Positions 1 through 64,000 of a stretch of 64,000 bases of DNA are shown here, piece after piece. The DNA is taken from assembly GCA_017387565.1 (NCBI GenBank), contig JAFOEY010000011.1, positions 1 through 64,000 on the forward strand, in the 5' to 3' direction. The position numbers and the translations under genes were made by a program. The stretch is from Lachnospiraceae bacterium. GTDB taxonomy: Bacteria; Bacillota; Clostridia; Lachnospirales; Lachnospiraceae. The number at the start of each line of letters is the position of its first letter. The first letter of the stretch is position 1. The notes beneath the pieces are model-generated. The model worked only from the letters and a program-made list of their open reading frames with translations, made no database searches and was not told where the DNA came from.

Positions 1-58
1 TCGTTTGCCACTGTTGACTTAAGTGTAACACTAAATTCCTCTTTCGTATAGAAAAAAA

Positions 59-92
59 TAGCATTTACTCCATACTGCAAGAGTAAATGCTA
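59..92 (-). terminator. Rho-independent terminator of recA-recX
   Basis: A perfect 12-bp stem (TAGCATTTACTC / GAGTAAATGCTA) with a 10-nt loop is followed on the minus strand by seven T residues. It lies about 145 bp past the recX stop codon and is the first good terminator after recA-recX. The interval 93-236 holds nothing else I recognise. Confidence 0.8.
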
Positions 93-236
93 CTTTGTTA
101 TTAAGCATTTTCAAAGTGGAAATAAACTTTTCACTTCAGCTACAAATCCAGCCTACATATTTCCACATCCAGCATACATCCAGCATCCATGCGTACATGC
201 ATGTCCATATTAAGAATACCCACAATGTGCATATAA

Positions 237-878
237 CTACACACACAGATTACTGCCTGTACCAGCAAAGGACTGCATTGCACCCAAAACGGCATCCATA
301 GAAAAGCCTTTTTGTACAAGTGAGCGAAGAAATCTATTTTTTTCATCCGGTGTACAGGATTCCAATCCGGGAAAATGCTTTTTTTTCAGTTGTCTGTGAA
401 TAAGTTCTTCATCCGGTGTCTTTTCTCCACTCTCACAAAAACTTTGATATGCAGCTCTTATAATATCATCCGGAATTCCTCGCTGTCTTAATTTTAGAAT
501 AATTTGCTGTCGATTGAGTCTTTTTCCATGGTAAAATAGAAAATCCTGTGCATAACGGACATCATCAACATATCCGAATGATTTCACATATTCCATTGCA
601 GCATTCACACATTCTGGCGGATAATTTCCGTTCACCAGCTTTTCGCGTAATCTTTTTTCAGAATAATTACGTTCCTTAAGCAAATTCATGGCCCGCAATT
701 TGCATCGTTTGCAAAGAACCTCATTAACAATTTTATGATAACAAGTATCTGTCATTTCTTTTCCGATAAAAATACCATATAAATGAAGTTCGCCTTTGTA
801 CAAGACAAAGGCAAACTCATCATCAATCATGACTTTACATTGTTTTTTGGAAATATCTATCAAATCAGTAATAATCAC
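237..878 (-). CDS. recX: RecX, regulator of RecA
   Basis: A 213-residue RecX-family protein that in known systems binds RecA filaments and modulates recombinase and SOS co-protease activity. The sequence has the Lys/Arg-rich three-helix repeats of the family: the segment RNYSEKRLREKL near residue 70, YVDDVRYAQDFL near 103 and LRQRGIPDDIIRAAY near 128. The N-terminal 60 residues form the extra Firmicutes-type domain. Translation appears to start at GTG (878-876), with an AGAGG about 11 nt upstream. It lies 29 bp downstream of recA on the same strand, the classic recA-recX arrangement, so it should share the SOS-controlled recA promoter. Length is normal for the family. Confidence 0.92.
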   Translation of the reverse strand: MIITDLIDISKKQCKVMIDDEFAFVLYKGELHLYGIFIGKEMTDTCYHKIVNEVLCKRCKLRAMNLLKERNYSEKRLREKLVNGNYPPECVNAAMEYVKSFGYVDDVRYAQDFLFYHGKRLNRQQIILKLRQRGIPDDIIRAAYQSFCESGEKTPDEELIHRQLKKKHFPGLESCTPDEKNRFLRSLVQKGFSMDAVLGAMQSFAGTGSNLCV

Positions 879-907
879 GTCTGTAAAACCTCTTTTCAGG
901 TTTTTTC

Positions 908-1951
908 CTATTTTTCGGAAGTCTTCTGTTTTTCATCAGAAATCTCTTCGTTTTCTTTTAACAAACCATACTGCACCCGAACCTTGTGTTCAATCTCAGC
1001 AAGCATATCCGGATGTTGCTGTAAAAAGATTTTGGAATTTTCACGTCCCTGTCCCAGCTTTTCACCTTCATATGCATACCATGCACCACTTTTATTCACA
1101 ACTCCGCACTCAGCTGCAAGATCGAGAATATCTCCGACTGCAGAAATACCTTTTCCAAACATAATATCAAATTCTGCAATTTTAAACGGAGGTGCAATTT
1201 TATTCTTTACCACTTTAACTTTGGTACGGTTTCCGACAGCTTCACCATTGACCAGTAACTGCTCTTTTCTGCGGACATCAAGACGAACGGATGAATAAAA
1301 CTTTAATGCATTTCCCCCGGTAGTTGTCTCCGGATTACCAAACATAATACCAACTTTTTCACGTAACTGGTTAATAAAAATAACGGTACAATTGGATTTA
1401 CTGATTACAGCAGTAAGCTTTCTCAATGCCTGTGACATCAGTCTTGCCTGAAGACCGACATGAGAATCTCCCATATCCCCATCAATCTCTGCCTTGGGAA
1501 CTAAAGCTGCAACTGAGTCGACAACTACGATATCGATGGCACCCGAACGCACCATTGTTTCACAGATTTCCAAAGCCTGTTCGCCACAATCCGGCTGGGA
1601 TATATAAAGATTATCAATATCAACACCGATATTTTTTGCATAAGCGGGGTCTAAGGCATGCTCAGCATCAATAAAACCGGCTATACCGCCTCTTTTTTGT
1701 ACTTCTGCAATCATATGCAGAGTTACAGTCGTTTTACCTGATGATTCAGGACCATATATCTCAATAATACGTCCCTTAGGAATACCGCCAAGCCCCAATG
1801 CAATATCCAGGCTCAGGGAACCGGTAGGAATGGTTTCCACATTCATTTGTCTGGTAGGATCACCAAGCTTCATAATGGATCCTTTTCCATAAGATCTTTC
1901 AATCTGTGAAATTGCCGCATCTAATGCTTTTAATTTTTCTTCTCTTTCCAT
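908..1951 (-). CDS. recA: Recombinase RecA
   Basis: A 347-residue RecA, the ATP-dependent strand-exchange protein that also triggers LexA self-cleavage. The Walker A motif GPESSGKT is at residues 67-74, the Walker B region [13 protein letters not shown] is near 142, and the L2/DNA-binding segment around [10 protein letters not shown]...NPETTTGG is intact. The C-terminus is acidic and Lys-rich ([14 protein letters not shown]), as usual. A strong AAAGGAGAGG ribosome binding site precedes the ATG. A LexA-type operator sits immediately upstream of the ribosome binding site and a second half-site lies inside the promoter. recX follows at 29 bp. Confidence 0.98.
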
Positions 1952-1966
1952 TTTTCCTCTCCTTTA

Positions 1967-2020
1967 GGAACATTTGTTCGCTTCTTGTTTTAGAATAAAA
2001 CAAATGTTCGATTTTGTCAA
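1967..2020 (-). promoter_or_regulatory. recA promoter with LexA (SOS) boxes
   Basis: On the minus strand a -35 TTGACA (2020-2015) and a -10 TATTCT (1997-1992) are separated by 17 nt. Just downstream, CGAACAAATGTTCC (1980-1967) matches the Gram-positive SOS box CGAACRNRYGTTYC at every position. A weaker half-site, CGAACATTTGTTTT, lies between the -35 and -10. LexA bound at either site would block transcription of recA-recX. lexA itself is not in the window. Confidence 0.85.
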
Positions 2021-2094
2021 TACTTGTTTTCACATTTAATGGTTTCAAACTTTGTTCTGATTCTATCAAAACAAATGTCCGTTAAATTACCCTC

Positions 2095-2183
2095 AATGGC
2101 ATCACTTCTTTCCATATTTTGTATATAAAATGGGAATTACGGGCGATACTGCCCAAAAGCAGAAATGCTTTTTTGATGCCATT
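2095..2183. repeat. Compound inverted-repeat structure upstream of recA
   Basis: A perfect 10-bp inverted repeat (AATGGCATCA at 2095-2104 and TGATGCCATT at 2174-2183) encloses two small hairpins: GGGC-gatact-GCCC at 2141-2154 and AAAAGCA-gaaa-TGCTTTT at 2155-2172, the latter followed by T residues on the plus strand. No ORF is present. It could be a decayed small mobile element or a terminator cluster. No second copy was seen in the window. Confidence 0.4.
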
Positions 2184-2210
2184 ACTTTATCATAGTTTTT
2201 ACAATAAAGC

Positions 2211-2234
2211 AATACCGCACTTTCGTGCGGTATT
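2211..2234 (-). terminator. Probable terminator hairpin between the zinc-ribbon gene and recA
   Basis: A GC-rich perfect stem AATACCGCAC / GTGCGGTATT with a 4-nt loop. On the minus strand it is followed by the moderately T-rich GCTTTATTGT, so it is a plausible but not ideal terminator for the gene ending at 2467. It would insulate recA from upstream transcription. Confidence 0.5.
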
Positions 2235-2280
2235 ACAAATCCAAAGTAGCACTATCCAATTTGTAGATTGATTCATTAAT

Positions 2281-2467
2281 ATGATACCAGGGTCAAAAGG
2301 TCATACTTTTCATGCTCGCATGAAAAAGTATGACTTTGGGACCCGCAAAACATGAGAAAGCAGCCCGATTAGGGCGGATTTCGATTGTTTACGGATTACG
2401 AGAGCACAAAGTGCGTAGCAATCCGTTGGTATCATGGGGGCGAAATACCTTTTGCCCCCAACATCAT
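2281..2467 (+). repeat. Dispersed MITE-like element, copy 1
   Basis: A 187-bp copy of an element found five times in the window. The ends are imperfect inverted repeats: left ATGATACCAGGGTCAAAAGGT, and the right end read inward is ATGATGTTGGGGTCAAAAGGT written in two halves ATGATGTTG + GGGTCAAAAGGT, with 17 of 21 positions matching. Inside are a hairpin with arms GTCATACTTTT..CATG / CATG..AAAAGTATGAC, a small GCCC-GGGC hairpin, and one with arms ACGGATT / AATCCGT capped by GCAC-aaa-GTGC. The copy is flanked by TAAT on both sides, which reads as a target duplication. Its final T (2467) is the last base of the stop codon, read on the minus strand, of the neighbouring gene. Confidence 0.85.
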
Positions 2468-3723
2468 TAATATGATTTTAAATATTTTTCATAATCAGTC
2501 AATGTTGTGCTAAACCATCCATATTGGTAATATGAATAATAACTCAGCCCAACTTCCAGACCACATGGTGTATAAAACACAATCAGATTTTCAGGATTTT
2601 CAAACTCATACAGAAGTTCATCCATGTCCGTATCTTCAAGATATGAAATAGAACCATTTTGTTTGTTGGAGTTTTTCACAACCCGATTTACAAAATCACG
2701 GTCAACATCCAGCATATTCATATTATCCAGAACCATTCCGGTTTCCAGATCCACTGTTACACAATACAGATGCATTCCACTCATGTAGGTATTTGCTTTA
2801 TCACTAAACGTCACAAAACTGATTAAAGAATCATCATTATAGGTAACATAGGTTTTTGCATCAACAAGATAGCCGGCACCATACTTTTCAAAAACTTCAT
2901 CATAGAATTCTTTCTCCAGATTATATTCATCCAGATCTGTAAGTGCCGCAGCTTTTAACTGTTCGTTAATTTGATCCAGATTTGGAATATCCCCTTCTAA
3001 CTGATAGTAGGTGACTCTCATACAGACATCCTGGTCCTTATCCAGCTGTTCTTCTGTTTTATAGCTCAATTGATATGAGACATTTTCATCAATACAAGAA
3101 CACAAATCTTCATAATACCGATGATTCACATCCCAGACATCCTCTTTGGAATAATTCTCAGGTTCCTCTTTCCACGATTCATCATCCCAGTCTATATCGT
3201 CTTCAAACGGACGCGGATCATAATAGTCTGAATCACTCCATTCATCATCCCAAGTATCTTCATAAGAATCATCATCCCAATCATAATCATCCCAATCATC
3301 TTCATAAGAATCATCATCCCAATCATAATCCCAGTCATCATCATAAGAATCGGAATCACTATCTGCAACATCGTTTGATTTGGGCAGACTGGAAGAATAA
3401 ACTGTAGTTACAGCAACAGCTATAATAGCAACTACTGCCATGATAACTCCGGCAATCACGGCTTGTATCGTACTGCTTTTACTCTTTGTCTGTGGAATCT
3501 GTGTCTGGTAAAAGGAATCGTGGTAGGAACTATCATAGCCATTTTGTGTCACATTTCCATAACCACTATCATATCCACCCTGATGACTATCGAAACCACT
3601 TTGTGAAAAGCTGTCATAGGCATTCTGCGTATTATTTTCTCCATAATGACAACATGGACAAATCCCATCTCTTAGCAAGGCACCGCATTGCGGGCAAAAA
3701 CCATTATTATATTGTTCGTTCAT
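2467..3723 (-). CDS. Zinc-ribbon membrane protein with Asp/Trp-rich linker and DUF3298-like domain
   Basis: A 418-residue protein of unknown function. Visible parts in order: an N-terminal zinc ribbon with CxxC at residues 10/13 and 22/25; a Gly/Tyr/Ser/Gln-rich stretch with repeats of the QNGYDS type (about 35-75); one transmembrane helix (about 86-112); an extremely acidic linker of repeated DWDDDSYED units (about 119-175); and a C-terminal extracellular domain (about 205-418) whose pattern resembles the DUF3298/RsiV-like fold. The topology suggests a cytoplasmic zinc ribbon and an outer sensory or binding domain. An AAAGGAAGAG ribosome binding site precedes the ATG. It is followed upstream by cinA with a gap of about 37 bp and could be the last gene of that operon. 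The stop codon is formed at the junction with a MITE-like element. Confidence 0.75.
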   Translation of the reverse strand: MNEQYNNGFCPQCGALLRDGICPCCHYGENNTQNAYDSFSQSGFDSHQGGYDSGYGNVTQNGYDSSYHDSFYQTQIPQTKSKSSTIQAVIAGVIMAVVAIIAVAVTTVYSSSLPKSNDVADSDSDSYDDDWDYDWDDDSYEDDWDDYDWDDDSYEDTWDDEWSDSDYYDPRPFEDDIDWDDESWKEEPENYSKEDVWDVNHRYYEDLCSCIDENVSYQLSYKTEEQLDKDQDVCMRVTYYQLEGDIPNLDQINEQLKAAALTDLDEYNLEKEFYDEVFEKYGAGYLVDAKTYVTYNDDSLISFVTFSDKANTYMSGMHLYCVTVDLETGMVLDNMNMLDVDRDFVNRVVKNSNKQNGSISYLEDTDMDELLYEFENPENLIVFYTPCGLEVGLSYYSYYQYGWFSTTLTDYEKYLKSY

Positions 3724-3760
3724 CGGCTCTTCCTTTCATCTTTTGATTCTAAATCCAAAT

Positions 3761-4924
3761 TTATTTATTTCCAAATGTCACTTCACTAAAATATTCCAGC
3801 ACACATTGTCTAAGAAGTGCAAGTGCTGCCACAACCGCTTCTTCACGAATATGCATCCGGTCTCCTGCAAAATGATATTCTTCTACTACAGTCTTACCTT
3901 TTACATTGCAGCCAATATATACAAGACCGACCGGTTTTTCTTTGGTACCACCATCAGGACCGGCAAGACCTGTGACAGAAACAGTAACATCTGCCTTTGT
4001 CAACATAGAAATTCCCTGAACCATTTCTTTTGCTACTTCCGCACTGACTGCGGTGTATTTCTTTAATGTAGATTGTTTCACCCCCAGTACTTTCCGCTTC
4101 GCCTTATTGGAATAAGTCACATATCCGACCTTAAATACTTCAGATACACCGGGAACATTAATCAGTCTTGCAGCAAGCATCCCACCGGTACATGATTCCA
4201 TTGTCGAAATCCGAAGATTATTGGCTAACAATAGGTCAACACAGGACTGTTCCAGGCTGGTTTCTTCATGTGTTGTATATATGTTCATGTTAAAACGATG
4301 CTTTAACTCCTTGACAACCGGTTTGATCATCTTGACAGCATCTTTTTCCCTGTCTGCCTTGGCTGTAACCCGGACATGAACCTCCCCACATTTGGCATAG
4401 GTTGCAATGAGTGGTTTTTGCTCTTCATTCATCAAATCAGCAATCGCATCATTGACCTTTGCTTCGGAAATTCCACAAAGTTTAATCGTCCTGGTACAAA
4501 TAACCATATCTGTTTTTTCCTGAAGATAAGGAAAAACCTGCTCAGTAAACATAGGCTCCAACTCTTTCGGTGAACCCGGAAGCAATATAATCCGTTTCTT
4601 TTGTTCTTCCAGAATAAATCCATTCGTCGGTCCGTTTTGATTTTCCAGCTCCAGAACGGTTGCTTTATCATAAACTTCTTTGACAGAATCTTTTGTAATA
4701 TCATCAGCCGCCTGTCCGAGGCCGCCGTTTATCAAAATAATATCAGCACGTTTTTCTGCTGTTTTTATTAATTCCTGTAATCTGGTTTTATCATCTCCAA
4801 CAACCGTCTGATAAAAACATTCAAATCCCAAAGAAACACATTGTTCGGCTAAAAATGCGGCATTGGAATTTACAACCGTTCCTGTTAAAAGTTCATTGCC
4901 AACACTGATAATTTCTACAACCAT
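3761..4924 (-). CDS. cinA: CinA-family protein (competence/damage-inducible, NMN deamidase type)
   Basis: A 387-residue CinA. The N-terminal MoCF-like domain carries EIISVGNELLTGTVVNSN and the C-terminal PncC-type nicotinamide-mononucleotide amidohydrolase domain carries MESCTGGMLAARLINVPG and TGLAGPDGGT. It probably deamidates NMN in pyridine-nucleotide recycling. It is shorter than the usual ~410-420 residues: the segment between DDITK and the PGSPKE loop lacks roughly 25-30 residues, and the usual GLGPTxDD reads GLGQAADD. The N-terminal ADP-ribose pyrophosphatase-like activity may therefore be altered. The ATG follows the pgsA TAA directly, with AAGGA 9 nt upstream, so translation is probably coupled. 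Its position next to recA is common in Firmicutes. Confidence 0.9.
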   Translation of the reverse strand: MVVEIISVGNELLTGTVVNSNAAFLAEQCVSLGFECFYQTVVGDDKTRLQELIKTAEKRADIILINGGLGQAADDITKDSVKEVYDKATVLELENQNGPTNGFILEEQKKRIILLPGSPKELEPMFTEQVFPYLQEKTDMVICTRTIKLCGISEAKVNDAIADLMNEEQKPLIATYAKCGEVHVRVTAKADREKDAVKMIKPVVKELKHRFNMNIYTTHEETSLEQSCVDLLLANNLRISTMESCTGGMLAARLINVPGVSEVFKVGYVTYSNKAKRKVLGVKQSTLKKYTAVSAEVAKEMVQGISMLTKADVTVSVTGLAGPDGGTKEKPVGLVYIGCNVKGKTVVEEYHFAGDRMHIREEAVVAALALLRQCVLEYFSEVTFGNK

Positions 4925-5527
4925 TTAGTCCACATCCTTAAGTACATCTTTATTTTTTAACAAATAATCAATCAAAGAAACAACGGTGAGAATTAAAGCA
5001 ATATACATGGTAATACTTCCAATCATCATAAGCACCTGATAGAACGGAGTTACTACATACAATGCATTAGCCGCTATATTGCAGTTAACACTGGCGTACT
5101 GATCCATAACCACCATCTGCACACAAAGCATTACCATCTGAAAGGTCGTTTTCCATTTGCCCCACATGCTGGCTGCAATTACAACGCCTTTTTCCGCAGC
5201 AATCAGCCGAAAACCACTAATAATAAATTCTCTTGCAATAATGACAATGGTAATCCATGCCGGAATAACGCCCAGTGAACTCATGGCAATCAATGCAGAA
5301 CATACCAAAAGCTTATCTGCCAGTGGGTCCATAAATTTTCCAAAATTGGTTACTAAATTATACTTTCTGGCTATTTTTCCATCTAAAAGATCGGTCAGAC
5401 TAGCAATGACAAATATAGCCAGTGCAATCCATTTAAAATACAAAAACTGTGGCACCAGTAAAATAAAAACGACGAAAAACGGAACCATAATCACACGTGA
5501 TAATGTCAGTTTATTTGGTAAATTCAT
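4925..5527 (-). CDS. pgsA: CDP-diacylglycerol-glycerol-3-phosphate 3-phosphatidyltransferase
   Basis: A 200-residue integral membrane enzyme that makes phosphatidylglycerol phosphate from CDP-diacylglycerol and glycerol 3-phosphate, the committed step to PG and cardiolipin. The CDP-alcohol phosphatidyltransferase signature D-x2-DG-x2-AR-x8-G-x3-D-x3-D is complete: DLLDGKIARKYN, then FGKFMDPLADK, around residues 46-72. It has four to six hydrophobic helices and begins MNLPNKLTLSRV, typical for PgsA. It overlaps the end of rimO by 4 bp (ATGA) and abuts cinA, so it is translationally coupled within the operon. Confidence 0.95.
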   Translation of the reverse strand: MNLPNKLTLSRVIMVPFFVVFILLVPQFLYFKWIALAIFVIASLTDLLDGKIARKYNLVTNFGKFMDPLADKLLVCSALIAMSSLGVIPAWITIVIIAREFIISGFRLIAAEKGVVIAASMWGKWKTTFQMVMLCVQMVVMDQYASVNCNIAANALYVVTPFYQVLMMIGSITMYIALILTVVSLIDYLLKNKDVLKDVD

Positions 5528-6849
5528 GTTAAAACCTCTCCTATCAAATCATACTCGTAAGATCCGGTAACTTTAATTTTCACAAAATCACCGCTCAGAA
5601 ATTCTTCATCCGAAGAAACAAAGACAAGACCGTCTACATTGGGTGCATCCTTATAGGTCCGTCCGACAAAAACATTTTCATCGGCAACCTTTCCTTCAAT
5701 CATAACATAACCTTCCCAACCGATCATATCTGCAGCTTTATCAAAAGCAATCTCCTGCTGAAGCTCCATCAGTTCACCCTGCCACTCCTCTTTTTGGCTT
5801 TCCTCTATCTGATCAGGAAATTCCGCAGCCGGCGTGTTTTCTTCCGGTGAATAGGTAAAAACACCGAGACGGTCAAACTGCATTTCATCAATAAATTCCA
5901 TAACCTGCTCATGGTCTTCTTGTGTTTCTCCGGGAAAACCGGCAATCAAAGTGGTACGCAGACAGATATCCGGGATTTCCCTGCGCAGGTCACCAATGAT
6001 ATTGCGCAAATCAGCATTGGATGTCTTTCTTCCCATTCTTTTTAAAATCGAATCCGAAGCATGTTGAATGGGTATGTCTAAATAATGACATATTTTCTTT
6101 TCATCTTTTATGACTTGAATCAGTTCATCCGTAATTTCTTCCGGATAACAGTACAGAATCCGAATCCAGTACAACTTGGGAATTGCACACAATTTTTTTA
6201 GTAATTCCGGCAGTTTCTTTTCTCCATATAAATCAACGCCGTACAACGTCGTTTCCTGGGCAACCAGAATTAATTCCTTAATTCCCTGTTCTGCCAGTGC
6301 TTTTGCCTCTTCTACTAACGTGTCCATGGGGACACTCCTGTAATTTCCACGTACTTTGGGAATAATACAGTACGTACAATGCTTATCACAGCCTTCGGCT
6401 ATTTTTAAATATGCGTAATATCCGCCTGCTGTCACGATTCGTTTTTTTCCAAAAATCGGAACCTCATTGATATCCCGCAGCAAATCTGTTTTTTTATGCA
6501 GATTTACATCTTCAATTGCCTGTACAATCTGATCAATGGCATTGGTACCGACAATTACATCCACTTCCGGAATATCCTCTCTTATTTCCTTTGCATATCT
6601 TTGTGCCAGACAGCCGGTCGCAATTAATCCCTTTAAGTTTCCCGTTGTCTTTTTTTGTCCGAGAGCAAGCAGTTGATTGATGCTCTCTTCTTTGGCATCA
6701 CCGATAAAACAACAGGTATTGACAACTGCAATATCCGCTTCATTTTCATCATCGGTAAAGCTGTAACCTTTTTCTGATAACATACCAAGCATCATCTCAG
6801 TATCCACCAGATTTTTGTCACAACCAAGTGAAACAAACATTATTTTCAT
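5524..6849 (-). CDS. rimO: Ribosomal protein S12 methylthiotransferase RimO
   Basis: A 441-residue radical-SAM methylthiotransferase that modifies an aspartate of ribosomal protein S12. Domains: N-terminal UPF0004 with the cluster cysteines in VSLGCDKNLVDTE and NTCCFIGDA; the radical SAM domain with CDKHCTYCIIP; and a C-terminal TRAM domain. A longer open frame reaches 6888 with a TTG start. I place the start at the ATG at 6849 because MKIMFVSLGC is the family N-terminus. The ribosome binding site GGTGG there is weak. The GCDKNLVDTE signature distinguishes RimO from MiaB. Confidence 0.95.
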   Translation of the reverse strand: MKIMFVSLGCDKNLVDTEMMLGMLSEKGYSFTDDENEADIAVVNTCCFIGDAKEESINQLLALGQKKTTGNLKGLIATGCLAQRYAKEIREDIPEVDVIVGTNAIDQIVQAIEDVNLHKKTDLLRDINEVPIFGKKRIVTAGGYYAYLKIAEGCDKHCTYCIIPKVRGNYRSVPMDTLVEEAKALAEQGIKELILVAQETTLYGVDLYGEKKLPELLKKLCAIPKLYWIRILYCYPEEITDELIQVIKDEKKICHYLDIPIQHASDSILKRMGRKTSNADLRNIIGDLRREIPDICLRTTLIAGFPGETQEDHEQVMEFIDEMQFDRLGVFTYSPEENTPAAEFPDQIEESQKEEWQGELMELQQEIAFDKAADMIGWEGYVMIEGKVADENVFVGRTYKDAPNVDGLVFVSSDEEFLSGDFVKIKVTGSYEYDLIGEVLT

Positions 6850-6923
6850 ATCATTATCCACCAAAAAAGAAAAGGATTGATGAATCAAAATAGATTATAT
6901 CGACCACCAACCCCTTATATGCT

Positions 6924-7169
6924 TTATTCTTCCTCTTCGTCATCTCCCAGAATTTTAATCTTGCCCTGATTCAATTCATCAACAGCAATGGATAAAGGCT
7001 TTGCACCTTCTGCTGCATCAACTAAAGGTTCTTCCCCATCAATAATCTGTCTGGCTCTTTTACTGGTTGCCATAACGATAGAATAACGGCTGTTTACCAC
7101 TTTTGCCTCGCCGGGTTCAACCTCGCTGTTTACTACTTTCATTAAGTCTGAATAAGACGGATGTAACAT
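6924..7169 (-). CDS. rpoZ: RNA polymerase omega subunit
   Basis: An 81-residue omega subunit, which helps assemble beta-prime into RNA polymerase. The core SRYSIVMATSKRARQI is unmistakable, followed by the PLSIAVDELNQGKI strand/helix and a terminal acidic run DDEEEE. An AGGAG ribosome binding site precedes the ATG. It sits between gmk and rimO in the usual Firmicutes yicC-gmk-rpoZ order. Confidence 0.95.
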   Translation of the reverse strand: MLHPSYSDLMKVVNSEVEPGEAKVVNSRYSIVMATSKRARQIIDGEEPLVDAAEGAKPLSIAVDELNQGKIKILGDDEEEE

Positions 7170-7198
7170 AATAATTCTCCTTTCAAATACTCCTCATA

Positions 7199-7828
7199 TT
7201 ATGAATTTTTACTTAATGCATTTCCAATTTCATCAATCAGTTGCAAATAATCCTGTGCTTTACAATGTGATGCTTCAACAATGGAATGTATGTCGCTGAC
7301 ACATTCATCCAGATCATCATTTACAACGACATAATCATATTGTTCCACACCTTTTGATTCTTCAACCGCTCTAAAAAGACGCTGCCTGATGACATCAGCT
7401 GTCTCGGTTCCCCGCCCCACAAGGCGCTCCTTTAATATCTCTGCCGAAGGAGGGGTAACAAAAATCAAAATGGTCTCAGGTAACTTCTCCTTAACTTTTA
7501 ATGCACCCTGGATTTCAATTTCCAAGATCACATTTTTTCCTTGTTCCAGACATTGATTGACATACGCAAGCGGTGTTCCGTAATAATGATTACAGTAACG
7601 GGCATATTCTAAAAATCCATCATCCGCAATGGTCTGTTCAAATTCATCCTCTGAAACAAAAAAATATGATTTTCCGTTTTCTTCTCCGGGACGGGGCGAT
7701 CTGGTTGTCATGGAGATACTCAGCGCATACTCATCATGCAGTTCTAAAAGACGTTTAACCAATGTACCCTTTCCTGCACCCGAAAAACCGGAAATAACAA
7801 TCAATGAACCTTTTTTCACTACTGTCAC
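7199..7828 (-). CDS. gmk: Guanylate kinase
   Basis: A protein of about 209 residues that phosphorylates GMP to GDP. The P-loop GFSGAGKGT, the GMP-binding TTRSPRPGEENGKSYFFV segment and VVNDDLD are all present. The longest frame starts with GTG immediately after the yicC TAG. An AGGTGA lies five bases ahead of an in-frame GTG three codons downstream (7819), which is an equally good start. The widespread remA (DUF370) gene often found between yicC and gmk is absent here. Confidence 0.95.
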   Translation of the reverse strand: MTVVKKGSLIVISGFSGAGKGTLVKRLLELHDEYALSISMTTRSPRPGEENGKSYFFVSEDEFEQTIADDGFLEYARYCNHYYGTPLAYVNQCLEQGKNVILEIEIQGALKVKEKLPETILIFVTPPSAEILKERLVGRGTETADVIRQRLFRAVEESKGVEQYDYVVVNDDLDECVSDIHSIVEASHCKAQDYLQLIDEIGNALSKNS

Positions 7829-8707
7829 CTACTCAATATTCTGAATCTGTTCTCTGACTTTTTCAATTTCAGTCTTTAACTCAATACCGCGGTTTGAAAT
7901 TTCTAAATCGGTAGATTTGGAAAGAATGGTATTGGCTTCCCTGTTCATTTCCTGAACAATGAAATCTAACTTTCTACCAATACTTCCACCTTCAATCAGG
8001 GTATTCTTTACCATCATGATATGGCTTCTTAACCGCACAATCTCTTCATCCACACAGATTTTATCTGCAAAAATCGTCACTTCCATTAACAGGCGATTCT
8101 CATCTACCCGGTTATCCTCAAGCAGATCATGGATTTTTGCCTGCAATTTCTGCTTATACTCTTCAATAATCTTGGGCGAGTTTTCTTCGATATAATCAAC
8201 CAGCTTAAGCATACCTTCAAGCTTGCCTACGAGATCATTTTTTAAATTTTCTCCCTCTTTTAAGCGCGATTCCACAAAAGACTCACAAGCCTCACGAATG
8301 GCAGCTTCTAACACTTTCCAAATGCTTTCTTCATCAATTTCCTGTTCTTCCATAGTGAATACTTCAGGATATCTGGATAATGTAGAAACCCGGATATCGT
8401 TTTCTAAAGAAAAGCTCTCTGCCATTTCATTTAAGTAGGCAAGATAAGATGCCGCAACATCGGGATGATATTTTACACTAACTGTCTGCTCAGACAAATC
8501 TTCATATGTGATATAAATATCAACCTTACCCCTCTGAATATACTCTTTTAGTAAATTACGAATGGATGCATCGAAAAAATTGAGTTTTTTCGGCATCTTG
8601 ATATTGACGTCCAGATACCGGTGGTTTACGGCTTTCATTTCAACGGTAATCTTGCGCTGACCTTCCGCAACTTCACCTCTTCCGAACCCTGTCATACTTT
8701 TTATCAT
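7829..8707 (-). CDS. YicC-family endoribonuclease
   Basis: A 292-residue YicC/YloC family protein with the N-terminal signature MIKSMTGFGRGE and the C-terminal DUF1732 block QEMNREANTILSKS, ending near REQIQNIE. Family members have been described as RNases that act on small RNAs. The open frame extends to 8794, but the family N-terminus and an ATG at 8707 indicate the shorter form; the upstream ribosome binding site is weak (AGAAAG). The stop codon abuts the gmk start, so the two are translationally coupled. Confidence 0.92.
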   Translation of the reverse strand: MIKSMTGFGRGEVAEGQRKITVEMKAVNHRYLDVNIKMPKKLNFFDASIRNLLKEYIQRGKVDIYITYEDLSEQTVSVKYHPDVAASYLAYLNEMAESFSLENDIRVSTLSRYPEVFTMEEQEIDEESIWKVLEAAIREACESFVESRLKEGENLKNDLVGKLEGMLKLVDYIEENSPKIIEEYKQKLQAKIHDLLEDNRVDENRLLMEVTIFADKICVDEEIVRLRSHIMMVKNTLIEGGSIGRKLDFIVQEMNREANTILSKSTDLEISNRGIELKTEIEKVREQIQNIE

Positions 8708-8871
8708 ATTGTTTACGCTTTCTGAAGTCGCGACTATTTTTCTACCATGTCGCGCACTCCAATATATTATAAAACACGAAAAAACACTAGTCAAGTTTTA
8801 TGCCAATTCCGTTCATTTCAATCCAATTATCACTGATTCCCAAAATTCTTCAAATCCAATCCGGATTCACA

Positions 8872-10620
8872 TCATTTCTCTGTCACCTCTGTAATACCGG
8901 AAATATCAGGAGTTATCGCCATGGAATAATTGGTGTAGTATACGACAAATCCCGGCTTGGCTCCATTTGGTTTCTTCACATGTTTTTTCTGGATATAGTC
9001 AATCTCTACCTTGTTCTGCTCAGATCCTTTTGAATAAAATGCAGCCAGTCTTGCCGCTTCTTCAAACGTCCGATCCGGCAGTTCTGCTCCCTTGCATTTG
9101 ACAATCACATGCGAGCCCGGCATACCTTTTGCATGAAACCACCAGTCTCCGCCTTCTGCCATTTGAAAGGTCAACTCATCATTTTGAAAATTATTTTTAC
9201 CGACATACATATGATATCCGTCACTGCTGATGTAATGTAAAGGCTTACTTGTCAGTCTTACTTTTTTTCCACTGCTCTTTTTGCGGATATATCCGCTTTC
9301 TGACAGCTCTTCCCGTATCTGATTTAAATCATCTTCCGTCTTTGCCAGTTTGAGCGCAACCAGAACACTTTCCAGATAATCCAGTTCTGTTTTCGTTTCC
9401 TGACTTAGTGTGGAAAGTGCTTCAAATGTCCGTTTTAATTTACCATACCGGTCAAAATATTTTTTTGCATTTTCCATTATCGTAAGCTCCGGATTTAACG
9501 GAATGGTCAATTCTTTATCATCATAATAATTGACAACCGTAATAGATTTTTCTCCGTCCTTCGCCTCGTATCCATAGGTATGGAGAAGTTCCCCGTAAAT
9601 ACGATATTTATCCCTTTTTTCCGTATCTTTTAACTGAGAAAGCTGAAGATCCAGTTTTTTAGAATTTCGTTCGATTGCCGTCTGGATAATCCGGCGTAAA
9701 TCAACGGATTTTTGCCGAATTCTCGTAACAGTACTTTTCTCCTGATAAAAAGAAAAGAGCAAATCCGATACGGAAGAATATTCTTTTACGAAAAAGCCGG
9801 GATAACAGGAAAAAGGGAAAACACCATATTCAACCGGAGTATCATTTTCATAAACAACATTCGGAAAAAAATCTTTTTTATTAATATGATTGCTAAGCTT
9901 TAATAACTCCTCCTGTATACTCTGTCTTTCATGAAGTTCCAAAGAAGATGCCGGTTTATCCTGATCCACACCTGCTCTAAAACAAATATCCGATGCCACA
10001 ACCGGTGCCACTCCCGTAAAATACTGATAAATCATTTTTATAACCGGTTCGCTTCGTTTCGCCATAGTCGCAAGAAAAACATCCTGTTCTTCTGTTTTAT
10101 CAAATTGAAGTAAATCTGCTTTATCAGAACCCGGAATAAAATAGCTTCGTCCCGGTAATACTTCCCTGACACTGCTGACAGCCTGAGAAACATGTTTCAT
10201 ACTGTCTATAATTTTTTCATCATCACGAAAAATGATATTACTGTATTTTCCCATCAGTTCGACCGTCAGAATTTTTTGACACAAATCTCCCATCTCATTG
10301 AGATGCTCAATTCGAATATCAACAACCCTTTCCAGTCCTGGCTGATTGATGGAAAGAATTCTGCCATTCTGAATATGCTTTCTTAGCAGCATACAAAAAT
10401 TCGGTGCCGTCATGGGACTTTTTTTGTTTTCATTGATAAGATATAAGAGCGGCAGGGATGCATCCGAAGAAATAATAAGACGATACTGATTCGCCTGATT
10501 CTTAATCGTTAGCAACAACTCATCTTTTTCCGGCTGGGCGATTTTATAGATACGTCCACCTGTCAGTTTTTCCCGAAGTTCCGACACCAGTGCCGATATT
10601 GTAATTCCATCAAAAGCCAT
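8872..10620 (-). CDS. rqcH: RqcH/NFACT-family ribosome quality control protein
   Basis: A 582-residue Rqc2/NEMF homologue (previously annotated as fibronectin-binding FbpA). In Bacillus this family binds stalled 50S subunits and recruits tRNA-Ala to add C-terminal alanine tails. It begins MAFDGITISALVSELREKL (NFACT-N) and has a long central coiled coil (about 280-430). The NFACT-R domain carries YHMYVGKNNFQNDELTF and DWWFHAKGMPGSHVIVK (about 460-510), and the end is basic. Length is standard. It is separated from glgA by a terminator, so it is probably a separate transcription unit. Confidence 0.93.
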   Translation of the reverse strand: MAFDGITISALVSELREKLTGGRIYKIAQPEKDELLLTIKNQANQYRLIISSDASLPLLYLINENKKSPMTAPNFCMLLRKHIQNGRILSINQPGLERVVDIRIEHLNEMGDLCQKILTVELMGKYSNIIFRDDEKIIDSMKHVSQAVSSVREVLPGRSYFIPGSDKADLLQFDKTEEQDVFLATMAKRSEPVIKMIYQYFTGVAPVVASDICFRAGVDQDKPASSLELHERQSIQEELLKLSNHINKKDFFPNVVYENDTPVEYGVFPFSCYPGFFVKEYSSVSDLLFSFYQEKSTVTRIRQKSVDLRRIIQTAIERNSKKLDLQLSQLKDTEKRDKYRIYGELLHTYGYEAKDGEKSITVVNYYDDKELTIPLNPELTIMENAKKYFDRYGKLKRTFEALSTLSQETKTELDYLESVLVALKLAKTEDDLNQIREELSESGYIRKKSSGKKVRLTSKPLHYISSDGYHMYVGKNNFQNDELTFQMAEGGDWWFHAKGMPGSHVIVKCKGAELPDRTFEEAARLAAFYSKGSEQNKVEIDYIQKKHVKKPNGAKPGFVVYYTNYSMAITPDISGITEVTEK

Positions 10621-10716
10621 AAATAATCCTCACATTACTATATCTGAGATATATGTTTCATTGATACATATACCCCTAATTCCTCTCCTCGTCAGAAAAA
10701 TAACACAAAACATATA

Positions 10717-10756
10717 AAAAGCCCGTCTTACTGTGCAATCGCAAAGACGAGCTTTT
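10717..10756 (-). terminator. Terminator of glgA
   Basis: An imperfect stem AAAAGCCCGTCTT / AAGACGAGCTTTT around a 14-nt loop, with A/T tails on both sides, 19 bp past the glgA stop codon. It separates glgA from rqcH on the minus strand. Confidence 0.75.
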
Positions 10757-10774
10757 GTTGTTTTATTTATTTGC

Positions 10775-12220
10775 TCAGCCAATCAACCAGTCATACATTT
10801 CCTGATAACTTCTTGCCGATACATTCCATGAAAAATCAGCAGCCATGGCTCTGTCAACCATCTTATTCCACTCACGCTTTTTCTGATAGAAAATATACTT
10901 CGCATAACGAATGGTTGCAAGCATCTCATGTGCATTATAATTTTTAAAACTAAAGCCTGTTCCGGTGCTTTCATATTCATTGTAAGCCTGAACGGTATCT
11001 TTTAAACCACCGGTTTCTCTAACAATCGGTACCGTACCATAACGCAATGACATTAACTGACTTAATCCACAGGGCTCAAATAAAGACGGCATTAAAAATG
11101 CATCGGATGCAGCATATATCTTGTGTGACAAAGCATCTGAATAATAAATATTTGCCGATACTTTTTTGTTATACTTCCAGTCAAAATGACGGAACATATT
11201 TTCATAGCGCTCTTCACCCGTACCCAGAACGACAATCTGCACATCCTCCTGGCAAAGCTCATCCATAATATATGCAATCAGGTCAAAGCCCTTTTGATCT
11301 GTCAAACGGGAAACAATACCAATCATAAACTTCTTGTCATCCACATCAAGACCAAGCTCTTCCTGAAGTGCTCTCTTATTTTTCACTTTTTCTTTGCGGA
11401 AATTCTTAATGTCATAAGGAGCTACGATATTTTTATCCGTTGTCGGATTAAAGTCCTCATAGTCAATACCATTCAGAATTCCACGAAGAGAATTAGCTCT
11501 GACATTTAACAGTCCGTCAAGCCCTTCTCCATAAAACGGTGTTTTAATTTCCTCTGCATATGTCGGTGAAACCGTTGTGATTGCATCCGCATATACAAGA
11601 CCACCTTTTAACAGATTCGCATCTTTATATGCTTCCAATTTATCCGGAGTAAAGAAATAATCCGGAAGACCGGTAATATTTTTTACATCTTTTATATTCC
11701 ATTTTCCTTGGAATTTCAAATTGTGAATTGTCATAATGGTCTTAATTCCACGGAAAAATTCATTTCCCTGAAAACGTTCTTTCAGATATACAGGTACCAG
11801 ACCTGTCTGCCAGTCATGACAGTGAATGATATCCGGTCTGAATCCAATCAGTGGCAAAGCAGATAATGCCGCCTTATCAAAGAACGCAAATTTTGTAATC
11901 TCATCCAAAACATTGTCGCTGTAAATTTTGTAGCCGGTAAACATGGACTCGTTGTCAATAAAATAATATGTAATACCATCTACCTTAGCTTCTAAAACAC
12001 CGACATATTCACTTTTCCAATTGTAATCCATATAGAAATGTGTTCTATATTTCATTTTATCCTTCAAATCCTGTCTGATACAAGAATATTTGGGAAGTAT
12101 GACCCTGATATCAAAGTATCGCTTATCAATACATTTGGGCAGTGAACCAACAACATCGGCCAAGCCACCGGTTTTAATAAAGGGAACACCTTCTGATGCT
12201 ACAAACAGTATATTTTTCAT
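10775..12220 (-). CDS. glgA: Glycogen synthase (ADP-glucose, GT5)
   Basis: A 481-residue bacterial-type glycogen synthase that transfers glucose from ADP-glucose to alpha-1,4-glucan. The N-terminal KTGGLADVVGSLP motif (K16) is the ADP-glucose-binding loop, and the C-terminal catalytic motif EPCGLSQLMSLRYGTVPIVRETGGL is complete. A CGGAGG ribosome binding site precedes the ATG. It stands alone without glgB/C/D and is bounded downstream by a terminator. Just upstream on the same strand lies the Spo0A-like gene, with a gap of about 157 bp in which I see no gene. Confidence 0.95.
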   Translation of the reverse strand: MKNILFVASEGVPFIKTGGLADVVGSLPKCIDKRYFDIRVILPKYSCIRQDLKDKMKYRTHFYMDYNWKSEYVGVLEAKVDGITYYFIDNESMFTGYKIYSDNVLDEITKFAFFDKAALSALPLIGFRPDIIHCHDWQTGLVPVYLKERFQGNEFFRGIKTIMTIHNLKFQGKWNIKDVKNITGLPDYFFTPDKLEAYKDANLLKGGLVYADAITTVSPTYAEEIKTPFYGEGLDGLLNVRANSLRGILNGIDYEDFNPTTDKNIVAPYDIKNFRKEKVKNKRALQEELGLDVDDKKFMIGIVSRLTDQKGFDLIAYIMDELCQEDVQIVVLGTGEERYENMFRHFDWKYNKKVSANIYYSDALSHKIYAASDAFLMPSLFEPCGLSQLMSLRYGTVPIVRETGGLKDTVQAYNEYESTGTGFSFKNYNAHEMLATIRYAKYIFYQKKREWNKMVDRAMAADFSWNVSARSYQEMYDWLIG

Positions 12221-12377
12221 TGTATACCTCCGTTAGTCTGCTAAAATACCTCAAAATATGTCAAAACACACAATGTAAGTATAACACGCAAACGGCTAAT
12301 TTTAAAGTAGCAATTTTAAGATATCATCAAAGATATCATTAGAAAATAGAAGTAAATTTCATCTTCATATTCTCCTC

Positions 12378-12896
12378 TTAATCGCGGTACAACAATCTGA
12401 TTTTATCCGCAATCAGTGCAATAAATTCGGAATTGGTCGGTTTGCCTTTTCCAGTATTAATCGTATAACCAAAAAGTGCATCCAAAGTTTCCATTTTTCC
12501 TCTGCTCCACGCAACTTCGATGGCATGTCTGATCGCTCTTTCCACACGGCTTGGTGTTGTATCGAATTTCTTTGCTATCGAAGGATATAATATTTTTGTG
12601 ATGGAATTCAGCATATCCATATCTTCTACAGACATCATAATTGCCTCCCGCAAATATTGATAACCTTTAATATGTGCAGGTACTCCGAGTTCGTGGATCA
12701 TCTCTGTCACATCTTTTTCAAGATCCCTTTTTACGGATACGACATTATTTGTTGAGACAACCTGAACATCTTCCTCTTTTCCTGTGGCCGGAACCGTAAT
12801 CATGATTTGGAATTCTTTATCCTGTTTAAGTAAATTCTGGAGCATCTGATAAACACCCGCATCATCTTTCGTTGTAACAACATTTCGTTGTTCCAT
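12378..12896 (-). CDS. Receiver-less Spo0A-like DNA-binding protein
   Basis: A 172-residue protein whose C-terminal ~110 residues closely match the Spo0A effector domain: [20 protein letters not shown], then [20 protein letters not shown], then [14 protein letters not shown] and [18 protein letters not shown]. This is the sigma-A-contacting, 0A-box-binding helix-turn-helix domain. The N-terminal ~60 residues do not resemble a response-regulator receiver: there is no DDN phosphorylation pocket and no hydrophobic beta-alpha pattern of enough length. GGAGGG at 12909-12904 lies 7 nt ahead of the ATG at 12896, so this ATG, not the upstream one at 12911, is the likely start. The promoter just upstream confirms a complete gene and not a truncated reading frame. 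It is probably a DNA-binding regulator not controlled by direct phosphorylation. Confidence 0.85.
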
Positions 12897-12924
12897 TTTC
12901 AATCCCTCCATTCTTATGACATGA

Positions 12925-12954
12925 ATTATAACAAACTGCCATTTTACGATTCAA
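12925..12954 (-). promoter_or_regulatory. Promoter of the Spo0A-like gene
   Basis: A -35 TTGAAT (12954-12949), an 18-nt spacer and a consensus -10 TATAAT (12930-12925), with transcription expected to start near 12918, about 22 nt ahead of the start codon. This short leader supports the receiver-less form being the native gene. Confidence 0.7.
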
Positions 12955-13054
12955 GACACACTTATCGCATTTTATTTTCCCTTTCGCTATTCTTAAACAT
13001 CCTTCGCAAAAATGTACTTCAAATGCCGTCATAAAGATTCTAAAAATAAAAAAA

Positions 13055-13076
13055 TCGGTCGAATTGTTTCGACCGA
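13055..13076 (-). terminator. Terminator of the SCP2-like/H1-tail gene
   Basis: A strong stem TCGGTCGAA / TTCGACCGA with a TTGT loop, followed on the minus strand by a run of T residues. It lies about 30 bp past the stop codon of the gene ending at 13106. Confidence 0.9.
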
Positions 13077-13105
13077 CTTTCCATCAGATAAAATCTATTT
13101 CAATA

Positions 13106-13714
13106 CTATTTTGTTACTTTTTTAGTAACATTTTTCTTTGCTGTTGCAACTGCACTTTTCTTTGTATCTGCTGTAGCTTTTTCAACTGTTTTAGCAACAA
13201 CCGGTTTTTCTTCAGCTTTCTTTACAGGAGCTTCTTTCTTTACTGCAGGTTTTGCCTCTGCCTTTTTAGCAGGTGTTGCTTTCTTTGCAGGTGCGGCTTT
13301 TTTTGCTACAGGTTTTGCTACAGGTTTTGCTTCTGCCTTTTTAGCGGGTGTTGCCTTTTTTGCAGCAGGTGTTGCTTTCTTTGCAGGTGCTTTTTTCTTA
13401 AGCGCTTCTGCAAGTTCAAATGCCTTTTCAACATTTCCAACAAGCTTTAATTCTCCGGCAGCTACTGCATCCTGAGCTGCTTTCTTACCATCAAGAATAG
13501 CAATAAAAACATCTGCATTAGATACTAAGATTACATCTCTGTCATAGTATTCATAAGGTTCAACTGCTACTGCAGCATCATTTAATTCAATATAAAAAGC
13601 GCCTTCGCCTTCACCGGTAATATTTACCTGTGCAGCCAGATGTCCTTTATATGATTTAAAGTTAGCTGCTGCTACTTTCTTTTTTGTATATGCTACAATT
13701 TCTTCATAGGTCAT
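13106..13714 (-). CDS. SCP2-like domain fused to a histone-H1-like Lys/Ala/Pro tail
   Basis: A 202-residue protein. Residues 1-95 (MTYEEIVAYTKKK ... AAGELKLVGNVEKAFELAEA) have the strand order and the terminal 'G-x-L-x-x-G-x-x-x-x-A' pattern of the SCP2/sterol-transfer-like fold seen in many small Firmicutes proteins. Residues 97-202 are low complexity, built on repeated PAKKATPAKKAEAKP units, and end in VTKKVTK. They resemble eukaryotic histone H1 and bacterial H1-like tails. The tail is strongly basic and should bind DNA, RNA or another polyanion; the role of the globular part is not known. It has its own terminator and an AGGAGG ribosome binding site. The repeat unit makes the tail prone to length change. 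Confidence 0.8.
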   Translation of the reverse strand: MTYEEIVAYTKKKVAAANFKSYKGHLAAQVNITGEGEGAFYIELNDAAVAVEPYEYYDRDVILVSNADVFIAILDGKKAAQDAVAAGELKLVGNVEKAFELAEALKKKAPAKKATPAAKKATPAKKAEAKPVAKPVAKKAAPAKKATPAKKAEAKPAVKKEAPVKKAEEKPVVAKTVEKATADTKKSAVATAKKNVTKKVTK

Positions 13715-13861
13715 GGTATGTTCCTCCTTTTATCTCTACATACATAATTATATCTTTGTCAACTAAAATCGACAATGTATCATTTGACTAAAAATAGCGG
13801 TATTTCATTGATAAATCAATGCAAATTATACATATTTATCATTATAATTAGCAATAAGTAA

Positions 13862-16270
13862 CTATTTAATAGAAGCTTCAAATTCATCAATATTTTTATA
13901 GCCATACAACATAGCTGTGTTTTCCATTGTCATACGTGCGATATTTTTATGCATTTGAAAACACTCCACAACATAACGGGCATATAACTGAAGCATCTTA
14001 TCCGAATACGTACTGATTTCTCCTCTTAGATATGTTTCATAAGAGGTGTTGATTAGATTATCCTCATACGTATGAAGACTTCTGGCATTCATAAACACCT
14101 TGGGGTGAGCCTTGGCAAACTCTTCTGCCATCGTCATCTGGATTGCGACAATCTGTTCAATCACAGCTTTCTTTTCATCGGATAAAGGCGGAAATTCATT
14201 TTTAATATTTTCATATTCATCCGGAGCCGTACTTTCCATCATTCTGCCATATTTTTCCGTAATCAGGTTATGTCCCAACGATAATTCTCTCTTAAAATCA
14301 TAAATATATTGTAACAGCATTGTCTGATTCCATGTCAGATACTGACTTCTTCGCATTACGGAAAATGTCGGCCAGTCATTCTGGCACGAGGCTCTTCCAC
14401 CTTTGTTTTTCACTTTATCGAATGCCTTAAACTCGGTTTTGGCAATTTCTGTTACGAGTTTATCTTTTGAGAGTACGGAATAACCTGCTTTTACAACCAG
14501 CTCATCAGTATGCACATCCAGATAGTTCTCAATATCCGAAATGTCATCATGTTCATAAAGCTCTCTTGCGAAAAAATCACCCAGCCGGCTTGTCAGTTCT
14601 CTGACTGTCTGCACGACTTTCGTATCATTTCTGTTTAAACATGTATGAAGCTCTTTTAGTAAATCCAGAAGTTTTTGTCCGTTTTCCAGTTTCTGTGTAC
14701 TAACTTTCAACCACTTATCATGCACAGGATAAACATTACAGATATAATGCTGTAATTTCATAGCATGACCAATACAGTCTGAAAGCATTCTGTCCGCTGA
14801 AAAAGAATCCCCTCTCTCCATCAGTCTGAAATAATTATACTGTCCGGTCTGGCACACTTTTGCTACACCGTCTGCAAGTTTTAAAAAACGAACATTCTGC
14901 GGATACCCCTTTTTGATTTCATTTCTATATGCCAAAAATGTTCCTAAATCATCCCTAAAAACCATACCATTAGTGGCTGTTGCCAGGGCATAATCTTCCA
15001 CCTGGTTCCACTGAATCTGAGGATAATTTTCCTCGCCCAATATCCGCTTATAAAAATCAGATATTCTGCATACACCTCTTCGTCCCGTTCCATTTTTGCT
15101 GTGAGTCCTGTGATATCCCTGAAATTCATCCGGCAGCTTCTCATATTCTTCCTGCAGTTTCATTCCGATTTCATCATATGTTTCATCATCCAGCCAGAGA
15201 CAAAAATCCGGTCCCCAGTCATGGTCTCTTGAAATTGCATCATCATAACCGAAACAATCAGATCCTTCACCTGCCAATCCGACCGCAATCTTTGTTTCAT
15301 AATCGGCAAACTTTTCATGAATCATAAGGGCACCATAGGCATCATAGTAAGCCTTGCACAATTCCATACCTCTTATGTTTTTTGTGCAATCATTATCGGA
15401 ATGTTTTTCCGAATGCTTTTCCGCTTCACCATCTTTCCCATGACCTGCTTCAGCTTCGATCTTATTTTTTGCAATCATCTCTCTGCACAAATCATAATTA
15501 TTCTTCAGTCGCTGGTACTGGGAATTTTCACCAAACATATCATGTACAATCTTCATGGCTTTTTCAAAATAAGCCTCTGCTTCCTCATATGCATGCCCCG
15601 CATAATAACACATCCCCAATGCTGAGAGCGCTGCACAATAATGAGCATCATAAAGTTTCAACTTATCAAAACATGCAATTGCCTTTGCTGCATAATCTTT
15701 TGCCTTTTCATACTCTTTTGCCAAAACAGCAGTATTTGCAAGATTTGCATATGTGACGGCGATCTCAAAATCCGCTTTTTGTGCTATAACAATGTCCAAT
15801 GCTTTTAACAGATAATCCATAGCTTTCTGATAATCTGATAATTCCTGATACAAAAGACTTATATTATTGTATAAACCGGCAAGCAGCATATCATCCGTTG
15901 AAAGAAGCTTTAAATAAATTTCTTCCACTATACTGTAAAATTTCTTCGATGATTCATAATCCCCAATTGAGCGATAACCGTTCGCTGCATTTAAAGCTGT
16001 CGTTGCATATGGAAGTGTTCCTTTAAGCTGCATTCTCTTTGCAATTTTCATTGCCTGATCAATCACATGAAGAAGTTTATCTTTTTCCGATGTCACCCGG
16101 TAATATCCAATCAATTCATTATATAATTGCAACTGCATGGATAAATCCGAAGCATCTTCTGCCTCCGAAAGGCATTTCAACAAAAATTTTTCTGCCTCTT
16201 TTGCCTTGTTGTCAGCAAATAACTGATCCAGTTCTTTTAAAATTTCTTCAATTTTTTTCAATTGTTCCAC
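13862..16270 (-). CDS. TPR protein with DUF4037 nucleotidyltransferase-like and DUF4125 domains
   Basis: An 802-residue three-part protein. Residues ~1-265 are tetratricopeptide repeats (for example AMDYLLKALDIV and AEAYFEKAMKIV). Residues ~310-590 match DUF4037, with the nucleotidyltransferase-type signature GLAGEGSDCFGYDDAISRDHDW. Residues ~600-800 match DUF4125, with GGRASCQNDWPTF, RSQYLTWN, EKYGRMMESTAPDEY and ETYLRGEISTYS. No experimentally defined role is known to me. The architecture suggests a nucleotidyl- or AMP-transferring enzyme with a protein-binding TPR scaffold. It stands alone between a terminator-bounded gene and an inverted-repeat element that begins about 20 bp upstream of its start codon. 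Confidence 0.85.
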   Translation of the reverse strand: MEQLKKIEEILKELDQLFADNKAKEAEKFLLKCLSEAEDASDLSMQLQLYNELIGYYRVTSEKDKLLHVIDQAMKIAKRMQLKGTLPYATTALNAANGYRSIGDYESSKKFYSIVEEIYLKLLSTDDMLLAGLYNNISLLYQELSDYQKAMDYLLKALDIVIAQKADFEIAVTYANLANTAVLAKEYEKAKDYAAKAIACFDKLKLYDAHYCAALSALGMCYYAGHAYEEAEAYFEKAMKIVHDMFGENSQYQRLKNNYDLCREMIAKNKIEAEAGHGKDGEAEKHSEKHSDNDCTKNIRGMELCKAYYDAYGALMIHEKFADYETKIAVGLAGEGSDCFGYDDAISRDHDWGPDFCLWLDDETYDEIGMKLQEEYEKLPDEFQGYHRTHSKNGTGRRGVCRISDFYKRILGEENYPQIQWNQVEDYALATATNGMVFRDDLGTFLAYRNEIKKGYPQNVRFLKLADGVAKVCQTGQYNYFRLMERGDSFSADRMLSDCIGHAMKLQHYICNVYPVHDKWLKVSTQKLENGQKLLDLLKELHTCLNRNDTKVVQTVRELTSRLGDFFARELYEHDDISDIENYLDVHTDELVVKAGYSVLSKDKLVTEIAKTEFKAFDKVKNKGGRASCQNDWPTFSVMRRSQYLTWNQTMLLQYIYDFKRELSLGHNLITEKYGRMMESTAPDEYENIKNEFPPLSDEKKAVIEQIVAIQMTMAEEFAKAHPKVFMNARSLHTYEDNLINTSYETYLRGEISTYSDKMLQLYARYVVECFQMHKNIARMTMENTAMLYGYKNIDEFEASIK

Positions 16271-16290
16271 CTGCTTTTTCTTATTACATT

Positions 16291-16454
16291 TTTATCTTAT
16301 ACGTTTTAATAAATTTAATATTCTACTCACAGACTGTATGTTGGTGTCAGCACTTAATGAGCAATTTATTGCAAATTTAGTACTGTTACGTTGTCATCCA
16401 GGTGAGAACGCGTCTGTGATAGAATAGTAAATTTATTAAAACGCATAAGATAAA
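16291..16454. repeat. Long inverted-repeat element (MITE-like), single copy here
   Basis: Two 35-nt arms (16291-16325 and 16420-16454) are inverted copies matching at 33 of 35 positions. A further CTCACAGAC / TCTGTGA pairing extends the stem inward. The ~94-nt centre has no ORF. It fills the space between the start of the TPR-DUF4037 gene and ilvA, so it may carry or displace the promoter of that gene. No other copy is present in the window. It is unrelated in sequence to the 187-bp element. Confidence 0.75.
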
Positions 16455-16469
16455 TTAAAATGAAAACAA

Positions 16470-16490
16470 GGCGCAGAAAGTTCCACGCCT
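16470..16490 (-). terminator. Terminator of ilvA
   Basis: A hairpin AGGCG..CGCCT with a loop of about 11 nt, just past the ilvA stop codon. T-rich sequence follows on both strands. It ends the minus-strand operon that starts with yceD or plsX. Confidence 0.65.
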
Positions 16491-16496
16491 TTTTTG

Positions 16497-17720
16497 CTAA
16501 ATATTTGCTCTGACAACTTTGGGCGAAAAACCGTTTTTCTCCAAAGCTTTTATAATCTGTTCTTTATGTTCGGTTCCAAAAGCCTCCAGAGTAATTCGTA
16601 ATTCTACGGCAGCATTCCGGTTAATGGAAACAAACTGGTTGTGTTCCAACTTAATAACATTACCGTTTTCCTGTGCAATAATTCCGGATACACGTGTTAA
16701 TTCACCCGGTCTGTCGGGAAGAAGTACGGAAACCGTAAAAATACGATCTCGCATAATCAATCCCTGTTGTACAACGGAAGACATAGTAATGACATCCATA
16801 TTTCCTCCGCTTAAAATGCAGACAATTTTTTTGCCCTTTACATCCAGATGTTTTAATGCCGCAACCGTTAAAAGACCGGAATTTTCAACAATCATTTTAT
16901 GATTTTCAACCATATCTAAAAATGTCACTACCAGTTCTTCATCTTCCACGGTTATGATATCATCCAGATTTTTCTGTAAATACGGGAAAATACTGGTACC
17001 GGGCGTTTTTACCGCCGTACCGTCTGCAATGGTACTAACTGTCGGAAGTGTGGTAACTTTACCGGCTTTTATCGACTCCTGCAAACAGTTTGCACCTGCC
17101 GGTTCCACGCCGATAACACGAATCTTGGGATTTAATAATTTAGCCAGTGTGGAAACACCGGTCGCAAGTCCGCCTCCGCCTACGGGAACCAGAATATAAT
17201 CAACTAAAGGAAGTTCTTTTACGATTTCCATAGCAATACTTCCCTGTCCGGTTGCAACAGCCGGATCGTCAAACGGATGAATGAAGGTATAACCGTTATC
17301 CTTTGCTAACTGCAATGCTTTTTCACATGCTTCATCATAGACGTTTCCGAAAAGTACGACTTCTGCACCATAACTTTTTGTCCTGTTTACTTTAATTAAA
17401 GGTGTCGTCGTCGGCATTACAATGATTGCTTTAGCGCCATATTTTTTAGCTGCATATGCAACTCCCTGTGCATGATTTCCTGCCGATGCGGTAATAATGC
17501 CTTTTTGACGTTCTTCTTCTGTCAGGGTACTCATTTTATAATAAGCCCCTCTAACCTTATAGGCACCGGTAAACTGCATATTTTCCGGTTTCAAATATAC
17601 CTTGTTACCGGTCTGGTTACTGAAATATTCACTATATACCAAATCGGTAGGCAAAGTTGCTTCCTTTACTTTTTCGGATGCTTCTTCAAATTTTTCCAAA
17701 GTCAACATTTTATCACTCAT
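16497..17720 (-). CDS. ilvA: Threonine ammonia-lyase with ACT domain
   Basis: A 407-residue PLP enzyme that converts threonine to 2-oxobutanoate and ammonia. The PLP lysine lies in FTGAYKVRGAY (the usual form is GSFKxRGA), the phosphate-binding glycine loop is VPVGGGGLATG, and SAGNHAQGVA is present. A single C-terminal ACT-like domain (about 330-407, FTVSVLLPDRPGELTRV) matches the catabolic/biosynthetic hybrid type of Clostridia and is not the two-ACT E. coli IlvA. The start is placed at the ATG at 17720, which has AAGGTGA upstream; a GTG three codons earlier is open but lies on the ribosome binding site. It lies 13 bp after ftsY. Confidence 0.93.
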   Translation of the reverse strand: MSDKMLTLEKFEEASEKVKEATLPTDLVYSEYFSNQTGNKVYLKPENMQFTGAYKVRGAYYKMSTLTEEERQKGIITASAGNHAQGVAYAAKKYGAKAIIVMPTTTPLIKVNRTKSYGAEVVLFGNVYDEACEKALQLAKDNGYTFIHPFDDPAVATGQGSIAMEIVKELPLVDYILVPVGGGGLATGVSTLAKLLNPKIRVIGVEPAGANCLQESIKAGKVTTLPTVSTIADGTAVKTPGTSIFPYLQKNLDDIITVEDEELVVTFLDMVENHKMIVENSGLLTVAALKHLDVKGKKIVCILSGGNMDVITMSSVVQQGLIMRDRIFTVSVLLPDRPGELTRVSGIIAQENGNVIKLEHNQFVSINRNAAVELRITLEAFGTEHKEQIIKALEKNGFSPKVVRANI

Positions 17721-17733
17721 TTTTATCACCTTT

Positions 17734-18756
17734 TTAATCCTCTGCGGGAAGTTTTACATCAAACAAAGCATCAACAAACTGATCCGCATCAAACTTCTGC
17801 AAATCATCAATACTTTCACCAACACCAATATATTTTACCGGAACGTTTAATTCCGACTGAATGGCAACGGCAATTCCGCCTTTCGCAGTTCCGTCAAGCT
17901 TGGTAATAATGATGCCGGTCAAATCCGTAACCTGGGCAAATTCCCTTGCCTGATTCAGTGCGTTCTGTCCCGTTGTGCCATCTACTACAATCAGATTCTC
18001 CCGGTGAGCATTCGAAAATTCTTTATCTATAATCCGGTTCATCTTTTTTAATTCTTCCATCAAATTCTTTTTGTTATGAAGACGTCCTGCCGTATCACAC
18101 AACAATACATCTGCATGACGAGCCTTGGCAGCATGAACCGCATCAAAAACCACACTGGAGGGATCAGCACCCTCACTGCCACTGATGATATCAACACCTG
18201 CTCTGTGTGCCCATTCCTCTAACTGTTCTATTGCCGCAGCCCGGAAAGTATCTGCCGCTGCAAGTAAAACTTTACGATTCTGATCCTTTAATTTTCCGGC
18301 AAGCTTTCCAACAGAAGTCGTCTTACCAACTCCGTTTACACCAATTACAAAAATAACCGACTGCTCTGTTTCAAAATCATATGCCGTATTCTCCACACGC
18401 ATCTGTTCTTTTATACTGTTAATCAGCAGTTGTTTGCACTCAGACGGCTGCTTAATGTGTTGCTCTTTAACCTGAACCTTCAGTCTTTCAATAATATCAC
18501 TCGTGGCATTAATTCCGATGTCGCCCATGATTAAGATTTCTTCGAGTTCTTCATAAAAATCCTCATCAATATTGGAAAAACCATTGAATACATTATCAAT
18601 TCCATGAACAATATTGTTTCTTGTTTTCGCAAGTCCTGCTTTTAGACGTCCAAAGAAACCGATTTTTTTCTCTTTTCCGTCTTCTGCCAAACCTTCGTTG
18701 GAAGAAACATCATTCATGACATCATCCGTCATATTGTCGTTTTCATATAATCCCAT
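17734..18756 (-). CDS. ftsY: Signal recognition particle receptor FtsY
   Basis: A 340-residue SRP GTPase receptor that docks SRP-ribosome complexes at the membrane. It has a short acidic A domain (about 1-40), the N domain with KTRNNIVHGIDNVF, and the G domain with P-loop GVNGVGKTTSVGKLA, then DTFRAAAIEQL, DTAGRLHN and TKLDGTAKGG. GGGAGG precedes the ATG at 18756, so the six-codon upstream extension is unlikely. It lies downstream of smc in the conserved rnc-smc-ftsY order. Confidence 0.96.
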   Translation of the reverse strand: MGLYENDNMTDDVMNDVSSNEGLAEDGKEKKIGFFGRLKAGLAKTRNNIVHGIDNVFNGFSNIDEDFYEELEEILIMGDIGINATSDIIERLKVQVKEQHIKQPSECKQLLINSIKEQMRVENTAYDFETEQSVIFVIGVNGVGKTTSVGKLAGKLKDQNRKVLLAAADTFRAAAIEQLEEWAHRAGVDIISGSEGADPSSVVFDAVHAAKARHADVLLCDTAGRLHNKKNLMEELKKMNRIIDKEFSNAHRENLIVVDGTTGQNALNQAREFAQVTDLTGIIITKLDGTAKGGIAVAIQSELNVPVKYIGVGESIDDLQKFDADQFVDALFDVKLPAED

Positions 18757-18902
18757 ACAAAAACCTCCCATCAATCAATTACAAGATCATTTAAGTTTTA
18801 TATATCCACCTTTATACATTCCTGATTTTTAAAAAAATTTCAATTCGTCCAATCGACAATTCCATATCTGATTAAAGAGATACATGCAATCCGTCAAATC
18901 GT

Positions 18903-21900
18903 CTAACTCAAATCCTTATCAATCAGATCTACACTGACTAAAGTAGATACACCTTTCTCCTGCATGGTAATACCATACAACCGATCAGCTTTTTCCATAG
19001 TTCCTCGTCTGTGTGTAATAACGATAAACTGCGTATGTTTGGTAAGCTTATGTAAATATCCTGCAAAACGGCCTACATTTGATTCATCAAGAGCCGCTTC
19101 AATCTCATCCAAAAGACAGAACGGGGAAGGTTTTAAATTCTGAATGGCAAACAACAAAGCAATGGCTGTCAATGCCTTTTCTCCACCTGATAACTGCATC
19201 ATATTCTGCAGTTTCTTTCCCGGCGGCTGTGCAATGATGCGAATGCCCGCTTCTAAGACATCTTCATCCTCCATCAGCTCTATCGTACCTTTTCCGCCAC
19301 CGAACAATTCCTTAAATACCTTATCAAATTCGACCTTGATTTCGGCAAATTTTTCTTCGAACTGCTTTCTCATGGCTGTATCCAGCTCATCAATAAAGCC
19401 TAAGAGCTGTTCTTCCGCTTTTTTCAGATCATCATACTGATCTTTTAAGAAAGTATATTCTTCCATGACCGTTTTATAATCTTCAATTGCATTAACATTG
19501 ACGTCTCCAAGACGACGGATGGAATCTTTGACTGCCGCTGCATCCCGCTTCATAACAGTTAAATCTGTCATTTCTTCATTGCGTAAAGCTGCCGCATCCG
19601 AAAGCGTAATCTCATATTCATTCCACATATAATTGATCTGGGATTCCATGCTTTCTTCCATACGCTCTTTCTGCGTAGTCAGACGATAAACCTCTTTATC
19701 CAGATTATTTCGTTTTTGTGCAAGAGCCTCGCTTTCGCCGAAAAATCCTTTTTGCTTTGCCGAAAGTTCTTCTCTTTGACGAATATCCTCCGAAAGCTTG
19801 ATTTCATTTTCGTTTTCTTTATCAAAAGAAGCGGAAATTGTCTTTTTAATTTCTTCAATATCCCGTTTCTTTTCTTCAATTTCACCGCTCGACTGTCTGA
19901 TTTCCACCTCTATCTCAGCCAGTTCCATTTCAAACCGGTGTCTTTCGCCCAGAATACGCTCCAAATTCTGTTGCTCAAAGGACTGTCTCTGGATGACTTT
20001 TTCCATCTCAACATCCATCTCTGCATTATGAGCAGCCTGCGTACTCTCTTCAACCCGGACAGTTTCTAACTCTTTCTGGAATTCTTCAATCTCTTTTTCG
20101 AGTTCTTTCTGAACGGTTTCCGATTTTACCAGTTCTTCGGATGCCGTTTCCCTTTCCTGCAAAAGTTCCTTAAACTGCTGTTCAATATCCTGCTGTTCTT
20201 CTTTTAATTCGGTATAGCCAAGACCATTTTCATTCTTCTTTTCTTTTGCCGCTTCCACATTGATTCGCGCCGTATTCTGACGAATTAAGTATTCCTGGCT
20301 CTTTGCACGGATATCTTCAAGGTCTTTACGTACCTTCATGCGTTCTGCTTTCAGCTCTTCAATAGTCGCAAGACATTTCTTGATAACATCCTGATATTCT
20401 TTTACTTTTTTCTCTAATTCATCCATTTCACGGGCTCGTCCCAGCAGATTACTTGCATTTTTAAATGCACCACCGCTGATGGCTCCACCCGGAACCAGTA
20501 ATTCGCCTTCTAATGTTACCATTCGGACGCCATAATCAAACTTGCGCGCAATCTTTACAGCATTATCTACATTGTCAACGACAACAATCCTTCCCAACAT
20601 GGCTTTTGCCACATTTTCATACTCTTTTTTCGTATGAACCAGTTCATTAGCCAGACCAATAACACCTTTTTCCTCCAGTACATCCGGTGTTTTAAACTTC
20701 TGTGGATTGGTAATGGAAGTCAAAGGCAAAAAGGTCGCTCTACCGTAACGGTTGGATTTTAAGAAACCAATCATTTTTTTTGCAGTTTCTTCATCATCCG
20801 TTACGATATTCTGGATGTTACCGCCTAAAGCCGTCTCGATGGCTGTCTCGTATTTTTTATCCACTTTAATAATATCCGCAACAACACCGATAATTCCTTT
20901 ATTACGGTCTCTTTGTTCCATTACCTTTTGGATGCTGGCACCATAGCCCTCATAACGTTCAGATAAATTACTGATTGCATCGAGCTTGGATTTTGCCTGA
21001 TGGTATTGAACCTGAGCATCCCGCTGTTTCTGGTCTAACTGCGAAAGTTCACCGGAAATATCCGTATTGCGCTTTTCTAACGCAACTTTTTGAGCCTGAA
21101 TTTCCTGAATCTGAGCACTGACAGTTTCAAATTCTTTTTCCATCTGCAAAATCTGTTCATCATGCTTAGCCTCATCGGATTTTGCACGCAGCAATTTGGA
21201 ATTCAGCTCAGCTTTCCGAATCTGAAGCTGTTCCTGTCTGGTATCCAGACTTCCGATTTTGGATTTAATTCCGGCTCTGTCATTTAATGCCTGAATAATG
21301 GTATTTTTGCCATTCTCGATTTTCTCATTCAGTTCATCCATCCGTGCCTGTAAAGCCTCAAGCTTTGCATTCGCCAAAGCCTTTGCCTCTTCCATTTCGG
21401 CAAGTGCATCGTCATATGTTTTTTTGCCGGACTGAATATCGGCCTTTTCCTGATCTTTTGCCAAAATCTGTTCATTGATGGATGCCTGTCTGGTTAAAAA
21501 GTGTTCTTTATTGCTTTCACCGGACAGAATCTGCTCCTGCAATACCTTAATCTGACTTTCTAATTTTTCCCTCATCAGACCGGTATTGGATAAATAGGAA
21601 CGTTCTTCCTCGATGGATTTTTCCAGTTCCTCTAATTTTGCTGCAATCTGGTCATATTCGGATTTGATGTTCTCATACTGCCTGGAAGTCTGCTCAAAAT
21701 CATCCGATGCAATTTTTAATTTTTCATCCAATGCAACCAGCTTCTCTTTTAACTGTGCATTTTCAACCAGAAAAACATTGACATCGAGAGTCTTTAATTC
21801 TTCTTTATGTTTTAAATATATTTTAGCCTTTTCAGACTGCTTTTCCAAAGGACCAATCTGACGCTCTTTTTCAGAAAGAATATCACTGATACGGAGCATA

Positions 21901-22460
21901 TTGCCCTTTTCATCGTCCAGTTTCTTTTGTGCAGCCAGTTTCCTTCTTTTAAACTTTACAATACCGGCCGCTTCGTCAAACAGTTCCCGTCGCTCTTCCG
22001 GCTTTCCGCTTAAAATCTTATCAATCTGCCCCTGTCCGATAATGGAATATCCTTCTTTACCGATACCGGTATCGTAAAAGAGTTCATTCACATCTTTCAG
22101 TCTGCAGGGCGCATCATTTATCATATACTCACTCTCACCCGAACGATAAATGCGACGTGCCACTTTCACTTCTTCAAAATCAATCGGGAGTGAATGATCA
22201 CTGTTATCCAACGTAATGGCAACATATGCATATCCCAAGGGTTTTCTGTTTTCCGTACCTGCAAAAATGACATCCTGCATACTTGCACCACGCAATTGCT
22301 TGATACGCTGTTCACCCAAAACCCATCGAACAGCATCGGCAACATTACTCTTTCCACTTCCGTTCGGGCCAACGATTCCCGTGATTCCCGGATGAAACTG
22401 AAAAACTATTTTATTTGCAAAGGCTTTAAAGCCATGGACTTCGATACTTTTTAAATACAT
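18903..22460 (-). CDS. smc: Chromosome segregation protein SMC
   Basis: An 1185-residue SMC ATPase that compacts and segregates the chromosome with ScpA/ScpB. It has the N-terminal P-loop GIVGPNGSGKSNVADAVRW, two long coiled coils (about 170-500 and 680-1010), and a central hinge with YEGYGASIQKVME and MVTLEGELLVPGGAISGG. The C-terminal part has the signature LSGGEKALTAIALLFAI and the Walker B CLLDEIEAALDESNVGRF. Full length and undisturbed, 23 bp after rnc. Confidence 0.98.
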   Translation of the reverse strand: MYLKSIEVHGFKAFANKIVFQFHPGITGIVGPNGSGKSNVADAVRWVLGEQRIKQLRGASMQDVIFAGTENRKPLGYAYVAITLDNSDHSLPIDFEEVKVARRIYRSGESEYMINDAPCRLKDVNELFYDTGIGKEGYSIIGQGQIDKILSGKPEERRELFDEAAGIVKFKRRKLAAQKKLDDEKGNMLRISDILSEKERQIGPLEKQSEKAKIYLKHKEELKTLDVNVFLVENAQLKEKLVALDEKLKIASDDFEQTSRQYENIKSEYDQIAAKLEELEKSIEEERSYLSNTGLMREKLESQIKVLQEQILSGESNKEHFLTRQASINEQILAKDQEKADIQSGKKTYDDALAEMEEAKALANAKLEALQARMDELNEKIENGKNTIIQALNDRAGIKSKIGSLDTRQEQLQIRKAELNSKLLRAKSDEAKHDEQILQMEKEFETVSAQIQEIQAQKVALEKRNTDISGELSQLDQKQRDAQVQYHQAKSKLDAISNLSERYEGYGASIQKVMEQRDRNKGIIGVVADIIKVDKKYETAIETALGGNIQNIVTDDEETAKKMIGFLKSNRYGRATFLPLTSITNPQKFKTPDVLEEKGVIGLANELVHTKKEYENVAKAMLGRIVVVDNVDNAVKIARKFDYGVRMVTLEGELLVPGGAISGGAFKNASNLLGRAREMDELEKKVKEYQDVIKKCLATIEELKAERMKVRKDLEDIRAKSQEYLIRQNTARINVEAAKEKKNENGLGYTELKEEQQDIEQQFKELLQERETASEELVKSETVQKELEKEIEEFQKELETVRVEESTQAAHNAEMDVEMEKVIQRQSFEQQNLERILGERHRFEMELAEIEVEIRQSSGEIEEKKRDIEEIKKTISASFDKENENEIKLSEDIRQREELSAKQKGFFGESEALAQKRNNLDKEVYRLTTQKERMEESMESQINYMWNEYEITLSDAAALRNEEMTDLTVMKRDAAAVKDSIRRLGDVNVNAIEDYKTVMEEYTFLKDQYDDLKKAEEQLLGFIDELDTAMRKQFEEKFAEIKVEFDKVFKELFGGGKGTIELMEDEDVLEAGIRIIAQPPGKKLQNMMQLSGGEKALTAIALLFAIQNLKPSPFCLLDEIEAALDESNVGRFAGYLHKLTKHTQFIVITHRRGTMEKADRLYGITMQEKGVSTLVSVDLIDKDLS

Positions 22461-22483
22461 ATTGTTTCCCTTTCACACACCGG

Positions 22484-23185
22484 TCAGATGCGCAAATCTT
22501 TTTTATTTCCGTCTTTTTTCAGCAATGCATCATATGCCGCATGCTGTTGTGCTGTTTTTTTGCTCTTTCCTTCGCCATAGCCGATTGTTTTTCCATTCAG
22601 TCTTGCTTCCATGACAAAGATTTTATCATGCTCGGGTCCTTCTTCCTTTATCAGTTCATAGACAAGCTCTCCTGCTTTTGTTTCCTGTACATATTCCTGT
22701 AAAATGGACTTTGCATCATAGAAAAGCCGCTTGTGCTCCAAATCATTCAAAACAAAACGATGAATAAATTCTCTTGCTTTTTCGATACCGGAATCCAGAT
22801 AAATCGCACCGATTACTGCTTCGACCGCATCTGCAATGATGGATTCTCTTTCCCGTCCGCCATTAGCCTCTTCCCCTTTTCCGAATATCATATAGGAGCC
22901 GAGCTTGAGTTGCCTTGCCGTAATAGCAAGAGCCTGTTCACATACAGCGGCCGCACGCATTTTCGTGAGATTCCCCTCCGTTTCTTCGGGGAAGGTATGA
23001 TAAAAGTAATCACTGCTAACCAACTCCAAAACGGCATCTCCCAAAAACTCAATCCGCTCATAATTTTTCCATTTGCGAATGCGCTGCTCATTACTAAAGG
23101 AGCTGTGCGTTAATGCCTGCTTCAACAAACTTTTATCTTTAAACGAATAAGATATTTCTTTTTCCAGTGTTTCTAATTCCATCAT
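22484..23185 (-). CDS. rnc: Ribonuclease III
   Basis: A protein of about 233 residues that cleaves double-stranded RNA in rRNA processing. The catalytic signature RIEFLGDAVLELVSSDYF and the downstream acidic residues (IIADAVEAVIGAIYLDSG) are intact. A double-stranded-RNA-binding domain covers the last ~70 residues (SILQEYVQ ... AAYDALLKK). The frame is open from a TTG at 23206, but GGTGA upstream of the paired ATGs at 23185/23182 favours a start there. Part of the plsX-acpP-rnc-smc-ftsY operon. Confidence 0.95.
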   Translation of the reverse strand: MMELETLEKEISYSFKDKSLLKQALTHSSFSNEQRIRKWKNYERIEFLGDAVLELVSSDYFYHTFPEETEGNLTKMRAAAVCEQALAITARQLKLGSYMIFGKGEEANGGRERESIIADAVEAVIGAIYLDSGIEKAREFIHRFVLNDLEHKRLFYDAKSILQEYVQETKAGELVYELIKEEGPEHDKIFVMEARLNGKTIGYGEGKSKKTAQQHAAYDALLKKDGNKKDLRI

Positions 23186-23248
23186 CCTGTCACCATAATC
23201 CGACAAAATCTCTTGTCTACATTCAAAAAGCCCTGTCGGGCCTTTTGA

Positions 23249-23482
23249 TTATTTCCTTTTCATTTCTTTCATATAGGTTACTGCTTCGGAAACCGTCTGA
23301 AGAGAACGCAATTTTTCTGTATCAATTTCTAAATCAAATACTTCTTTTGCATTTAACAACACCTGATAAAGATCCAGTGAATCTGCCCCCAAATCTTTGG
23401 CAAACGTGGACTGCATCGTCACCTCATCCGGTGCAACACCCAAAATTTTCACGAGAGAATCCCGCAACACTTCAAATTCCAC
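23249..23482 (-). CDS. acpP: Acyl carrier protein
   Basis: A 77-residue acyl carrier protein that carries fatty-acyl intermediates on phosphopantetheine. The attachment serine is in LGADSLDLYQ. The acidic helix II is normal except that the usual DSLDxVE reads DSLDLYQ. Between plsX and rnc, as in most Firmicutes. Confidence 0.95.
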   Translation of the reverse strand: MEFEVLRDSLVKILGVAPDEVTMQSTFAKDLGADSLDLYQVLLNAKEVFDLEIDTEKLRSLQTVSEAVTYMKEMKRK

Positions 23483-23499
23483 AACTAAGACTTCCTTCC

Positions 23500-24537
23500 T
23501 TAATCTTCCTTATCAGAAAGAGTTTCTTTTGTTTGTTCCACAATACCGGCTTTGATTTTTTCGTTAATCTGCTGCTCTTTAAAAGTGACACATTGGAAAA
23601 TACTGTTGCGTATTACACCGGCTTTTGAATTACCGTGGCTCTTTACAACCAGTCCTTTTAATCCAAGCATGGGAGCTCCACCGTATTTATCCACATCAAA
23701 ATCCTTTAATGTTTCTTTTAATGCGTCTTTAATCAGTAAGGCTCCGATTTTTGTCTTTAAGTTTGTCATCAGGGATGCTTTAATCTTATTAATCAGTACT
23801 GCACCCACACCTTCATAGGTCTTTAAAATAGCATTTCCGGTAAAGGCTTCGCATACCACAACATCAGCAGCACCCATGGGAATATCCCTTGCTTCGATAT
23901 TGCCGATGAAATTAATATCCTTACATTCTTTTAATAATGGATGGGTCTCTTTTACCAAAGCATTACCCTTTTCTTCTTCTGTTCCATTACTTGCAAGTGC
24001 CACCCTTGGATTTTTGATTCCCATGACACTTTCCATATAAATAGATCCCATCTTTGCAAACTGAACCAGATGGGAAGGACGCGAGTCGACATTTGCTCCG
24101 CAGTCAATCAACAATGCTACTCCGTTTGCGGTCGGAATAAGCGGTGCCAAAGGTGCTCTTTCGATTCCTTTGATACGTCCCACCAAAAGAGTTGCTCCAA
24201 CCAAAACAGCTCCGGTACTTCCTGCAGAAATAAAGGCATCCGTTTCCCCCGTCTTGGTCATCTGCATTCCCTTTACAATCGAAGAATCCTTTTTTGTACG
24301 AATGGCATTGACCGGTGCCTCCGCCATTTCAATCACGTCTTCACAGTTAACAACTTCAACTCGCGCTTTATCATATGTATATTGAGACAGTTCCCGCTCA
24401 ATATCAGCTTCCTTTCCCAATAATACAACTTGAACATTTTCTTTCTCGTTGACTGCCATAACCGCACCTTTTACGATTTCAACCGGTGCATAATCACCGC
24501 CCATGGCATCAACGGCAACTTTTACCATTTCACTCAT
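23500..24537 (-). CDS. plsX: Phosphate acyltransferase PlsX
   Basis: A 345-residue enzyme that makes acyl-phosphate from acyl-ACP for PlsY-dependent phospholipid synthesis. The N-terminal VAVDAMGGDYAPVEIV and the internal DCGANVDSRPSHLVQFA signatures are clear. A GGAGGAG ribosome binding site precedes the ATG. It follows rpmF after a terminator, a common attenuation point between ribosomal-protein and lipid genes. Confidence 0.96.
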   Translation of the reverse strand: MSEMVKVAVDAMGGDYAPVEIVKGAVMAVNEKENVQVVLLGKEADIERELSQYTYDKARVEVVNCEDVIEMAEAPVNAIRTKKDSSIVKGMQMTKTGETDAFISAGSTGAVLVGATLLVGRIKGIERAPLAPLIPTANGVALLIDCGANVDSRPSHLVQFAKMGSIYMESVMGIKNPRVALASNGTEEEKGNALVKETHPLLKECKDINFIGNIEARDIPMGAADVVVCEAFTGNAILKTYEGVGAVLINKIKASLMTNLKTKIGALLIKDALKETLKDFDVDKYGGAPMLGLKGLVVKSHGNSKAGVIRNSIFQCVTFKEQQINEKIKAGIVEQTKETLSDKED

Positions 24538-24600
24538 GTATATACTCCTCCATACTTCTTATAAATATACTAGAAGAAAGATGAAAAAGCAAGAAAAAAA

Positions 24601-24622
24601 GCCTTCGAACAAGCGTCGAAGG
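24601..24622 (-). terminator. Terminator/attenuator between rpmF and plsX
   Basis: A stem GCCTTCGA / TCGAAGGC with a short loop is followed on the minus strand by seven T residues. It lies inside the conserved yceD-rpmF-plsX string, so rpmF transcripts can end here and only read-through reaches plsX. Confidence 0.85.
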
Positions 24623-24643
24623 CTTTTAAAACCAACTAAATGA

Positions 24644-24826
24644 TTAGTCAACTGCGATGATTTCGCGTTTATTGTAAGCGCCGCATGCTTTGCATACTCT
24701 GTGAGGTTTCATTAATTCACCACATTTGCTGCACTTTACTAAAGTAGGAGCAGACATTTTCCAGTTTGCTCTTCTCTGATCTCTTCTACCTTTTGAAGAT
24801 TTGTTTTTAGGACAAATAGCACCCAT
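24644..24826 (-). CDS. rpmF: 50S ribosomal protein L32
   Basis: A 60-residue L32 with two CxxC pairs (CSKCGELMKPHRVCKACG), the zinc-binding form of the protein. Its start lies 2 bp from the yceD stop codon, so the two are co-transcribed and probably coupled. Confidence 0.97.
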   Translation of the reverse strand: MGAICPKNKSSKGRRDQRRANWKMSAPTLVKCSKCGELMKPHRVCKACGAYNKREIIAVD

Positions 24827-24828
24827 CT

Positions 24829-25353
24829 TTACACCTCCTTATTCGCGATAAAGATATCTTTTAACACAGCCATGCGTGAATCCGGTTCAAAAGTATCGCA
24901 ACCGCAATCCCCTTGGTTTAAATCTCTACCGCATTTGGGACATATACCTTTGCAATCCTCTTTGCACAAGATTTTTACCGGCCAGTTTATCAATATTTCA
25001 TTCCCGATTAATATATCAGTATCCAACGAATAACCGTCCAGATATGAAAACTCATCGGCATCCTCTGTGGGATTTTGAATACATTCCTCACTGATCTGCT
25101 CATCAAATGAAAACGAAATCGGAATGTCCACTCTCGTAAGGCAACGATCACATCTTGCCTGCAAAAGTAACTTTCCTTCACCGTGAAGCGCCAGCTTTCC
25201 TTTTCCTGTATTGGACAGTTTCAAGGAAATCGGTCCATTTTCTAAGACCTTAAACTGACCACCTGCTTTTTTATAAAAAGCCGGTGAATACGTGATAGTG
25301 AAATCTTCCACTTTTCCTTCATTTGATAAGATATCTGTCAGATTAAGTAACAT
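24829..25353 (-). CDS. YceD/DUF177-family protein
   Basis: A 174-residue DUF177 protein. The family is linked to large-subunit rRNA accumulation in bacteria and plants and is almost always next to rpmF, as here. It has an N-terminal strand-rich region, the RCDRCLTRVDIPISFSFDEQ block, and a C-terminal four-cysteine cluster (CKEDCKGICPKCGRDLNQGDCGCD). A consensus promoter and a TAGGAG ribosome binding site precede it. Confidence 0.9.
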   Translation of the reverse strand: MLLNLTDILSNEGKVEDFTITYSPAFYKKAGGQFKVLENGPISLKLSNTGKGKLALHGEGKLLLQARCDRCLTRVDIPISFSFDEQISEECIQNPTEDADEFSYLDGYSLDTDILIGNEILINWPVKILCKEDCKGICPKCGRDLNQGDCGCDTFEPDSRMAVLKDIFIANKEV

Positions 25354-25379
25354 ATCATACTCCTATCCACACTCAAACG

Positions 25380-25408
25380 ATTATACATAACTTCATTCTG
25401 TTTGTCAA
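25380..25408 (-). promoter_or_regulatory. Consensus sigma-A promoter of yceD-rpmF
   Basis: TTGACA (25408-25403), exactly 17 nt, TATAAT (25385-25380): both hexamers match consensus. Transcription should begin close to the yceD start codon at 25353, giving a short leader. This is the strongest promoter match I saw in the window and fits ribosomal-protein expression. Confidence 0.88.
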
Positions 25409-25413
25409 CAAGC

Positions 25414-25510
25414 ATTCACATTTTTTTATCCGTCCGTATTCACATTTTTTATCCGTCTGTATAGACATTCACATTATTGTCCATCTGAATTCAATTTTTC
25501 ATCCAACTGA
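25414..25510. repeat. Degenerate tandem repeat upstream of yceD
   Basis: Four diverged units of 22-29 bp, each starting ATTCA and containing a T-run and an ATCCGTCTG-like segment (starts at 25414, 25438, 25467 and 25489). They run just upstream of the yceD promoter. The unit lengths vary and there are no unique spacers, so it is not a CRISPR array. The interval 25354-25861 otherwise holds only the promoter and MITE copy 2. Confidence 0.6.
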
Positions 25511-25611
25511 ATTTGTATTATTTGTTCCATTTGTTCAGATTTACCATGAAACAATTTTATGTTATACTTTCTCATGAAAATGAAAGACTAATACAATAAA
25601 CAAAAATCAAT

Positions 25612-25797
25612 ATGATACCAGGGTCAAAAGGTCATACTTTTCATGCCGCATGAAAAAGTATGACTTTGGGACCCGCAAAACACGAGAAAGTAGCCCGATT
25701 AGGGCGGATTTCGATTGTTTACGGATTTCGAGAGCACAAAGTGCGTAGCAATCCGTTGGTATCATGGGGGCAAAATACCTTTTGACCCCAACATCAT
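25612..25797 (+). repeat. Dispersed MITE-like element, copy 2
   Basis: A 186-bp copy of the family described at 2281, with the same ends and hairpins. It is flanked by CAAT on both sides. The first hairpin lacks a base in its loop (ATGCCGCATG instead of ATGCTCGCATG). It lies between the divergent yceD and 25.9-kb membrane gene. Confidence 0.85.
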
Positions 25798-25861
25798 CAA
25801 TATACCCAAACCGGTATACTTTAATCGATAAACTATAATCATAAACAGGCGGAACCCTACT

Positions 25862-27460
25862 ATGAAATCATCTAAACAAAATTTAATGACATCTGCTTTA
25901 TCAGCAATATTCTATCTTACTTATTCATTTTTATTACGCCATCAGGTTTCAAACGTTTTTTCTCCGGATACTTCTAACCAAAATATCCGAATTCTGTCTG
26001 TTTTTATCTCCTGTATTTTTGGATATTGTGTTTTCTTTCTTATTTTTACAGCTTTGCATTTATTTATCCAAAAAAATAAATGTTTTCTTTCTTATTTTAA
26101 ACAATTTCTTCTATATTTTATACCACTATTTATATTATTAATCCTGACATGGCCCGGTATATTCAAAGGGGATGACTTTTATGTTCTAAATGCCATCCGC
26201 AATTATACCTTATCTCCTGCTCAGACCGGACTTACCAGTTTATTTTATATCTGCTGTATCCGCTTCTTTCCTTCCATGGGAAGTATTACTTTTTTCCAGA
26301 TTGTCATCATCAGTTGCATATATGCATATATTTTCAAAAATATAAAAGAGATATATCCGGACTGTCGTTTTTTCATTGCGCGTGCCGTATTCTTACTACT
26401 GCCTGTTTTAGACGGATGTCTGTTTACCTTAAGAGCCACCCTTGTCGGTTTTCTCTTTTTACTTATTCTAGCATCCTGTTTATTTATATGGAAGAGACAA
26501 ACACTTCACCTTAAACAAATGGTGATCGTATCTATTTTGACCGGATTAGTCATTGCGTGGCGAACCGAATTTATTTATATGCTGTTATTCCTTCCTTGCT
26601 ATTTTTTCTTCCTTTTTTATAAAAAAAATGGATTTCGACGATGTATAAAACATGCGGTCTCCTGTTTTTTTATTATTTCGTGCGCGTTTTTATGCTTTAA
26701 TCTTCCAAATAAATTAGCATTAAATGGCAGCAATAAATACCCTGTTTCTCTCGTCATCAATCCGCTTGGTAATATTTTTGCCCAGGAAGAAATCCGTGGC
26801 GAACACGCCTATGATGATATTATGACCATCAATGAACTGATTGATGTACAGGCATTACGCAATCATCCTTCGGTCCGCAATATCAGCCAGTACTGGAATA
26901 TTCCGGATATTCTTCCTAAAGAACAGTTAAACTCTTTTATGAAGGCTTCCTTTGATCTGATTCTAAATAACTTTGACCATTTTCTGTATTACCGCTGGCA
27001 GACTTTCAAATATACGAACGGAATGGTCCCCGATGATATCAATCATCCAACCGCTCCGACTGTTGAAACGATCTATACATTAAATTACTATGGTGAGGAT
27101 TTTCCGGATCGTTATTATTTTTCAAATGCTCCGATGGGTGAAACAATCAGAAACAAGACCATTGATATACTGGCCTGCAGGCATTATGAAACCGATCACA
27201 TTAAAACAAACATGCTGTATCCAATCATGTATAACTGTCTGCCGACATTTGTTATCGCTCTGTTTTGTATGATTGTCTGCATCGTTGCAAAAAAATATGT
27301 GATGGCGGCACTTTTATTCTTTTCCGGCTTTCAGCTTGTCTTTATTTTTTTGACTGCTCCTGCCATGTTTTTTATGTACTATTTCTGTTTTTATCTGACC
27401 GGATATTTTCTGTCAGCAATAAGTATTTATGAATTGCGGTTAAATAAAATATCCAATTAG
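25862..27460 (+). CDS. Polytopic membrane protein, GT-C glycosyltransferase-like
   Basis: A 532-residue integral membrane protein with about 10-12 predicted helices. A conserved-looking GDDFYVLNAIRNY motif follows the third or fourth helix (about 102-114), and a soluble loop of ~125 residues (about 300-425: NPLGNIFAQEEI ... YYFSNAPMG) precedes the last two helices. The acidic motif after an early helix plus a large outer loop resembles GT-C glycosyltransferases and related polymer-export proteins, but no catalytic signature is certain. It is on the plus strand, alone, and ended by a terminator. I do not name a substrate. Confidence 0.7.
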   Translation: MKSSKQNLMTSALSAIFYLTYSFLLRHQVSNVFSPDTSNQNIRILSVFISCIFGYCVFFLIFTALHLFIQKNKCFLSYFKQFLLYFIPLFILLILTWPGIFKGDDFYVLNAIRNYTLSPAQTGLTSLFYICCIRFFPSMGSITFFQIVIISCIYAYIFKNIKEIYPDCRFFIARAVFLLLPVLDGCLFTLRATLVGFLFLLILASCLFIWKRQTLHLKQMVIVSILTGLVIAWRTEFIYMLLFLPCYFFFLFYKKNGFRRCIKHAVSCFFIISCAFLCFNLPNKLALNGSNKYPVSLVINPLGNIFAQEEIRGEHAYDDIMTINELIDVQALRNHPSVRNISQYWNIPDILPKEQLNSFMKASFDLILNNFDHFLYYRWQTFKYTNGMVPDDINHPTAPTVETIYTLNYYGEDFPDRYYFSNAPMGETIRNKTIDILACRHYETDHIKTNMLYPIMYNCLPTFVIALFCMIVCIVAKKYVMAALLFFSGFQLVFIFLTAPAMFFMYYFCFYLTGYFLSAISIYELRLNKISN

Positions 27461-27540
27461 AATCCTATCATTTTTACGTAATTCTTTTTTCGGGTTATTT
27501 ATTGTATTCTTGATACATTTATAGAAATATTTTTATAAAA

Positions 27541-27565
27541 AAAGCAACCCACTTGAGGTTGCTTT
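27541..27565. terminator. Bidirectional terminator between the membrane gene and pta
   Basis: AAAGCAACC / GGTTGCTTT stem with a 7-nt loop and T-rich tails in both directions (TTTATTCTTTCC on plus; TTTTTATAAAA on minus). It lies between converging genes. Confidence 0.85.
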
Positions 27566-27670
27566 ATTCTTTCCAATTCGTTTTCAATACATTTTCTATT
27601 TATAATTTCTTTATATATCCATTGCAATCATGGAATCACTAAAACGAATTACTTTTTATCATTCAAAAAA

Positions 27671-28672
27671 CTAAACTAACTGTGCCTGTACTGCTGTCAG
27701 GGCAACAACACCGACAATATCTTCCCATGAACAACCACGGGATAAATCATTGACAGGTTTGGATATTCCCTGAAGCATGGGACCGTAAGCTTCAGCTTTT
27801 CCGAGACGCTGAACCAGTTTATAAGAAATATTTCCGCAGTCCAGATTTGGAAATACCAAAACATTAGCTTTACCGGCCACTTCACTGCCAGGCGCCTTTG
27901 ATTTTGCAACATGTGGAACCAATGCGGCATCTGCCTGAAGTTCACCATCCACACAAAGATTTGGATATTGTTCTTTGGCAATCCGGGTTGCTTCCACCAC
28001 TTTATCAACCAAAACATGTTTGGCACTTCCCTTTGTCGAATGGGAAAGCATAGCAATAATCGGTTTGGCACCTACAAGGCTCATAAAACTGCGTGCTGAG
28101 CTCTCTGCAATAGCCGCTAACTCTTCTGCTGTCGGATCCTGATTTAATCCGCAATCCGCAAATAAGAAGGTACCGTTTTCACCATATTGACAATCCGGCA
28201 CATCCAGAATAAAAAATCCGGATACCAGCTTGACACCGGGAGCTGTTTTTAATATCTGCAATGCAGGTCTTAAGGTATCGGCAGTTGCATGACAGGCACC
28301 TGCAACCATTCCGTCTGCATCATTGGCTTTTACCATGATAACACCGAATGTCAGATAATCCTTTTTCAGAATCTCTACTGCTTTTTCAGGTGTCATCCCT
28401 TTTGCTTTACGTAATTCATAAAGCAAGTCTGCGTATTCTTTAAATTTCGGACAGTTTTCCGGATCAATAATCGTAACACCTTTTAGTTCGACTTCCAACC
28501 ATCTCGCACCGTCCATAATCTTTTCTTCATTGCCGATCATAATCAGATTGGCAATTCCTTCTTCCAAAATATGTGCTGCTGCAATCAGCGTACGTTTGTC
28601 ATTGGTTTCCGGCAAAACAATCGTCTTTTTGTCGGACTTTGCTTTCTCTTTTATTGTATCTATGTAGGTCAT
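27671..28672 (-). CDS. pta: Phosphate acetyltransferase
   Basis: A 333-residue enzyme that interconverts acetyl-CoA and acetyl phosphate, the route to ATP and acetate in fermenting Clostridia. It begins MTYIDTIKEKAK, carries the GFFILDVPDCQYG segment and the signature AGKANVLVFPNLDCGNISYKLVQRL, and contains only the catalytic domain. ackA is not adjacent. It has its own promoter upstream. Confidence 0.95.
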   Translation of the reverse strand: MTYIDTIKEKAKSDKKTIVLPETNDKRTLIAAAHILEEGIANLIMIGNEEKIMDGARWLEVELKGVTIIDPENCPKFKEYADLLYELRKAKGMTPEKAVEILKKDYLTFGVIMVKANDADGMVAGACHATADTLRPALQILKTAPGVKLVSGFFILDVPDCQYGENGTFLFADCGLNQDPTAEELAAIAESSARSFMSLVGAKPIIAMLSHSTKGSAKHVLVDKVVEATRIAKEQYPNLCVDGELQADAALVPHVAKSKAPGSEVAGKANVLVFPNLDCGNISYKLVQRLGKAEAYGPMLQGISKPVNDLSRGCSWEDIVGVVALTAVQAQLV

Positions 28673-28704
28673 GACACAGTCTCCTTTCGCTACACCTTGT
28701 TTTT

Positions 28705-28733
28705 ATTATAATGCATTCATTTTTTCAAAACAA
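28705..28733 (-). promoter_or_regulatory. Promoter of pta
   Basis: TTGTTT (28733-28728), 17 nt, TATAAT (28710-28705), followed by an AAAGGAG ribosome binding site ahead of the pta ATG. Confidence 0.7.
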
Positions 28734-28842
28734 GTTTTCAAAAACAGAAATTGTGTATTATTTCGAATACACAAATTATCCTCAAATTAATCAAACAAAA
28801 AGATTGTCTGTTTTCCCAAAAAATGATACTCTTAGTAATACA

Positions 28843-28936
28843 ATGATACCAGGGTCAAAAGGTCATACTTTTGCACAAAATGCGTAGCAATCCGTTGGTA
28901 TCATGGGGGCAAAATACCTTTTGACCCCAACATCAT
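28843..28936 (+). repeat. Dispersed MITE-like element, copy 3 (internally deleted)
   Basis: A 94-bp version: the left 33 bp and the right ~60 bp of the family joined directly at CATACTTTT / GCACAAA, with ~93 bp of the centre missing. Both termini are intact and it is flanked by ACA on both sides. It lies between the divergent pta and tmcAL genes. Confidence 0.85.
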
Positions 28937-29077
28937 ACAATACATTACATAGATTTTACTTTTAATATAACTTTCATAAAGAAAGAAATTTGCATAGAAA
29001 AGAAAATCATTTACAAAAGTATATAAATTACTTATTTAAAGTTGTTTTCTTTATATTATACATAAAGGAGGACGCAT

Positions 29078-30313
29078 ATGAAAATAACCGGAATTATCGC
29101 GGAATATAATCCATTCCACAACGGGCATTCATATCAGATAAAAAAAGCAAGGGAAATAACCGAAGCTGACTATATTATTGTTGTTATGAGCGGTAATCAC
29201 ATGCAGAGAGGTACGCCTGCTTTAATTGACAAATACAGCCGCGCTAAGATGGCATTATCTGGCGGAGCCGACATGGTCATTGAATTACCTGCCTGTTATG
29301 CGACTGCCAGTGCAGAATACTTTGCCATGGGCGCAATCTCCATTTTAAACCAGTTAGGTTGTGTGGATTCCATCTGCTTTGGAAGCGAAAGCGGGGACAT
29401 TACCATGCTTTCTAAAATCGCACATGCACTGGTAGATGAATCCGATGATTTTGTACAAAGTCTTAAAACAAAATTAAAAAACGGTGACACCTATCCGGTA
29501 GCCAGAAATGCTGCACTTGCAGAAACTATAAAAGACTTTACTTCCTTTGATACAATTCTTGGATTTCCCAACAATATTTTGGGAATTGAATATATTAAGG
29601 CTATTATCCGTCAAAACAGCAACATAAAGCCGTATACCAATACCCGTATCGGTTCTGACTATCATTCATATAAGCTTGCCGAAAACTTCAGCTCAGCGAT
29701 TTCCATTCGCCAGTCGCTCTCTTTGCAGGATAATCTGGACATGATTCAATCCCAGATACCGGCTTCGGCATTTGAGATTATGAAAGAAGATTTTCACAAG
29801 ACATTTCCCGTCTATGCAAGTGATTTTTCTTCCATGATAAAATTTAAATTATTAAAGGAACGCGGACAGGGATTTACCCAGTATTTTGATGTAACGCAGG
29901 CAATTTCGGATAAGTTGGAAAAAGAAATGTTCTCCATGCAGAGTTTTGATGAGTTCTGTGATATTTTAAAGAGCAAAGACATTACCTATGCACGCATCAG
30001 CCGATGCCTGTCTCATATCCTATTAGACATCAAAGCCGAAGACGTCCAATTATTTAAAGAAAATGGAATCACATTCTATGCAAGAGTTTTAGGTTTTAAT
30101 TCTAATGCAGATAAGCTGACAAAAACTATAAAAGCAAATGCTTCCATTCCTTTGATTACCAAAACAACTTCTGCTTCATCACAGTTATACCCGATTGGTC
30201 AGAAACAGTTTGAACAGGACATTCAGGCATCGCATATCTACGAATGTATCGCCGGCACCAAATATCATGCCGGAATGCGTGATGAATACCGCAGACAGGT
30301 TGTGAAAATATAA
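29078..30313 (+). CDS. tmcAL: tRNA(Met) cytidine acetate ligase TmcAL
   Basis: A 411-residue enzyme (formerly YlbM) that acetylates cytidine-34 of elongator tRNA-Met using acetate and ATP. The nucleotidyltransferase motif EYNPFHNGHSYQI (residues 9-21) is the HxGH-type site, followed by VVMSGNHMQRGTPALIDK and GFPNNILGIEYIKAI. AAAGGAGG precedes the ATG. It is divergent from pta, whose pathway ends in the acetate it consumes; this may be chance. Confidence 0.95.
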   Translation: MKITGIIAEYNPFHNGHSYQIKKAREITEADYIIVVMSGNHMQRGTPALIDKYSRAKMALSGGADMVIELPACYATASAEYFAMGAISILNQLGCVDSICFGSESGDITMLSKIAHALVDESDDFVQSLKTKLKNGDTYPVARNAALAETIKDFTSFDTILGFPNNILGIEYIKAIIRQNSNIKPYTNTRIGSDYHSYKLAENFSSAISIRQSLSLQDNLDMIQSQIPASAFEIMKEDFHKTFPVYASDFSSMIKFKLLKERGQGFTQYFDVTQAISDKLEKEMFSMQSFDEFCDILKSKDITYARISRCLSHILLDIKAEDVQLFKENGITFYARVLGFNSNADKLTKTIKANASIPLITKTTSASSQLYPIGQKQFEQDIQASHIYECIAGTKYHAGMRDEYRRQVVKI

Positions 30314-30321
30314 TCGAAAGT

Positions 30322-30378
30322 CTAAAAACCGAAGTACGAGGCCGCAAAGATATATATTGGGAACACAAATCTGAAAAG
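30322..30378 (+). repeat. Fragment related to the 46.2-kb inverted-repeat element
   Basis: CTAAAAACCGAAGTACGAGGC and, further on, ATCTGAAAAG closely match segments of the right arm and right flank of the element at 46137-46362. The middle of the arm is missing or replaced. It lies in the spacer after tmcAL. Confidence 0.5.
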
Positions 30379-30386
30379 GGAATAAC

Positions 30387-30434
30387 AAAAAGACAACGGT
30401 TCTATGAATTCCACATAAAACCATTGTCTTTTTT
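30387..30434. terminator. Bidirectional terminator between tmcAL and UPF0210 gene
   Basis: AAAAAGACAACGGTTCTATG / CATAAAACCATTGTCTTTTTT forms a long stem with one G-T/A-C difference and A/T tails on both sides, between converging genes. Confidence 0.9.
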
Positions 30435-30449
30435 ACATAATAATATCCC

Positions 30450-31826
30450 TTAGTTTTTAAAACTATGAATCGGTGCCGGAATACGTCCGCCACGATTTAC
30501 AAAGTTGTCACAAGAGAAAGAATTAACCGGCATAATCGGTGCATAACCTAAAAGCCCGCCGAATTCAACTGTCTCTCCCACTCCTTTTCCGATGACCGGA
30601 ATAATACGGACAGCCGTGGTTTTCTGATTAACCATACCAATAGCCATTTCATCCGCAATAATTCCCGAAATCGTTGTTGCTTTCGTATCACCAGGGATTG
30701 CAATCATATCAAGGCCAACCGAGCAGACACAGGTCATTGCTTCTAATTTTTCCAAGGTAAGACATCCGCATTCCACAGCATCTATCATACCCTGATCTTC
30801 ACTGACGGGAATAAAAGCACCACTTAAGCCTCCGACATAGGAAGATGCCATGACCCCTCCCTTTTTAACCTGATCGTTTAATAGCGCCAATGCTGCGGTC
30901 GTACCGGGAGCACCGGGATGTTCCACACCGATTTCCGTCAAAATATCCGCAACACTGTCACCCACTGCGGGTGTTGGAGCTAAAGATAAATCGATGATAC
31001 CAAACGGGATATCAAGCATACGGGATGCTTCTTTTGCCACAAGCTGACCAACACGTGTTACCTTAAATGCCGTCTTTTTAATTGTTTCACAAAGCACTTC
31101 AAAATTCTCACCGCGAACCTGTTCCAATGCAGTCTTAACAACACCGGGTCCGGAAACGCCGACATTGATAATCTTGTCAGCTTCTGTTACTCCATGAAAA
31201 GCACCAGCCATAAAAGGATTGTCGTCCGGTGCATTACAAAATACAACCAGTTTCGCACACCCCAAAGAATCATTGTCTTTGGTATACTCTGCTGTTTCTT
31301 TTACAATTTCTCCCATCAACTTAACCGCATCCATATTGATACCGGTCTTAGTCGATCCCAGATTGACACTGCTGCATACAAAGTCCGTTTTGCTCAGTGC
31401 AAGCGGAATGGAACGAATTAACAATTCATCTGCATGGGTCATTCCCTTTGCAACCAAAGCGGAATATCCGCCCAGAAAGTTTACACCGACTTTTTTAGCT
31501 GCTTCATCCAATGTAACGGCAATTTCTGCAAAATCCTCCGGAGTCTTGCAGGCAGAACCGCCCACTAAGGCAATCGGAGTAACTGAAATTCTCTTATTCA
31601 CAATCGGAATTCCGAATTCTTTTTCAATCTCCTGTCCGGTTGCGACCAAATCTTTTGCCGTTTCCGTGATTTTCTTATAAATTTTATCTTTTAATTTTGA
31701 AAGGTCTGAATCAATGCAGTCTAACAAACTGATTCCCAAGGTAATCGTCCTGACATCCAGATTCTCCTTTTCAATCATTTTATTGGTTTCATTAACTTCA
31801 TGTATATTAATCATATTATTACCCAT
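30450..31826 (-). CDS. PFL-family protein (UPF0210/DUF711)
   Basis: A 458-residue member of UPF0210, a widespread conserved family related in fold to pyruvate formate-lyase-like proteins but without a proven reaction. Recognisable segments: [17 protein letters not shown] near the start, [23 protein letters not shown]-like [19 protein letters not shown] and [24 protein letters not shown]. The ATG at 31826 has TAAGG 6 nt upstream. It is paired with an ACT-domain gene 9-28 bp upstream, the standard neighbour of this family, which suggests regulation by a small ligand such as an amino acid. Confidence 0.9.
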
Positions 31827-31834
31827 CTTTAACC

Positions 31835-32107
31835 TTAGATTCGATGCATCATATCAAAAATATCTTCTCTTTGACATTTTATCATAACTCCGATTTCTTC
31901 CCCAAGTGCTGCAAGCGCATCCACAACAGTATCAAAATCAACATCCGACTGATTGGTATCCACAATCATCATCATATTAAAATAATCCTGAACAATGGTC
32001 TGTGAAATATCCAGAATATTGATTTTATGCTCTGCAAGATACGTACAAACCTTTGCTATGATACCTACAGTATCTTTTCCCACAACGGTAATAATGGCTT
32101 TTTTCAT
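31835..32107 (-). CDS. ACT-domain protein (UPF0237)
   Basis: A 90-residue single ACT domain of the UPF0237 family, which usually accompanies UPF0210. [20 protein letters not shown] and [18 protein letters not shown] are the beta-alpha-beta elements. AAAGGAG lies 7 nt before the ATG at 32107, so the longer open frame to 32140 is not used. Confidence 0.92.
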
Positions 32108-32194
32108 TGGTTTTCTCCTTTGCCTGTATATTTCTACCAATTAATGAGTATACCATAATATGATTTTCTTCTCAATGTTTAGAAGTTTTTTTAT

Positions 32195-33040
32195 TTATTT
32201 TCTGTAATATTCCCTACCTCTGTCTTTGCCGTTTACCGTTACAACACCCATATCTGCTGATAAATCTAAAGTAAGGTCATCCGGATTTTCTTTCGTTGTC
32301 ACTGTAACGGAACCCATGGAGCAGTTAGCCGTCAGCTTCTGGAAATCACCGTCAATCTCAATACTTCCCATATCAGCATTACATTCTAAACGGTCGAATG
32401 CAGCATTTCTTAATTCTATACTACCCATGTCGGCATCACATTCGCCTCTGTCAAAGGAAATTTCATTCATTTCGATATTTCCCATATCAGCATCAATATC
32501 CATTTTAGCAAAAGAGATTTGATTTACTTCGATGTTTCCCATATCGGCATCAATTGTTAAATCTTCCATACAGATGTCATCGATTTGAATATTTCCCATA
32601 TCCATGCTCAAATTTACATCACCGATTTTTGTATCCTTCGGTATGGTAATCACCAGATCATAATCCATGTCACCGAGCGAGCCAAAATTTCCAAAACCGA
32701 AGTTCACACCACCGTTTCCTTGTTTCTGGTCAATCGTCAAAACACCAGCGTTTACTTTTACTACCGGTTTAAGTTTTTCAGGATAGTTGTATTCCACCTG
32801 ATAAGCATCTCCATATACAATTCTCAAATCTCCGACGGCAACATTTAACATGATATCATCATATGATTCAATATTTAAGACAGTCATTTCATCTGTCTTT
32901 TTATAATCCTCGTCAGAAGAAAACCAATGTCTTGCCCTGGAAGTATATTTTACAATCCCAAAGATAATGCAGCCAATCGTTACCAATGTCAGAATAATTA
33001 AATAAATGTTTTTCCACATTTTCAGATTATTTCGTTCCAT
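32195..33040 (-). CDS. DUF4097-family membrane-anchored beta-repeat protein
   Basis: A 281-residue protein with one N-terminal transmembrane helix (about 9-28) and an external right-handed beta-helix of DUF4097 type. Its repeats are about 18-20 residues with the core DADMGNIE/DADMGSIE, near residues 140-245. Family members are repeat proteins of the cell surface found next to HAAS/PadR modules. AAGGAGGAG precedes the ATG. It is co-directional with and about 12 bp from the HAAS gene. Confidence 0.85.
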   Translation of the reverse strand: MERNNLKMWKNIYLIILTLVTIGCIIFGIVKYTSRARHWFSSDEDYKKTDEMTVLNIESYDDIMLNVAVGDLRIVYGDAYQVEYNYPEKLKPVVKVNAGVLTIDQKQGNGGVNFGFGNFGSLGDMDYDLVITIPKDTKIGDVNLSMDMGNIQIDDICMEDLTIDADMGNIEVNQISFAKMDIDADMGNIEMNEISFDRGECDADMGSIELRNAAFDRLECNADMGSIEIDGDFQKLTANCSMGSVTVTTKENPDDLTLDLSADMGVVTVNGKDRGREYYRK

Positions 33041-33051
33041 CTCTCTCCTCC

Positions 33052-34065
33052 TTATTCTTTGATTGTAAGATTAGTCTTAATCACAGCATTGATTATCGCT
33101 GCAACCGGCCAGATAATCCATGTGATATGCCAGTCAACGCTTAAAAAGCTCCAAATCAGATATACACATGTAACAGTCGGCCAGTAAACTTCCATAATGG
33201 TTGCAACCGTATCATTAATATAACGCTCATTTTTCTGATGTTTCACATAGTTTCCGCTCACATACTTTTTATCATTCAATTTTAACAAATCATCATAAGC
33301 GCTCATAATCATATTATTATGAACAATCATCATGACGCCGATACCGACAAACACAAACAATAATACAGCTCCGATATTGTCAATTTCCGTCACATTTCCC
33401 AAAGGCGATTCATCAATGATCATGGATGGAATCCAGCATAATACACAGAGAATGATACCGATGGTCTGACGAATGGCATAAGTGCTACGAAATCTGGATT
33501 TCTCACCTTCCAAAACCTGTGCAGTATTATAATCAATCATCCAGGAAGCATTCTTGATATAATCCCATTTTCCCATCATAATGCCGGAATATACAAACAA
33601 AAACACAGCCACACAAATCAAAATCATCATGCCGGTTACACCAATCGCATCCGGCCAGTGAAAAGATGTGGATATAATAGGCATAACCGGTGAAAAAATA
33701 CAAAACATTACACCGATTGCAACAAAAAATCCATGCTGGATTTTTGCATCCACAAACTGCTTTGCCTCTTCAAAAGAAAGCGTTTCCTGTGTTGAAAAAT
33801 AAGGTTCATCTGCATACTCTGCCTTTGTACTTTCCTGCTGATAGGAAAACTCTTTTTCCAGTCCCAGCTCTTTTGACAACTCTTCCAGATTTCCAAATTC
33901 CGAAATCACGGTTCCGACTGCTTCATTTTCATTTTTACCCTCATCTAACAGTTCGTTGTATTTATCCTCCATCATCTGCCAGAGTTCATCCTTTGCCCTG
34001 CGCACCTCTGGTGTATTGGGCATTTTCGCAAACATGCTTTCCAAATAGCTTTTTAAAGTATTCAT
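33052..34065 (-). CDS. HAAS-domain membrane protein
   Basis: A 337-residue protein. The N-terminal ~70 residues (MNTLKSYLESMFAKMPNTPEVRRAKDEL ... VISEFGNLEEL) match the HAAS (DUF1700-like) cytoplasmic domain that associates with PadR regulators. About six hydrophobic helices follow (about 110-330), with one conserved long segment in the middle. Its start is next to the PadR stop codon, so the two are coupled. In this module the PadR protein probably controls expression of the membrane pair in response to envelope conditions. Confidence 0.85.
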   Translation of the reverse strand: MNTLKSYLESMFAKMPNTPEVRRAKDELWQMMEDKYNELLDEGKNENEAVGTVISEFGNLEELSKELGLEKEFSYQQESTKAEYADEPYFSTQETLSFEEAKQFVDAKIQHGFFVAIGVMFCIFSPVMPIISTSFHWPDAIGVTGMMILICVAVFLFVYSGIMMGKWDYIKNASWMIDYNTAQVLEGEKSRFRSTYAIRQTIGIILCVLCWIPSMIIDESPLGNVTEIDNIGAVLLFVFVGIGVMMIVHNNMIMSAYDDLLKLNDKKYVSGNYVKHQKNERYINDTVATIMEVYWPTVTCVYLIWSFLSVDWHITWIIWPVAAIINAVIKTNLTIKE

Positions 34066-34413
34066 CTATTCTTCCCCTTTCTGAATGAAATGTTCAACAA
34101 CCTCTTTTGTCAAAATCCATTCCTCACATTTTTCTTCATAATAAGCTCTGCCGTATTCCGTTATACGGTAGTATGTTCTCTTTTTGCCGGAACCACTTTC
34201 ATCCGGCTCACATACATAGGATTCGATATATCCGTTTTTCTCCATTCTGGTAAATGCAGAGTACAACGTGGTCTCTTTGATCATATATTTATCCTGTGTC
34301 ATCTGCCTGATTGTCTTGGAAATCTCATATCCATAAGACGGCTCTTTTTTCAGGATATACAAAATCATGATATCATTGTATCCACGAATAACATCGCTAC
34401 TGATTCCCGCCAT
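34066..34413 (-). CDS. PadR-family transcriptional regulator
   Basis: A 115-residue winged-helix regulator with the PadR signature YNDIMILYILKKEPSYGYEISKTI and LYSAFTRMEKNGYIESY. The start is at the ATG at 34413, which has GAGAGGAG 6-7 nt upstream; the frame is open to 34443 but without a ribosome binding site. It is the first gene of the PadR-HAAS-DUF4097 operon and is likely to repress its own promoter. Confidence 0.92.
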   Translation of the reverse strand: MAGISSDVIRGYNDIMILYILKKEPSYGYEISKTIRQMTQDKYMIKETTLYSAFTRMEKNGYIESYVCEPDESGSGKKRTYYRITEYGRAYYEEKCEEWILTKEVVEHFIQKGEE

Positions 34414-34476
34414 AGGCTTCTCCTCTCTTTTCATATTACGCACATCGAAGTAGTACTTAGTTCTATTCTTCTCACT

Positions 34477-34569
34477 ATACTACGTGTGACGTTGGTACGA
34501 CAGACGTTGCTATGTCCGTCGTACTATGTCTGTCGTAGTAAATATAACATTGCATTATTATATTGTCAA
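34477..34569 (-). promoter_or_regulatory. Promoter and repeated operator of the PadR operon
   Basis: On the minus strand: -35 TTGACA (34569-34564), 17 nt, -10 TATATT (34546-34541). Directly downstream are two direct copies of TACGACAGACATAG / TACGACGGACATAG and a third, inverted copy (GGTACGACAGACG on plus). The ACTACG / CGTAGT ends form a wider palindrome. Such repeated, partly palindromic sites just past the -10 fit PadR autorepression. Confidence 0.7.
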
Positions 34570-34570
34570 C

Positions 34571-34637
34571 AATTTTTTTAGAAACTGTTTACCTTTTATT
34601 TTTTTAGAAACTGTTTATCTTTTGCCCCCAGCATCAT
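34571..34637. repeat. Direct repeats and a right-end remnant of the MITE-like element
   Basis: Two near-identical 26-27 bp units (TTTTTTTAGAAACTGTTTAC and TTTTTTTAGAAACTGTTTAT, each followed by CTTTT) run in tandem. The second runs into TATCTTTTGCCCCCAGCATCAT (34616-34637), which matches the right end of the 187-bp element at about 20 of 22 positions. No left end is present. Confidence 0.65.
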
Positions 34638-34685
34638 TATATTAGAAACTATTGTTTCATCAGATAGAAATTATTGTGATAAAAA

Positions 34686-34715
34686 ATGGTACTCTCCATA
34701 ATCGGAAAGTACCAT
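34686..34715 (-). terminator. Terminator downstream of the YhcC-type radical SAM gene
   Basis: ATGGTACTCTCC / GGAAAGTACCAT, 12-bp stem with a short loop, followed on minus by TTTTTTATC. It ends the transcript of the gene at 34807-35694. Confidence 0.85.
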
Positions 34716-34738
34716 TCTGTTTTTTCTAATCTCAAATA

Positions 34739-34813
34739 CTTTATTTACCCTATTTACCTTAATTGTCTTATTTACATTAATTGTCTTATTTACATTATTT
34801 ACCTTTTTAACCT
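34739..34813. repeat. Tandem repeat at the 3' end of the radical SAM gene
   Basis: Two perfect copies of AATTGTCTTATTTACATT (34761-34778 and 34779-34796), flanked by diverged copies of the TTATTTAC core. It covers the last codons and the trailer of the gene; the repeat stays out of frame with the coding end. It is AT-rich and probably a slippage product. Confidence 0.55.
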
Positions 34814-35694
34814 TTTGAACCAAGAGCACTATCCATTTTTTTATGCAGGGCATTCAATACACGCTTTTTATCTGCACTCCAAAGTGGTGCAACCAACAGT
34901 GCTTTGGGTCCATCACCGGTTAAACGGTGTACCACCATATCCGGCGGCAACACCTTCACACATTCAGCCACCAGATCCACATATTCCTCAAACTCCATGG
35001 TTTTAAATAAGCCGTTTTGATAATCCATTGCCAGATCCGTATTTTTTAACACATGTAAAAGTTGCAGTTTTATCCCTTTGCTCTTTTGTAAAACAACATG
35101 ACAGATACTCTCTAACATGTCTTCTTTTGTTTCCCCGGGAAGCCCTAAGATAATATGCGTAATCGTATGAATTCCAATTGCATTTAAATCACATACTGCC
35201 TTATCATAAACGGCAAGTTGATACCCGCGTCGGATATAAACAGCCGTTTTTTCATGGATGGTCTGTAAACCAAGTTCTACCCAAACCGGTTTGATTTGAT
35301 TTAATTCATCTAACAACACAAGAACTTCGTCTGATAAACAGTCCGGTCTTGTAGCAATTGACAAAACTGCAATATCGTCTCTGTTGATAACCGGCATAAA
35401 GATTTGGCGGAGCGTTTCAACGGGAGCATAGGTATTGGTATACGCCTGAAAATAAGCAATATATTTATCTCCCTTATATTTGGCAGACACTTTTTCCTTT
35501 GCCTCGTTAATCTGGTCTTCTATCGGTTTATTCCGGTTTGGGGTAAAATCTCCCGAACCTCCTGCTGAACAGAAAATACATCCACGTGTATCAAGTGTTC
35601 CATCCCGGTTTGGACAAGTCATTCCGCCATCTAAACTGAGCTTATATAGTTTTTGCCCAAATTGTTGTTTACAGTATTCGTTAACAGTAAGCAT
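34807..35694 (-). CDS. TIGR01212-family radical SAM protein (YhcC-like)
   Basis: A 295-residue radical SAM protein. The cluster motif is CPNRDGTLDTRGCIFC near residues 27-42, with the tell-tale GTLDTRGC. IATRPDCLSD and VELGLQT (barrel strands) are present. The family is conserved in anaerobes and its substrate is not established. The start MLTVNEYCKQQFG and the length match the family. Confidence 0.88.
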   Translation of the reverse strand: MLTVNEYCKQQFGQKLYKLSLDGGMTCPNRDGTLDTRGCIFCSAGGSGDFTPNRNKPIEDQINEAKEKVSAKYKGDKYIAYFQAYTNTYAPVETLRQIFMPVINRDDIAVLSIATRPDCLSDEVLVLLDELNQIKPVWVELGLQTIHEKTAVYIRRGYQLAVYDKAVCDLNAIGIHTITHIILGLPGETKEDMLESICHVVLQKSKGIKLQLLHVLKNTDLAMDYQNGLFKTMEFEEYVDLVAECVKVLPPDMVVHRLTGDGPKALLVAPLWSADKKRVLNALHKKMDSALGSKG

Positions 35695-35730
35695 ATGCTA
35701 ATTCTCCACAAACTTTTTCTGCAAGCAAAT

Positions 35731-36465
35731 TCATTTACTTCTTTTTTTAATGCCGATTAAAGAAATTCCCTTTGCCTTTTCGCCATTGATATTTTTTATA
35801 ACCTCACTGACGCAGGCACAGGGACCAACGACTTTTCCGTTACAATACACATTATGCGCAATATACATCTCACAATCTTTAGAGATATTGATTGTGTGTA
35901 CTTCCTTGCGGATATCGTTTCTGTCATTATACATTGTCAAAATCAACGAATCATATTCTCTCCCAATTTTATCAAATTCTTCTTCATTGGTAGAAAAATA
36001 TGTGATAAAACCTAGCCTTGTCAGATAATCGGAAATAGCTTTTGGTGCAGTTCCAAATTTGCCGGACAAAACCGCACCATCTTTTTCGTAATCAAAAATC
36101 ATCTGGGCAAGGCTCATCTCATGTTTTCTAGTAAGACTGAAAACAGCATTATAGGTAGCAAATATCTCACATCCGGCATACTTCATGGTTACCTTTCCAT
36201 ATTTCATATCCGCATAATTATTTTGATCTTCGATATAGCCATGATTCTTTTGAATGTTTTCTATATGCCGTTTGAAATTTTCTTCGTTGTATTTTAAGTT
36301 CACAGAAAAATCTATATTTAAGACTCTTTGTGCTTTACGCATTAGTTCCAATACAGACACGACAACATGATTATCAACTTGATTTGGAATCCATGCACAA
36401 ACTGTTTGCGTAATTCTATTCATCCTATTATTCTTCTTAATTTCATTTCTGGGTTCTTTTATCAT
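35731..36465 (-). CDS. Predicted papain-fold (C39-like) protein
   Basis: A protein of up to 244 residues, no firm family name. The order of motifs fits a papain-like fold: a candidate catalytic cysteine in YAGCEIFATYNAVFSL (about 112), the region EKDGAVLSGKFGTAPKAISDYL that lines the cleft in C39-like peptidases, and a candidate His in HTINISKDCEMYIAHN followed by a His/Asn pair (about 200-215). It has no signal peptide or membrane helix. It may be a peptidase or a related acyl-transfer enzyme. The start codon lies in a tandem duplication; the next ATG (codon 15) is an alternative. Confidence 0.6.
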   Translation of the reverse strand: MIKEPRNEIKKNNRMNRITQTVCAWIPNQVDNHVVVSVLELMRKAQRVLNIDFSVNLKYNEENFKRHIENIQKNHGYIEDQNNYADMKYGKVTMKYAGCEIFATYNAVFSLTRKHEMSLAQMIFDYEKDGAVLSGKFGTAPKAISDYLTRLGFITYFSTNEEEFDKIGREYDSLILTMYNDRNDIRKEVHTINISKDCEMYIAHNVYCNGKVVGPCACVSEVIKNINGEKAKGISLIGIKKRSK

Positions 36466-36490
36466 TTGGGGTTCTTTATCATTTGGGTTC
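36456..36490. repeat. 17-bp tandem duplication over the start codon of the papain-fold gene
   Basis: On the minus strand CCAAATGATAAAGAACCC is repeated (CCCAAATGATAAAGAACCCCAAATGATAAAAGAACCC), giving two ATGs in the same local context about 17-18 nt apart and out of frame with each other. A strong ribosome binding site is absent. Confidence 0.6.
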
Positions 36491-36532
36491 CGTTAGCAGC
36501 ATGCTATTTACAGCTCCATTGTCAATAATCTT

Positions 36533-36573
36533 TAGGGAACTTTTTTAGAATATATTTCCTAAAAAGTTCCCTA
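36533..36573 (-). terminator. Terminator downstream of the MGMT-type gene
   Basis: TAGGGAACTTTTTTAG / CCTAAAAAGTTCCCTA, a long stem with T/A runs, between the MGMT gene and the papain-fold gene on the same strand. Confidence 0.8.
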
Positions 36574-36644
36574 TTTCAATTCTTAATACGTATCAAATTA
36601 TCAAATAACGATTGATTTTGTAATCTTTGGAAAATAATCTATTT

Positions 36645-37292
36645 CTACTCTGCAATTGTTCCATCAACAATTTCTATGGCATATTTTTTTAGGTCAACAC
36701 AGTAATCGTATACTTCTATTCCATCGTTTTCCAAAAGCCTTTTTTGAACGTCGTCTCCACCAAAAGCAAATTTTCCTGCAAGTTCTCCTTTTGCATTTAC
36801 CACACGATAACATGGAATCTTATCCGGATCCGGATTTTTATGAAGCGCATTTCCAACTGCCCTGCACATCTTTGCATTTCCTGCTAATTCGGCAACCTGT
36901 GCATATGTAGCAACCTTTCCTCTGGGTATTTTCTTAACCGCTTCGTAAATTCTCTTAGTAGGACTATCTGTTACGATATCATAGCTTTCTGCAATCATGC
37001 GCTTAATATCTTCATCCGGAATGCTTCCATTAAGAATAATGGTATTCCAATGCTCCTTATTTTGATGCCAACCCGGGATAACCGCTTCGTAGATCTGCCT
37101 GTAGAAATCTCTCCACTCCGGATTTACCTTCACGTTCAGATTGATATAACCATCTCTTTCATAAGTCCAAAGAAAGGCTTTCTTACTTCCTTTTACACGC
37201 ACAAGCTGCCAGTTTGGATCATGAAAAGGCGCTTCTTTATATGTATCTTGAAATGACAATCCGTATGCTAAGGCTTCCTCTCTTGTTTGCAT
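36645..37292 (-). CDS. YjbR-like domain fused to an MGMT-type methyltransferase domain
   Basis: A 215-residue two-domain protein. Residues ~1-105 resemble MmcQ/YjbR double-wing proteins (PNWQLVRVKGSKKAFLWTY, AEWRDFYRQIYEA). Residues ~108-205 resemble the O6-methylguanine-DNA methyltransferase C-terminal domain (RIYEAVKKIPRGKVATYAQVA, CRAVGNALHKNP). The active-site motif is PCYRVV (C161); the usual form is PCHRV(I/V). The reactive cysteine is there but its neighbour His is Tyr, so full alkyltransferase activity is uncertain. It may act as a DNA alkyl-lesion binding protein or a methyltransferase. GGGAGA precedes the ATG. Confidence 0.85.
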   Translation of the reverse strand: MQTREEALAYGLSFQDTYKEAPFHDPNWQLVRVKGSKKAFLWTYERDGYINLNVKVNPEWRDFYRQIYEAVIPGWHQNKEHWNTIILNGSIPDEDIKRMIAESYDIVTDSPTKRIYEAVKKIPRGKVATYAQVAELAGNAKMCRAVGNALHKNPDPDKIPCYRVVNAKGELAGKFAFGGDDVQKRLLENDGIEVYDYCVDLKKYAIEIVDGTIAE

Positions 37293-37441
37293 AAATTTCT
37301 CCCTACTTTAAAGATTATTTCTAGTCATTAATCTATCATGAATATTACTATGTTTCTATAGTTTTAAAACAATAACTATATACCCGTTTATAATTTAAGG
37401 TTGTATCCAGACAAAAAAAATGATATATTAATATCAAGAAA

Positions 37442-37465
37442 AGCACCCACTCCAAAGTGGATGCT
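37442..37465 (-). terminator. Terminator of the holin-like toxin mRNA
   Basis: AGCACCCACT / AGTGGATGCT with a short loop, followed on minus by TTTTCTT. It closes the toxin transcript. Confidence 0.75.
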
Positions 37466-37496
37466 CCCGGTAGTTTTATTTCTTCTTACGAAGAAC

Positions 37497-37524
37497 GCCT
37501 CTCCCGTTGGCCGACAGGAGAGGC
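37497..37524 (-). other. Conserved-looking hairpin after the holin-like toxin
   Basis: GCCTCTCC / GGAGAGGC stem with a 12-nt loop, immediately after the toxin stop codon. It lies between the ORF and the terminator. Similar double-hairpin ends are found in type I toxin transcripts, and they can be where an antisense RNA pairs. Confidence 0.6.
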
Positions 37525-37528
37525 ATTT

Positions 37529-37645
37529 TTATTTTTTCTTGTTCCTCTTATCGAGAAAGGCAAGAAACGCTACAATCAAACTCCCAAAGGCAATGAGCAA
37601 ACTCAATATACCTATAATTACCAAAATAATTTCGAAAGCTGTCAT
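37529..37645 (-). CDS. Putative holin-like (type I) toxin
   Basis: A 38-residue peptide, MTAFEIILVIIGILSLLIAF then GSLIVAFLAFLDKRNKKK: one transmembrane helix with a short N-terminal polar start and a basic tail after DKRNKKK. This is the standard layout of small membrane toxins of the type I holin-like class in Firmicutes. A strong GGGAGGTG (37660-37653) precedes the ATG. The transcript has a 5' leader ORF, a hairpin and a terminator. It is too short for common gene finders. It could instead be a small membrane protein of other use; no antitoxin RNA promoter was identified with confidence. Confidence 0.75.
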   Translation of the reverse strand: MTAFEIILVIIGILSLLIAFGSLIVAFLAFLDKRNKKK

Positions 37646-37663
37646 AATAACGCACCTCCCTTC

Positions 37664-37714
37664 CTATGTAATCCGGCGCACCGGTATGGGCTTGGGAGGC
37701 TGCCACCCTGTCAT
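37664..37714 (-). CDS. Leader ORF upstream of the holin-like toxin
   Basis: A 16-codon ORF, MTGWQPPKPIPVRRIT, whose stop TAG lies 4 nt ahead of the toxin ribosome binding site (37660-37653). The ribosome binding site for the leader itself is weak (AGAAGAG). Its PP codons, CCTCCC (37699-37694), are the exact complement of the toxin GGGAGG, so the RNA can fold to hide the toxin ribosome binding site, and translation of the leader would open or close it. Whether it is translated is inference. Confidence 0.5.
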   Translation of the reverse strand: MTGWQPPKPIPVRRIT

Positions 37715-37749
37715 GGGTACTCTTCTAACGTGAATTACCACGCACTTAT

Positions 37750-37778
37750 ATCATACTATTTTATAATCTCTATATCAA
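37750..37778 (-). promoter_or_regulatory. Promoter of the toxin transcript
   Basis: TTGATA (37778-37773), 17 nt, TATGAT (37755-37750), start expected near 37743, giving a leader of about 98 nt that contains the 16-codon ORF. Confidence 0.55.
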
Positions 37779-37807
37779 TCATTTTTAAATGTTTGTTCGT
37801 ATTTCAT

Positions 37808-39010
37808 TTACTTCTCGTCCACAACCTGAAAGATAAAAAACTTCAAATAATAACTTTCATCAGCAGCCCACAGTATCGGATGGTCCGGTGCCTGGGTCCG
37901 AAACTCTACCTGTCTTAAACGCTTATGCGTAGCTTTTGCAGCCTCTTTAATGGTCTTTTCCAACAATTCCTGTGTCATAAAATGTGAGCAGGAACAGCTT
38001 GCCAGATATCCTCCGTCTTTTACAAGCTTTAAGCCTTGCATATTGATTTCACGATAGCCTTTGATGGCATTCTTTGTAGCTTCTTTTGCTTTTGTAAATG
38101 CCGGAGGATCTAAGATTACAACATCATACTTCTTTCCTGCTTTTACAAGCTTCGGAAGTTCATCTAACACATCGGCTGTTCTAAATTTTACAACTTCATC
38201 AAGTCCATTACGTTTTGCATTTTCCCTTGCCTGCCCGATGGCAAAATCCGAAATATCCAATCCTTCTACGGACTTTGCACCGGCAATTCCGGCATTTAGT
38301 GCAAAAGTTCCCATATGAGTAAAGCAATCCAATACGTCCTTGCCCTTACAGATATGATGCATTGCTTTTCTGTTATATTTCTGATCCAGGAAAAAACCTG
38401 TCTTTTGACCGTTCTCTACATCGACCAGATAGCGAACACCATTTTCCACGATTTCAACACGTGGTTCAAACTCATCTCCGATAAAGCCTTTATGAAATGG
38501 CAATCCCTCCTTTTTTCTTTCCTTAGCATCGCTTCGTTCAAATACACCACGAACTTGAAATCCGTCTGCTATTAATAACTCCTTCAAAATAGAAACAATT
38601 TCTTCTTTAAACTGCTCCATTCCTAGTGCCAGACATTGCACGACCAACACATCTTCATATTTATCAACAATCAATCCGGGTAACCAGTCTGCTTCACCGA
38701 ATATCACGCGGCAACATCCCAAATCATCCGGCATAACCGTTTTACGATATTCCCACGCATTCTTTACTCGCATAGATATAAAATCATGGTTAATTTCCTG
38801 ATCTTTATTACGAGACATCATGCGTACACGAATTTTGGAATTTTGATTAATGAAGCCTCTTCCCATGGGATATCCATCAAAATCATGAACTTCTACTATA
38901 TCTCCATTGTGAAATGTTCCCACAATGGAATCTATCTCATTATCAAAAACCCAGCATCCGCCCTTTTTTAACAGTCGGCCTTCACCCTTTTTTAGCGTCA
39001 CAATTGACAT
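37808..39010 (-). CDS. Class I rRNA (cytosine-C5) methyltransferase, RlmI/YccW type
   Basis: A 400-residue SAM-dependent methyltransferase of the RlmI family. It has an N-terminal PUA domain (MSIVTLKKGEGRLLKKGG ... VHDFDGYPMGRGF), a central domain, and a C-terminal Rossmann fold with VLDCFTHMGTFALNAGIAGAK (SAM loop) and the catalytic motif DVVILDPPAFTKAK. It probably makes m5C in 23S rRNA. Length is typical. Substrate identity is not proven from sequence. Confidence 0.88.
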   Translation of the reverse strand: MSIVTLKKGEGRLLKKGGCWVFDNEIDSIVGTFHNGDIVEVHDFDGYPMGRGFINQNSKIRVRMMSRNKDQEINHDFISMRVKNAWEYRKTVMPDDLGCCRVIFGEADWLPGLIVDKYEDVLVVQCLALGMEQFKEEIVSILKELLIADGFQVRGVFERSDAKERKKEGLPFHKGFIGDEFEPRVEIVENGVRYLVDVENGQKTGFFLDQKYNRKAMHHICKGKDVLDCFTHMGTFALNAGIAGAKSVEGLDISDFAIGQARENAKRNGLDEVVKFRTADVLDELPKLVKAGKKYDVVILDPPAFTKAKEATKNAIKGYREINMQGLKLVKDGGYLASCSCSHFMTQELLEKTIKEAAKATHKRLRQVEFRTQAPDHPILWAADESYYLKFFIFQVVDEK

Positions 39011-39108
39011 ATGCTTTATCCTTTACTAATTTCTGTTTTCTAATATTGATAACTTAAACATCATAAACAATTTGTAATAAACAACTATAGAAATATATTG
39101 TTATAGAG

Positions 39109-39136
39109 CCAAATACCTTTCACTCCAACATCATTT
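39109..39136 (+). repeat. Right-end remnant of the MITE-like element
   Basis: GCCAAATACC then TTTCACTCCAACATCAT resembles the right end of the family (GGGCAAAATACC then TTTTGACCCCAACATCAT) with a few differences. The left end and body are missing. It lies between RlmI-type gene and the M18 gene. Confidence 0.6.
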
Positions 39137-39182
39137 ATATAATTTGTACCAATAATTCATTATACCAATTAGCATAAGCTAA

Positions 39183-40562
39183 CTATTTCGTTTCCAAAAA
39201 TGCCACATATCCTCTTTGGGTTTCATATAAATCGGCTTTGGAAGTTGCTTCAAATGGTGCATGCATATTTAATACCGCAACACCGCAATCAATGACATCC
39301 ATACCGTATAATGACAGGATATAAGCAATGGTTCCGCCACCGCCCAAATCAACTTTACCAAGTTCTGCAGTCTGATAAGATACATCCGCATCATCCATAA
39401 CCTGACGAATAAATGCCAGATATTCAGCATTGGCATCATTCGAGCCGGATTTTCCACGCGAACCGGTAAACTTATTGAAAACCATGCCGTGTCCTAAATA
39501 TGCCACGTTCTTTTTATCAAAGCTTGATGCATATGTCGGATCAAATGCAGAGCTTACATCTGATGAAAGCATACGGCAATTTGCAAGACATCTGCGAAGT
39601 GAGAGTTCATTAAAATCCCCCATCAAATTCATAACTTCTGCCGTCATATTCTCAAAGAATTTGGACTGCATTCCGGTAGCGCCCACACTTCCGATTTCTT
39701 CCTTATCCACAAGCAGACAACACGCGGTACGTTCCGGTGCTTTGATACTTAACATGGCATCTAATGAAGTAAATGCACATACTCTGTCATCCTGTCCATA
39801 CGCTAATGTCATACTGCGGTCAAATCCGGCTTCTCTTGCCTTTCCGGCGGGAACGACTTCAATTTCCGCAGAAATAAAATCAGCTTCCTCTACGCCGTAT
39901 TGTTCTTTCAAAATTTCCAGAATACCGGCAGTAAACTTATCTTTTTCAGCACCTTTTAATGGCTTATTTCCAACTATGACATCCAAGGCCTCACCTTCAA
40001 TGACTTTATTGGCCTTTTTTTCCATCTGCTCTGATGCCAGATGAATCAACAGATCAGAAATAAAAAATACCGGATCATCCTCTTCTTCTCCGACATTGAC
40101 GATAACCGTAGTACCGTCTTTTTTTACAATCACTCCATGGAGTGCCAACGGAATTGCTACCCACTGATATTTTTTAATTCCGCCGTAATAGTGTGTATCC
40201 AAATAAGCAAAATCGCCGTCTTCATACAAGGGGTTTTGTTTTACATCCATACGTGGTGAATCAATATGTGCACCAAGGATATTCATACCTTCTTCCAAAG
40301 GCTTTTTACCAATATGATACATGACTACCGATTTATCCATATTGACTGCATATACCTTTGCACCGGCTTTAATCTTTTTGCCGGATTTCAGTAATTTTGC
40401 CAGTTCCACATAGCCTTCATTCTCAATACGGTTGACAATGTAGCTGACGCATTCGCGCTCCGTCTTTCCTTCATCCAAAAATGTACGATAGTCAGCACTC
40501 AGCTTTTCCAACTCTTTTAATTGCTTCTCAGAATATTTTGTCCATACACTTTCTGTTTTCAT
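39183..40562 (-). CDS. M18-family aminopeptidase
   Basis: A 459-residue zinc aminopeptidase of the M18 (aspartyl-aminopeptidase-like) family. Metal-binding and catalytic segments: NILGAHIDSPRMDVKQNP (His/Asp), LLVDKEEIGSVGATGMQSKF (Glu-Glu), VSSAFDPTYAS, and a C-terminal VLNMHAPFEATSKADLYET (His). Found in the cytosol of many Firmicutes for the last steps of peptide breakdown. Length is usual. Confidence 0.93.
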   Translation of the reverse strand: MKTESVWTKYSEKQLKELEKLSADYRTFLDEGKTERECVSYIVNRIENEGYVELAKLLKSGKKIKAGAKVYAVNMDKSVVMYHIGKKPLEEGMNILGAHIDSPRMDVKQNPLYEDGDFAYLDTHYYGGIKKYQWVAIPLALHGVIVKKDGTTVIVNVGEEEDDPVFFISDLLIHLASEQMEKKANKVIEGEALDVIVGNKPLKGAEKDKFTAGILEILKEQYGVEEADFISAEIEVVPAGKAREAGFDRSMTLAYGQDDRVCAFTSLDAMLSIKAPERTACCLLVDKEEIGSVGATGMQSKFFENMTAEVMNLMGDFNELSLRRCLANCRMLSSDVSSAFDPTYASSFDKKNVAYLGHGMVFNKFTGSRGKSGSNDANAEYLAFIRQVMDDADVSYQTAELGKVDLGGGGTIAYILSLYGMDVIDCGVAVLNMHAPFEATSKADLYETQRGYVAFLETK

Positions 40563-40631
40563 AAAAAATGTCCTGCCTTTCTCTGTGTATTAACTATTAT
40601 GCGCATTAATTATTTTTTCTAACATGAAAAA

Positions 40632-40675
40632 GCCGATTACAATCAGTTATTCATAATAACCTGAATGCCATCGGC
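40632..40675 (-). terminator. Terminator of the rnf operon
   Basis: GCCGAT / ATCGGC outer stem with an inner CAGGTTATT / AATAACTG stem, followed by TTTTT on the minus strand, 16 bp past rnfB. Confidence 0.8.
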
Positions 40676-40691
40676 AATTCATACTTTCAAA

Positions 40692-41489
40692 TCAAACCTT
40701 AACAATTGCTTTTTTCGGACATTTTGTAGCACAAATTCCGCAGCCGACACATTGTTCCTGGTCAATATGAGCTTTGAAGTTTTCTACGCTGACAGCTTCT
40801 TTCGGGCAGTTCTTTGCGCAAAGCGAACAACCGATACAAGCCGTTTCACAGGCTTTCATGGCAACTGCGCCTTTTTCGGTATTGCTACATGCAACTGCAT
40901 ACTTCGCATCATAGGGAATTAATTCAATCAATCCCTTGGGACAGGCTGCCACACATTTTCCACATGCTTTACAGGCTTCTTTATCAACCTTTGCCACTCC
41001 GTTTTCTACATGAATGGCATCAAACGGACATGCCTTTACACAATTACCATATCCAAGACAGCCTTGATTACATGACTTTGGACCACCGTTTGGCACAAAG
41101 GAAAGCATGGCACAATCCTTAACACCGGTATATTCGTAATCCGTCTTTGTTTTATCACAGTCACCCTGACATTTTACAAAAGCCACCATGCGAATGCCTG
41201 CTGTTGCTTCTACGCCCATGATTTCTGCGATTTTGGTTGCCACAGGCTCACCGCCTACCGGACAGGTTCCGACTTCTGCCTCACCTTTTGCAATAGCTTT
41301 TGCCAGACCGGAGCAACCGGCAAAGCCACATCCGCCACAGTTATTTCCGGGTAAAGCAGCCAATACGGCTTCTTCCTTTTCATCAACCTCTACCTGAAAT
41401 TTCATACCGGCTATTCCTAAAAACAGACCGATAAATAATCCAACACCACCAACTAAGACGGCGGCAATGATAATTCCACTAATACTCAT
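40692..41489 (-). CDS. rnfB: Rnf complex subunit RnfB (iron-sulfur)
   Basis: A 265-residue iron-sulfur subunit of the Rnf ferredoxin:NAD+ oxidoreductase, a Na+- or H+-pumping complex. It has one N-terminal transmembrane helix, the four-cysteine 4Fe-4S cluster GNNCGGCGFAGCSG plus TCPVGG (about 50-78), and two pairs of ferredoxin-type CxxCxxCxxxC motifs (GYGNCVKACP, KACGKCVAACPKG, GCSLCAKNCPKE, GCGICATKCPKK). The start at the ATG at 41489 follows GGAGG by 8 nt; the GTG in front is on the site itself. Last gene of the operon. Confidence 0.97.
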   Translation of the reverse strand: MSISGIIIAAVLVGGVGLFIGLFLGIAGMKFQVEVDEKEEAVLAALPGNNCGGCGFAGCSGLAKAIAKGEAEVGTCPVGGEPVATKIAEIMGVEATAGIRMVAFVKCQGDCDKTKTDYEYTGVKDCAMLSFVPNGGPKSCNQGCLGYGNCVKACPFDAIHVENGVAKVDKEACKACGKCVAACPKGLIELIPYDAKYAVACSNTEKGAVAMKACETACIGCSLCAKNCPKEAVSVENFKAHIDQEQCVGCGICATKCPKKAIVKV

Positions 41490-41501
41490 CTGCCACACCT
41501 C

Positions 41502-42077
41502 CTATAACAAACCGGAAAAGCCACAGAATGCAATGGCCATCAATCCGGCAGTAACTAATACAATCGGCATGCCCTGAAACGCCTCCGGAATATCATTATA
41601 TTCAATTTTTTCACGAATTCCGGCAAGGATTACAATGGCAATGGTAAAACCAACGGCTGTTGCAAAACCATTGACAACACTCTCTAAAATACTGTAAGAT
41701 GCCTGCACATTGTTTAATGCTACGCCTAAAACTGCACAGTTTGTTGTAATCAAAGGAAGATATACACCCAATGCCTCATAAAGAGAAGGAATCATCTTTT
41801 TTAAGAACATCTCAACAAACTGAACCAGTGCTGCGATGACTAAAATAAATACAATCGTCTTTAAATAATCAAGTCCTAAAGGGTCCAATACAAATTTGTA
41901 AAGAACGGACGCAACAAAAGACGCCAAAGTGATAACAAATACAATTGCCGCTCCCATTCCGGCAGCCGTTTCCGTCTTTTTGGAAACTCCAAGGAAAGGA
42001 CATAAGCCCAAAAACTGACTTAATACGACGTTGCTTACAAGCGCGGAGCCCAATGCTATTATAATTAAATTACTCAT
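41502..42077 (-). CDS. rnfA: Rnf complex subunit RnfA
   Basis: A 191-residue membrane subunit with six helices and the SNVVLSQFLGLCPFLGVSKK start plus NCAVLGVAL in the middle, which carries the conserved Cys. GAGGAGG precedes a pair of ATGs; the second (42077) has the better spacing. It overlaps the end of rnfE. Confidence 0.97.
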   Translation of the reverse strand: MSNLIIIALGSALVSNVVLSQFLGLCPFLGVSKKTETAAGMGAAIVFVITLASFVASVLYKFVLDPLGLDYLKTIVFILVIAALVQFVEMFLKKMIPSLYEALGVYLPLITTNCAVLGVALNNVQASYSILESVVNGFATAVGFTIAIVILAGIREKIEYNDIPEAFQGMPIVLVTAGLMAIAFCGFSGLL

Positions 42078-43065
42078 CTGCATTTACCTCCTCTTTTGTT
42101 TCTTCCTGACTATTTTCCGGTACATTTTCTTTTATTCCTGCCTGAATTAATTCAGGTGCTGCTTTTATCTCTTCCTCAACCATTTCCGCTTCTGCTTCTT
42201 TTATCTCTTCCTGAGCTAACTCAGTCACTTCTGCTTTTATCTCATTCTGAACGGTTTCAGAAACTGTTTTTGTTGTTTCCCCTACTGATTCAATCGCTTT
42301 ATCAATCGGCTCGCTTTTTTTACCGGCTTCAGTCTTTGGCAGTGCTTTTGGTTCTTTTTCTGCCTTCTTCGTATCATCATAGAACTTACGGGATGAGCAG
42401 CCTTCTTCCCCACAGCTCATACAATCGTGGGTACAACCGGATCCGACTTTGCTCATATCCTTACCCTTTTTCTCGCCTTCTATTTTGACTTTATTTTGGA
42501 TGGCAACGAGGCAGGCAAGTACAAAGAATGCACCGGGTGCCATGACAAAGATACGTACAGGTTCATATCCTGCCGGCATAATACGAATTCCAAATGCTTC
42601 TCCTGCACCAATCAGCTCTCTGACGAGACCGATAATGGTTAACGCAATCGTAAAACCAAATCCCATTCCAAGTCCGTCAAAGAAAGAAGGAATGACGGGA
42701 TTTTTATATGCATAGCTTTCTGCTCTTCCCAGAATAATACAGTTTACAACAATAAGCGGAATATAAAGACCGAGTGCACTGTAAAGGGAAGGAATAAAAC
42801 CTTCTAAAAGCAATTCCACCATCGTAACAAAAGATGCAATGATTACGATAAATGCGGGGATACGGACACGGTCGGGGATGATTTTACGCAACATGGATAT
42901 AATCATGTTGGATAATGCCAGTACAACCGTCGTCGTCATACCCATACCAAATCCGTTAATTGCCGATGTCGTAACAGCTAATGTCGGACACATACCAAGC
43001 ATCAAAACCAAAGTCGGGTTTTCTTTAATGATACCGTTATATAATCGCTCCAATGATTTATTCAT
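42070..43065 (-). CDS. rnfE: Rnf complex subunit RnfE with Cys-rich, acidic C-terminal tail
   Basis: A 331-residue protein. Residues 1-195 are the usual six-helix RnfE (ENPTLVLMLGMCPTLAVTTSAING, NCIILGRAESYA). The remaining ~135 residues are extra: a cluster of cysteines CTHDCMSCGEEGC (211, 215, 218, 223), then a Lys/Glu-rich stretch that becomes repeated EEIKxxxE units to the end. Normal RnfE proteins stop near 200-230 residues. The four cysteines could bind a metal or iron-sulfur cluster. The ORF is uninterrupted and ends on the ribosome binding site of rnfA. Confidence 0.95.
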   Translation of the reverse strand: MNKSLERLYNGIIKENPTLVLMLGMCPTLAVTTSAINGFGMGMTTTVVLALSNMIISMLRKIIPDRVRIPAFIVIIASFVTMVELLLEGFIPSLYSALGLYIPLIVVNCIILGRAESYAYKNPVIPSFFDGLGMGFGFTIALTIIGLVRELIGAGEAFGIRIMPAGYEPVRIFVMAPGAFFVLACLVAIQNKVKIEGEKKGKDMSKVGSGCTHDCMSCGEEGCSSRKFYDDTKKAEKEPKALPKTEAGKKSEPIDKAIESVGETTKTVSETVQNEIKAEVTELAQEEIKEAEAEMVEEEIKAAPELIQAGIKENVPENSQEETKEEVNADE

Positions 43066-43672
43066 TTACCGTGCCTCCTTCCATTAACATCGTCCTAAAA
43101 CAGGTAAGTCCTGCATTCACACCATTTACAATGGCATTGGTTGTAATGGTCGCTCCTGAGATGGCATCAATCTGATCAGCGCTTTGGGCACCGGTTTTGG
43201 TATAGCTGAATAATTCTGCTTTTTTATTTTCAAACTGAGGTTTTAAAACCGAATCGGCATTCATGCCAAGTCCTGCTGTCTCTGAAATACTCAAAATCGA
43301 AATTCCATTCAGAGTTCCGTCATTGCGGATTCCCATGGAAAACCGGATATCTCCGCCATAACCTTCATGGTCGGTTACGATAATAACATATCCAATGACA
43401 TTGCCGGAGGCATCAACTGCCTCGGATACTTCATCCACGGATACATTATATCCGGCATCTGCTACCACTTTATCAGCATCCTCTGATGTGATATCTTCGC
43501 GTAAGCGGAAACTGTCAGCATCTGCAAACACTTCTTTGCTGGCTTCTTCTTTTGCCTTTTCCTGAGCCTGTGCAATCGGATCTTTGGTAACCTGATACAC
43601 GAGTCCCAACAGACATCCGGCAATCAAGGTAATTGCAAACAAAATAGCTGCTTCTTTCAACATATTTTTCAT
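43058..43672 (-). CDS. rnfG: Rnf complex subunit RnfG (covalent FMN)
   Basis: A 204-residue membrane-anchored flavoprotein with one N-terminal helix and the covalent FMN attachment site SGATITTNAIVNGV near the C-terminus (Thr in S-G-A-T). It shares ATGA with the end of rnfD, so the two are coupled. Confidence 0.97.
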   Translation of the reverse strand: MKNMLKEAAILFAITLIAGCLLGLVYQVTKDPIAQAQEKAKEEASKEVFADADSFRLREDITSEDADKVVADAGYNVSVDEVSEAVDASGNVIGYVIIVTDHEGYGGDIRFSMGIRNDGTLNGISILSISETAGLGMNADSVLKPQFENKKAELFSYTKTGAQSADQIDAISGATITTNAIVNGVNAGLTCFRTMLMEGGTVNE

Positions 43673-44604
43673 CTCTGCATACCTCCTTTTCTGCCAAATG
43701 CATGCGGCATGGTATATTTCTCAATTAAAGGAGTCAGCAGATTTCCAAGAATAATCGCATAGGAAACGCCCTCTGCACTCGCACCGAAAATTCGGAAAAT
43801 ACCGGTTAAAATTCCTAAAAGAATTCCAAAAACATATTGTCCTTTGATAGTAATCGGCCGCGTCACATAATCGGTTGCCATAAAGAATGCACCAAGCATG
43901 AGACCACCTCCGGCAAGATGTGCAGCGATAAAATCAAAATCAAAACCTCTGCCGCCAAAGAGAACAATAAATACGACAAAAGTCAGGATATAGGTTCCGG
44001 GAATTCTTAAATCAATGATTCCCATAAGCATTAAGAAAATTGCTCCCAGTACAATGGCAATCATGGATGTTTCCCCAATAGTTCCCGAAGTAAAACCGGT
44101 TACCATCTTAAATACATTGACATGCTCTCCTGCCTTTAATGCCGCAAGCGGAGTTGCTCCCGAATAAGCATCCGTTGCAAAATCCGTCATAATGGATGTA
44201 AATGCCAGAAGTAAGAAACATCTTCCGCCAAGCGCCGGATTCATAAAGTTCTGGCCCAGACCCCCAAAGAGCATTTTTACAACAACAATGGCAAAGAAAC
44301 CACCAATTACACCAATCCACCAGGGTGCATTCGGAGGTAGGTTAAGGGCTAACAACAAGCCCGTTACAACTGCCGAACCATCTTTGATTGTAATGTTTTT
44401 ATGTACCAGTAAATCAAATAAATATTCAAAAAGTACACAACTTAAAACAGTCACAATGACTAATATAAACGCATTCAGTCCGAAATTATATATGCCGAAG
44501 ACGGTAGTGGGTAAAAGTGCAATTACTACACAAAGCATAATGATCTGAGTCGACATCTTCGAACGAATATGCGGATTCGATGACACTTTCATGAAATCAC
44601 TCAT
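43669..44604 (-). CDS. rnfD: Rnf complex subunit RnfD (covalent FMN)
   Basis: A 311-residue membrane flavoprotein with about eight helices. The covalent FMN site is the Thr of SGATPLAALKAG (about residue 155). An AGGAGG precedes the ATG and the stop overlaps rnfG. Confidence 0.97.
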   Translation of the reverse strand: MSDFMKVSSNPHIRSKMSTQIIMLCVVIALLPTTVFGIYNFGLNAFILVIVTVLSCVLFEYLFDLLVHKNITIKDGSAVVTGLLLALNLPPNAPWWIGVIGGFFAIVVVKMLFGGLGQNFMNPALGGRCFLLLAFTSIMTDFATDAYSGATPLAALKAGEHVNVFKMVTGFTSGTIGETSMIAIVLGAIFLMLMGIIDLRIPGTYILTFVVFIVLFGGRGFDFDFIAAHLAGGGLMLGAFFMATDYVTRPITIKGQYVFGILLGILTGIFRIFGASAEGVSYAIILGNLLTPLIEKYTMPHAFGRKGGMQR

Positions 44605-44615
44605 TTTTTTACCTC

Positions 44616-45941
44616 CTACGATTTCTTTCTTCGGTCTGCCAAAACCATCTTACGCATGGATTTAATCTGCTGGGTAAGCGGTCTTTTGGCAGGACAGATA
44701 AAACTACAGCATCCGCATTCACAGCATTCCATTCCATTATGTTTCTGGAATGCTTCTTTATTGCCTCTTGCTGCATAATCTGCAAGTCTGGCGGGCACTA
44801 CCCGACCGGGACAAACTTCTACACAACGGCCACAATTGATGCACGGACCTTCCTCGGAAGCCGAAACATCATCCTTTGTTAAACAAAGAAGTGCCGATGC
44901 TGTCTTGGTTGTGGGAACATCCAGGTGGAACAGGGCAAATCCCATCATAGGACCACCATTTATGATCTTTGCCGGTTCTTTAATAAATCCACCGGCTTCT
45001 TCAATCAGTTCATGATAATTGGTACCAATCCGCACACGGAAGTTGCAGGGATCGGCTATTGCATCTCCTGTTACCGTAACAATCCGGTACATCAGAGGTT
45101 TGTTTTCTCTTACAGCACTGTTGATTGCCACCAGTGTATCTACATTGTCCACAATACATCCGGCATCAGCGGGCAGTTGATCGCAATTAATCATCCTTCC
45201 GGTCGCAGCGTATATCAGCTGTCTCTCTGATCCCTGCGGATATTTGGTCTTTAATCCCTTAACCGTAATACGGGGCTCGTCCTTTGTGAGTTCTTTTAAA
45301 ATTTTGATACAATCCGGCTTATTATCTTCTACTGCCAGAATTCCCTGTGCATTATCAAACAAAGCAAGGACACATTTTAAACCGTCAATCACCTTTTGAG
45401 GTTCCTCAATCATTCTTCGATAATCCGAAGTTAAGTACGGCTCACATTCCGCGCAGTTACCGATTACATACTCGATTTTGTCAGGTTCCTTGGGAGAAAG
45501 CTTCACATGAGTCGGAAAACCTGCTCCACCCATGCCGACGACACCTGCCGCCTGCACTTTTTTTATGATTTCCTCTTTACTCTGTTCCTCCAGAGGCTTG
45601 CATACGCCATAATCGACTTCCTCATAAAGGCCGTCATTTTCAATAATAATGGAATCTATACTGTCTCCTAATGTAATCCGTCTTTTTTCAATTCCTTTCA
45701 CAGTACCGGAAACCGTTGCATAAATTGGTGCTGATACAAATCCACCTGCCTCGGCAATTTTCTGTCCGGTCAACACATGATCGCCTTTTTGAACGATTGG
45801 CACCGCCGGTGCTCCGATATGCTGGGATAACGGATATACGAGATCCCCTTTGGGCAATACATCTTTAATCGGCTTATCTTTACTTATGTCTTTACCATCA
45901 TAAGGATGAATGCCACCGGTAAAAGTTCCTCTTGCTCCCAT
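44616..45941 (-). CDS. rnfC: Rnf complex subunit RnfC (NADH-binding)
   Basis: A 441-residue peripheral subunit that binds NADH/FMN and two 4Fe-4S clusters. It starts MGARGTFTGGIHPYDGKDIS, has the nucleotide-binding VVGMGGAGFPTHVKL, and ends with CINCGRCVEVCPG and CCECGCCSFICPAKRP. The open frame reaches 46010, but AAAGAGG 8 nt before the ATG at 45941 and the family N-terminus favour the shorter form. First gene of the operon rnfCDGEAB. Confidence 0.97.
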   Translation of the reverse strand: MGARGTFTGGIHPYDGKDISKDKPIKDVLPKGDLVYPLSQHIGAPAVPIVQKGDHVLTGQKIAEAGGFVSAPIYATVSGTVKGIEKRRITLGDSIDSIIIENDGLYEEVDYGVCKPLEEQSKEEIIKKVQAAGVVGMGGAGFPTHVKLSPKEPDKIEYVIGNCAECEPYLTSDYRRMIEEPQKVIDGLKCVLALFDNAQGILAVEDNKPDCIKILKELTKDEPRITVKGLKTKYPQGSERQLIYAATGRMINCDQLPADAGCIVDNVDTLVAINSAVRENKPLMYRIVTVTGDAIADPCNFRVRIGTNYHELIEEAGGFIKEPAKIINGGPMMGFALFHLDVPTTKTASALLCLTKDDVSASEEGPCINCGRCVEVCPGRVVPARLADYAARGNKEAFQKHNGMECCECGCCSFICPAKRPLTQQIKSMRKMVLADRRKKS

Positions 45942-46136
45942 CTTCTTACCTCTTTCTTTTTGCAGTGTCAATGCACTGTTATTCTTCTCAATTATCATTC
46001 GCGTTTTCAATTCCGCTTTCTTTTCTACTATACTATTTTTTTGATATTTTTTCTATAAATTTGTGCAAAAAATACATACTTTTCTTATATGCACAGATTT
46101 ATTGATGGGTTTTGTTCGTAACTATGGGAACATGAT

Positions 46137-46362
46137 ATGTCGTCCATATAGAAATAGATATCTTTTCCCGCTGGCTTTTACGAGGTTTTGTTTTTTTCTT
46201 AGCGACATGGCGAACAAAAAGAATGCCCGGTTTCAACTGTTTGAGGACGAAGTCTGAGTTTTGAAGCCGGACATTTAATAATTTTTTGCGAGCATGCCGC
46301 TTAGAAAAACTAAAAACCGAAGTATGAGGCGGAAAAGATGTCTATTTCTATATGGACGACAC
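46137..46362. repeat. Long imperfect inverted repeat upstream of rnfC
   Basis: The outer arms ATGTCGTCCATATAGAAATA (46137-46156) and TATTTCTATATGGACGACAC (46343-46362) pair almost perfectly and continue inward for about 30 bp. Inner pairs ACATGGCGAACAAAAA / TTTTTTGCGAGCATGCCGC and TGCCCGGTTTCAA / TTGAAGCCGGACA extend the fold over the whole 226 bp, with an apical loop around GTTTGAGGACGAAGTC. No ORF. It behaves like a second MITE or a large structured RNA. The interval 45942-46732 holds this element, a smaller hairpin at 46367-46395 and MITE copy 4; I see no gene. Confidence 0.7.
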
Positions 46363-46453
46363 TTATTTCTCAAAGATTGCAAACTTTGCGAGAAATATAT
46401 CTGAAAAGTAAAATTTTTAATAAGACGTGTAAGATAAAATATGGTAAAATAAT

Positions 46454-46640
46454 ATGATACCAGGGTCAAAAGGTCATACTTTTCATGCTCGCATGAAAAA
46501 GTATGACTTTAGGACCCGCAAAACATGAGAAAGTAGCCCGATTAGGGCGGATTTCGATTGTTTACGGATTGCGAGAGCACAAAGTGCGTAGCAATCCGTT
46601 GGTATCATGGGGTCAAAATACCTTTTGACCCCAACATCAT
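46454..46640 (+). repeat. Dispersed MITE-like element, copy 4
   Basis: A 187-bp copy of the family at 2281, flanked by AAT on both sides. The usual GGGGGCAAAATACC near the right end is GGGGTCAAAATACC here. It lies between rnfC and the 46.7-kb gene, which point away from each other. Confidence 0.85.
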
Positions 46641-46732
46641 AATATTGTATTAAAGAAACTATAGATAAAAAAAGATTTCAAATATCAAGAATATCATTTA
46701 TATCAAGAAATATTTATAAAAGGATAGATACC

Positions 46733-47845
46733 ATGAAAACATTTACAAAAGAACTTTCCATCGATTTGGAAATATATCCCTTAGACCGAATTGCACCGCT
46801 TGCTGACATTCTCTTTGTCGATATTGAATCTACCGGTTTTTCAGCCAAATCGTCTTCACTATATGAAATCGGATGCATTTATTTTGATGCTGACAAACCA
46901 CAGCTCATTCAGTTTTTTGCCGAAAACAGTTCTGAAGAAAAAGAAGTCCTTGCATCTTTCTTTGCACTGTGTTCAGACAGGAATACATTAATTCATTTTA
47001 ACGGAAATACTTTTGATATTCCTTACATGAAAACAAAGGCCAAACAATACCATCTGGATGCTCCGTTTGATCAGATGGAAGGTGTTGATATTTATAAGCG
47101 CATCATGCCATATAAGGATATTTTAGGACTTGAAAACTGTAAACAGAAAACAGTCGAAGCATTCCTTGGAATTGAACGCAAAGACCAGTATCATGGTGGA
47201 CAGCTGATTGAAATCTACAAGGAATATTGCAAAAATCCCTCTGCAGAACTGGAAGAATTATTAATTCTGCATAACGAAGATGATATGAAAGGCATGCTAA
47301 AACTTCTTCCGATTTTAACTTATTCTGATCTGTTTATGGCACCTTTCCGTGTTGTAAAAGTACAGGCAAATCACTTTACCAATGAGGATCAGACCGACGG
47401 CGATGAAATATTGATGAAACTTCGTTTTCAGGCCGCTTTCCCAAAACCGATTTCCATGCACAAGGCGGGATGTCATTTCAGTGCCCAGGATAATGAAGGA
47501 TTTTTAAAGGTTCCTCTTTATAAAGGTGAATTAAAGTATTTTTATGCCAACTATAAAGACTATTACTATCTTCCCGAAGAAGATATTGCACTCCACAAAG
47601 CTGTTGCCGGTTTTGTCGATAAAAATCATCGCAAACAGGCCAAGGCATCCAATTGCTACACACGTAAAGAATCCGCTTATCTTCCTCAATGGGACATCAT
47701 TTTTACACCTATCTTCAAACAGTCCTATGAGGATACACTCTGCTATTTTGAATTAACGGAAGAAATGAAAAAACAACCGGAGATTTTTCGCCAGTATGCC
47801 CTTCACATTTTAGACATGATTGCACATGCACGCGATTTCAGTTAA
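46733..47845 (+). CDS. YprB-type ribonuclease H-like domain protein
   Basis: A 370-residue protein with an exonuclease fold of the DEDD/ribonuclease H-like kind: FVDIESTGFSAKSSSLYEIGC (D-x-E at about residue 30), LIHFNGNTFDIPYMKTKA, and LHNEDDMKGMLKLLP (about 180). It resembles the YprB family. The last ~170 residues carry no catalytic motif that I recognise. Nucleic-acid processing is likely, with substrate unknown. Plus strand, alone, ended by a bidirectional terminator. Confidence 0.8.
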   Translation: MKTFTKELSIDLEIYPLDRIAPLADILFVDIESTGFSAKSSSLYEIGCIYFDADKPQLIQFFAENSSEEKEVLASFFALCSDRNTLIHFNGNTFDIPYMKTKAKQYHLDAPFDQMEGVDIYKRIMPYKDILGLENCKQKTVEAFLGIERKDQYHGGQLIEIYKEYCKNPSAELEELLILHNEDDMKGMLKLLPILTYSDLFMAPFRVVKVQANHFTNEDQTDGDEILMKLRFQAAFPKPISMHKAGCHFSAQDNEGFLKVPLYKGELKYFYANYKDYYYLPEEDIALHKAVAGFVDKNHRKQAKASNCYTRKESAYLPQWDIIFTPIFKQSYEDTLCYFELTEEMKKQPEIFRQYALHILDMIAHARDFS

Positions 47846-47869
47846 CGAAAAAAACGTGACGGTACATAA

Positions 47870-47896
47870 AAAAGACAACCATTTAGGTTGTCTTTT
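47870..47896. terminator. Bidirectional terminator between YprB-type gene and cheR
   Basis: AAAGACAACC / GGTTGTCTTT with a short loop and A/T runs on both sides, between converging genes. Confidence 0.88.
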
Positions 47897-47921
47897 TACT
47901 TTCATATACAAATATCATCTA

Positions 47922-48701
47922 TCACAATTTTTCATAATAAAAAGAATCTTTTCGTGCAAATCCCATCTGTTTATAAGAAATAATCTGCTCTGTACTTCCG
48001 ATAAATAAGATACCCTTTCGAACCAAAGAATTATAGAACTTTTGGAAAATCTCGTCCTTGGCTTCCTCGGTAAAATAAATCAGAACATTACGACATATGA
48101 TATAGTGGTAATCCTTAGGATATGGATCTAACAACAGATTATGCTTGCTAAACTTTACACGTGCTTTAATCTCATCACTGATCCGGTAAGAAGGTCCTAC
48201 TTTTGTAAAGTACTTCTTTTTGAAATCTTCGGGAACTGCCGCAATACTTTTTTCATTGTATAAACCGGCCTGTGCTTTTTCAAGTACCTGATTATCAATA
48301 TCCGTAGCAAATATGGTAATCTGATTAAGTGGAAGATGTCTGGATAATGCCATAACAAGTGAATAAGGCTCATCACCCGTAGAACAGGCTGCACTCCATA
48401 TCTTTAAATTGGTTCCAAAATCATGTATCAACTGAGGAATAATTATTTTGTCCATATATTCCCACTGATCCGGATTTCGATAAAACTCAGAAACATTAAT
48501 CGTAAGATAATTTACAAATTCATCGAACTTCTCGTGATTTGTTTTGAGCAATTCCACATATTTAGCATATCCGTCAATACTGTTTTGGGCTATAAGTGTA
48601 TCGATACGTCTTTTCATCTGCTTTTCTTTATAGCAGCTTAAATCGATATGTGTTAAATCATATACAGCTTTTTTAAACTGTTCATAATCGTATACAGCCA
48701 T
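47922..48701 (-). CDS. cheR: CheR-type protein-glutamate methyltransferase
   Basis: A 259-residue SAM-dependent methyltransferase for chemoreceptor glutamates. It has the N-terminal helical domain and a Rossmann fold with WSAACSTGDEPYSLVMAL (SAM loop), ATDIDNQVLEKA and DYHYIICRNVLIYFT. No other chemotaxis gene is in the window. It starts 6 bp after the S1-like gene and is probably co-transcribed with it. Confidence 0.93.
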   Translation of the reverse strand: MAVYDYEQFKKAVYDLTHIDLSCYKEKQMKRRIDTLIAQNSIDGYAKYVELLKTNHEKFDEFVNYLTINVSEFYRNPDQWEYMDKIIIPQLIHDFGTNLKIWSAACSTGDEPYSLVMALSRHLPLNQITIFATDIDNQVLEKAQAGLYNEKSIAAVPEDFKKKYFTKVGPSYRISDEIKARVKFSKHNLLLDPYPKDYHYIICRNVLIYFTEEAKDEIFQKFYNSLVRKGILFIGSTEQIISYKQMGFARKDSFYYEKL

Positions 48702-48707
48702 TAAGAA

Positions 48708-49832
48708 TTACGCTTCGCCTTCCTCTGAGATAACCTGCTCAACATCTACGGAAACAACATCTGCATCGTCATCAGCATCTGTTTCCAATAAAGCTTTCAT
48801 GCTCAAACTAATCTTGTGATCATTTTCATTGAAGTCAACAATTTTAGCTTCCACTTCCTGTCCGACAGATAATACATCGGAAGGTTTCTCAATGTGTTCT
48901 TTAGAAATCTGTGAAACATGTAATAATGCGTCAACACCGGCTTCTAATTCAATAAACGCACCAAAATCTGTCATTCTGGCAACTTTACCTGATGCCACAT
49001 TGCCAACAGCATATTTGCTTGTAGCATCTTTCCAAGGGTTGGTATCATCAAATTTCATACTCAGTGCAATCTTGGTTCCGTCAATATCTTTGATCAATAC
49101 TTTTACGGCATCACCAACTTTGAAAACCTTTTTGGGATTTTCAACACGTCCCCATGACATCTCTGAAATATGAAGTAATCCGTCTGCACCACCTAAATCG
49201 ATAAATGCACCAAAATCGGTAACATTTTTAACGACGCCGTCAACGATATCTCCGATATGGATTTTCTCAAATAATGCTTTCTGTTCTTCTGCCTTTTTTG
49301 CAACTAAAAGCTGTTTACGGTCACCGATAAATCTTCTTCTCTTCGGATTGTACTCTGTAATTACAAATTCGATTTCCTGATCAGCATATTTGCCAAGGTC
49401 TTTTTCATACACATTGGAAACCAGACTTGCGGGAATAAAAATTCTGGCTTCATCAACGACAACACTTAATCCACCATCAAGTACCTGTGCAACTTTTGCT
49501 TTTAATACTTCTTTATTTTCAAAAGCATCCTGAATTCTCTTGTATCCTTTTTCAAGCGCAAGTCTCTTATAAGATAAAAGAACCTGTCCCTCTCCATCGT
49601 TTACTTTGATAACTTTAACGTCAATTTTGTCATCGACTTTTAAAGCTGTTGTCAGATCAAAATTGGCTTCATTTGTATATTCATTTCTGGTAAGAACACC
49701 ATCTGATTTATAACCGATATTTAATACAGCAACATCCGGTTTAACATCGATGACAGTACCCTCTATAACCTCTCCGTTTCTGATTGTTTTTAATGATTGT
49801 TCCAGCATTTGTTCAAAAGATAATTCTGACAT
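48708..49832 (-). CDS. rpsA: S1-domain RNA-binding protein (RpsA-like)
   Basis: A 374-residue protein with four S1 domains (about 17-85, 102-168, 187-256, 271-342), an acidic C-terminus and the ISEMSWGRV and LLHVSQISKEH signatures. In Firmicutes this short S1 version is probably a ribosome-associated RNA-binding protein and is not identical to the six-domain E. coli S1. AGGAGG lies 10 nt before the ATG at 49832. The start lies inside the last codons of ispH. Confidence 0.9.
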   Translation of the reverse strand: MSELSFEQMLEQSLKTIRNGEVIEGTVIDVKPDVAVLNIGYKSDGVLTRNEYTNEANFDLTTALKVDDKIDVKVIKVNDGEGQVLLSYKRLALEKGYKRIQDAFENKEVLKAKVAQVLDGGLSVVVDEARIFIPASLVSNVYEKDLGKYADQEIEFVITEYNPKRRRFIGDRKQLLVAKKAEEQKALFEKIHIGDIVDGVVKNVTDFGAFIDLGGADGLLHISEMSWGRVENPKKVFKVGDAVKVLIKDIDGTKIALSMKFDDTNPWKDATSKYAVGNVASGKVARMTDFGAFIELEAGVDALLHVSQISKEHIEKPSDVLSVGQEVEAKIVDFNENDHKISLSMKALLETDADDDADVVSVDVEQVISEEGEA

Positions 49833-50661
49833 AATTTTGAACCTCCTCAATTATATTGTTTGGGGTGGACGCCCCTGCGGTAATTCCTACCGGACCAACC
49901 GGCACGGTCAACTCTGATTGTAAGTCTTTCAGAGTCTGTATAAAAAAAGTGTTCTCACATTCCGCTTTGCAAATTTCATATAATTTACGTGAGTTGGAAC
50001 TATGAGTACCGCCTATCACTATCATGGTATTGACTTTACGGGCAACCTCTGCTGCCTCGGTTTGTCTCTCTTCCGTTGCGTTACATATCGTTTTTACAAC
50101 ATTTATATCATAACCTTTTTTACAAATAATTTCAACCAATTCTTGAAATTTCTTGTAATTAAATGTCGTTTGCGATACAATGCATATTTTTTGATTTTGA
50201 GGTAGCTTAACCAATGCGGCCTGTTCTTTGGATTCAACCACAATGGCCGGTTTCTCGCACCACCCTTTAATTCCCTCTACTTCCGGATGCGAATCATTTC
50301 CGATAATGATAATCTGACTGCCTTCTTTGCTTTCTTTTTCTACAATTCTGTGTATCTTTTTTACAAAAGGACAAGTGGCATCCACGATTTCCAATCCCTG
50401 TCTTTGAATCAATTCATAAACATCTTTTGATACTCCATGCGAACGGATCACAACGCTTCCTTCAGTTAGCGTTGCTAACTCATCAACAGTATCGATTACC
50501 TGAACACCCTTTTTTTCGAGATCCTCCACAACATTTTCATTATGAATAATCGGCCCGAATGTATATATTTTTTTTCCTGTCCTGATCTGCTCATAAACCT
50601 GATCTACCGCACGTTTCACACCAAAACAAAAACCTGCTGTTTCTGCCAAAATCACTTCCAT
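49813..50661 (-). CDS. ispH: 4-hydroxy-3-methylbut-2-enyl diphosphate reductase
   Basis: A 282-residue iron-sulfur enzyme that makes IPP and DMAPP, the last step of the MEP isoprenoid route. The three cluster cysteines are C12, C97 and C193 (GFCFGVKRAV, DATCPFVKKI, TICNATEERQ). It ends with EVQNYVRIIF. In many Clostridia ispH is fused to the S1 gene that follows; here the two overlap by 20 bp in different frames. Confidence 0.96.
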   Translation of the reverse strand: MEVILAETAGFCFGVKRAVDQVYEQIRTGKKIYTFGPIIHNENVVEDLEKKGVQVIDTVDELATLTEGSVVIRSHGVSKDVYELIQRQGLEIVDATCPFVKKIHRIVEKESKEGSQIIIIGNDSHPEVEGIKGWCEKPAIVVESKEQAALVKLPQNQKICIVSQTTFNYKKFQELVEIICKKGYDINVVKTICNATEERQTEAAEVARKVNTMIVIGGTHSSNSRKLYEICKAECENTFFIQTLKDLQSELTVPVGPVGITAGASTPNNIIEEVQNYVRIIF

Positions 50662-50800
50662 CGTTCTATTTCCCTATTCATCAACTATGCCATTATAAAA
50701 ACACAATAAGATATTAATTGCATTTTCTATTTCAAAGACATTCCATTAACTGTTTATAATTCATAGATATTTCATTGATATTCCACTGATACAGCAAAAA

Positions 50801-51463
50801 TCAATTTTTGTTTATCAATGAAATAATCTTTTCTGCCACTTCCTCAATGGTCATATAAGACGAATCCACCAATACGGCATCATACGCCTGTCTCAATGGT
50901 GAAATTTCACGGTTCATATCCCGCTCATCCCGCTCAATAATATCTTTTTCGATTTTTTGAAGATCACATTTTTCTCCTTTTGCAGTCAGTTCATCATAAC
51001 GACGTTTTGCCCTCACATCACTGCCTGCGGTCAGATAGATTTTCACATCGGCATCCGGTAACACTACGGTTCCGATATCCCTTCCATCCATAATTACTTC
51101 TGCTGTTTTTGCAAGCTTTTGTTGCAACGATACCAGTTTTTTACGAACGTCACCGTTAGTAGAACTGGAAGATGCCATATTTCCGACTTCTTCGGTACGA
51201 ATCAGTCCATTGACATTTTCCCCGTTTAATAATACAACCTGTTCTCCGTTTTGGTACTGGATTGTAATATCTGCATCCTCACAGGCTGCACTGATAGCTG
51301 CCGAATCAGTTGCCGGAATCCCCTTTCTCAAAAGATGAAGAGCCATGGCGCGATACATGGCTCCGGTATCAACATAAATAAATCCCAGCTTCTTTGCAAC
51401 CATTTTGGCAATGGTACTTTTCCCTGCACCGGCAGGACCATCAATTGCTACTGAATAACTCAT
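50801..51463 (-). CDS. cmk: Cytidylate kinase
   Basis: A 220-residue CMP/dCMP kinase with the P-loop AIDGPAGAGKSTIAKMVA, YVDTGAMYRAMALHLL and VMDGRDIGTVVLPDADVKIYLTA. It is upstream of ispH-rpsA in the usual Clostridia order. Confidence 0.96.
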   Translation of the reverse strand: MSYSVAIDGPAGAGKSTIAKMVAKKLGFIYVDTGAMYRAMALHLLRKGIPATDSAAISAACEDADITIQYQNGEQVVLLNGENVNGLIRTEEVGNMASSSSTNGDVRKKLVSLQQKLAKTAEVIMDGRDIGTVVLPDADVKIYLTAGSDVRAKRRYDELTAKGEKCDLQKIEKDIIERDERDMNREISPLRQAYDAVLVDSSYMTIEEVAEKIISLINKN

Positions 51464-51496
51464 ATTCTTCTTCCTTTTCTAATCCTAGTTTTTTTC

Positions 51497-51607
51497 ATTC
51501 TTTGTCTTTCATTCTTTGTCTATTATTCTTTGTCTATTATTCTTTGTTTTTTATTCTTTGTTTTTTATTCTTTGTTTTTTATTCTTTGTTTTTTATTCTT
51601 TGTTTTT
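51497..51607. repeat. 14-bp tandem repeat (8 units)
   Basis: Eight consecutive units of 14 bp, consensus ATTCTTTGTTTTTT, starting at 51497, 51511, 51525, 51539, 51553, 51567, 51581 and 51595; the first three are variants with GTCTATT or GTCTTTC. They fill the space between the flavoprotein stop codon and cmk start. On the minus strand they are purine-rich (AAAAAACAAAGAAT). Confidence 0.92.
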
Positions 51608-51613
51608 AAATCA

Positions 51614-52906
51614 TCACTCCACAGAGCTTCCCGCAAGATGCCCGGTTGACCAGGCAATCTGTAAATTATATCCGCCGGTTAGCGCATCCACGTCAATCAT
51701 CTCACCGGCAAAATACAAGCCTTTTACAATCTTGGATTCCATGGTAGACGGATTAATATCTTTGACACTGACACCGCCTCTGGTAATAATCGCTTCCTTA
51801 AAATCTCTTGTTCCGACAATGGTTAACGGGAGCGCTTTGATACAGTTGCCAAATTTCTGCCGCTCAGCCTTGCTAATCTCACAGACCTTTTTATCCGGAT
51901 GAATTTCGGAAAGAGAAATCATGATGGGAATCAGTCTTGTGGGAAACAATCCGTTTAATGCGTTTTTAAACTGTTTCTGGCCATTTTCCTCAAATTCACG
52001 AATCAGTCTTTTTTGCAGCTGTTCTTCACTAAGTGCCGGTTTCAAATCAATAAACATCTGTAAATCCTGCTTCTTTAAAACCGTATTGATTATGGAACTG
52101 GCAGATAAAATCAAGGGGCCGCTGACGCCAAAATGTGTAAACAGCATCTCTCCGAATTCATCAAACAACACCTTTTTACCATTTTTTATCTTAACATTGA
52201 CATTTTTTAGGGAAAGTCCCATTAAATCCCGACACCATGTCTCTTTGGTTTCCAATGGAACCAGTGCCGGACATAACTGTGAAATATGATGTCCGCATTT
52301 TTCAGACAGACGTATTCCCTCTCCCGTTGCGCCCGTCGTCTCATAAGATACACCTCCGGTTGCCAAAATAACTGCATCAGCTTCATATTTTTTCCCATGT
52401 TGGTCTACAATTCCTTTCACCACCGAGTTATATCCTTTTTTTAGACTGTCACATTCTATTTCTTCGTTGTTTTCGACATTGTGACTTTCCTTGTCAATCA
52501 TCAATTCTATTATTCTTGTGTTCAATCGAATTTCAACATGTAATGCGCGCAGACATTTTTCCAAGGTTTTAATCACGTCTGATGCGTGATCGGATACCGG
52601 AAACACCCTGTTTCCGCGTTCTATCTTTATCTTCAATCCATTTTGCTCAAAAAAATCCATGGAAGACTGATTATCAAATCCATATATCGCACTGTATAAA
52701 AACTTGGGATTCGTCACAATATTGGAAAAAACATTTTCCAAATCAGAGGCATTGGTCAGATTGCATCTGCCTTTCCCTGTAATATAAATCTTTTTTCCCA
52801 ATTTCTCATTTTGTTCCAACAATGTTACTAAATGCCCACATTCAGCTGCGGCAATTGCCGCCATCATTCCGGCAGCACCTCCGCCGACTACTATGACTTT
52901 ACTCAT
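51614..52906 (-). CDS. HI0933/BaiN-family FAD-dependent oxidoreductase
   Basis: A 430-residue flavoprotein with the N-terminal dinucleotide-binding GGGAAGMMAAIAAAECG, KIYITGKGRCNLTN (the family hallmark), VILATGGVSYETTGATGEG and a C-terminal GLYFAGEMIDVDALTGGYNLQIAWSTG. The substrate is unknown; a bile-acid reductase (BaiN) is one member. Its start overlaps the RpiR-type gene stop by 8 bp. Confidence 0.9.
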   Translation of the reverse strand: MSKVIVVGGGAAGMMAAIAAAECGHLVTLLEQNEKLGKKIYITGKGRCNLTNASDLENVFSNIVTNPKFLYSAIYGFDNQSSMDFFEQNGLKIKIERGNRVFPVSDHASDVIKTLEKCLRALHVEIRLNTRIIELMIDKESHNVENNEEIECDSLKKGYNSVVKGIVDQHGKKYEADAVILATGGVSYETTGATGEGIRLSEKCGHHISQLCPALVPLETKETWCRDLMGLSLKNVNVKIKNGKKVLFDEFGEMLFTHFGVSGPLILSASSIINTVLKKQDLQMFIDLKPALSEEQLQKRLIREFEENGQKQFKNALNGLFPTRLIPIMISLSEIHPDKKVCEISKAERQKFGNCIKALPLTIVGTRDFKEAIITRGGVSVKDINPSTMESKIVKGLYFAGEMIDVDALTGGYNLQIAWSTGHLAGSSVE

Positions 52907-53840
52907 ATTCTTTCCTCGTTAACGGATTTTTAAGCACCGGCTCATCATCCAGATAATTTAATTCATCATTGGAATATACCTGATAATTCGTCCATGCCTC
53001 CTCCAGTTTTTTCAGGTTATCGCTAACCTGTTGTGGAATTCTTAAGCACAACGCAACTACTAATGCATTGATTAAGCTAAGTGGTGCCACCAACGAATCT
53101 ACGATGGAAACCATATCACTTCTGGCACAGAGATTGACAGAAGAATACATACACATCGGCGATCTTTCCGAATCAGTCAGTGCCACAATTTTTGCATTCC
53201 GGTCATTTGCAAATTCCATGGCTTTTAATGTGCGCATGGAATATCTGGGAAAACTTATTCCCACTACTGCGTCCGATGCATCAATCCGAATCATCTGCTC
53301 AAACAATTCCGTCATGGATGACGATTTGACACAACTTACATCAGGTCGAATCATATTTAAATAAAAACTCAAAAAGTCTGCAAGTGGTTCACAACTGCGC
53401 AGACCAATGATGTATACATGTCTTGCTTTTAATATAATATCAACGGCAGCTTCAAAAGCTTCGACATTGATATTTTGGAGGGTATCTGCAATTTTGTCGA
53501 TATCGGAATTAAGTACACTTGTCAAAATCTCAGATTGTGTACTTTTCCCATATTTCATACCGACTTTGGCAACACCGTTCCACTCATTTTTAACCCATTC
53601 TTCCAATGCATGCTGAAATTCAGGATATCCCTCAAATCCCAGGCCGGAAGCAAAACGCACCACCGTAGATTCACTGATATCAACTTTTTTTCCAAGCTCA
53701 GCCGCAGTCATAAACACTGCCTGGTCATAATTATCCAGAATATAAGTCGCAATTTTCTTATGACTTTTACTCAATCTGTCATAACGGGAATTAATTAATG
53801 CAATGATATCGGTATATTCCGCTTTCTTTTCTTCTTCCAT
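52899..53840 (-). CDS. RpiR/MurR-family transcriptional regulator
   Basis: A 313-residue regulator with an N-terminal helix-turn-helix (LSKSHKKIATYILDNYDQAVFMTAAELGKKVDISESTVVRFASGLGFEGYPEFQ) and a C-terminal SIS phosphosugar-binding domain (VYIIGLRSCEPLADFLSFYLN, GISFPRYSMRTLKAMEF). Such regulators usually sense phosphosugars. No obvious sugar gene is next to it; it is coupled to a flavoprotein. Confidence 0.9.
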   Translation of the reverse strand: MEEEKKAEYTDIIALINSRYDRLSKSHKKIATYILDNYDQAVFMTAAELGKKVDISESTVVRFASGLGFEGYPEFQHALEEWVKNEWNGVAKVGMKYGKSTQSEILTSVLNSDIDKIADTLQNINVEAFEAAVDIILKARHVYIIGLRSCEPLADFLSFYLNMIRPDVSCVKSSSMTELFEQMIRIDASDAVVGISFPRYSMRTLKAMEFANDRNAKIVALTDSERSPMCMYSSVNLCARSDMVSIVDSLVAPLSLINALVVALCLRIPQQVSDNLKKLEEAWTNYQVYSNDELNYLDDEPVLKNPLTRKEYE

Positions 53841-54022
53841 AAAATATCTTACAACTATCCTTTATCTTAATCCTGTCACATCCATAAAATAACCGAACCA
53901 AGTACTTGTCCAATTATTCTTTGATTCGGTCCTTTACATTGCCGGATACATCGTATCCAACTATGTCCGGTATAACGTTCCCTAAACAACAATTTAAAAA
54001 TGTTTATTAAATAGTATCACAT

Positions 54023-54574
54023 TCATACGTTTGCAAAAGAATGATAAGCATTTTCCAACAAAGTACAGGTTTCTTCCATCGTCAAATCATAGTCACCGGT
54101 TATTACCATAGATGCGGCTCCATGAATAAAAATCCACATCTTCATAAAAATATCACTTGGATTCTTGATTCCCATTGCACCGGCTTTCGCAATTTCTTTA
54201 TGAAGTAAACTGTCTTTTCCGTTTAAAATGCCAAACAAAGTTGCATCGCATCGCTTTTCTTCCAAAAACAACAAACGGAATAACTGAGGTTCCTTAGCCG
54301 CATATTCAATATATGCCATTCCAAGATTCACAAACGGAACATCACTTTTAGCCGGGTACTTCTCATAAAAACCGGAAAAATCAGAAACCGCAAGCAAAAA
54401 AACTTCATCACATAAAACATCCATTCCCGTATATACGCGAAAAATAGGTTGTGTAGAACACCCTGCTTTGGATGCAAGTTTTCTGGCTGTCACTTCCCGT
54501 AATCCTTCTTCTTTTGTAATCTCAAAAGCAGCATTCAATAACATCTCTTTTGTCACACTGATTTTTCTGGCCAT
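54023..54574 (-). CDS. TetR-family transcriptional regulator
   Basis: A 183-residue regulator with a typical N-terminal DNA-binding domain (LLNAAFEITKEEGLREVTARKLASKAGCSTQPIFRVY) and a C-terminal helical domain with a TetR_C-like FLEEKR region. Its target is not evident. Confidence 0.88.
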   Translation of the reverse strand: MARKISVTKEMLLNAAFEITKEEGLREVTARKLASKAGCSTQPIFRVYTGMDVLCDEVFLLAVSDFSGFYEKYPAKSDVPFVNLGMAYIEYAAKEPQLFRLLFLEEKRCDATLFGILNGKDSLLHKEIAKAGAMGIKNPSDIFMKMWIFIHGAASMVITGDYDLTMEETCTLLENAYHSFANV

Positions 54575-54612
54575 TTTAGAAACCCCTTTTCTTTTGAAAA
54601 ATTCGTATTTCT

Positions 54613-55041
54613 TTACTCTTTTTGCTCGACATACCTGATTAGTTTTTCATAAATATCCGGATGTTGTCGTTTCATCCTGAGCGGAACCAAATTCCGGTCG
54701 GTAAAGCAATGGGAAGACTCACCCGTAGCTTTGAGTTCTTTTGTATTTGCATCGTATACTTCATAAGTCAAATGCATACGTAATCCATTGAACTGATCCA
54801 GCTTTGGTACAATACTGAAAGTATCTCCAAAACGAAATGCGATCTTATAGTTGCAGGATACAGCAAGCACGGGAATTAAGAATCCCCTCTTTTCCATTTC
54901 ATCATAGGGAAGCCCCATTTGGTTTAAAAAATCAATTCGCGCTTCCTCAAACCAACGGATATAGTTGGAATGATGGACAATCTGCATCTGATCCGTTTCA
55001 TAATAATATACCGGTCTGCTATAAGGTTTTAAATCACTCAT
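54613..55041 (-). CDS. Hot-dog fold acyl-CoA thioesterase
   Basis: A 142-residue single-domain thioesterase of the YbgC/4HBT type, with the catalytic-loop motif YYETDQMQIVHHSNYIRWFEEARIDFL. The usual DTD-x-x-G-V-V reads ETDQMQIV. It probably hydrolyses acyl-CoA or acyl-ACP; substrate not known. Confidence 0.88.
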   Translation of the reverse strand: MSDLKPYSRPVYYYETDQMQIVHHSNYIRWFEEARIDFLNQMGLPYDEMEKRGFLIPVLAVSCNYKIAFRFGDTFSIVPKLDQFNGLRMHLTYEVYDANTKELKATGESSHCFTDRNLVPLRMKRQHPDIYEKLIRYVEQKE

Positions 55042-55086
55042 TTTTATTTATCCCATCTGATAAGTAGTGGATTCATAGTATCATTT

Positions 55087-56361
55087 TTACTGCCATGTCA
55101 GTATGATATTTCCTATAATCGGAGTTGAAAAATCAAATACTGCCAACGAACCATTATCCGTGGTATAATACCAGTTTCCGCTTGCGGAAGGCTGCAATTT
55201 CGGTTTGCTTGCCGCCATACCATATGTAACATATTGTTCTGCAAAGGTTCCGCCATTGTACATAAAGGAAACTGTATAGGTTGCAGGATTTTCATTTGTT
55301 GTATTCGTATCTGAAGGTGTTGTAACGGTAGGCGTTGTTGTTGTCGGTGTAGTTAATGGAGTTGTTGCATTTTTGGAAGTCGTTGTTTTCTTTTTCGTCG
55401 TAGAAGATGTTGTCGTTTCTTCGGTTTCTTCGTCATCCGGAGCATTCTCTTCTGAATCATCTCCTTCATCCGCGTTTTTATTATTTGTTGTCAGATCTTC
55501 CTCTTCTTCATCTTCCGATGTTTTGTCTTCTTCGCGTTCCTTCAGGATTTCTATAACTTCATCAAAGGAAAAAGGAACTCGATCAGGCAATGTATTAACA
55601 CCAATATAAATTGTTCTTCCCGAATTTATAATCTCTTTTAAAATCTTCAATGTCTGTGTGGGTAAATCCTTATAATCAATCGGTGCAAGCTCTTTCTTTT
55701 TATTATTCACATTTTGCAAGATAATCTCAGAAAAGTCCTCTCCACCACGTGTCAAAACCTGATATCCTTCCGGAATATCAATAGTTTTTCCAATCGGCGT
55801 ACCATCAACCGTATGAAGCTGCAACTCCGTTTTTCCTTCATAAACCTGGAAGTCTGAATGAATTTCTCCATCCGCCCCTTTATAAACATGTGCCCATGTA
55901 ATCGTACCCCTGATTGCCATCGTAGCATTCGGCGTCTCAATTTCATAAGTGGAACTGTCACTCAATTTGCTATCCAGTTTATGTAAGGTTGCACCTTCCG
56001 ATAAAAATATCCGTGTCCTGGAATTGTCCGAATCCCCCTCTGCCTTTAAGGACATCTTGGTATTCTCTTCGACATAGACAAATTTATCATCATCCAGTTT
56101 TAAATCTAACTCGCTGGACGGTCCAACCGTAACTTCATCCCCTGCTTCCAAATTCATATCCACATAGGCATCTAATGTATCGTTGACACTTTCCCGATAT
56201 ACACTGACTGTACCAAGCGTATCAATTACCGTAATATTTCGAAAAGCCGTTTTTCCATCCAGATTTAGAAGAACTGCTACCACAATACCGCCAACCACTA
56301 CAGCACCTGCAGAAATTGCAGCAATTGCTCCTTTTGTAATTCCTTTATTGCCTAATTTCAT
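55087..56361 (-). CDS. FecR-domain membrane protein with acidic/Thr-rich linker and InlB-like end
   Basis: A 424-residue protein with an N-terminal transmembrane helix (about 10-33) and an external FecR-like domain (about 40-215: NTLGTVSVYRESVNDTLD ... ATMAIRGTITWAHVYKG ... IPEGYQVLTRGGEDF). A long DEE/DDEETEE and Thr/Ser-rich linker follows (about 280-350). The C-terminal segment (YTVSFMYNGGTFAEQYVTYG, about 358-424) resembles an InlB/Listeria-Bacteroides repeat. FecR domains often accompany CHASE2 cyclases; one lies 2.6 kb upstream in this cluster. AAAAGGAG precedes the ATG. Confidence 0.82.
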   Translation of the reverse strand: MKLGNKGITKGAIAAISAGAVVVGGIVVAVLLNLDGKTAFRNITVIDTLGTVSVYRESVNDTLDAYVDMNLEAGDEVTVGPSSELDLKLDDDKFVYVEENTKMSLKAEGDSDNSRTRIFLSEGATLHKLDSKLSDSSTYEIETPNATMAIRGTITWAHVYKGADGEIHSDFQVYEGKTELQLHTVDGTPIGKTIDIPEGYQVLTRGGEDFSEIILQNVNNKKKELAPIDYKDLPTQTLKILKEIINSGRTIYIGVNTLPDRVPFSFDEVIEILKEREEDKTSEDEEEEDLTTNNKNADEGDDSEENAPDDEETEETTTSSTTKKKTTTSKNATTPLTTPTTTTPTVTTPSDTNTTNENPATYTVSFMYNGGTFAEQYVTYGMAASKPKLQPSASGNWYYTTDNGSLAVFDFSTPIIGNIILTWQ

Positions 56362-56410
56362 ATCGTTTTCTCCTTTTATCCTCGCATCAATATTTTACGC
56401 ATAAAATATT

Positions 56411-56597
56411 ATGATACCAGGGTCAAAAGGTCATACTTTTCATGCTCGCATGAAAAAGTATGACTTTGGGACCCGCAAAACATGAGAAAGTAGCCCGATC
56501 AGGGCGGATTTCGAATGTTTTAGGATTGCGAGAGCACAAAGTGCGTAGCAATCCGTTGGTATCATGGGGGCAAAATACCTTTTGACCCCAACATCAT
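56411..56597 (+). repeat. Dispersed MITE-like element, copy 5
   Basis: A 187-bp copy of the family at 2281, flanked by ATT on both sides. It lies 1 bp from the stop codon of the HD-GYP gene (56599), splitting the cluster between HD-GYP and the FecR-domain gene. Confidence 0.85.
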
Positions 56598-56598
56598 A

Positions 56599-58053
56599 TT
56601 ATTTCAAAACACATTTTTTGAGTGCTCTTACAATTTTACCATCCAGCCGGCCATCATCAACCATAGACTGCAAAATATCAAGAGCTTTTTCTTTAGACAT
56701 AGGCTTTTTATAAGGTCGATCGCTGATTAAAGCATCGTAAATATCCGCAACTGTCAGAATACGTGATTCGACTGACAAGTTTTCTGCCGTTAAATGTTTC
56801 GGATAACCGGTTCCGTTTAGCGTTTCATGATGTTGTCCCGCCCAAACAGGGCAATCCTTAAAATAGCGGTTAAAATGGACTTTTTCTAATATTTTCATTG
56901 TCATATTCACATGATCTTCCATCACAGACCGCTCTTTATCTGTTAAAGTACCTTTTCTGATTTTTAAGCACTCCACTTCTTCTTCGGTCAAAAGCGGAAT
57001 TTTTTTATCATCCGGTGTCACACAAAATGCCTCAGCAATTTGTGCGACCTTTTCATAATCTTCGTCCGGCAAATATCCTTTTATATCAATCTCTTTAATA
57101 TAAGATAAAGTATCTTCTAAATATGTCTTCTCTTTTTCATATTCTTCTTTCGAAATCAGGTTTTCCAAAAAACGGATTTTCAAATAACATAGAAACAGTT
57201 CAAACCGGTCTTTTACGATATTTAATCGTTCACCCAGCCTGGTAGCTTTATTCATAACCTCGAGCGGAACAATCAATTTTCCAATATCATGCAAAAAAGC
57301 CCCCATGATTAATTGTTCTTTTCTCTGTGTATCAAAATATTCCGGATACTCTCCTGCTTCATATTCTCTATTCAGTTCATCTATCAAAAGACCGGAATAA
57401 TCCGCAACATTCCTCGTATGCAAAGCATTATAGGGGGTACGCTCATCAATTGCAGTTGCCAGAGCTTCCGTAAAAGACCACATCTGCTCTTTAAGTTCTT
57501 CCGTATACCGCATATTTGAAATTGCAATAGCCGCCTGCGATGCCAAAGATAAAATAACAAATTCATATTCTTTGTTAAATACAATAATCTGACCATTCTC
57601 ATCTAATGCATTAATCAACTGCATGACACCAATTACTTCACCTTCATGATTGGCAAGCGGAATGACCAGTAAGGATTCGGTATGATATCCGGTCATTGCA
57701 TCATAATTCTTGGGACCGGAAAAATCAAAGGTATCATTGCACCAGACATCTTCAATATTTATTACTTTCCTATGAATTGCACTGTATGCACAGACATTTT
57801 CCTCTTTTAGCGGCACCGGTGGCAAGTCAATTTCTTCACCGTTTTCTCCTTGACTAATGTTCATGGACAAAGTTTTCATCACCTTGAATTTCAGTGCGTT
57901 GTCCTCTAAAACATACAGTGTCCCGGCATCACAATTGGTAACATCCATACTCTTTTTCAATATCTTGTCCAACAATTTATTTCGGTTCTTTTCTGTCGCC
58001 AATTCAATTCCTATTGATATTATTTTTCGCAATTCCTGTTGTGTCAAATCCAT
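56599..58053 (-). CDS. GAF-HD-GYP domain phosphodiesterase-like protein
   Basis: A 484-residue protein with an N-terminal GAF domain (about 20-185; NCDAGTLYVLEDNALKF, VIPLANHEGEVIGVMQLIN) and a C-terminal HD-GYP-type domain. Metal-binding residues are kept in HTRNVADYSG, FLHDIGKLIVP, HHETLNGTGYP and DIYDALISDRPYK. HHEN/D-G-x-GYP reads HHETLNGTGYP, with N in place of the usual D. A ~95-residue insertion separates HDIGK from the later motifs. It is likely to hydrolyse a cyclic nucleotide, with c-di-GMP or a cAMP-type substrate both possible. The start at 58053 has AGAGG upstream; the frame is open to 58074. Confidence 0.85.
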   Translation of the reverse strand: MDLTQQELRKIISIGIELATEKNRNKLLDKILKKSMDVTNCDAGTLYVLEDNALKFKVMKTLSMNISQGENGEEIDLPPVPLKEENVCAYSAIHRKVINIEDVWCNDTFDFSGPKNYDAMTGYHTESLLVIPLANHEGEVIGVMQLINALDENGQIIVFNKEYEFVILSLASQAAIAISNMRYTEELKEQMWSFTEALATAIDERTPYNALHTRNVADYSGLLIDELNREYEAGEYPEYFDTQRKEQLIMGAFLHDIGKLIVPLEVMNKATRLGERLNIVKDRFELFLCYLKIRFLENLISKEEYEKEKTYLEDTLSYIKEIDIKGYLPDEDYEKVAQIAEAFCVTPDDKKIPLLTEEEVECLKIRKGTLTDKERSVMEDHVNMTMKILEKVHFNRYFKDCPVWAGQHHETLNGTGYPKHLTAENLSVESRILTVADIYDALISDRPYKKPMSKEKALDILQSMVDDGRLDGKIVRALKKCVLK

Positions 58054-58066
58054 TCCTATCATCCTC

Positions 58067-58873
58067 TTAATCATCCTCTAAATCAAATAATTGTTGAAAC
58101 AACAACATTGATTCCTCAAATGATTCCAAACTCCTTAGTTCTAAAAGAATGCTTGGCATTTCCTTCATCTCTCCACTATCTAACAACAGCTCCAATTCGG
58201 ATTTAAACTCCTGCCAGTCAATTTTGCCTTTTCCCAAAGTCAAGTGAAGATCATTTACAAAATCATTATCATTTATATGCATATGTTTAACAAAAGGCGC
58301 GAGTTTTTTCAGCCATTCGACCGGTTTGACATCGGATATGGCAGCATGTGCATAATCCAGACAAATTCCAAAATTCGGCACTTCCTTCATCTGACTGGCA
58401 AGCTGCCAGATTAATTCATAATCCCGATCAAACATATTTTCCATATATACCTGAATATCCGGGTAAGATGCACACAAGTCTCCAAAAAATTCTGTATTTT
58501 TTGCAATCCAGTTGGAGACATAATGGCGCTCTTTAAATCCGGCAATCAATCCTGTATGAAAAACAACACCTTTTACTCCAAGTTTTTTTGCAATCTCCAT
58601 AGATTTGCGAATACACTGTTTTGAATAATCTGCAATATTCGGATCGGAGCTATTAAGAGCAAGATCCAAAAAAGCACCGTGCATGGTATCCATACCTGCA
58701 TCTCTTTTGCAGGAAAGATAACGCTCAACCCTCTTATCAATTTCCATCTGATTCAAATAAACCGCCGGAAGATAAAAATCATTATATTCAAAATGTGCAT
58801 GATATTTTTCTGCAATTGCAACCGATTCTTCCAGACGATCATATTCCGGAATAATTGAAATCTCAACTTTCAA
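58067..58873 (-). CDS. Xylose-isomerase-like TIM-barrel protein
   Basis: A 268-residue protein of the AP-endonuclease-2/xylose-isomerase-like superfamily. MDTMHGAFLDLALN, VVFHTGLIAGF, YMENMF, ICLDYAHAAI and HMHINDNDFVNDLHLTLGKGKIDW give the metal/substrate-binding pattern. The start is TTG with TAGGAG 8 nt upstream. It may be a sugar-phosphate isomerase; the substrate is unknown. It lies between the HD-GYP protein and the cyclase on the same strand. Confidence 0.82.
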   Translation of the reverse strand: MKVEISIIPEYDRLEESVAIAEKYHAHFEYNDFYLPAVYLNQMEIDKRVERYLSCKRDAGMDTMHGAFLDLALNSSDPNIADYSKQCIRKSMEIAKKLGVKGVVFHTGLIAGFKERHYVSNWIAKNTEFFGDLCASYPDIQVYMENMFDRDYELIWQLASQMKEVPNFGICLDYAHAAISDVKPVEWLKKLAPFVKHMHINDNDFVNDLHLTLGKGKIDWQEFKSELELLLDSGEMKEMPSILLELRSLESFEESMLLFQQLFDLEDD

Positions 58874-59000
58874 ATTATTTCTCCTACCTCATATTATCTT
58901 AAATATCCAATCATTTTATAACTTCTGTATAAGCATTTTTCAAAAAATCTTCTCGAGACTTTTTATTTCACCTGCATTTTGTCAATAAAAATGCACGTCA

Positions 59001-60821
59001 TCAGCTTTTTGTATCCAGGATTTTGGGGTTTCCTTCTACTTGTTTTACTGAATAAACCATAACACCCTTGGTTTTTCCTTTTAACGGAATTTCACCGATG
59101 GGTTCTACCTCTATCCTGTCTTTAACCGCCTGATATACTTCATCACTGATTAAAATCTGCCCGCGTTTTGCATTCGCTTCCAGCCTTGCCGCCGTATTGA
59201 CGGTATCTCCGATTGCCGTATAGTCCATACGGACCTCACATCCGATGTTGCCGACAACCGCCGGTCCACAGTTAACACCGACACCGAAACCGACCGTTTT
59301 GCCAAAACGCTCCATCATCTCAGCTTCAATTTCATCTGCACCTGCCGCAATATCATAAGCGGCACATACTGCCTTGAAAATATAGTCATCCAGATCAAAC
59401 GGCGCATTAAAGACTGCCATGGTCGCATCACCGACAAACTTATCCAAAGTACCGGAATTATCAAAAATCGCCTTGGTTGTCAGACTAAGATAGCGATTTA
59501 AGATTTCAACAACCTGTTCCGGCTCTAAGCTTTCGGACATTGTGGTAAATCCACGAATATCCACAAACAATACTGCAATGTTTCGATTTTCTCCACCCAG
59601 CCTGATTTCCAGATTGTTCTTTTTGGATAACTCTTCCACAATCTGTGGTGCCACATACTTTTTAAATGCATTTAAAGTCCGTGTCCTATTAATTTTCTCA
59701 ATCAGATACTGACTGAAAATCTTATATACCAATATTAAAATCAAGACAATCGGCAGATAGATAATTGGTATGGTCCAGCCATTTTTGCGAAGTAAAACTC
59801 CCATTCCGATTTCACCTGCAATAAATATAATCAAACTGACCAGACTGATGACAATATTCTTTTTGCGAATCCATAAATAGAATAAAACCGCCACACAGGC
59901 AAAAATCAAACCGGTTAAAACCGAATTGGCCGGCTGTGAAAACCTGCCTTCGAGCAATGCTTCGATAATGTTGGCATGAACTTCAACTCCATACATCTGG
60001 CTGCCTTTTTCGATTGCGACATTAAACGAATCCATAAGTCCCGGTGCATATGCTCCGACTAAGACAATACAGTCCTTAAAGACACGTGAATCAACACTTC
60101 CCTCCAGTACATCGCACATGGAAACAGCTTCATAATCCTCGATATTGCCGGAAAACGTAAACTCCGTCTGATTCAGTTCATCCAGTCGCGGAATGTCAAT
60201 TTCGGCACCGTTTTGATTCTGATATGCTTTATAGCATGCAAATGCCAGACTGTCCATGGTTCCGTCCGGGGTTTCCACAAACAACTGCGCCTGACGAATA
60301 TATCCGTCTTTATCCTGTACCGTATTGGCAAAAGCAGTCGTCGCGCCCTCTGCCAATGCAGAATATGGGATTTCTATCTGTTCAATACTTCGGTTATTTA
60401 CAAAAGTTACACCATCCACATAACGATCCACACTGGTCTTATATACAATGTTTGCGGCCAGAACCACATCCCCTGCATCCGCACATGCCCTTGCAAACCG
60501 TGCATCACCTTTTTCATCCTTTTCTCCTATGTACATAACATCGAATGCTAAAACGGCGGGCTTTGTATCCTCTGACTGACAAAGTGCCTCCACGAGTTGT
60601 GCCGGAAGATCGCGGCTCCATTCCGTGGTCGGTCCATAAACACTCATCGTCTTTTCATCAATTTTAATGATTTTTATCTTTTTGTTGATAGCACTGGCTC
60701 TCTGATATACCCTGTCGGAAGCCATGTGGTCCAATCCATAAAACGGCTGAAAAATACCAAGACATGCGGTAATGACAAAAATCAGAAAAACCGTAACAAA
60801 TTCTTTTATATTTTTTTTCAT
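59001..60821 (-). CDS. CHASE2-domain class III adenylate cyclase
   Basis: A 606-residue membrane cyclase. It has one N-terminal helix (about 8-26), an external CHASE2 domain (about 35-295), three helices (about 302-320, 323-343, 351-370) and a cytoplasmic class III cyclase domain (about 410-585). The metal Asp is in VLFVDIRGFT (about 421), the specificity pair is K461/D533 (LDKFVGDA and MDYTAIGD), and the transition-state N/R pair is in NTAARLE (about 542 and 546). K/D at the pair fits ATP as substrate. It starts at the ATG at 60821 with GAGGAA upstream. Class III cyclases are unusual in Lachnospiraceae; cAMP production is inferred. Confidence 0.9.
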   Translation of the reverse strand: MKKNIKEFVTVFLIFVITACLGIFQPFYGLDHMASDRVYQRASAINKKIKIIKIDEKTMSVYGPTTEWSRDLPAQLVEALCQSEDTKPAVLAFDVMYIGEKDEKGDARFARACADAGDVVLAANIVYKTSVDRYVDGVTFVNNRSIEQIEIPYSALAEGATTAFANTVQDKDGYIRQAQLFVETPDGTMDSLAFACYKAYQNQNGAEIDIPRLDELNQTEFTFSGNIEDYEAVSMCDVLEGSVDSRVFKDCIVLVGAYAPGLMDSFNVAIEKGSQMYGVEVHANIIEALLEGRFSQPANSVLTGLIFACVAVLFYLWIRKKNIVISLVSLIIFIAGEIGMGVLLRKNGWTIPIIYLPIVLILILVYKIFSQYLIEKINRTRTLNAFKKYVAPQIVEELSKKNNLEIRLGGENRNIAVLFVDIRGFTTMSESLEPEQVVEILNRYLSLTTKAIFDNSGTLDKFVGDATMAVFNAPFDLDDYIFKAVCAAYDIAAGADEIEAEMMERFGKTVGFGVGVNCGPAVVGNIGCEVRMDYTAIGDTVNTAARLEANAKRGQILISDEVYQAVKDRIEVEPIGEIPLKGKTKGVMVYSVKQVEGNPKILDTKS

Positions 60822-60964
60822 ATGCACTTCCTCAGAATCACTTTTTGCATTTTCATAATATCAACCCACAAAATAGTAAAGCAATCCTGCTTTTACATTT
60901 GTTTTATCAGGGTTTTAACTATAACAAAGAGCCGAAGTATGAATACTCCAGCTAATTGCCATAA

Positions 60965-62905
60965 CTATTGTACCGAAATCGTATAATACCCGCTTTCCGG
61001 AACATAGAATATCGTATTCATCGGATAGGCAGTCGGATCTCCATCAACTTTATAGACACCATCTCCGCCAAAAAAATACTCCTGTCCGGCAGTCAGATAA
61101 ACCGTTCCTGCGCTAACTTGAATTCTTTCAACATCACTTGCCTTTTCTTCCCAGATGGCATACAAAGTCACGGTTTCTCCTGCGATTTGCGGAGAATGGG
61201 TAAACGCATCTGCTGGCTGATACTCTGCTGTTAAAGCATTTGGATTGGTTGACCATCCTTTAAATACGAAACCATCTCTTGTAAAAGCACATTCCGGCAG
61301 AGTTTGCGCAATTCCACCGATTCCGCTTGATGATGTTGCCATCGTTCCGATGCCATCGTTGGCATCAAAGGCAAGTTTATACATCTTAGTCCAGATTGCA
61401 AATAAATCCACAACCTGATTATTGGTGGATGCCTTGTAATCAAAGGAGGCACGGTCTGCATACTGTACCGTTCCGGTACCGGTTGTAGACCATCCGGCAA
61501 ACATCTGGTCAATACTGGTAAACTGATTGGAATTTAAAATCGTCGGCTCTGATGAAATTCCAGACTGATTGGCCATCTCTCCCGTTCCGCCGTTTCCGTT
61601 AAAGCGGATGGAATAAGCATTCGGTTCCCAGATTGCATACAATGTGATTACCTGATTATCTTTGGAAAAATCCAAAGTGTAATTATATCCTGCATTCATT
61701 ATTTGAGATGAACCATCCGCACTTCCACACCATCCCTTAAAATAATATCCGTCTTTTGACAAACTGCCATTCGCATCAGGCAGTGAAATACCGGTGGTCG
61801 AACCATATTTGCTAACAGTCCCCTGAATACTTCCGGTCCCGCCATTTGCATCATAATTAATGGTAACCGTATTCGGTTCCCATTGAGCTTCAAATTGAAT
61901 AGATTCTTCACTACGCCCCGGGAGATATTCAAATGTACTGCCTGCCGAATAAACGGTTCCCACATTCTCCCCTGGTGTATCTGGTATGCTCTCTTCAGGT
62001 TCCAAATATTTCCAACCGGCAAAATGATAATTCGGTAGTGTGTAGGTACATTCCGGTAAAGTAATTACCTGACCGGTTACACGCTCCAATTTATTCATCA
62101 AATCACCGGAAGGAGTTGCCTGATCTACACTTCCAATTCCTGGAATAAATTCCGCATAATAAGTATAAGGTTCCCATACTGCATATAAGGTTAATGAATC
62201 TCCGTCATTAACATTAGTAATCTCATCGTTTGGCAGAACAATATTTCCACCGGCCGTATAAGTAGTTCCTGAACCATCTTTAGAAAAAGACCAGCCGACA
62301 AATTTATAACCGGCTCTTGTCAGATCTGATGGGTTTTCCAAACTATAGTTTTTCTCCATTTGCTGCTTTCTGGAAGATATAGCTGTTCCGTTGCCCGCAT
62401 TGAGATCATAATTCAATGTATATGTATCTGCCTTTACCCATTGAAGTTTGATACTATATAAAGGATAAGAATCACCAAATGTATCCCTAATAGGTGTCGA
62501 TCCATCAGAATTATATAATACACTAGCTGAGACAATTTGAATTGCTTTGTATTCAACCGGCAAATCAGCTTTTAAACTAGCTGATGTATAAAATGTAGTT
62601 TTTCCATCCGATGCAGGCTGATTATATGCATTAAGATTAAGATAATTCACAATTCCCGAATCACTAGTCGCATCTATAGCAAAACATCCTCCCGAAGAAG
62701 AACGTTGCATTATATCTCCCACCTCAGATAATTGCAAACTTTCCGGAGCAATAGATGGAATATCTGATAATTTAATTTCACCAACATTATTTCCAAATCC
62801 AATAGTCGTTGCCGCAGATACACGTATACCAGACATTTCAAATACCATGCATACAGCCAGCAATATTGCGATTAACCCATTTACTCTTTTTCTCAATTCT
62901 TTCAT
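60965..62905 (-). CDS. Secreted InlB-repeat protein
   Basis: A 646-residue exported protein. A signal peptide (LIAILLAVCMVFEM...VSA, about 10-32) is followed by a unique region (about 33-155) and about five InlB/Listeria-Bacteroides repeats (about 160-590) with the alternating pattern TxxYDxNGGTG ... GYxFxGWS ... LYAIWE. The end is a short strand-rich domain (EYFFGGDGVYKVDG). It has no LPXTG or membrane anchor, so it is probably secreted or non-covalently attached. GAGGTG precedes the ATG. Confidence 0.88.
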   Translation of the reverse strand: MKELRKRVNGLIAILLAVCMVFEMSGIRVSAATTIGFGNNVGEIKLSDIPSIAPESLQLSEVGDIMQRSSSGGCFAIDATSDSGIVNYLNLNAYNQPASDGKTTFYTSASLKADLPVEYKAIQIVSASVLYNSDGSTPIRDTFGDSYPLYSIKLQWVKADTYTLNYDLNAGNGTAISSRKQQMEKNYSLENPSDLTRAGYKFVGWSFSKDGSGTTYTAGGNIVLPNDEITNVNDGDSLTLYAVWEPYTYYAEFIPGIGSVDQATPSGDLMNKLERVTGQVITLPECTYTLPNYHFAGWKYLEPEESIPDTPGENVGTVYSAGSTFEYLPGRSEESIQFEAQWEPNTVTINYDANGGTGSIQGTVSKYGSTTGISLPDANGSLSKDGYYFKGWCGSADGSSQIMNAGYNYTLDFSKDNQVITLYAIWEPNAYSIRFNGNGGTGEMANQSGISSEPTILNSNQFTSIDQMFAGWSTTGTGTVQYADRASFDYKASTNNQVVDLFAIWTKMYKLAFDANDGIGTMATSSSGIGGIAQTLPECAFTRDGFVFKGWSTNPNALTAEYQPADAFTHSPQIAGETVTLYAIWEEKASDVERIQVSAGTVYLTAGQEYFFGGDGVYKVDGDPTAYPMNTIFYVPESGYYTISVQ

Positions 62906-63121
62906 GAATTCACCTCATTTGATTTATGCAGATATGCTCCTGCATAAAATATAACACACCACAGTTATTGTATCAGAATAAATAACGCAATGCAACATCT
63001 TGTATTTTTCAGCATTTTTCAATATTTTTTGGTGTTTTTATCTTGCTTTCTTTAGTATTTTTACTGTTTTTATAAGTTCCTATTACATTTGTGATATTTT
63101 TGTTATTTTCTGCTTCAACGT

Positions 63122-64000
63122 TTATTTTTCGTTTTTCTTTAAAAAATCAAACAAAAAACCGCCTGTTACATACAAAAGTACAACCACTCCCACCAAAAGA
63201 GCCCGGTAGGTAAAGAAAAAATGAATATAGGAATGATTGTTTAATACCAAAAATCGAAAAAATGGAAGTATACTGACCGCAAACAGCATTTTACCAAGAC
63301 AACTCTCCTGCTTTTTTCGAAACAGATACCATATACAAAATACAACAATTCCAATTAATGCCACATACAAAAACGTAGCTTTCAAAGTCATCTCATCTTT
63401 AAATGGGAAAATACATCCGATATTTCTCCAGAGTGCACCGCTGATTCTCTCAAAATCTGATACCGTCTCTGCACCAATGACATTCCCCAGTGTTGCATCT
63501 CCATTCATACGTAAGGCTGCCTGATTTAAAGCTGTAAAGAAAGCATCTTTTCCAAGGATAACCAGTGAGATCATCCACTTTAAAAGCACCATGAACGCAT
63601 AGGAACCAAACCAGATCATACCACTTTTAAAAAAACAGAGGCACTCTTCCTTTAAAGATTTCATCTGACAAAATCGCTCTTTTATGATGAGATACAATAC
63701 ATACGCCATCGTAAAAGTAATCGTTTCTGCTGTCAAAAAATCCACAAATGCCGTCACAATTCCGGCGCAGGATAAAACCGTCCACAATACAAGCTCCGGT
63801 CCTTGCACAGGCATTTTACCAAATCCATTGAACGATTTGGTCAATAATAAAAACAGAGGCGGCAATTCCACAGACATAATAACAAAAGGCATGGCGTATT
63901 CTATACAGAAAGCACACATCCATATGGAAACCATCAACAGTCCAAATGCATAACAGATACCAAAATAAGAATAGTGGTTCTTGAATAAAAGTATTTCAAA
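63122..64000 (-). CDS. Polytopic membrane protein (5' end outside the window)
   Basis: A partial gene: the frame is open from the stop at 63122 to the window edge, with no convincing start inside. About seven hydrophobic helices are seen. The end has NHSYIHFFFTYRALLVG, which resembles membrane proteins of the DUF6056 or GT-C type. It is not the same protein as the one at 25862. The region 62906-63121 is AT-rich and holds no gene I can see. Confidence 0.7.
   Translation of the reverse strand, partial: FEILLFKNHYSYFGICYAFGLLMVSIWMCAFCIEYAMPFVIMSVELPPLFLLLTKSFNGFGKMPVQGPELVLWTVLSCAGIVTAFVDFLTAETITFTMAYVLYLIIKERFCQMKSLKEECLCFFKSGMIWFGSYAFMVLLKWMISLVILGKDAFFTALNQAALRMNGDATLGNVIGAETVSDFERISGALWRNIGCIFPFKDEMTLKATFLYVALIGIVVFCIWYLFRKKQESCLGKMLFAVSILPFFRFLVLNNHSYIHFFFTYRALLVGVVVLLYVTGGFLFDFLKKNEK

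Follow-up and report, generated by a model that had tools for sequence, protein, structure and literature searches.

The window analysed here, a stretch of 64,000 nucleotides from the genome of a Lachnospiraceae bacterium (contig JAFOEY010000011.1), carries five copies of a dispersed element, and all five were recovered at the positions at which an initial annotation had reported them. Copy 1 (2283..2465, plus strand) is a complete, RNA-bearing MITE of 183 bp that matches the Rfam family RF01699; copies 4 (46456..46638) and 5 (56413..56595), also on the plus strand, are of the same length, copy 2 (25614..25795, plus strand) measures 182 bp, and copy 3 (28845..28934, plus strand) is a 90-bp derivative in which an internal deletion has removed most of the RNA core and left both ends. 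The element reads GATACC...AACATC, and the long copies 1, 2, 4 and 5 are 95.6-97.3% identical in pairwise comparisons, in agreement with the estimate of more than 90% made by eye. Its ends are, as had been described, imperfect inverted terminal repeats, composed of GAT, then ACCA or GTTG, then GGGTCAAAAGGT. In copy 1 the left terminal repeat (GATACCAGGGTCAAAAGGT; 2283..2301, plus strand), the first bases of which also lie in a closing RNA helix (P1, see below), is matched by a right repeat at 2447..2465 that reads GATGTTGGGGGCAAAAGGT on the minus strand and has GGGGGC where GGGGTC is expected. One reading frame of copy 1 holds two stops.

Each copy is bounded by a target duplication: ATTAATAT for copy 1 (2275..2282 and 2466-2473), ATCAATAT for copy 2 (25606-25613 and 25796-25803), ATACAAT for copy 3 (28838-28844 and 28935-28941), ATAATAT for copy 4 (46449-46455 and 46639-46645) and ATATTAT for copy 5 (56406-56412 and 56596-56602). 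The initial annotation had correctly seen that short identical sequences flank the copies, but their length is 7-8 bp and not the 3-4 bp that it gave, the flanking AT having been omitted. This outer AT belongs to the target duplication rather than to the element, because in three loci (L013, L024 and L037) TT, GT or AA replaces it at one end and the same letters recur past the other end. When copies are lined up with their flanks, the target takes the form AT-N3/4-AT. Complete copies numbered 39 and came from ten genomes (copies 4 and 5 of the window are among them), and 30 of them have an exact 7-8-bp duplication (17/21 in the own genome and 13/18 elsewhere). The underlying search accepted end pairs with a duplication of at least 5 bp or with at most two end mismatches in total, and favours duplicated copies; among the nine complete copies without an exact duplication, L021 is truncated where its contig ends. 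The element is short (183 bp), multicopy and bounded by 19-bp imperfect inverted ends, as is characteristic of a MITE.

Genome-wide, the own genome (G000; 2.9 Mb in 69 contigs) contains 121 RF01699 matches with an E value of 0.001 or better, not all of them complete MITEs; they lie on both strands, several at contig ends. The context was examined for 77 of these matches, the remainder being mostly contig-edge or weak, and 54 copies passed filters on flank and left end, 29 with and 25 without the right end. The uniform orientation reported earlier is true of the five window copies but does not extend to the genome, where the 77 examined matches divide into 47 on the plus and 30 on the minus strand; since both strands are used, the common orientation in the window is not a genome rule. 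An RF01699 match was present in 24 of 61 genomes, and exceeded the family cut-off in 18 of the 61.

The window has syntenic counterparts in G004 and G008, two species of its genus, with an identity that is mostly 90-96% and falls to 83-86% in places. In these the comparison of empty orthologous sites that had been proposed could be made: the window copies are absent from both wherever the site is covered. Copy 4 corresponds to a clean, single and undivided target in both G008 and G004, and copy 3 to a clean empty site in G008; in G004 copy 3 is absent from a diverged site (junctions were read from the letters, the aligner having misplaced some gap letters). Copies 1 and 2 are likewise missing from both relatives, at sites that have diverged and show no clean footprint, the copy 2 site in G008 carrying a local duplication, and copy 5 is absent from a diverged site in G004, the G008 sequence not covering this position. 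The reverse case was also found, in that G004 carries a copy with a 7-bp duplication (L144) at a place that is empty in the own genome (L255). Additionally, a MITE of the own genome (L025) is common to G004 (L271), and therefore not all insertions are recent.

The element contains a known RNA motif, which the initial annotation had not recognised. Copies 1, 2, 4 and 5 match RF01699 (Clostridiales-1) with 117.2, 106.4, 122.1 and 131.7 bits (cut-off 48), and copy 3, from which most of the RNA core is deleted, is unmatched by this model. The helices of RF01699 are those of the window copies. In copy 1 the RNA part (2282..2434, plus strand) comprises the closing helix P1, a long hairpin P2, P3 with tandem G.A, and P4; the match stops at P1 (2434) and excludes the last 31 bp on the right, which contain the second terminal repeat. 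Strong hairpins, noted at the outset from the letters, are evident in the RNA fold of copy 1, at -87.1 kcal/mol compared with a shuffled mean of -44.7 (z -10.4; 0/200 shuffles as good). In a structure alignment of 35 RNA parts from 15 genomes, RNAalifold predicted 26 pairs, 21 of which change on both sides. Paired cells amount to 97.2% (77.2% in shuffles) and double-change cells to 181 (53 in shuffles), and the covariation of 0.563 (0.183 shuffled), a value that none of 500 shuffles reached, collapses when partners are slid by 1-3 columns. Collectively, these compensatory changes identify the sequence as a genuine structured RNA, the fold of which is kept by selection.

P1, which is absent from the RNAalifold structure, joins the first bases of the match to an inner site. 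It is perfect over 7 nt with its own partner in 29 of 35 sequences and in 18% of pairings across copies, figures to be read with the caveat that the match ends were set by a model that itself prefers ends that pair. The pairs GATACC/GGTATC, GATGCC/GGCATC and GATATC/GATATC were seen, so that in MITE copies the letters that vary in the left end change together with the inner site. In other copies P1 is unlike the terminal repeat (GGAAAGC, TAAGTCC, AAAGCCC), which suggests that the RNA may be older than its capture by the MITE. The tandem G.A of P3 is present in 31-32 of 35 sequences at each of its four positions. G-U cells outnumber A-C cells by 19 to 7 (p 0.03; the cells are not independent of one another), and in 34 of 35 copies the better fold is that of the sense strand. 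These strand tests are biased by the use of a sense-strand model to find the copies, and with that caveat they point to an RNA of one strand.

Several short derivatives and related repeat families accompany the element. The smallest, L191 (2058-2093, in G034), is 36 bp long, has little beyond the two terminal repeats and an exact 7-bp duplication, and is perhaps the smallest mobile form. G008 contains several sequences that match across the copy 3 deletion (window 28837-28945), and G004 at least one, as if this short form, devoid of the RNA core, were spreading as a separate subfamily. Ends reading GATGTAAG define a subfamily that is represented by L019 (C44:4009), L227 (C16:95549), L277 in G008, where the right end and a 7-bp duplication are present, and L056 (6701). 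In G018, 16 of 17 end matches read GATTAAAGTGTCAAAAG and belong to another family of elements whose ends are related; L180, a copy of 54 bp, has a 7-bp duplication, and flanks in this family often finish in ATAG or ACAG, not AT. A second dispersed, hairpin-rich repeat family lies at 46139-46395 of the window, adjoining copy 4, and at 30316-30390, and pieces related to it are present at many loci in the own genome, G004 and G008.

The right end is missing from many RF01699 copies of relatives and from some of the own genome. Among these copies, TATAAT stands 0-7 nt before the RNA in L035, L036, L119, L120, L123 and L128, and in C54:36357, C18:95353, C2:25757 and C7:30291 of the own genome. By eye, a terminator-like sequence directly precedes the RNA in L003 and L308. 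In L309 (1204-1653) RF01699 follows directly behind a T-box leader (an Rfam match), the leader elements being stacked before the gene, and a T-box motif before RF01699 in L003 was recognised by eye only. In the own genome, 10 of 54 copies have an exact TATAAT within the 14 nt that immediately precede the RNA, compared with 0/54 in each of two upstream 14-nt windows, and the ten are split evenly between copies with (5/29) and without (5/25) the right end. Among copies of relatives, the box precedes the RNA in 8/25 without the right end (0 further up) and in 5/31 with it (4/31 further up). In the 39 complete copies it occurs six times before the RNA and three times on the mirrored flank, and therefore the AT-rich target explains part of the signal. 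The TATAAT box does have a preferred position, but copies with the right end have it too.

When the own genome and relatives are pooled, the first gene called downstream lies in sense after 35/50 copies without (p 0.007) and 37/56 copies with the right end (p 0.022), a modest bias obtained with a crude gene caller and, in relatives, a loose right-end test (4 mismatches). The relatives contributed 56 loci, 54 with a called gene and no limit on distance, and the own genome genes within 300 nt. In G057, a one-contig genome from another family, 19 RF01699 matches were grouped manually into 12 sites, several of them tandem partial arrays, and 11 of the 12 precede a sense gene or a tRNA cluster, L315 being the exception (binomial p 0.006; at L302 an 84-codon opposite frame inside the repeat was disregarded by hand). 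Tandem partial copies, some without hairpins, often follow RF01699 copies (L119-L124, L308), and one array (G057:1032209-1032955) contains five RF01699 matches.

The genes that follow include dnaE (DNA polymerase III alpha; TIGR00594, 676 bits) after L035 and serS (TIGR00414, 374.5 bits) after L142. Several RF01699 copies, mainly without the right end, lie at the same places in sister species. The dnaE copy is present in both G000 and G001, where 32 of 99 non-pair columns differ; of its 26 pairs, 22 are the same, three are doubly compensated, one is kept as a wobble and none is broken. Other shared copies are degraded in one of the species, with P2 lost in L248, P4 lost in L281 and the 3' half lost in L249 and L284, which counts against a strict RNA function. 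It had been put forward at the outset that one conserved RNA at syntenic places would speak against a transposable element: some RF01699 copies are indeed shared in this way, but the evidence for transposition stands.

The strongest alternative to a functional RNA is a plain DNA MITE. On this view the transposase, or else template-switch correction, would maintain the hairpins as palindromes of the DNA, and the RNA would be a roleless by-product. The left end lies within the long P2 hairpin and the right end folds on itself, as would suit such an element, and the 36-bp L191 and the 56- and 69-bp L056 and L057 retain both ends with an exact 7-bp duplication, and therefore the core is unnecessary for movement. 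However, covariation extends to P3 and P4, distant from the ends, along with the conserved tandem G.A, and template switching fits perfect palindromes but accounts less well for a conserved non-canonical internal loop. The RNA is, moreover, retained in copies without the right end, and the dnaE copies of the two species have compensated, unbroken pairs. We regard the plain DNA element as unlikely, though it deserves more weight than any of the other alternatives.

Less probable still is a gene for a small RNA that acts in trans and is mobile by coincidence, for which we see a slim chance. Rfam does type RF01699 as Gene; sRNA, boxes resembling a -10 element immediately precede several copies, and the genes downstream are diverse. 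Such a gene would hardly be expected in many diverse copies in each genome, most of those displayed lying in sense just before a ribosome site and start codon (L132 and L138 do not), and a terminator-like T run directly after the RNA was not seen by eye in the displayed copies.

An autonomous element with matching ends, which the initial annotation had suggested looking for, was sought, and candidate partners were found, all in relatives and none in the own genome. Among 18 DDE_Tnp_1 loci surveyed in 12 genomes, a facing pair of the element's GAT ends is present only at L154, in G001 of the same genus, where GATTTAAGGGTCAAAAG and GATTTGAGGGTCAAAAC enclose a transposase of 533 aa, the right flank being cut by the contig end. 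L154 also has an inner inverted repeat around CCTTGAAAA. Homologues of the transposase occur in 23 of 348 family genomes surveyed, and a subterminal repeat of the CCTTGAAAA type in 25 of 33 loci checked. A GAT end, with up to 3 of 13 letters off, lies within 90 nt upstream of the inner repeat in 22 of these 25 loci (the exceptions being L165, L200 and L220), compared with 256/9900 random windows from the same loci; L154 and L185 had been preselected for their GAT ends, which makes the unprejudiced count 20/23, and several loci overlap or are near-identical. Outside the GAT ends, exact duplications are found in L197 (ATCAATAT), L198 (ATGACAT) and L199 (ATATAAT); the other three of the six partner copies that have both ends, L196, L201 and L215, show no exact one. 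L196, L201 and L216 have the end GATGTTGGGGTCAAAAG, which is also the usual right end of the MITE. Two contig ends of G022 resemble the flanks of one partner insertion, with the duplication ATGTTAT and the same inner repeat. Two loci, L200 (G354) and L165 (G004), belong to a transposase branch with different ends (GAGTTGCCCGACAAATG), and a 10-bp direct repeat (CTGTTTCTGT) stands on both sides of L200.

For four partner proteins the best NCBIfam family is IS1182 (NF033551), at 136, 120.8, 126.5 and 125.1 bits, scores that fail the curated cut-off of 270 bits; the partner transposases are IS1182-related and are not members of the family by this cut-off. The L154 protein, the one tested against Pfam, matches DDE_Tnp_1_6 (50.9 bits, cut-off 25.1) and DUF772 (42.6 bits, cut-off 23.1), domains that we take to tie it to the IS1182 family. 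An IS256-type partner, suggested by end sequences of that type, had also been considered; this candidate was rejected, as G000 has no match to PF00872 (Transposase_mut) and 30 loci of relatives gave scattered matches only, with up to 2 mismatches. In the own genome, no close homologue of the partner transposase was found (best E 1.2e-5, 26% identity), and therefore the mobiliser there is missing, lost or unassembled. Twenty regions of this genome, drawn from about 100 of its 195 GAT-end matches, gave no transposase-sized pair with a matching duplication and yielded fragments or very short derivatives. GAT-end matches occur in 17 of 29 genomes with few or no MITEs, and, the two contig ends of G022 apart, no complete transposase-sized end pair was present in 20 regions from MITE-poor or MITE-free genomes. 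The MITE reading of the initial annotation is borne out: the ends are inverted, most complete copies have exact target duplications, sister species show empty sites, and relatives have a candidate partner.

A partner relationship would be illusory if the IS1182-like element had CTTGAAAA ends and a 4-bp GTAC target of its own and were merely inserted inside GAT-ended MITEs. GTAC does stand on both sides of the inner repeat in L154 and L202. Yet other letters adjoin the inner repeat in L196, L197 and L199, the same outer ends lie upstream of it in 22 of 25 loci from many genera, and three loci have 7-8-bp duplications outside the outer ends, all of which makes this nested arrangement very improbable. 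A single-strand element (of the IS200/IS605 or REP type) without target duplication, which a hairpin at either end and the uniform orientation in the window might recall, is refuted, to a residual doubt that is close to nil, by the inverted ends, the exact 7-8-bp duplications and the use of both strands genome-wide.

When the Clostridiales-1 RNA was published (Weinberg et al., 2010; PMC2864571), no function was assigned to it. The main text of that paper does not use the words 'mobile', 'high copy' or 'hundreds', and where 'repetitive' and 'transpos' each appear once, other motifs are meant. Judged by title or the start of the abstract, no literature linking Clostridiales-1 or RF01699 to mobility was found, nor was one on this element among the listed publications on Lachnospiraceae MITEs, IS1182 MITEs or RNA-motif MITEs. 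The nearest known precedent appears to be the bcr repeats of the Bacillus cereus group, among which, as described in PMC3446304, bcr1-bcr3 are MITE-like and located in UTRs or between the genes of operons, bcr10 and bcr18 are structured RNA elements in 5' UTRs, and a correlation with mRNA decay is given, among bcr1-bcr3, for bcr3 only. By these descriptions, the comparison being one of description and not of sequence, the MITE-like and the predicted-RNA families are separate among the bcr repeats, whereas the Clostridiales-1 MITE is both at once and has a candidate partner. In Methanosarcina acetivorans, MITEs of 160 and 169 bp were assigned to an IS1182-family partner, ISMac2 (PMC3852290); they resemble the Clostridiales-1 MITE in having a partner of this family assigned, and differ, as far as that account goes, in their archaeal host, in duplications of apparently 4 and 0 bp and in carrying no claim of an RNA.

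We consider it probable that the window copies represent an RNA-bearing MITE that is moved in trans by IS1182-like transposases, and the RNA of which acts in cis as an mRNA leader. To judge from the identical ends, an IS1182-related transposase would recognise the ends GATNNNNGGGTCAAAAGG in trans and insert the unit into AT-rich AT-N3/4-AT sites, 7-8 bp of which would be copied. One strand of the unit would then be read into a putative transcript that folds into a closed, four-helix RNA under selection, and insertions in sense before genes would become part of the 5' mRNA leader; some copies without the right end do stay put across several species. In cis, the RNA would most likely shield or stabilise the mRNA start, and such protection could make insertion upstream of genes tolerated or even useful.

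A bolder form of the RNA-bearing MITE reading can be offered as a tentative proposal, which we hold to be less than an even bet. IS1182-type ends may have captured a functional RNA, and the resulting MITE may seed 5' leaders just downstream of host promoters or terminators. Sense copies could subsequently be domesticated, with loss of the right end and selection at the RNA level, such that a selfish element would spread a functional mRNA leader across a bacterial order.

Such an element would carry a caution, namely that RNA discovery by covariation may pick up transposons. The Clostridiales-1 family itself would gain a mechanism of mobility, by which its high copy number and patchy spread would be explained. 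If the leader reading is true, transposition supplies bacteria with structured 5' leaders, which would then be kept by selection.
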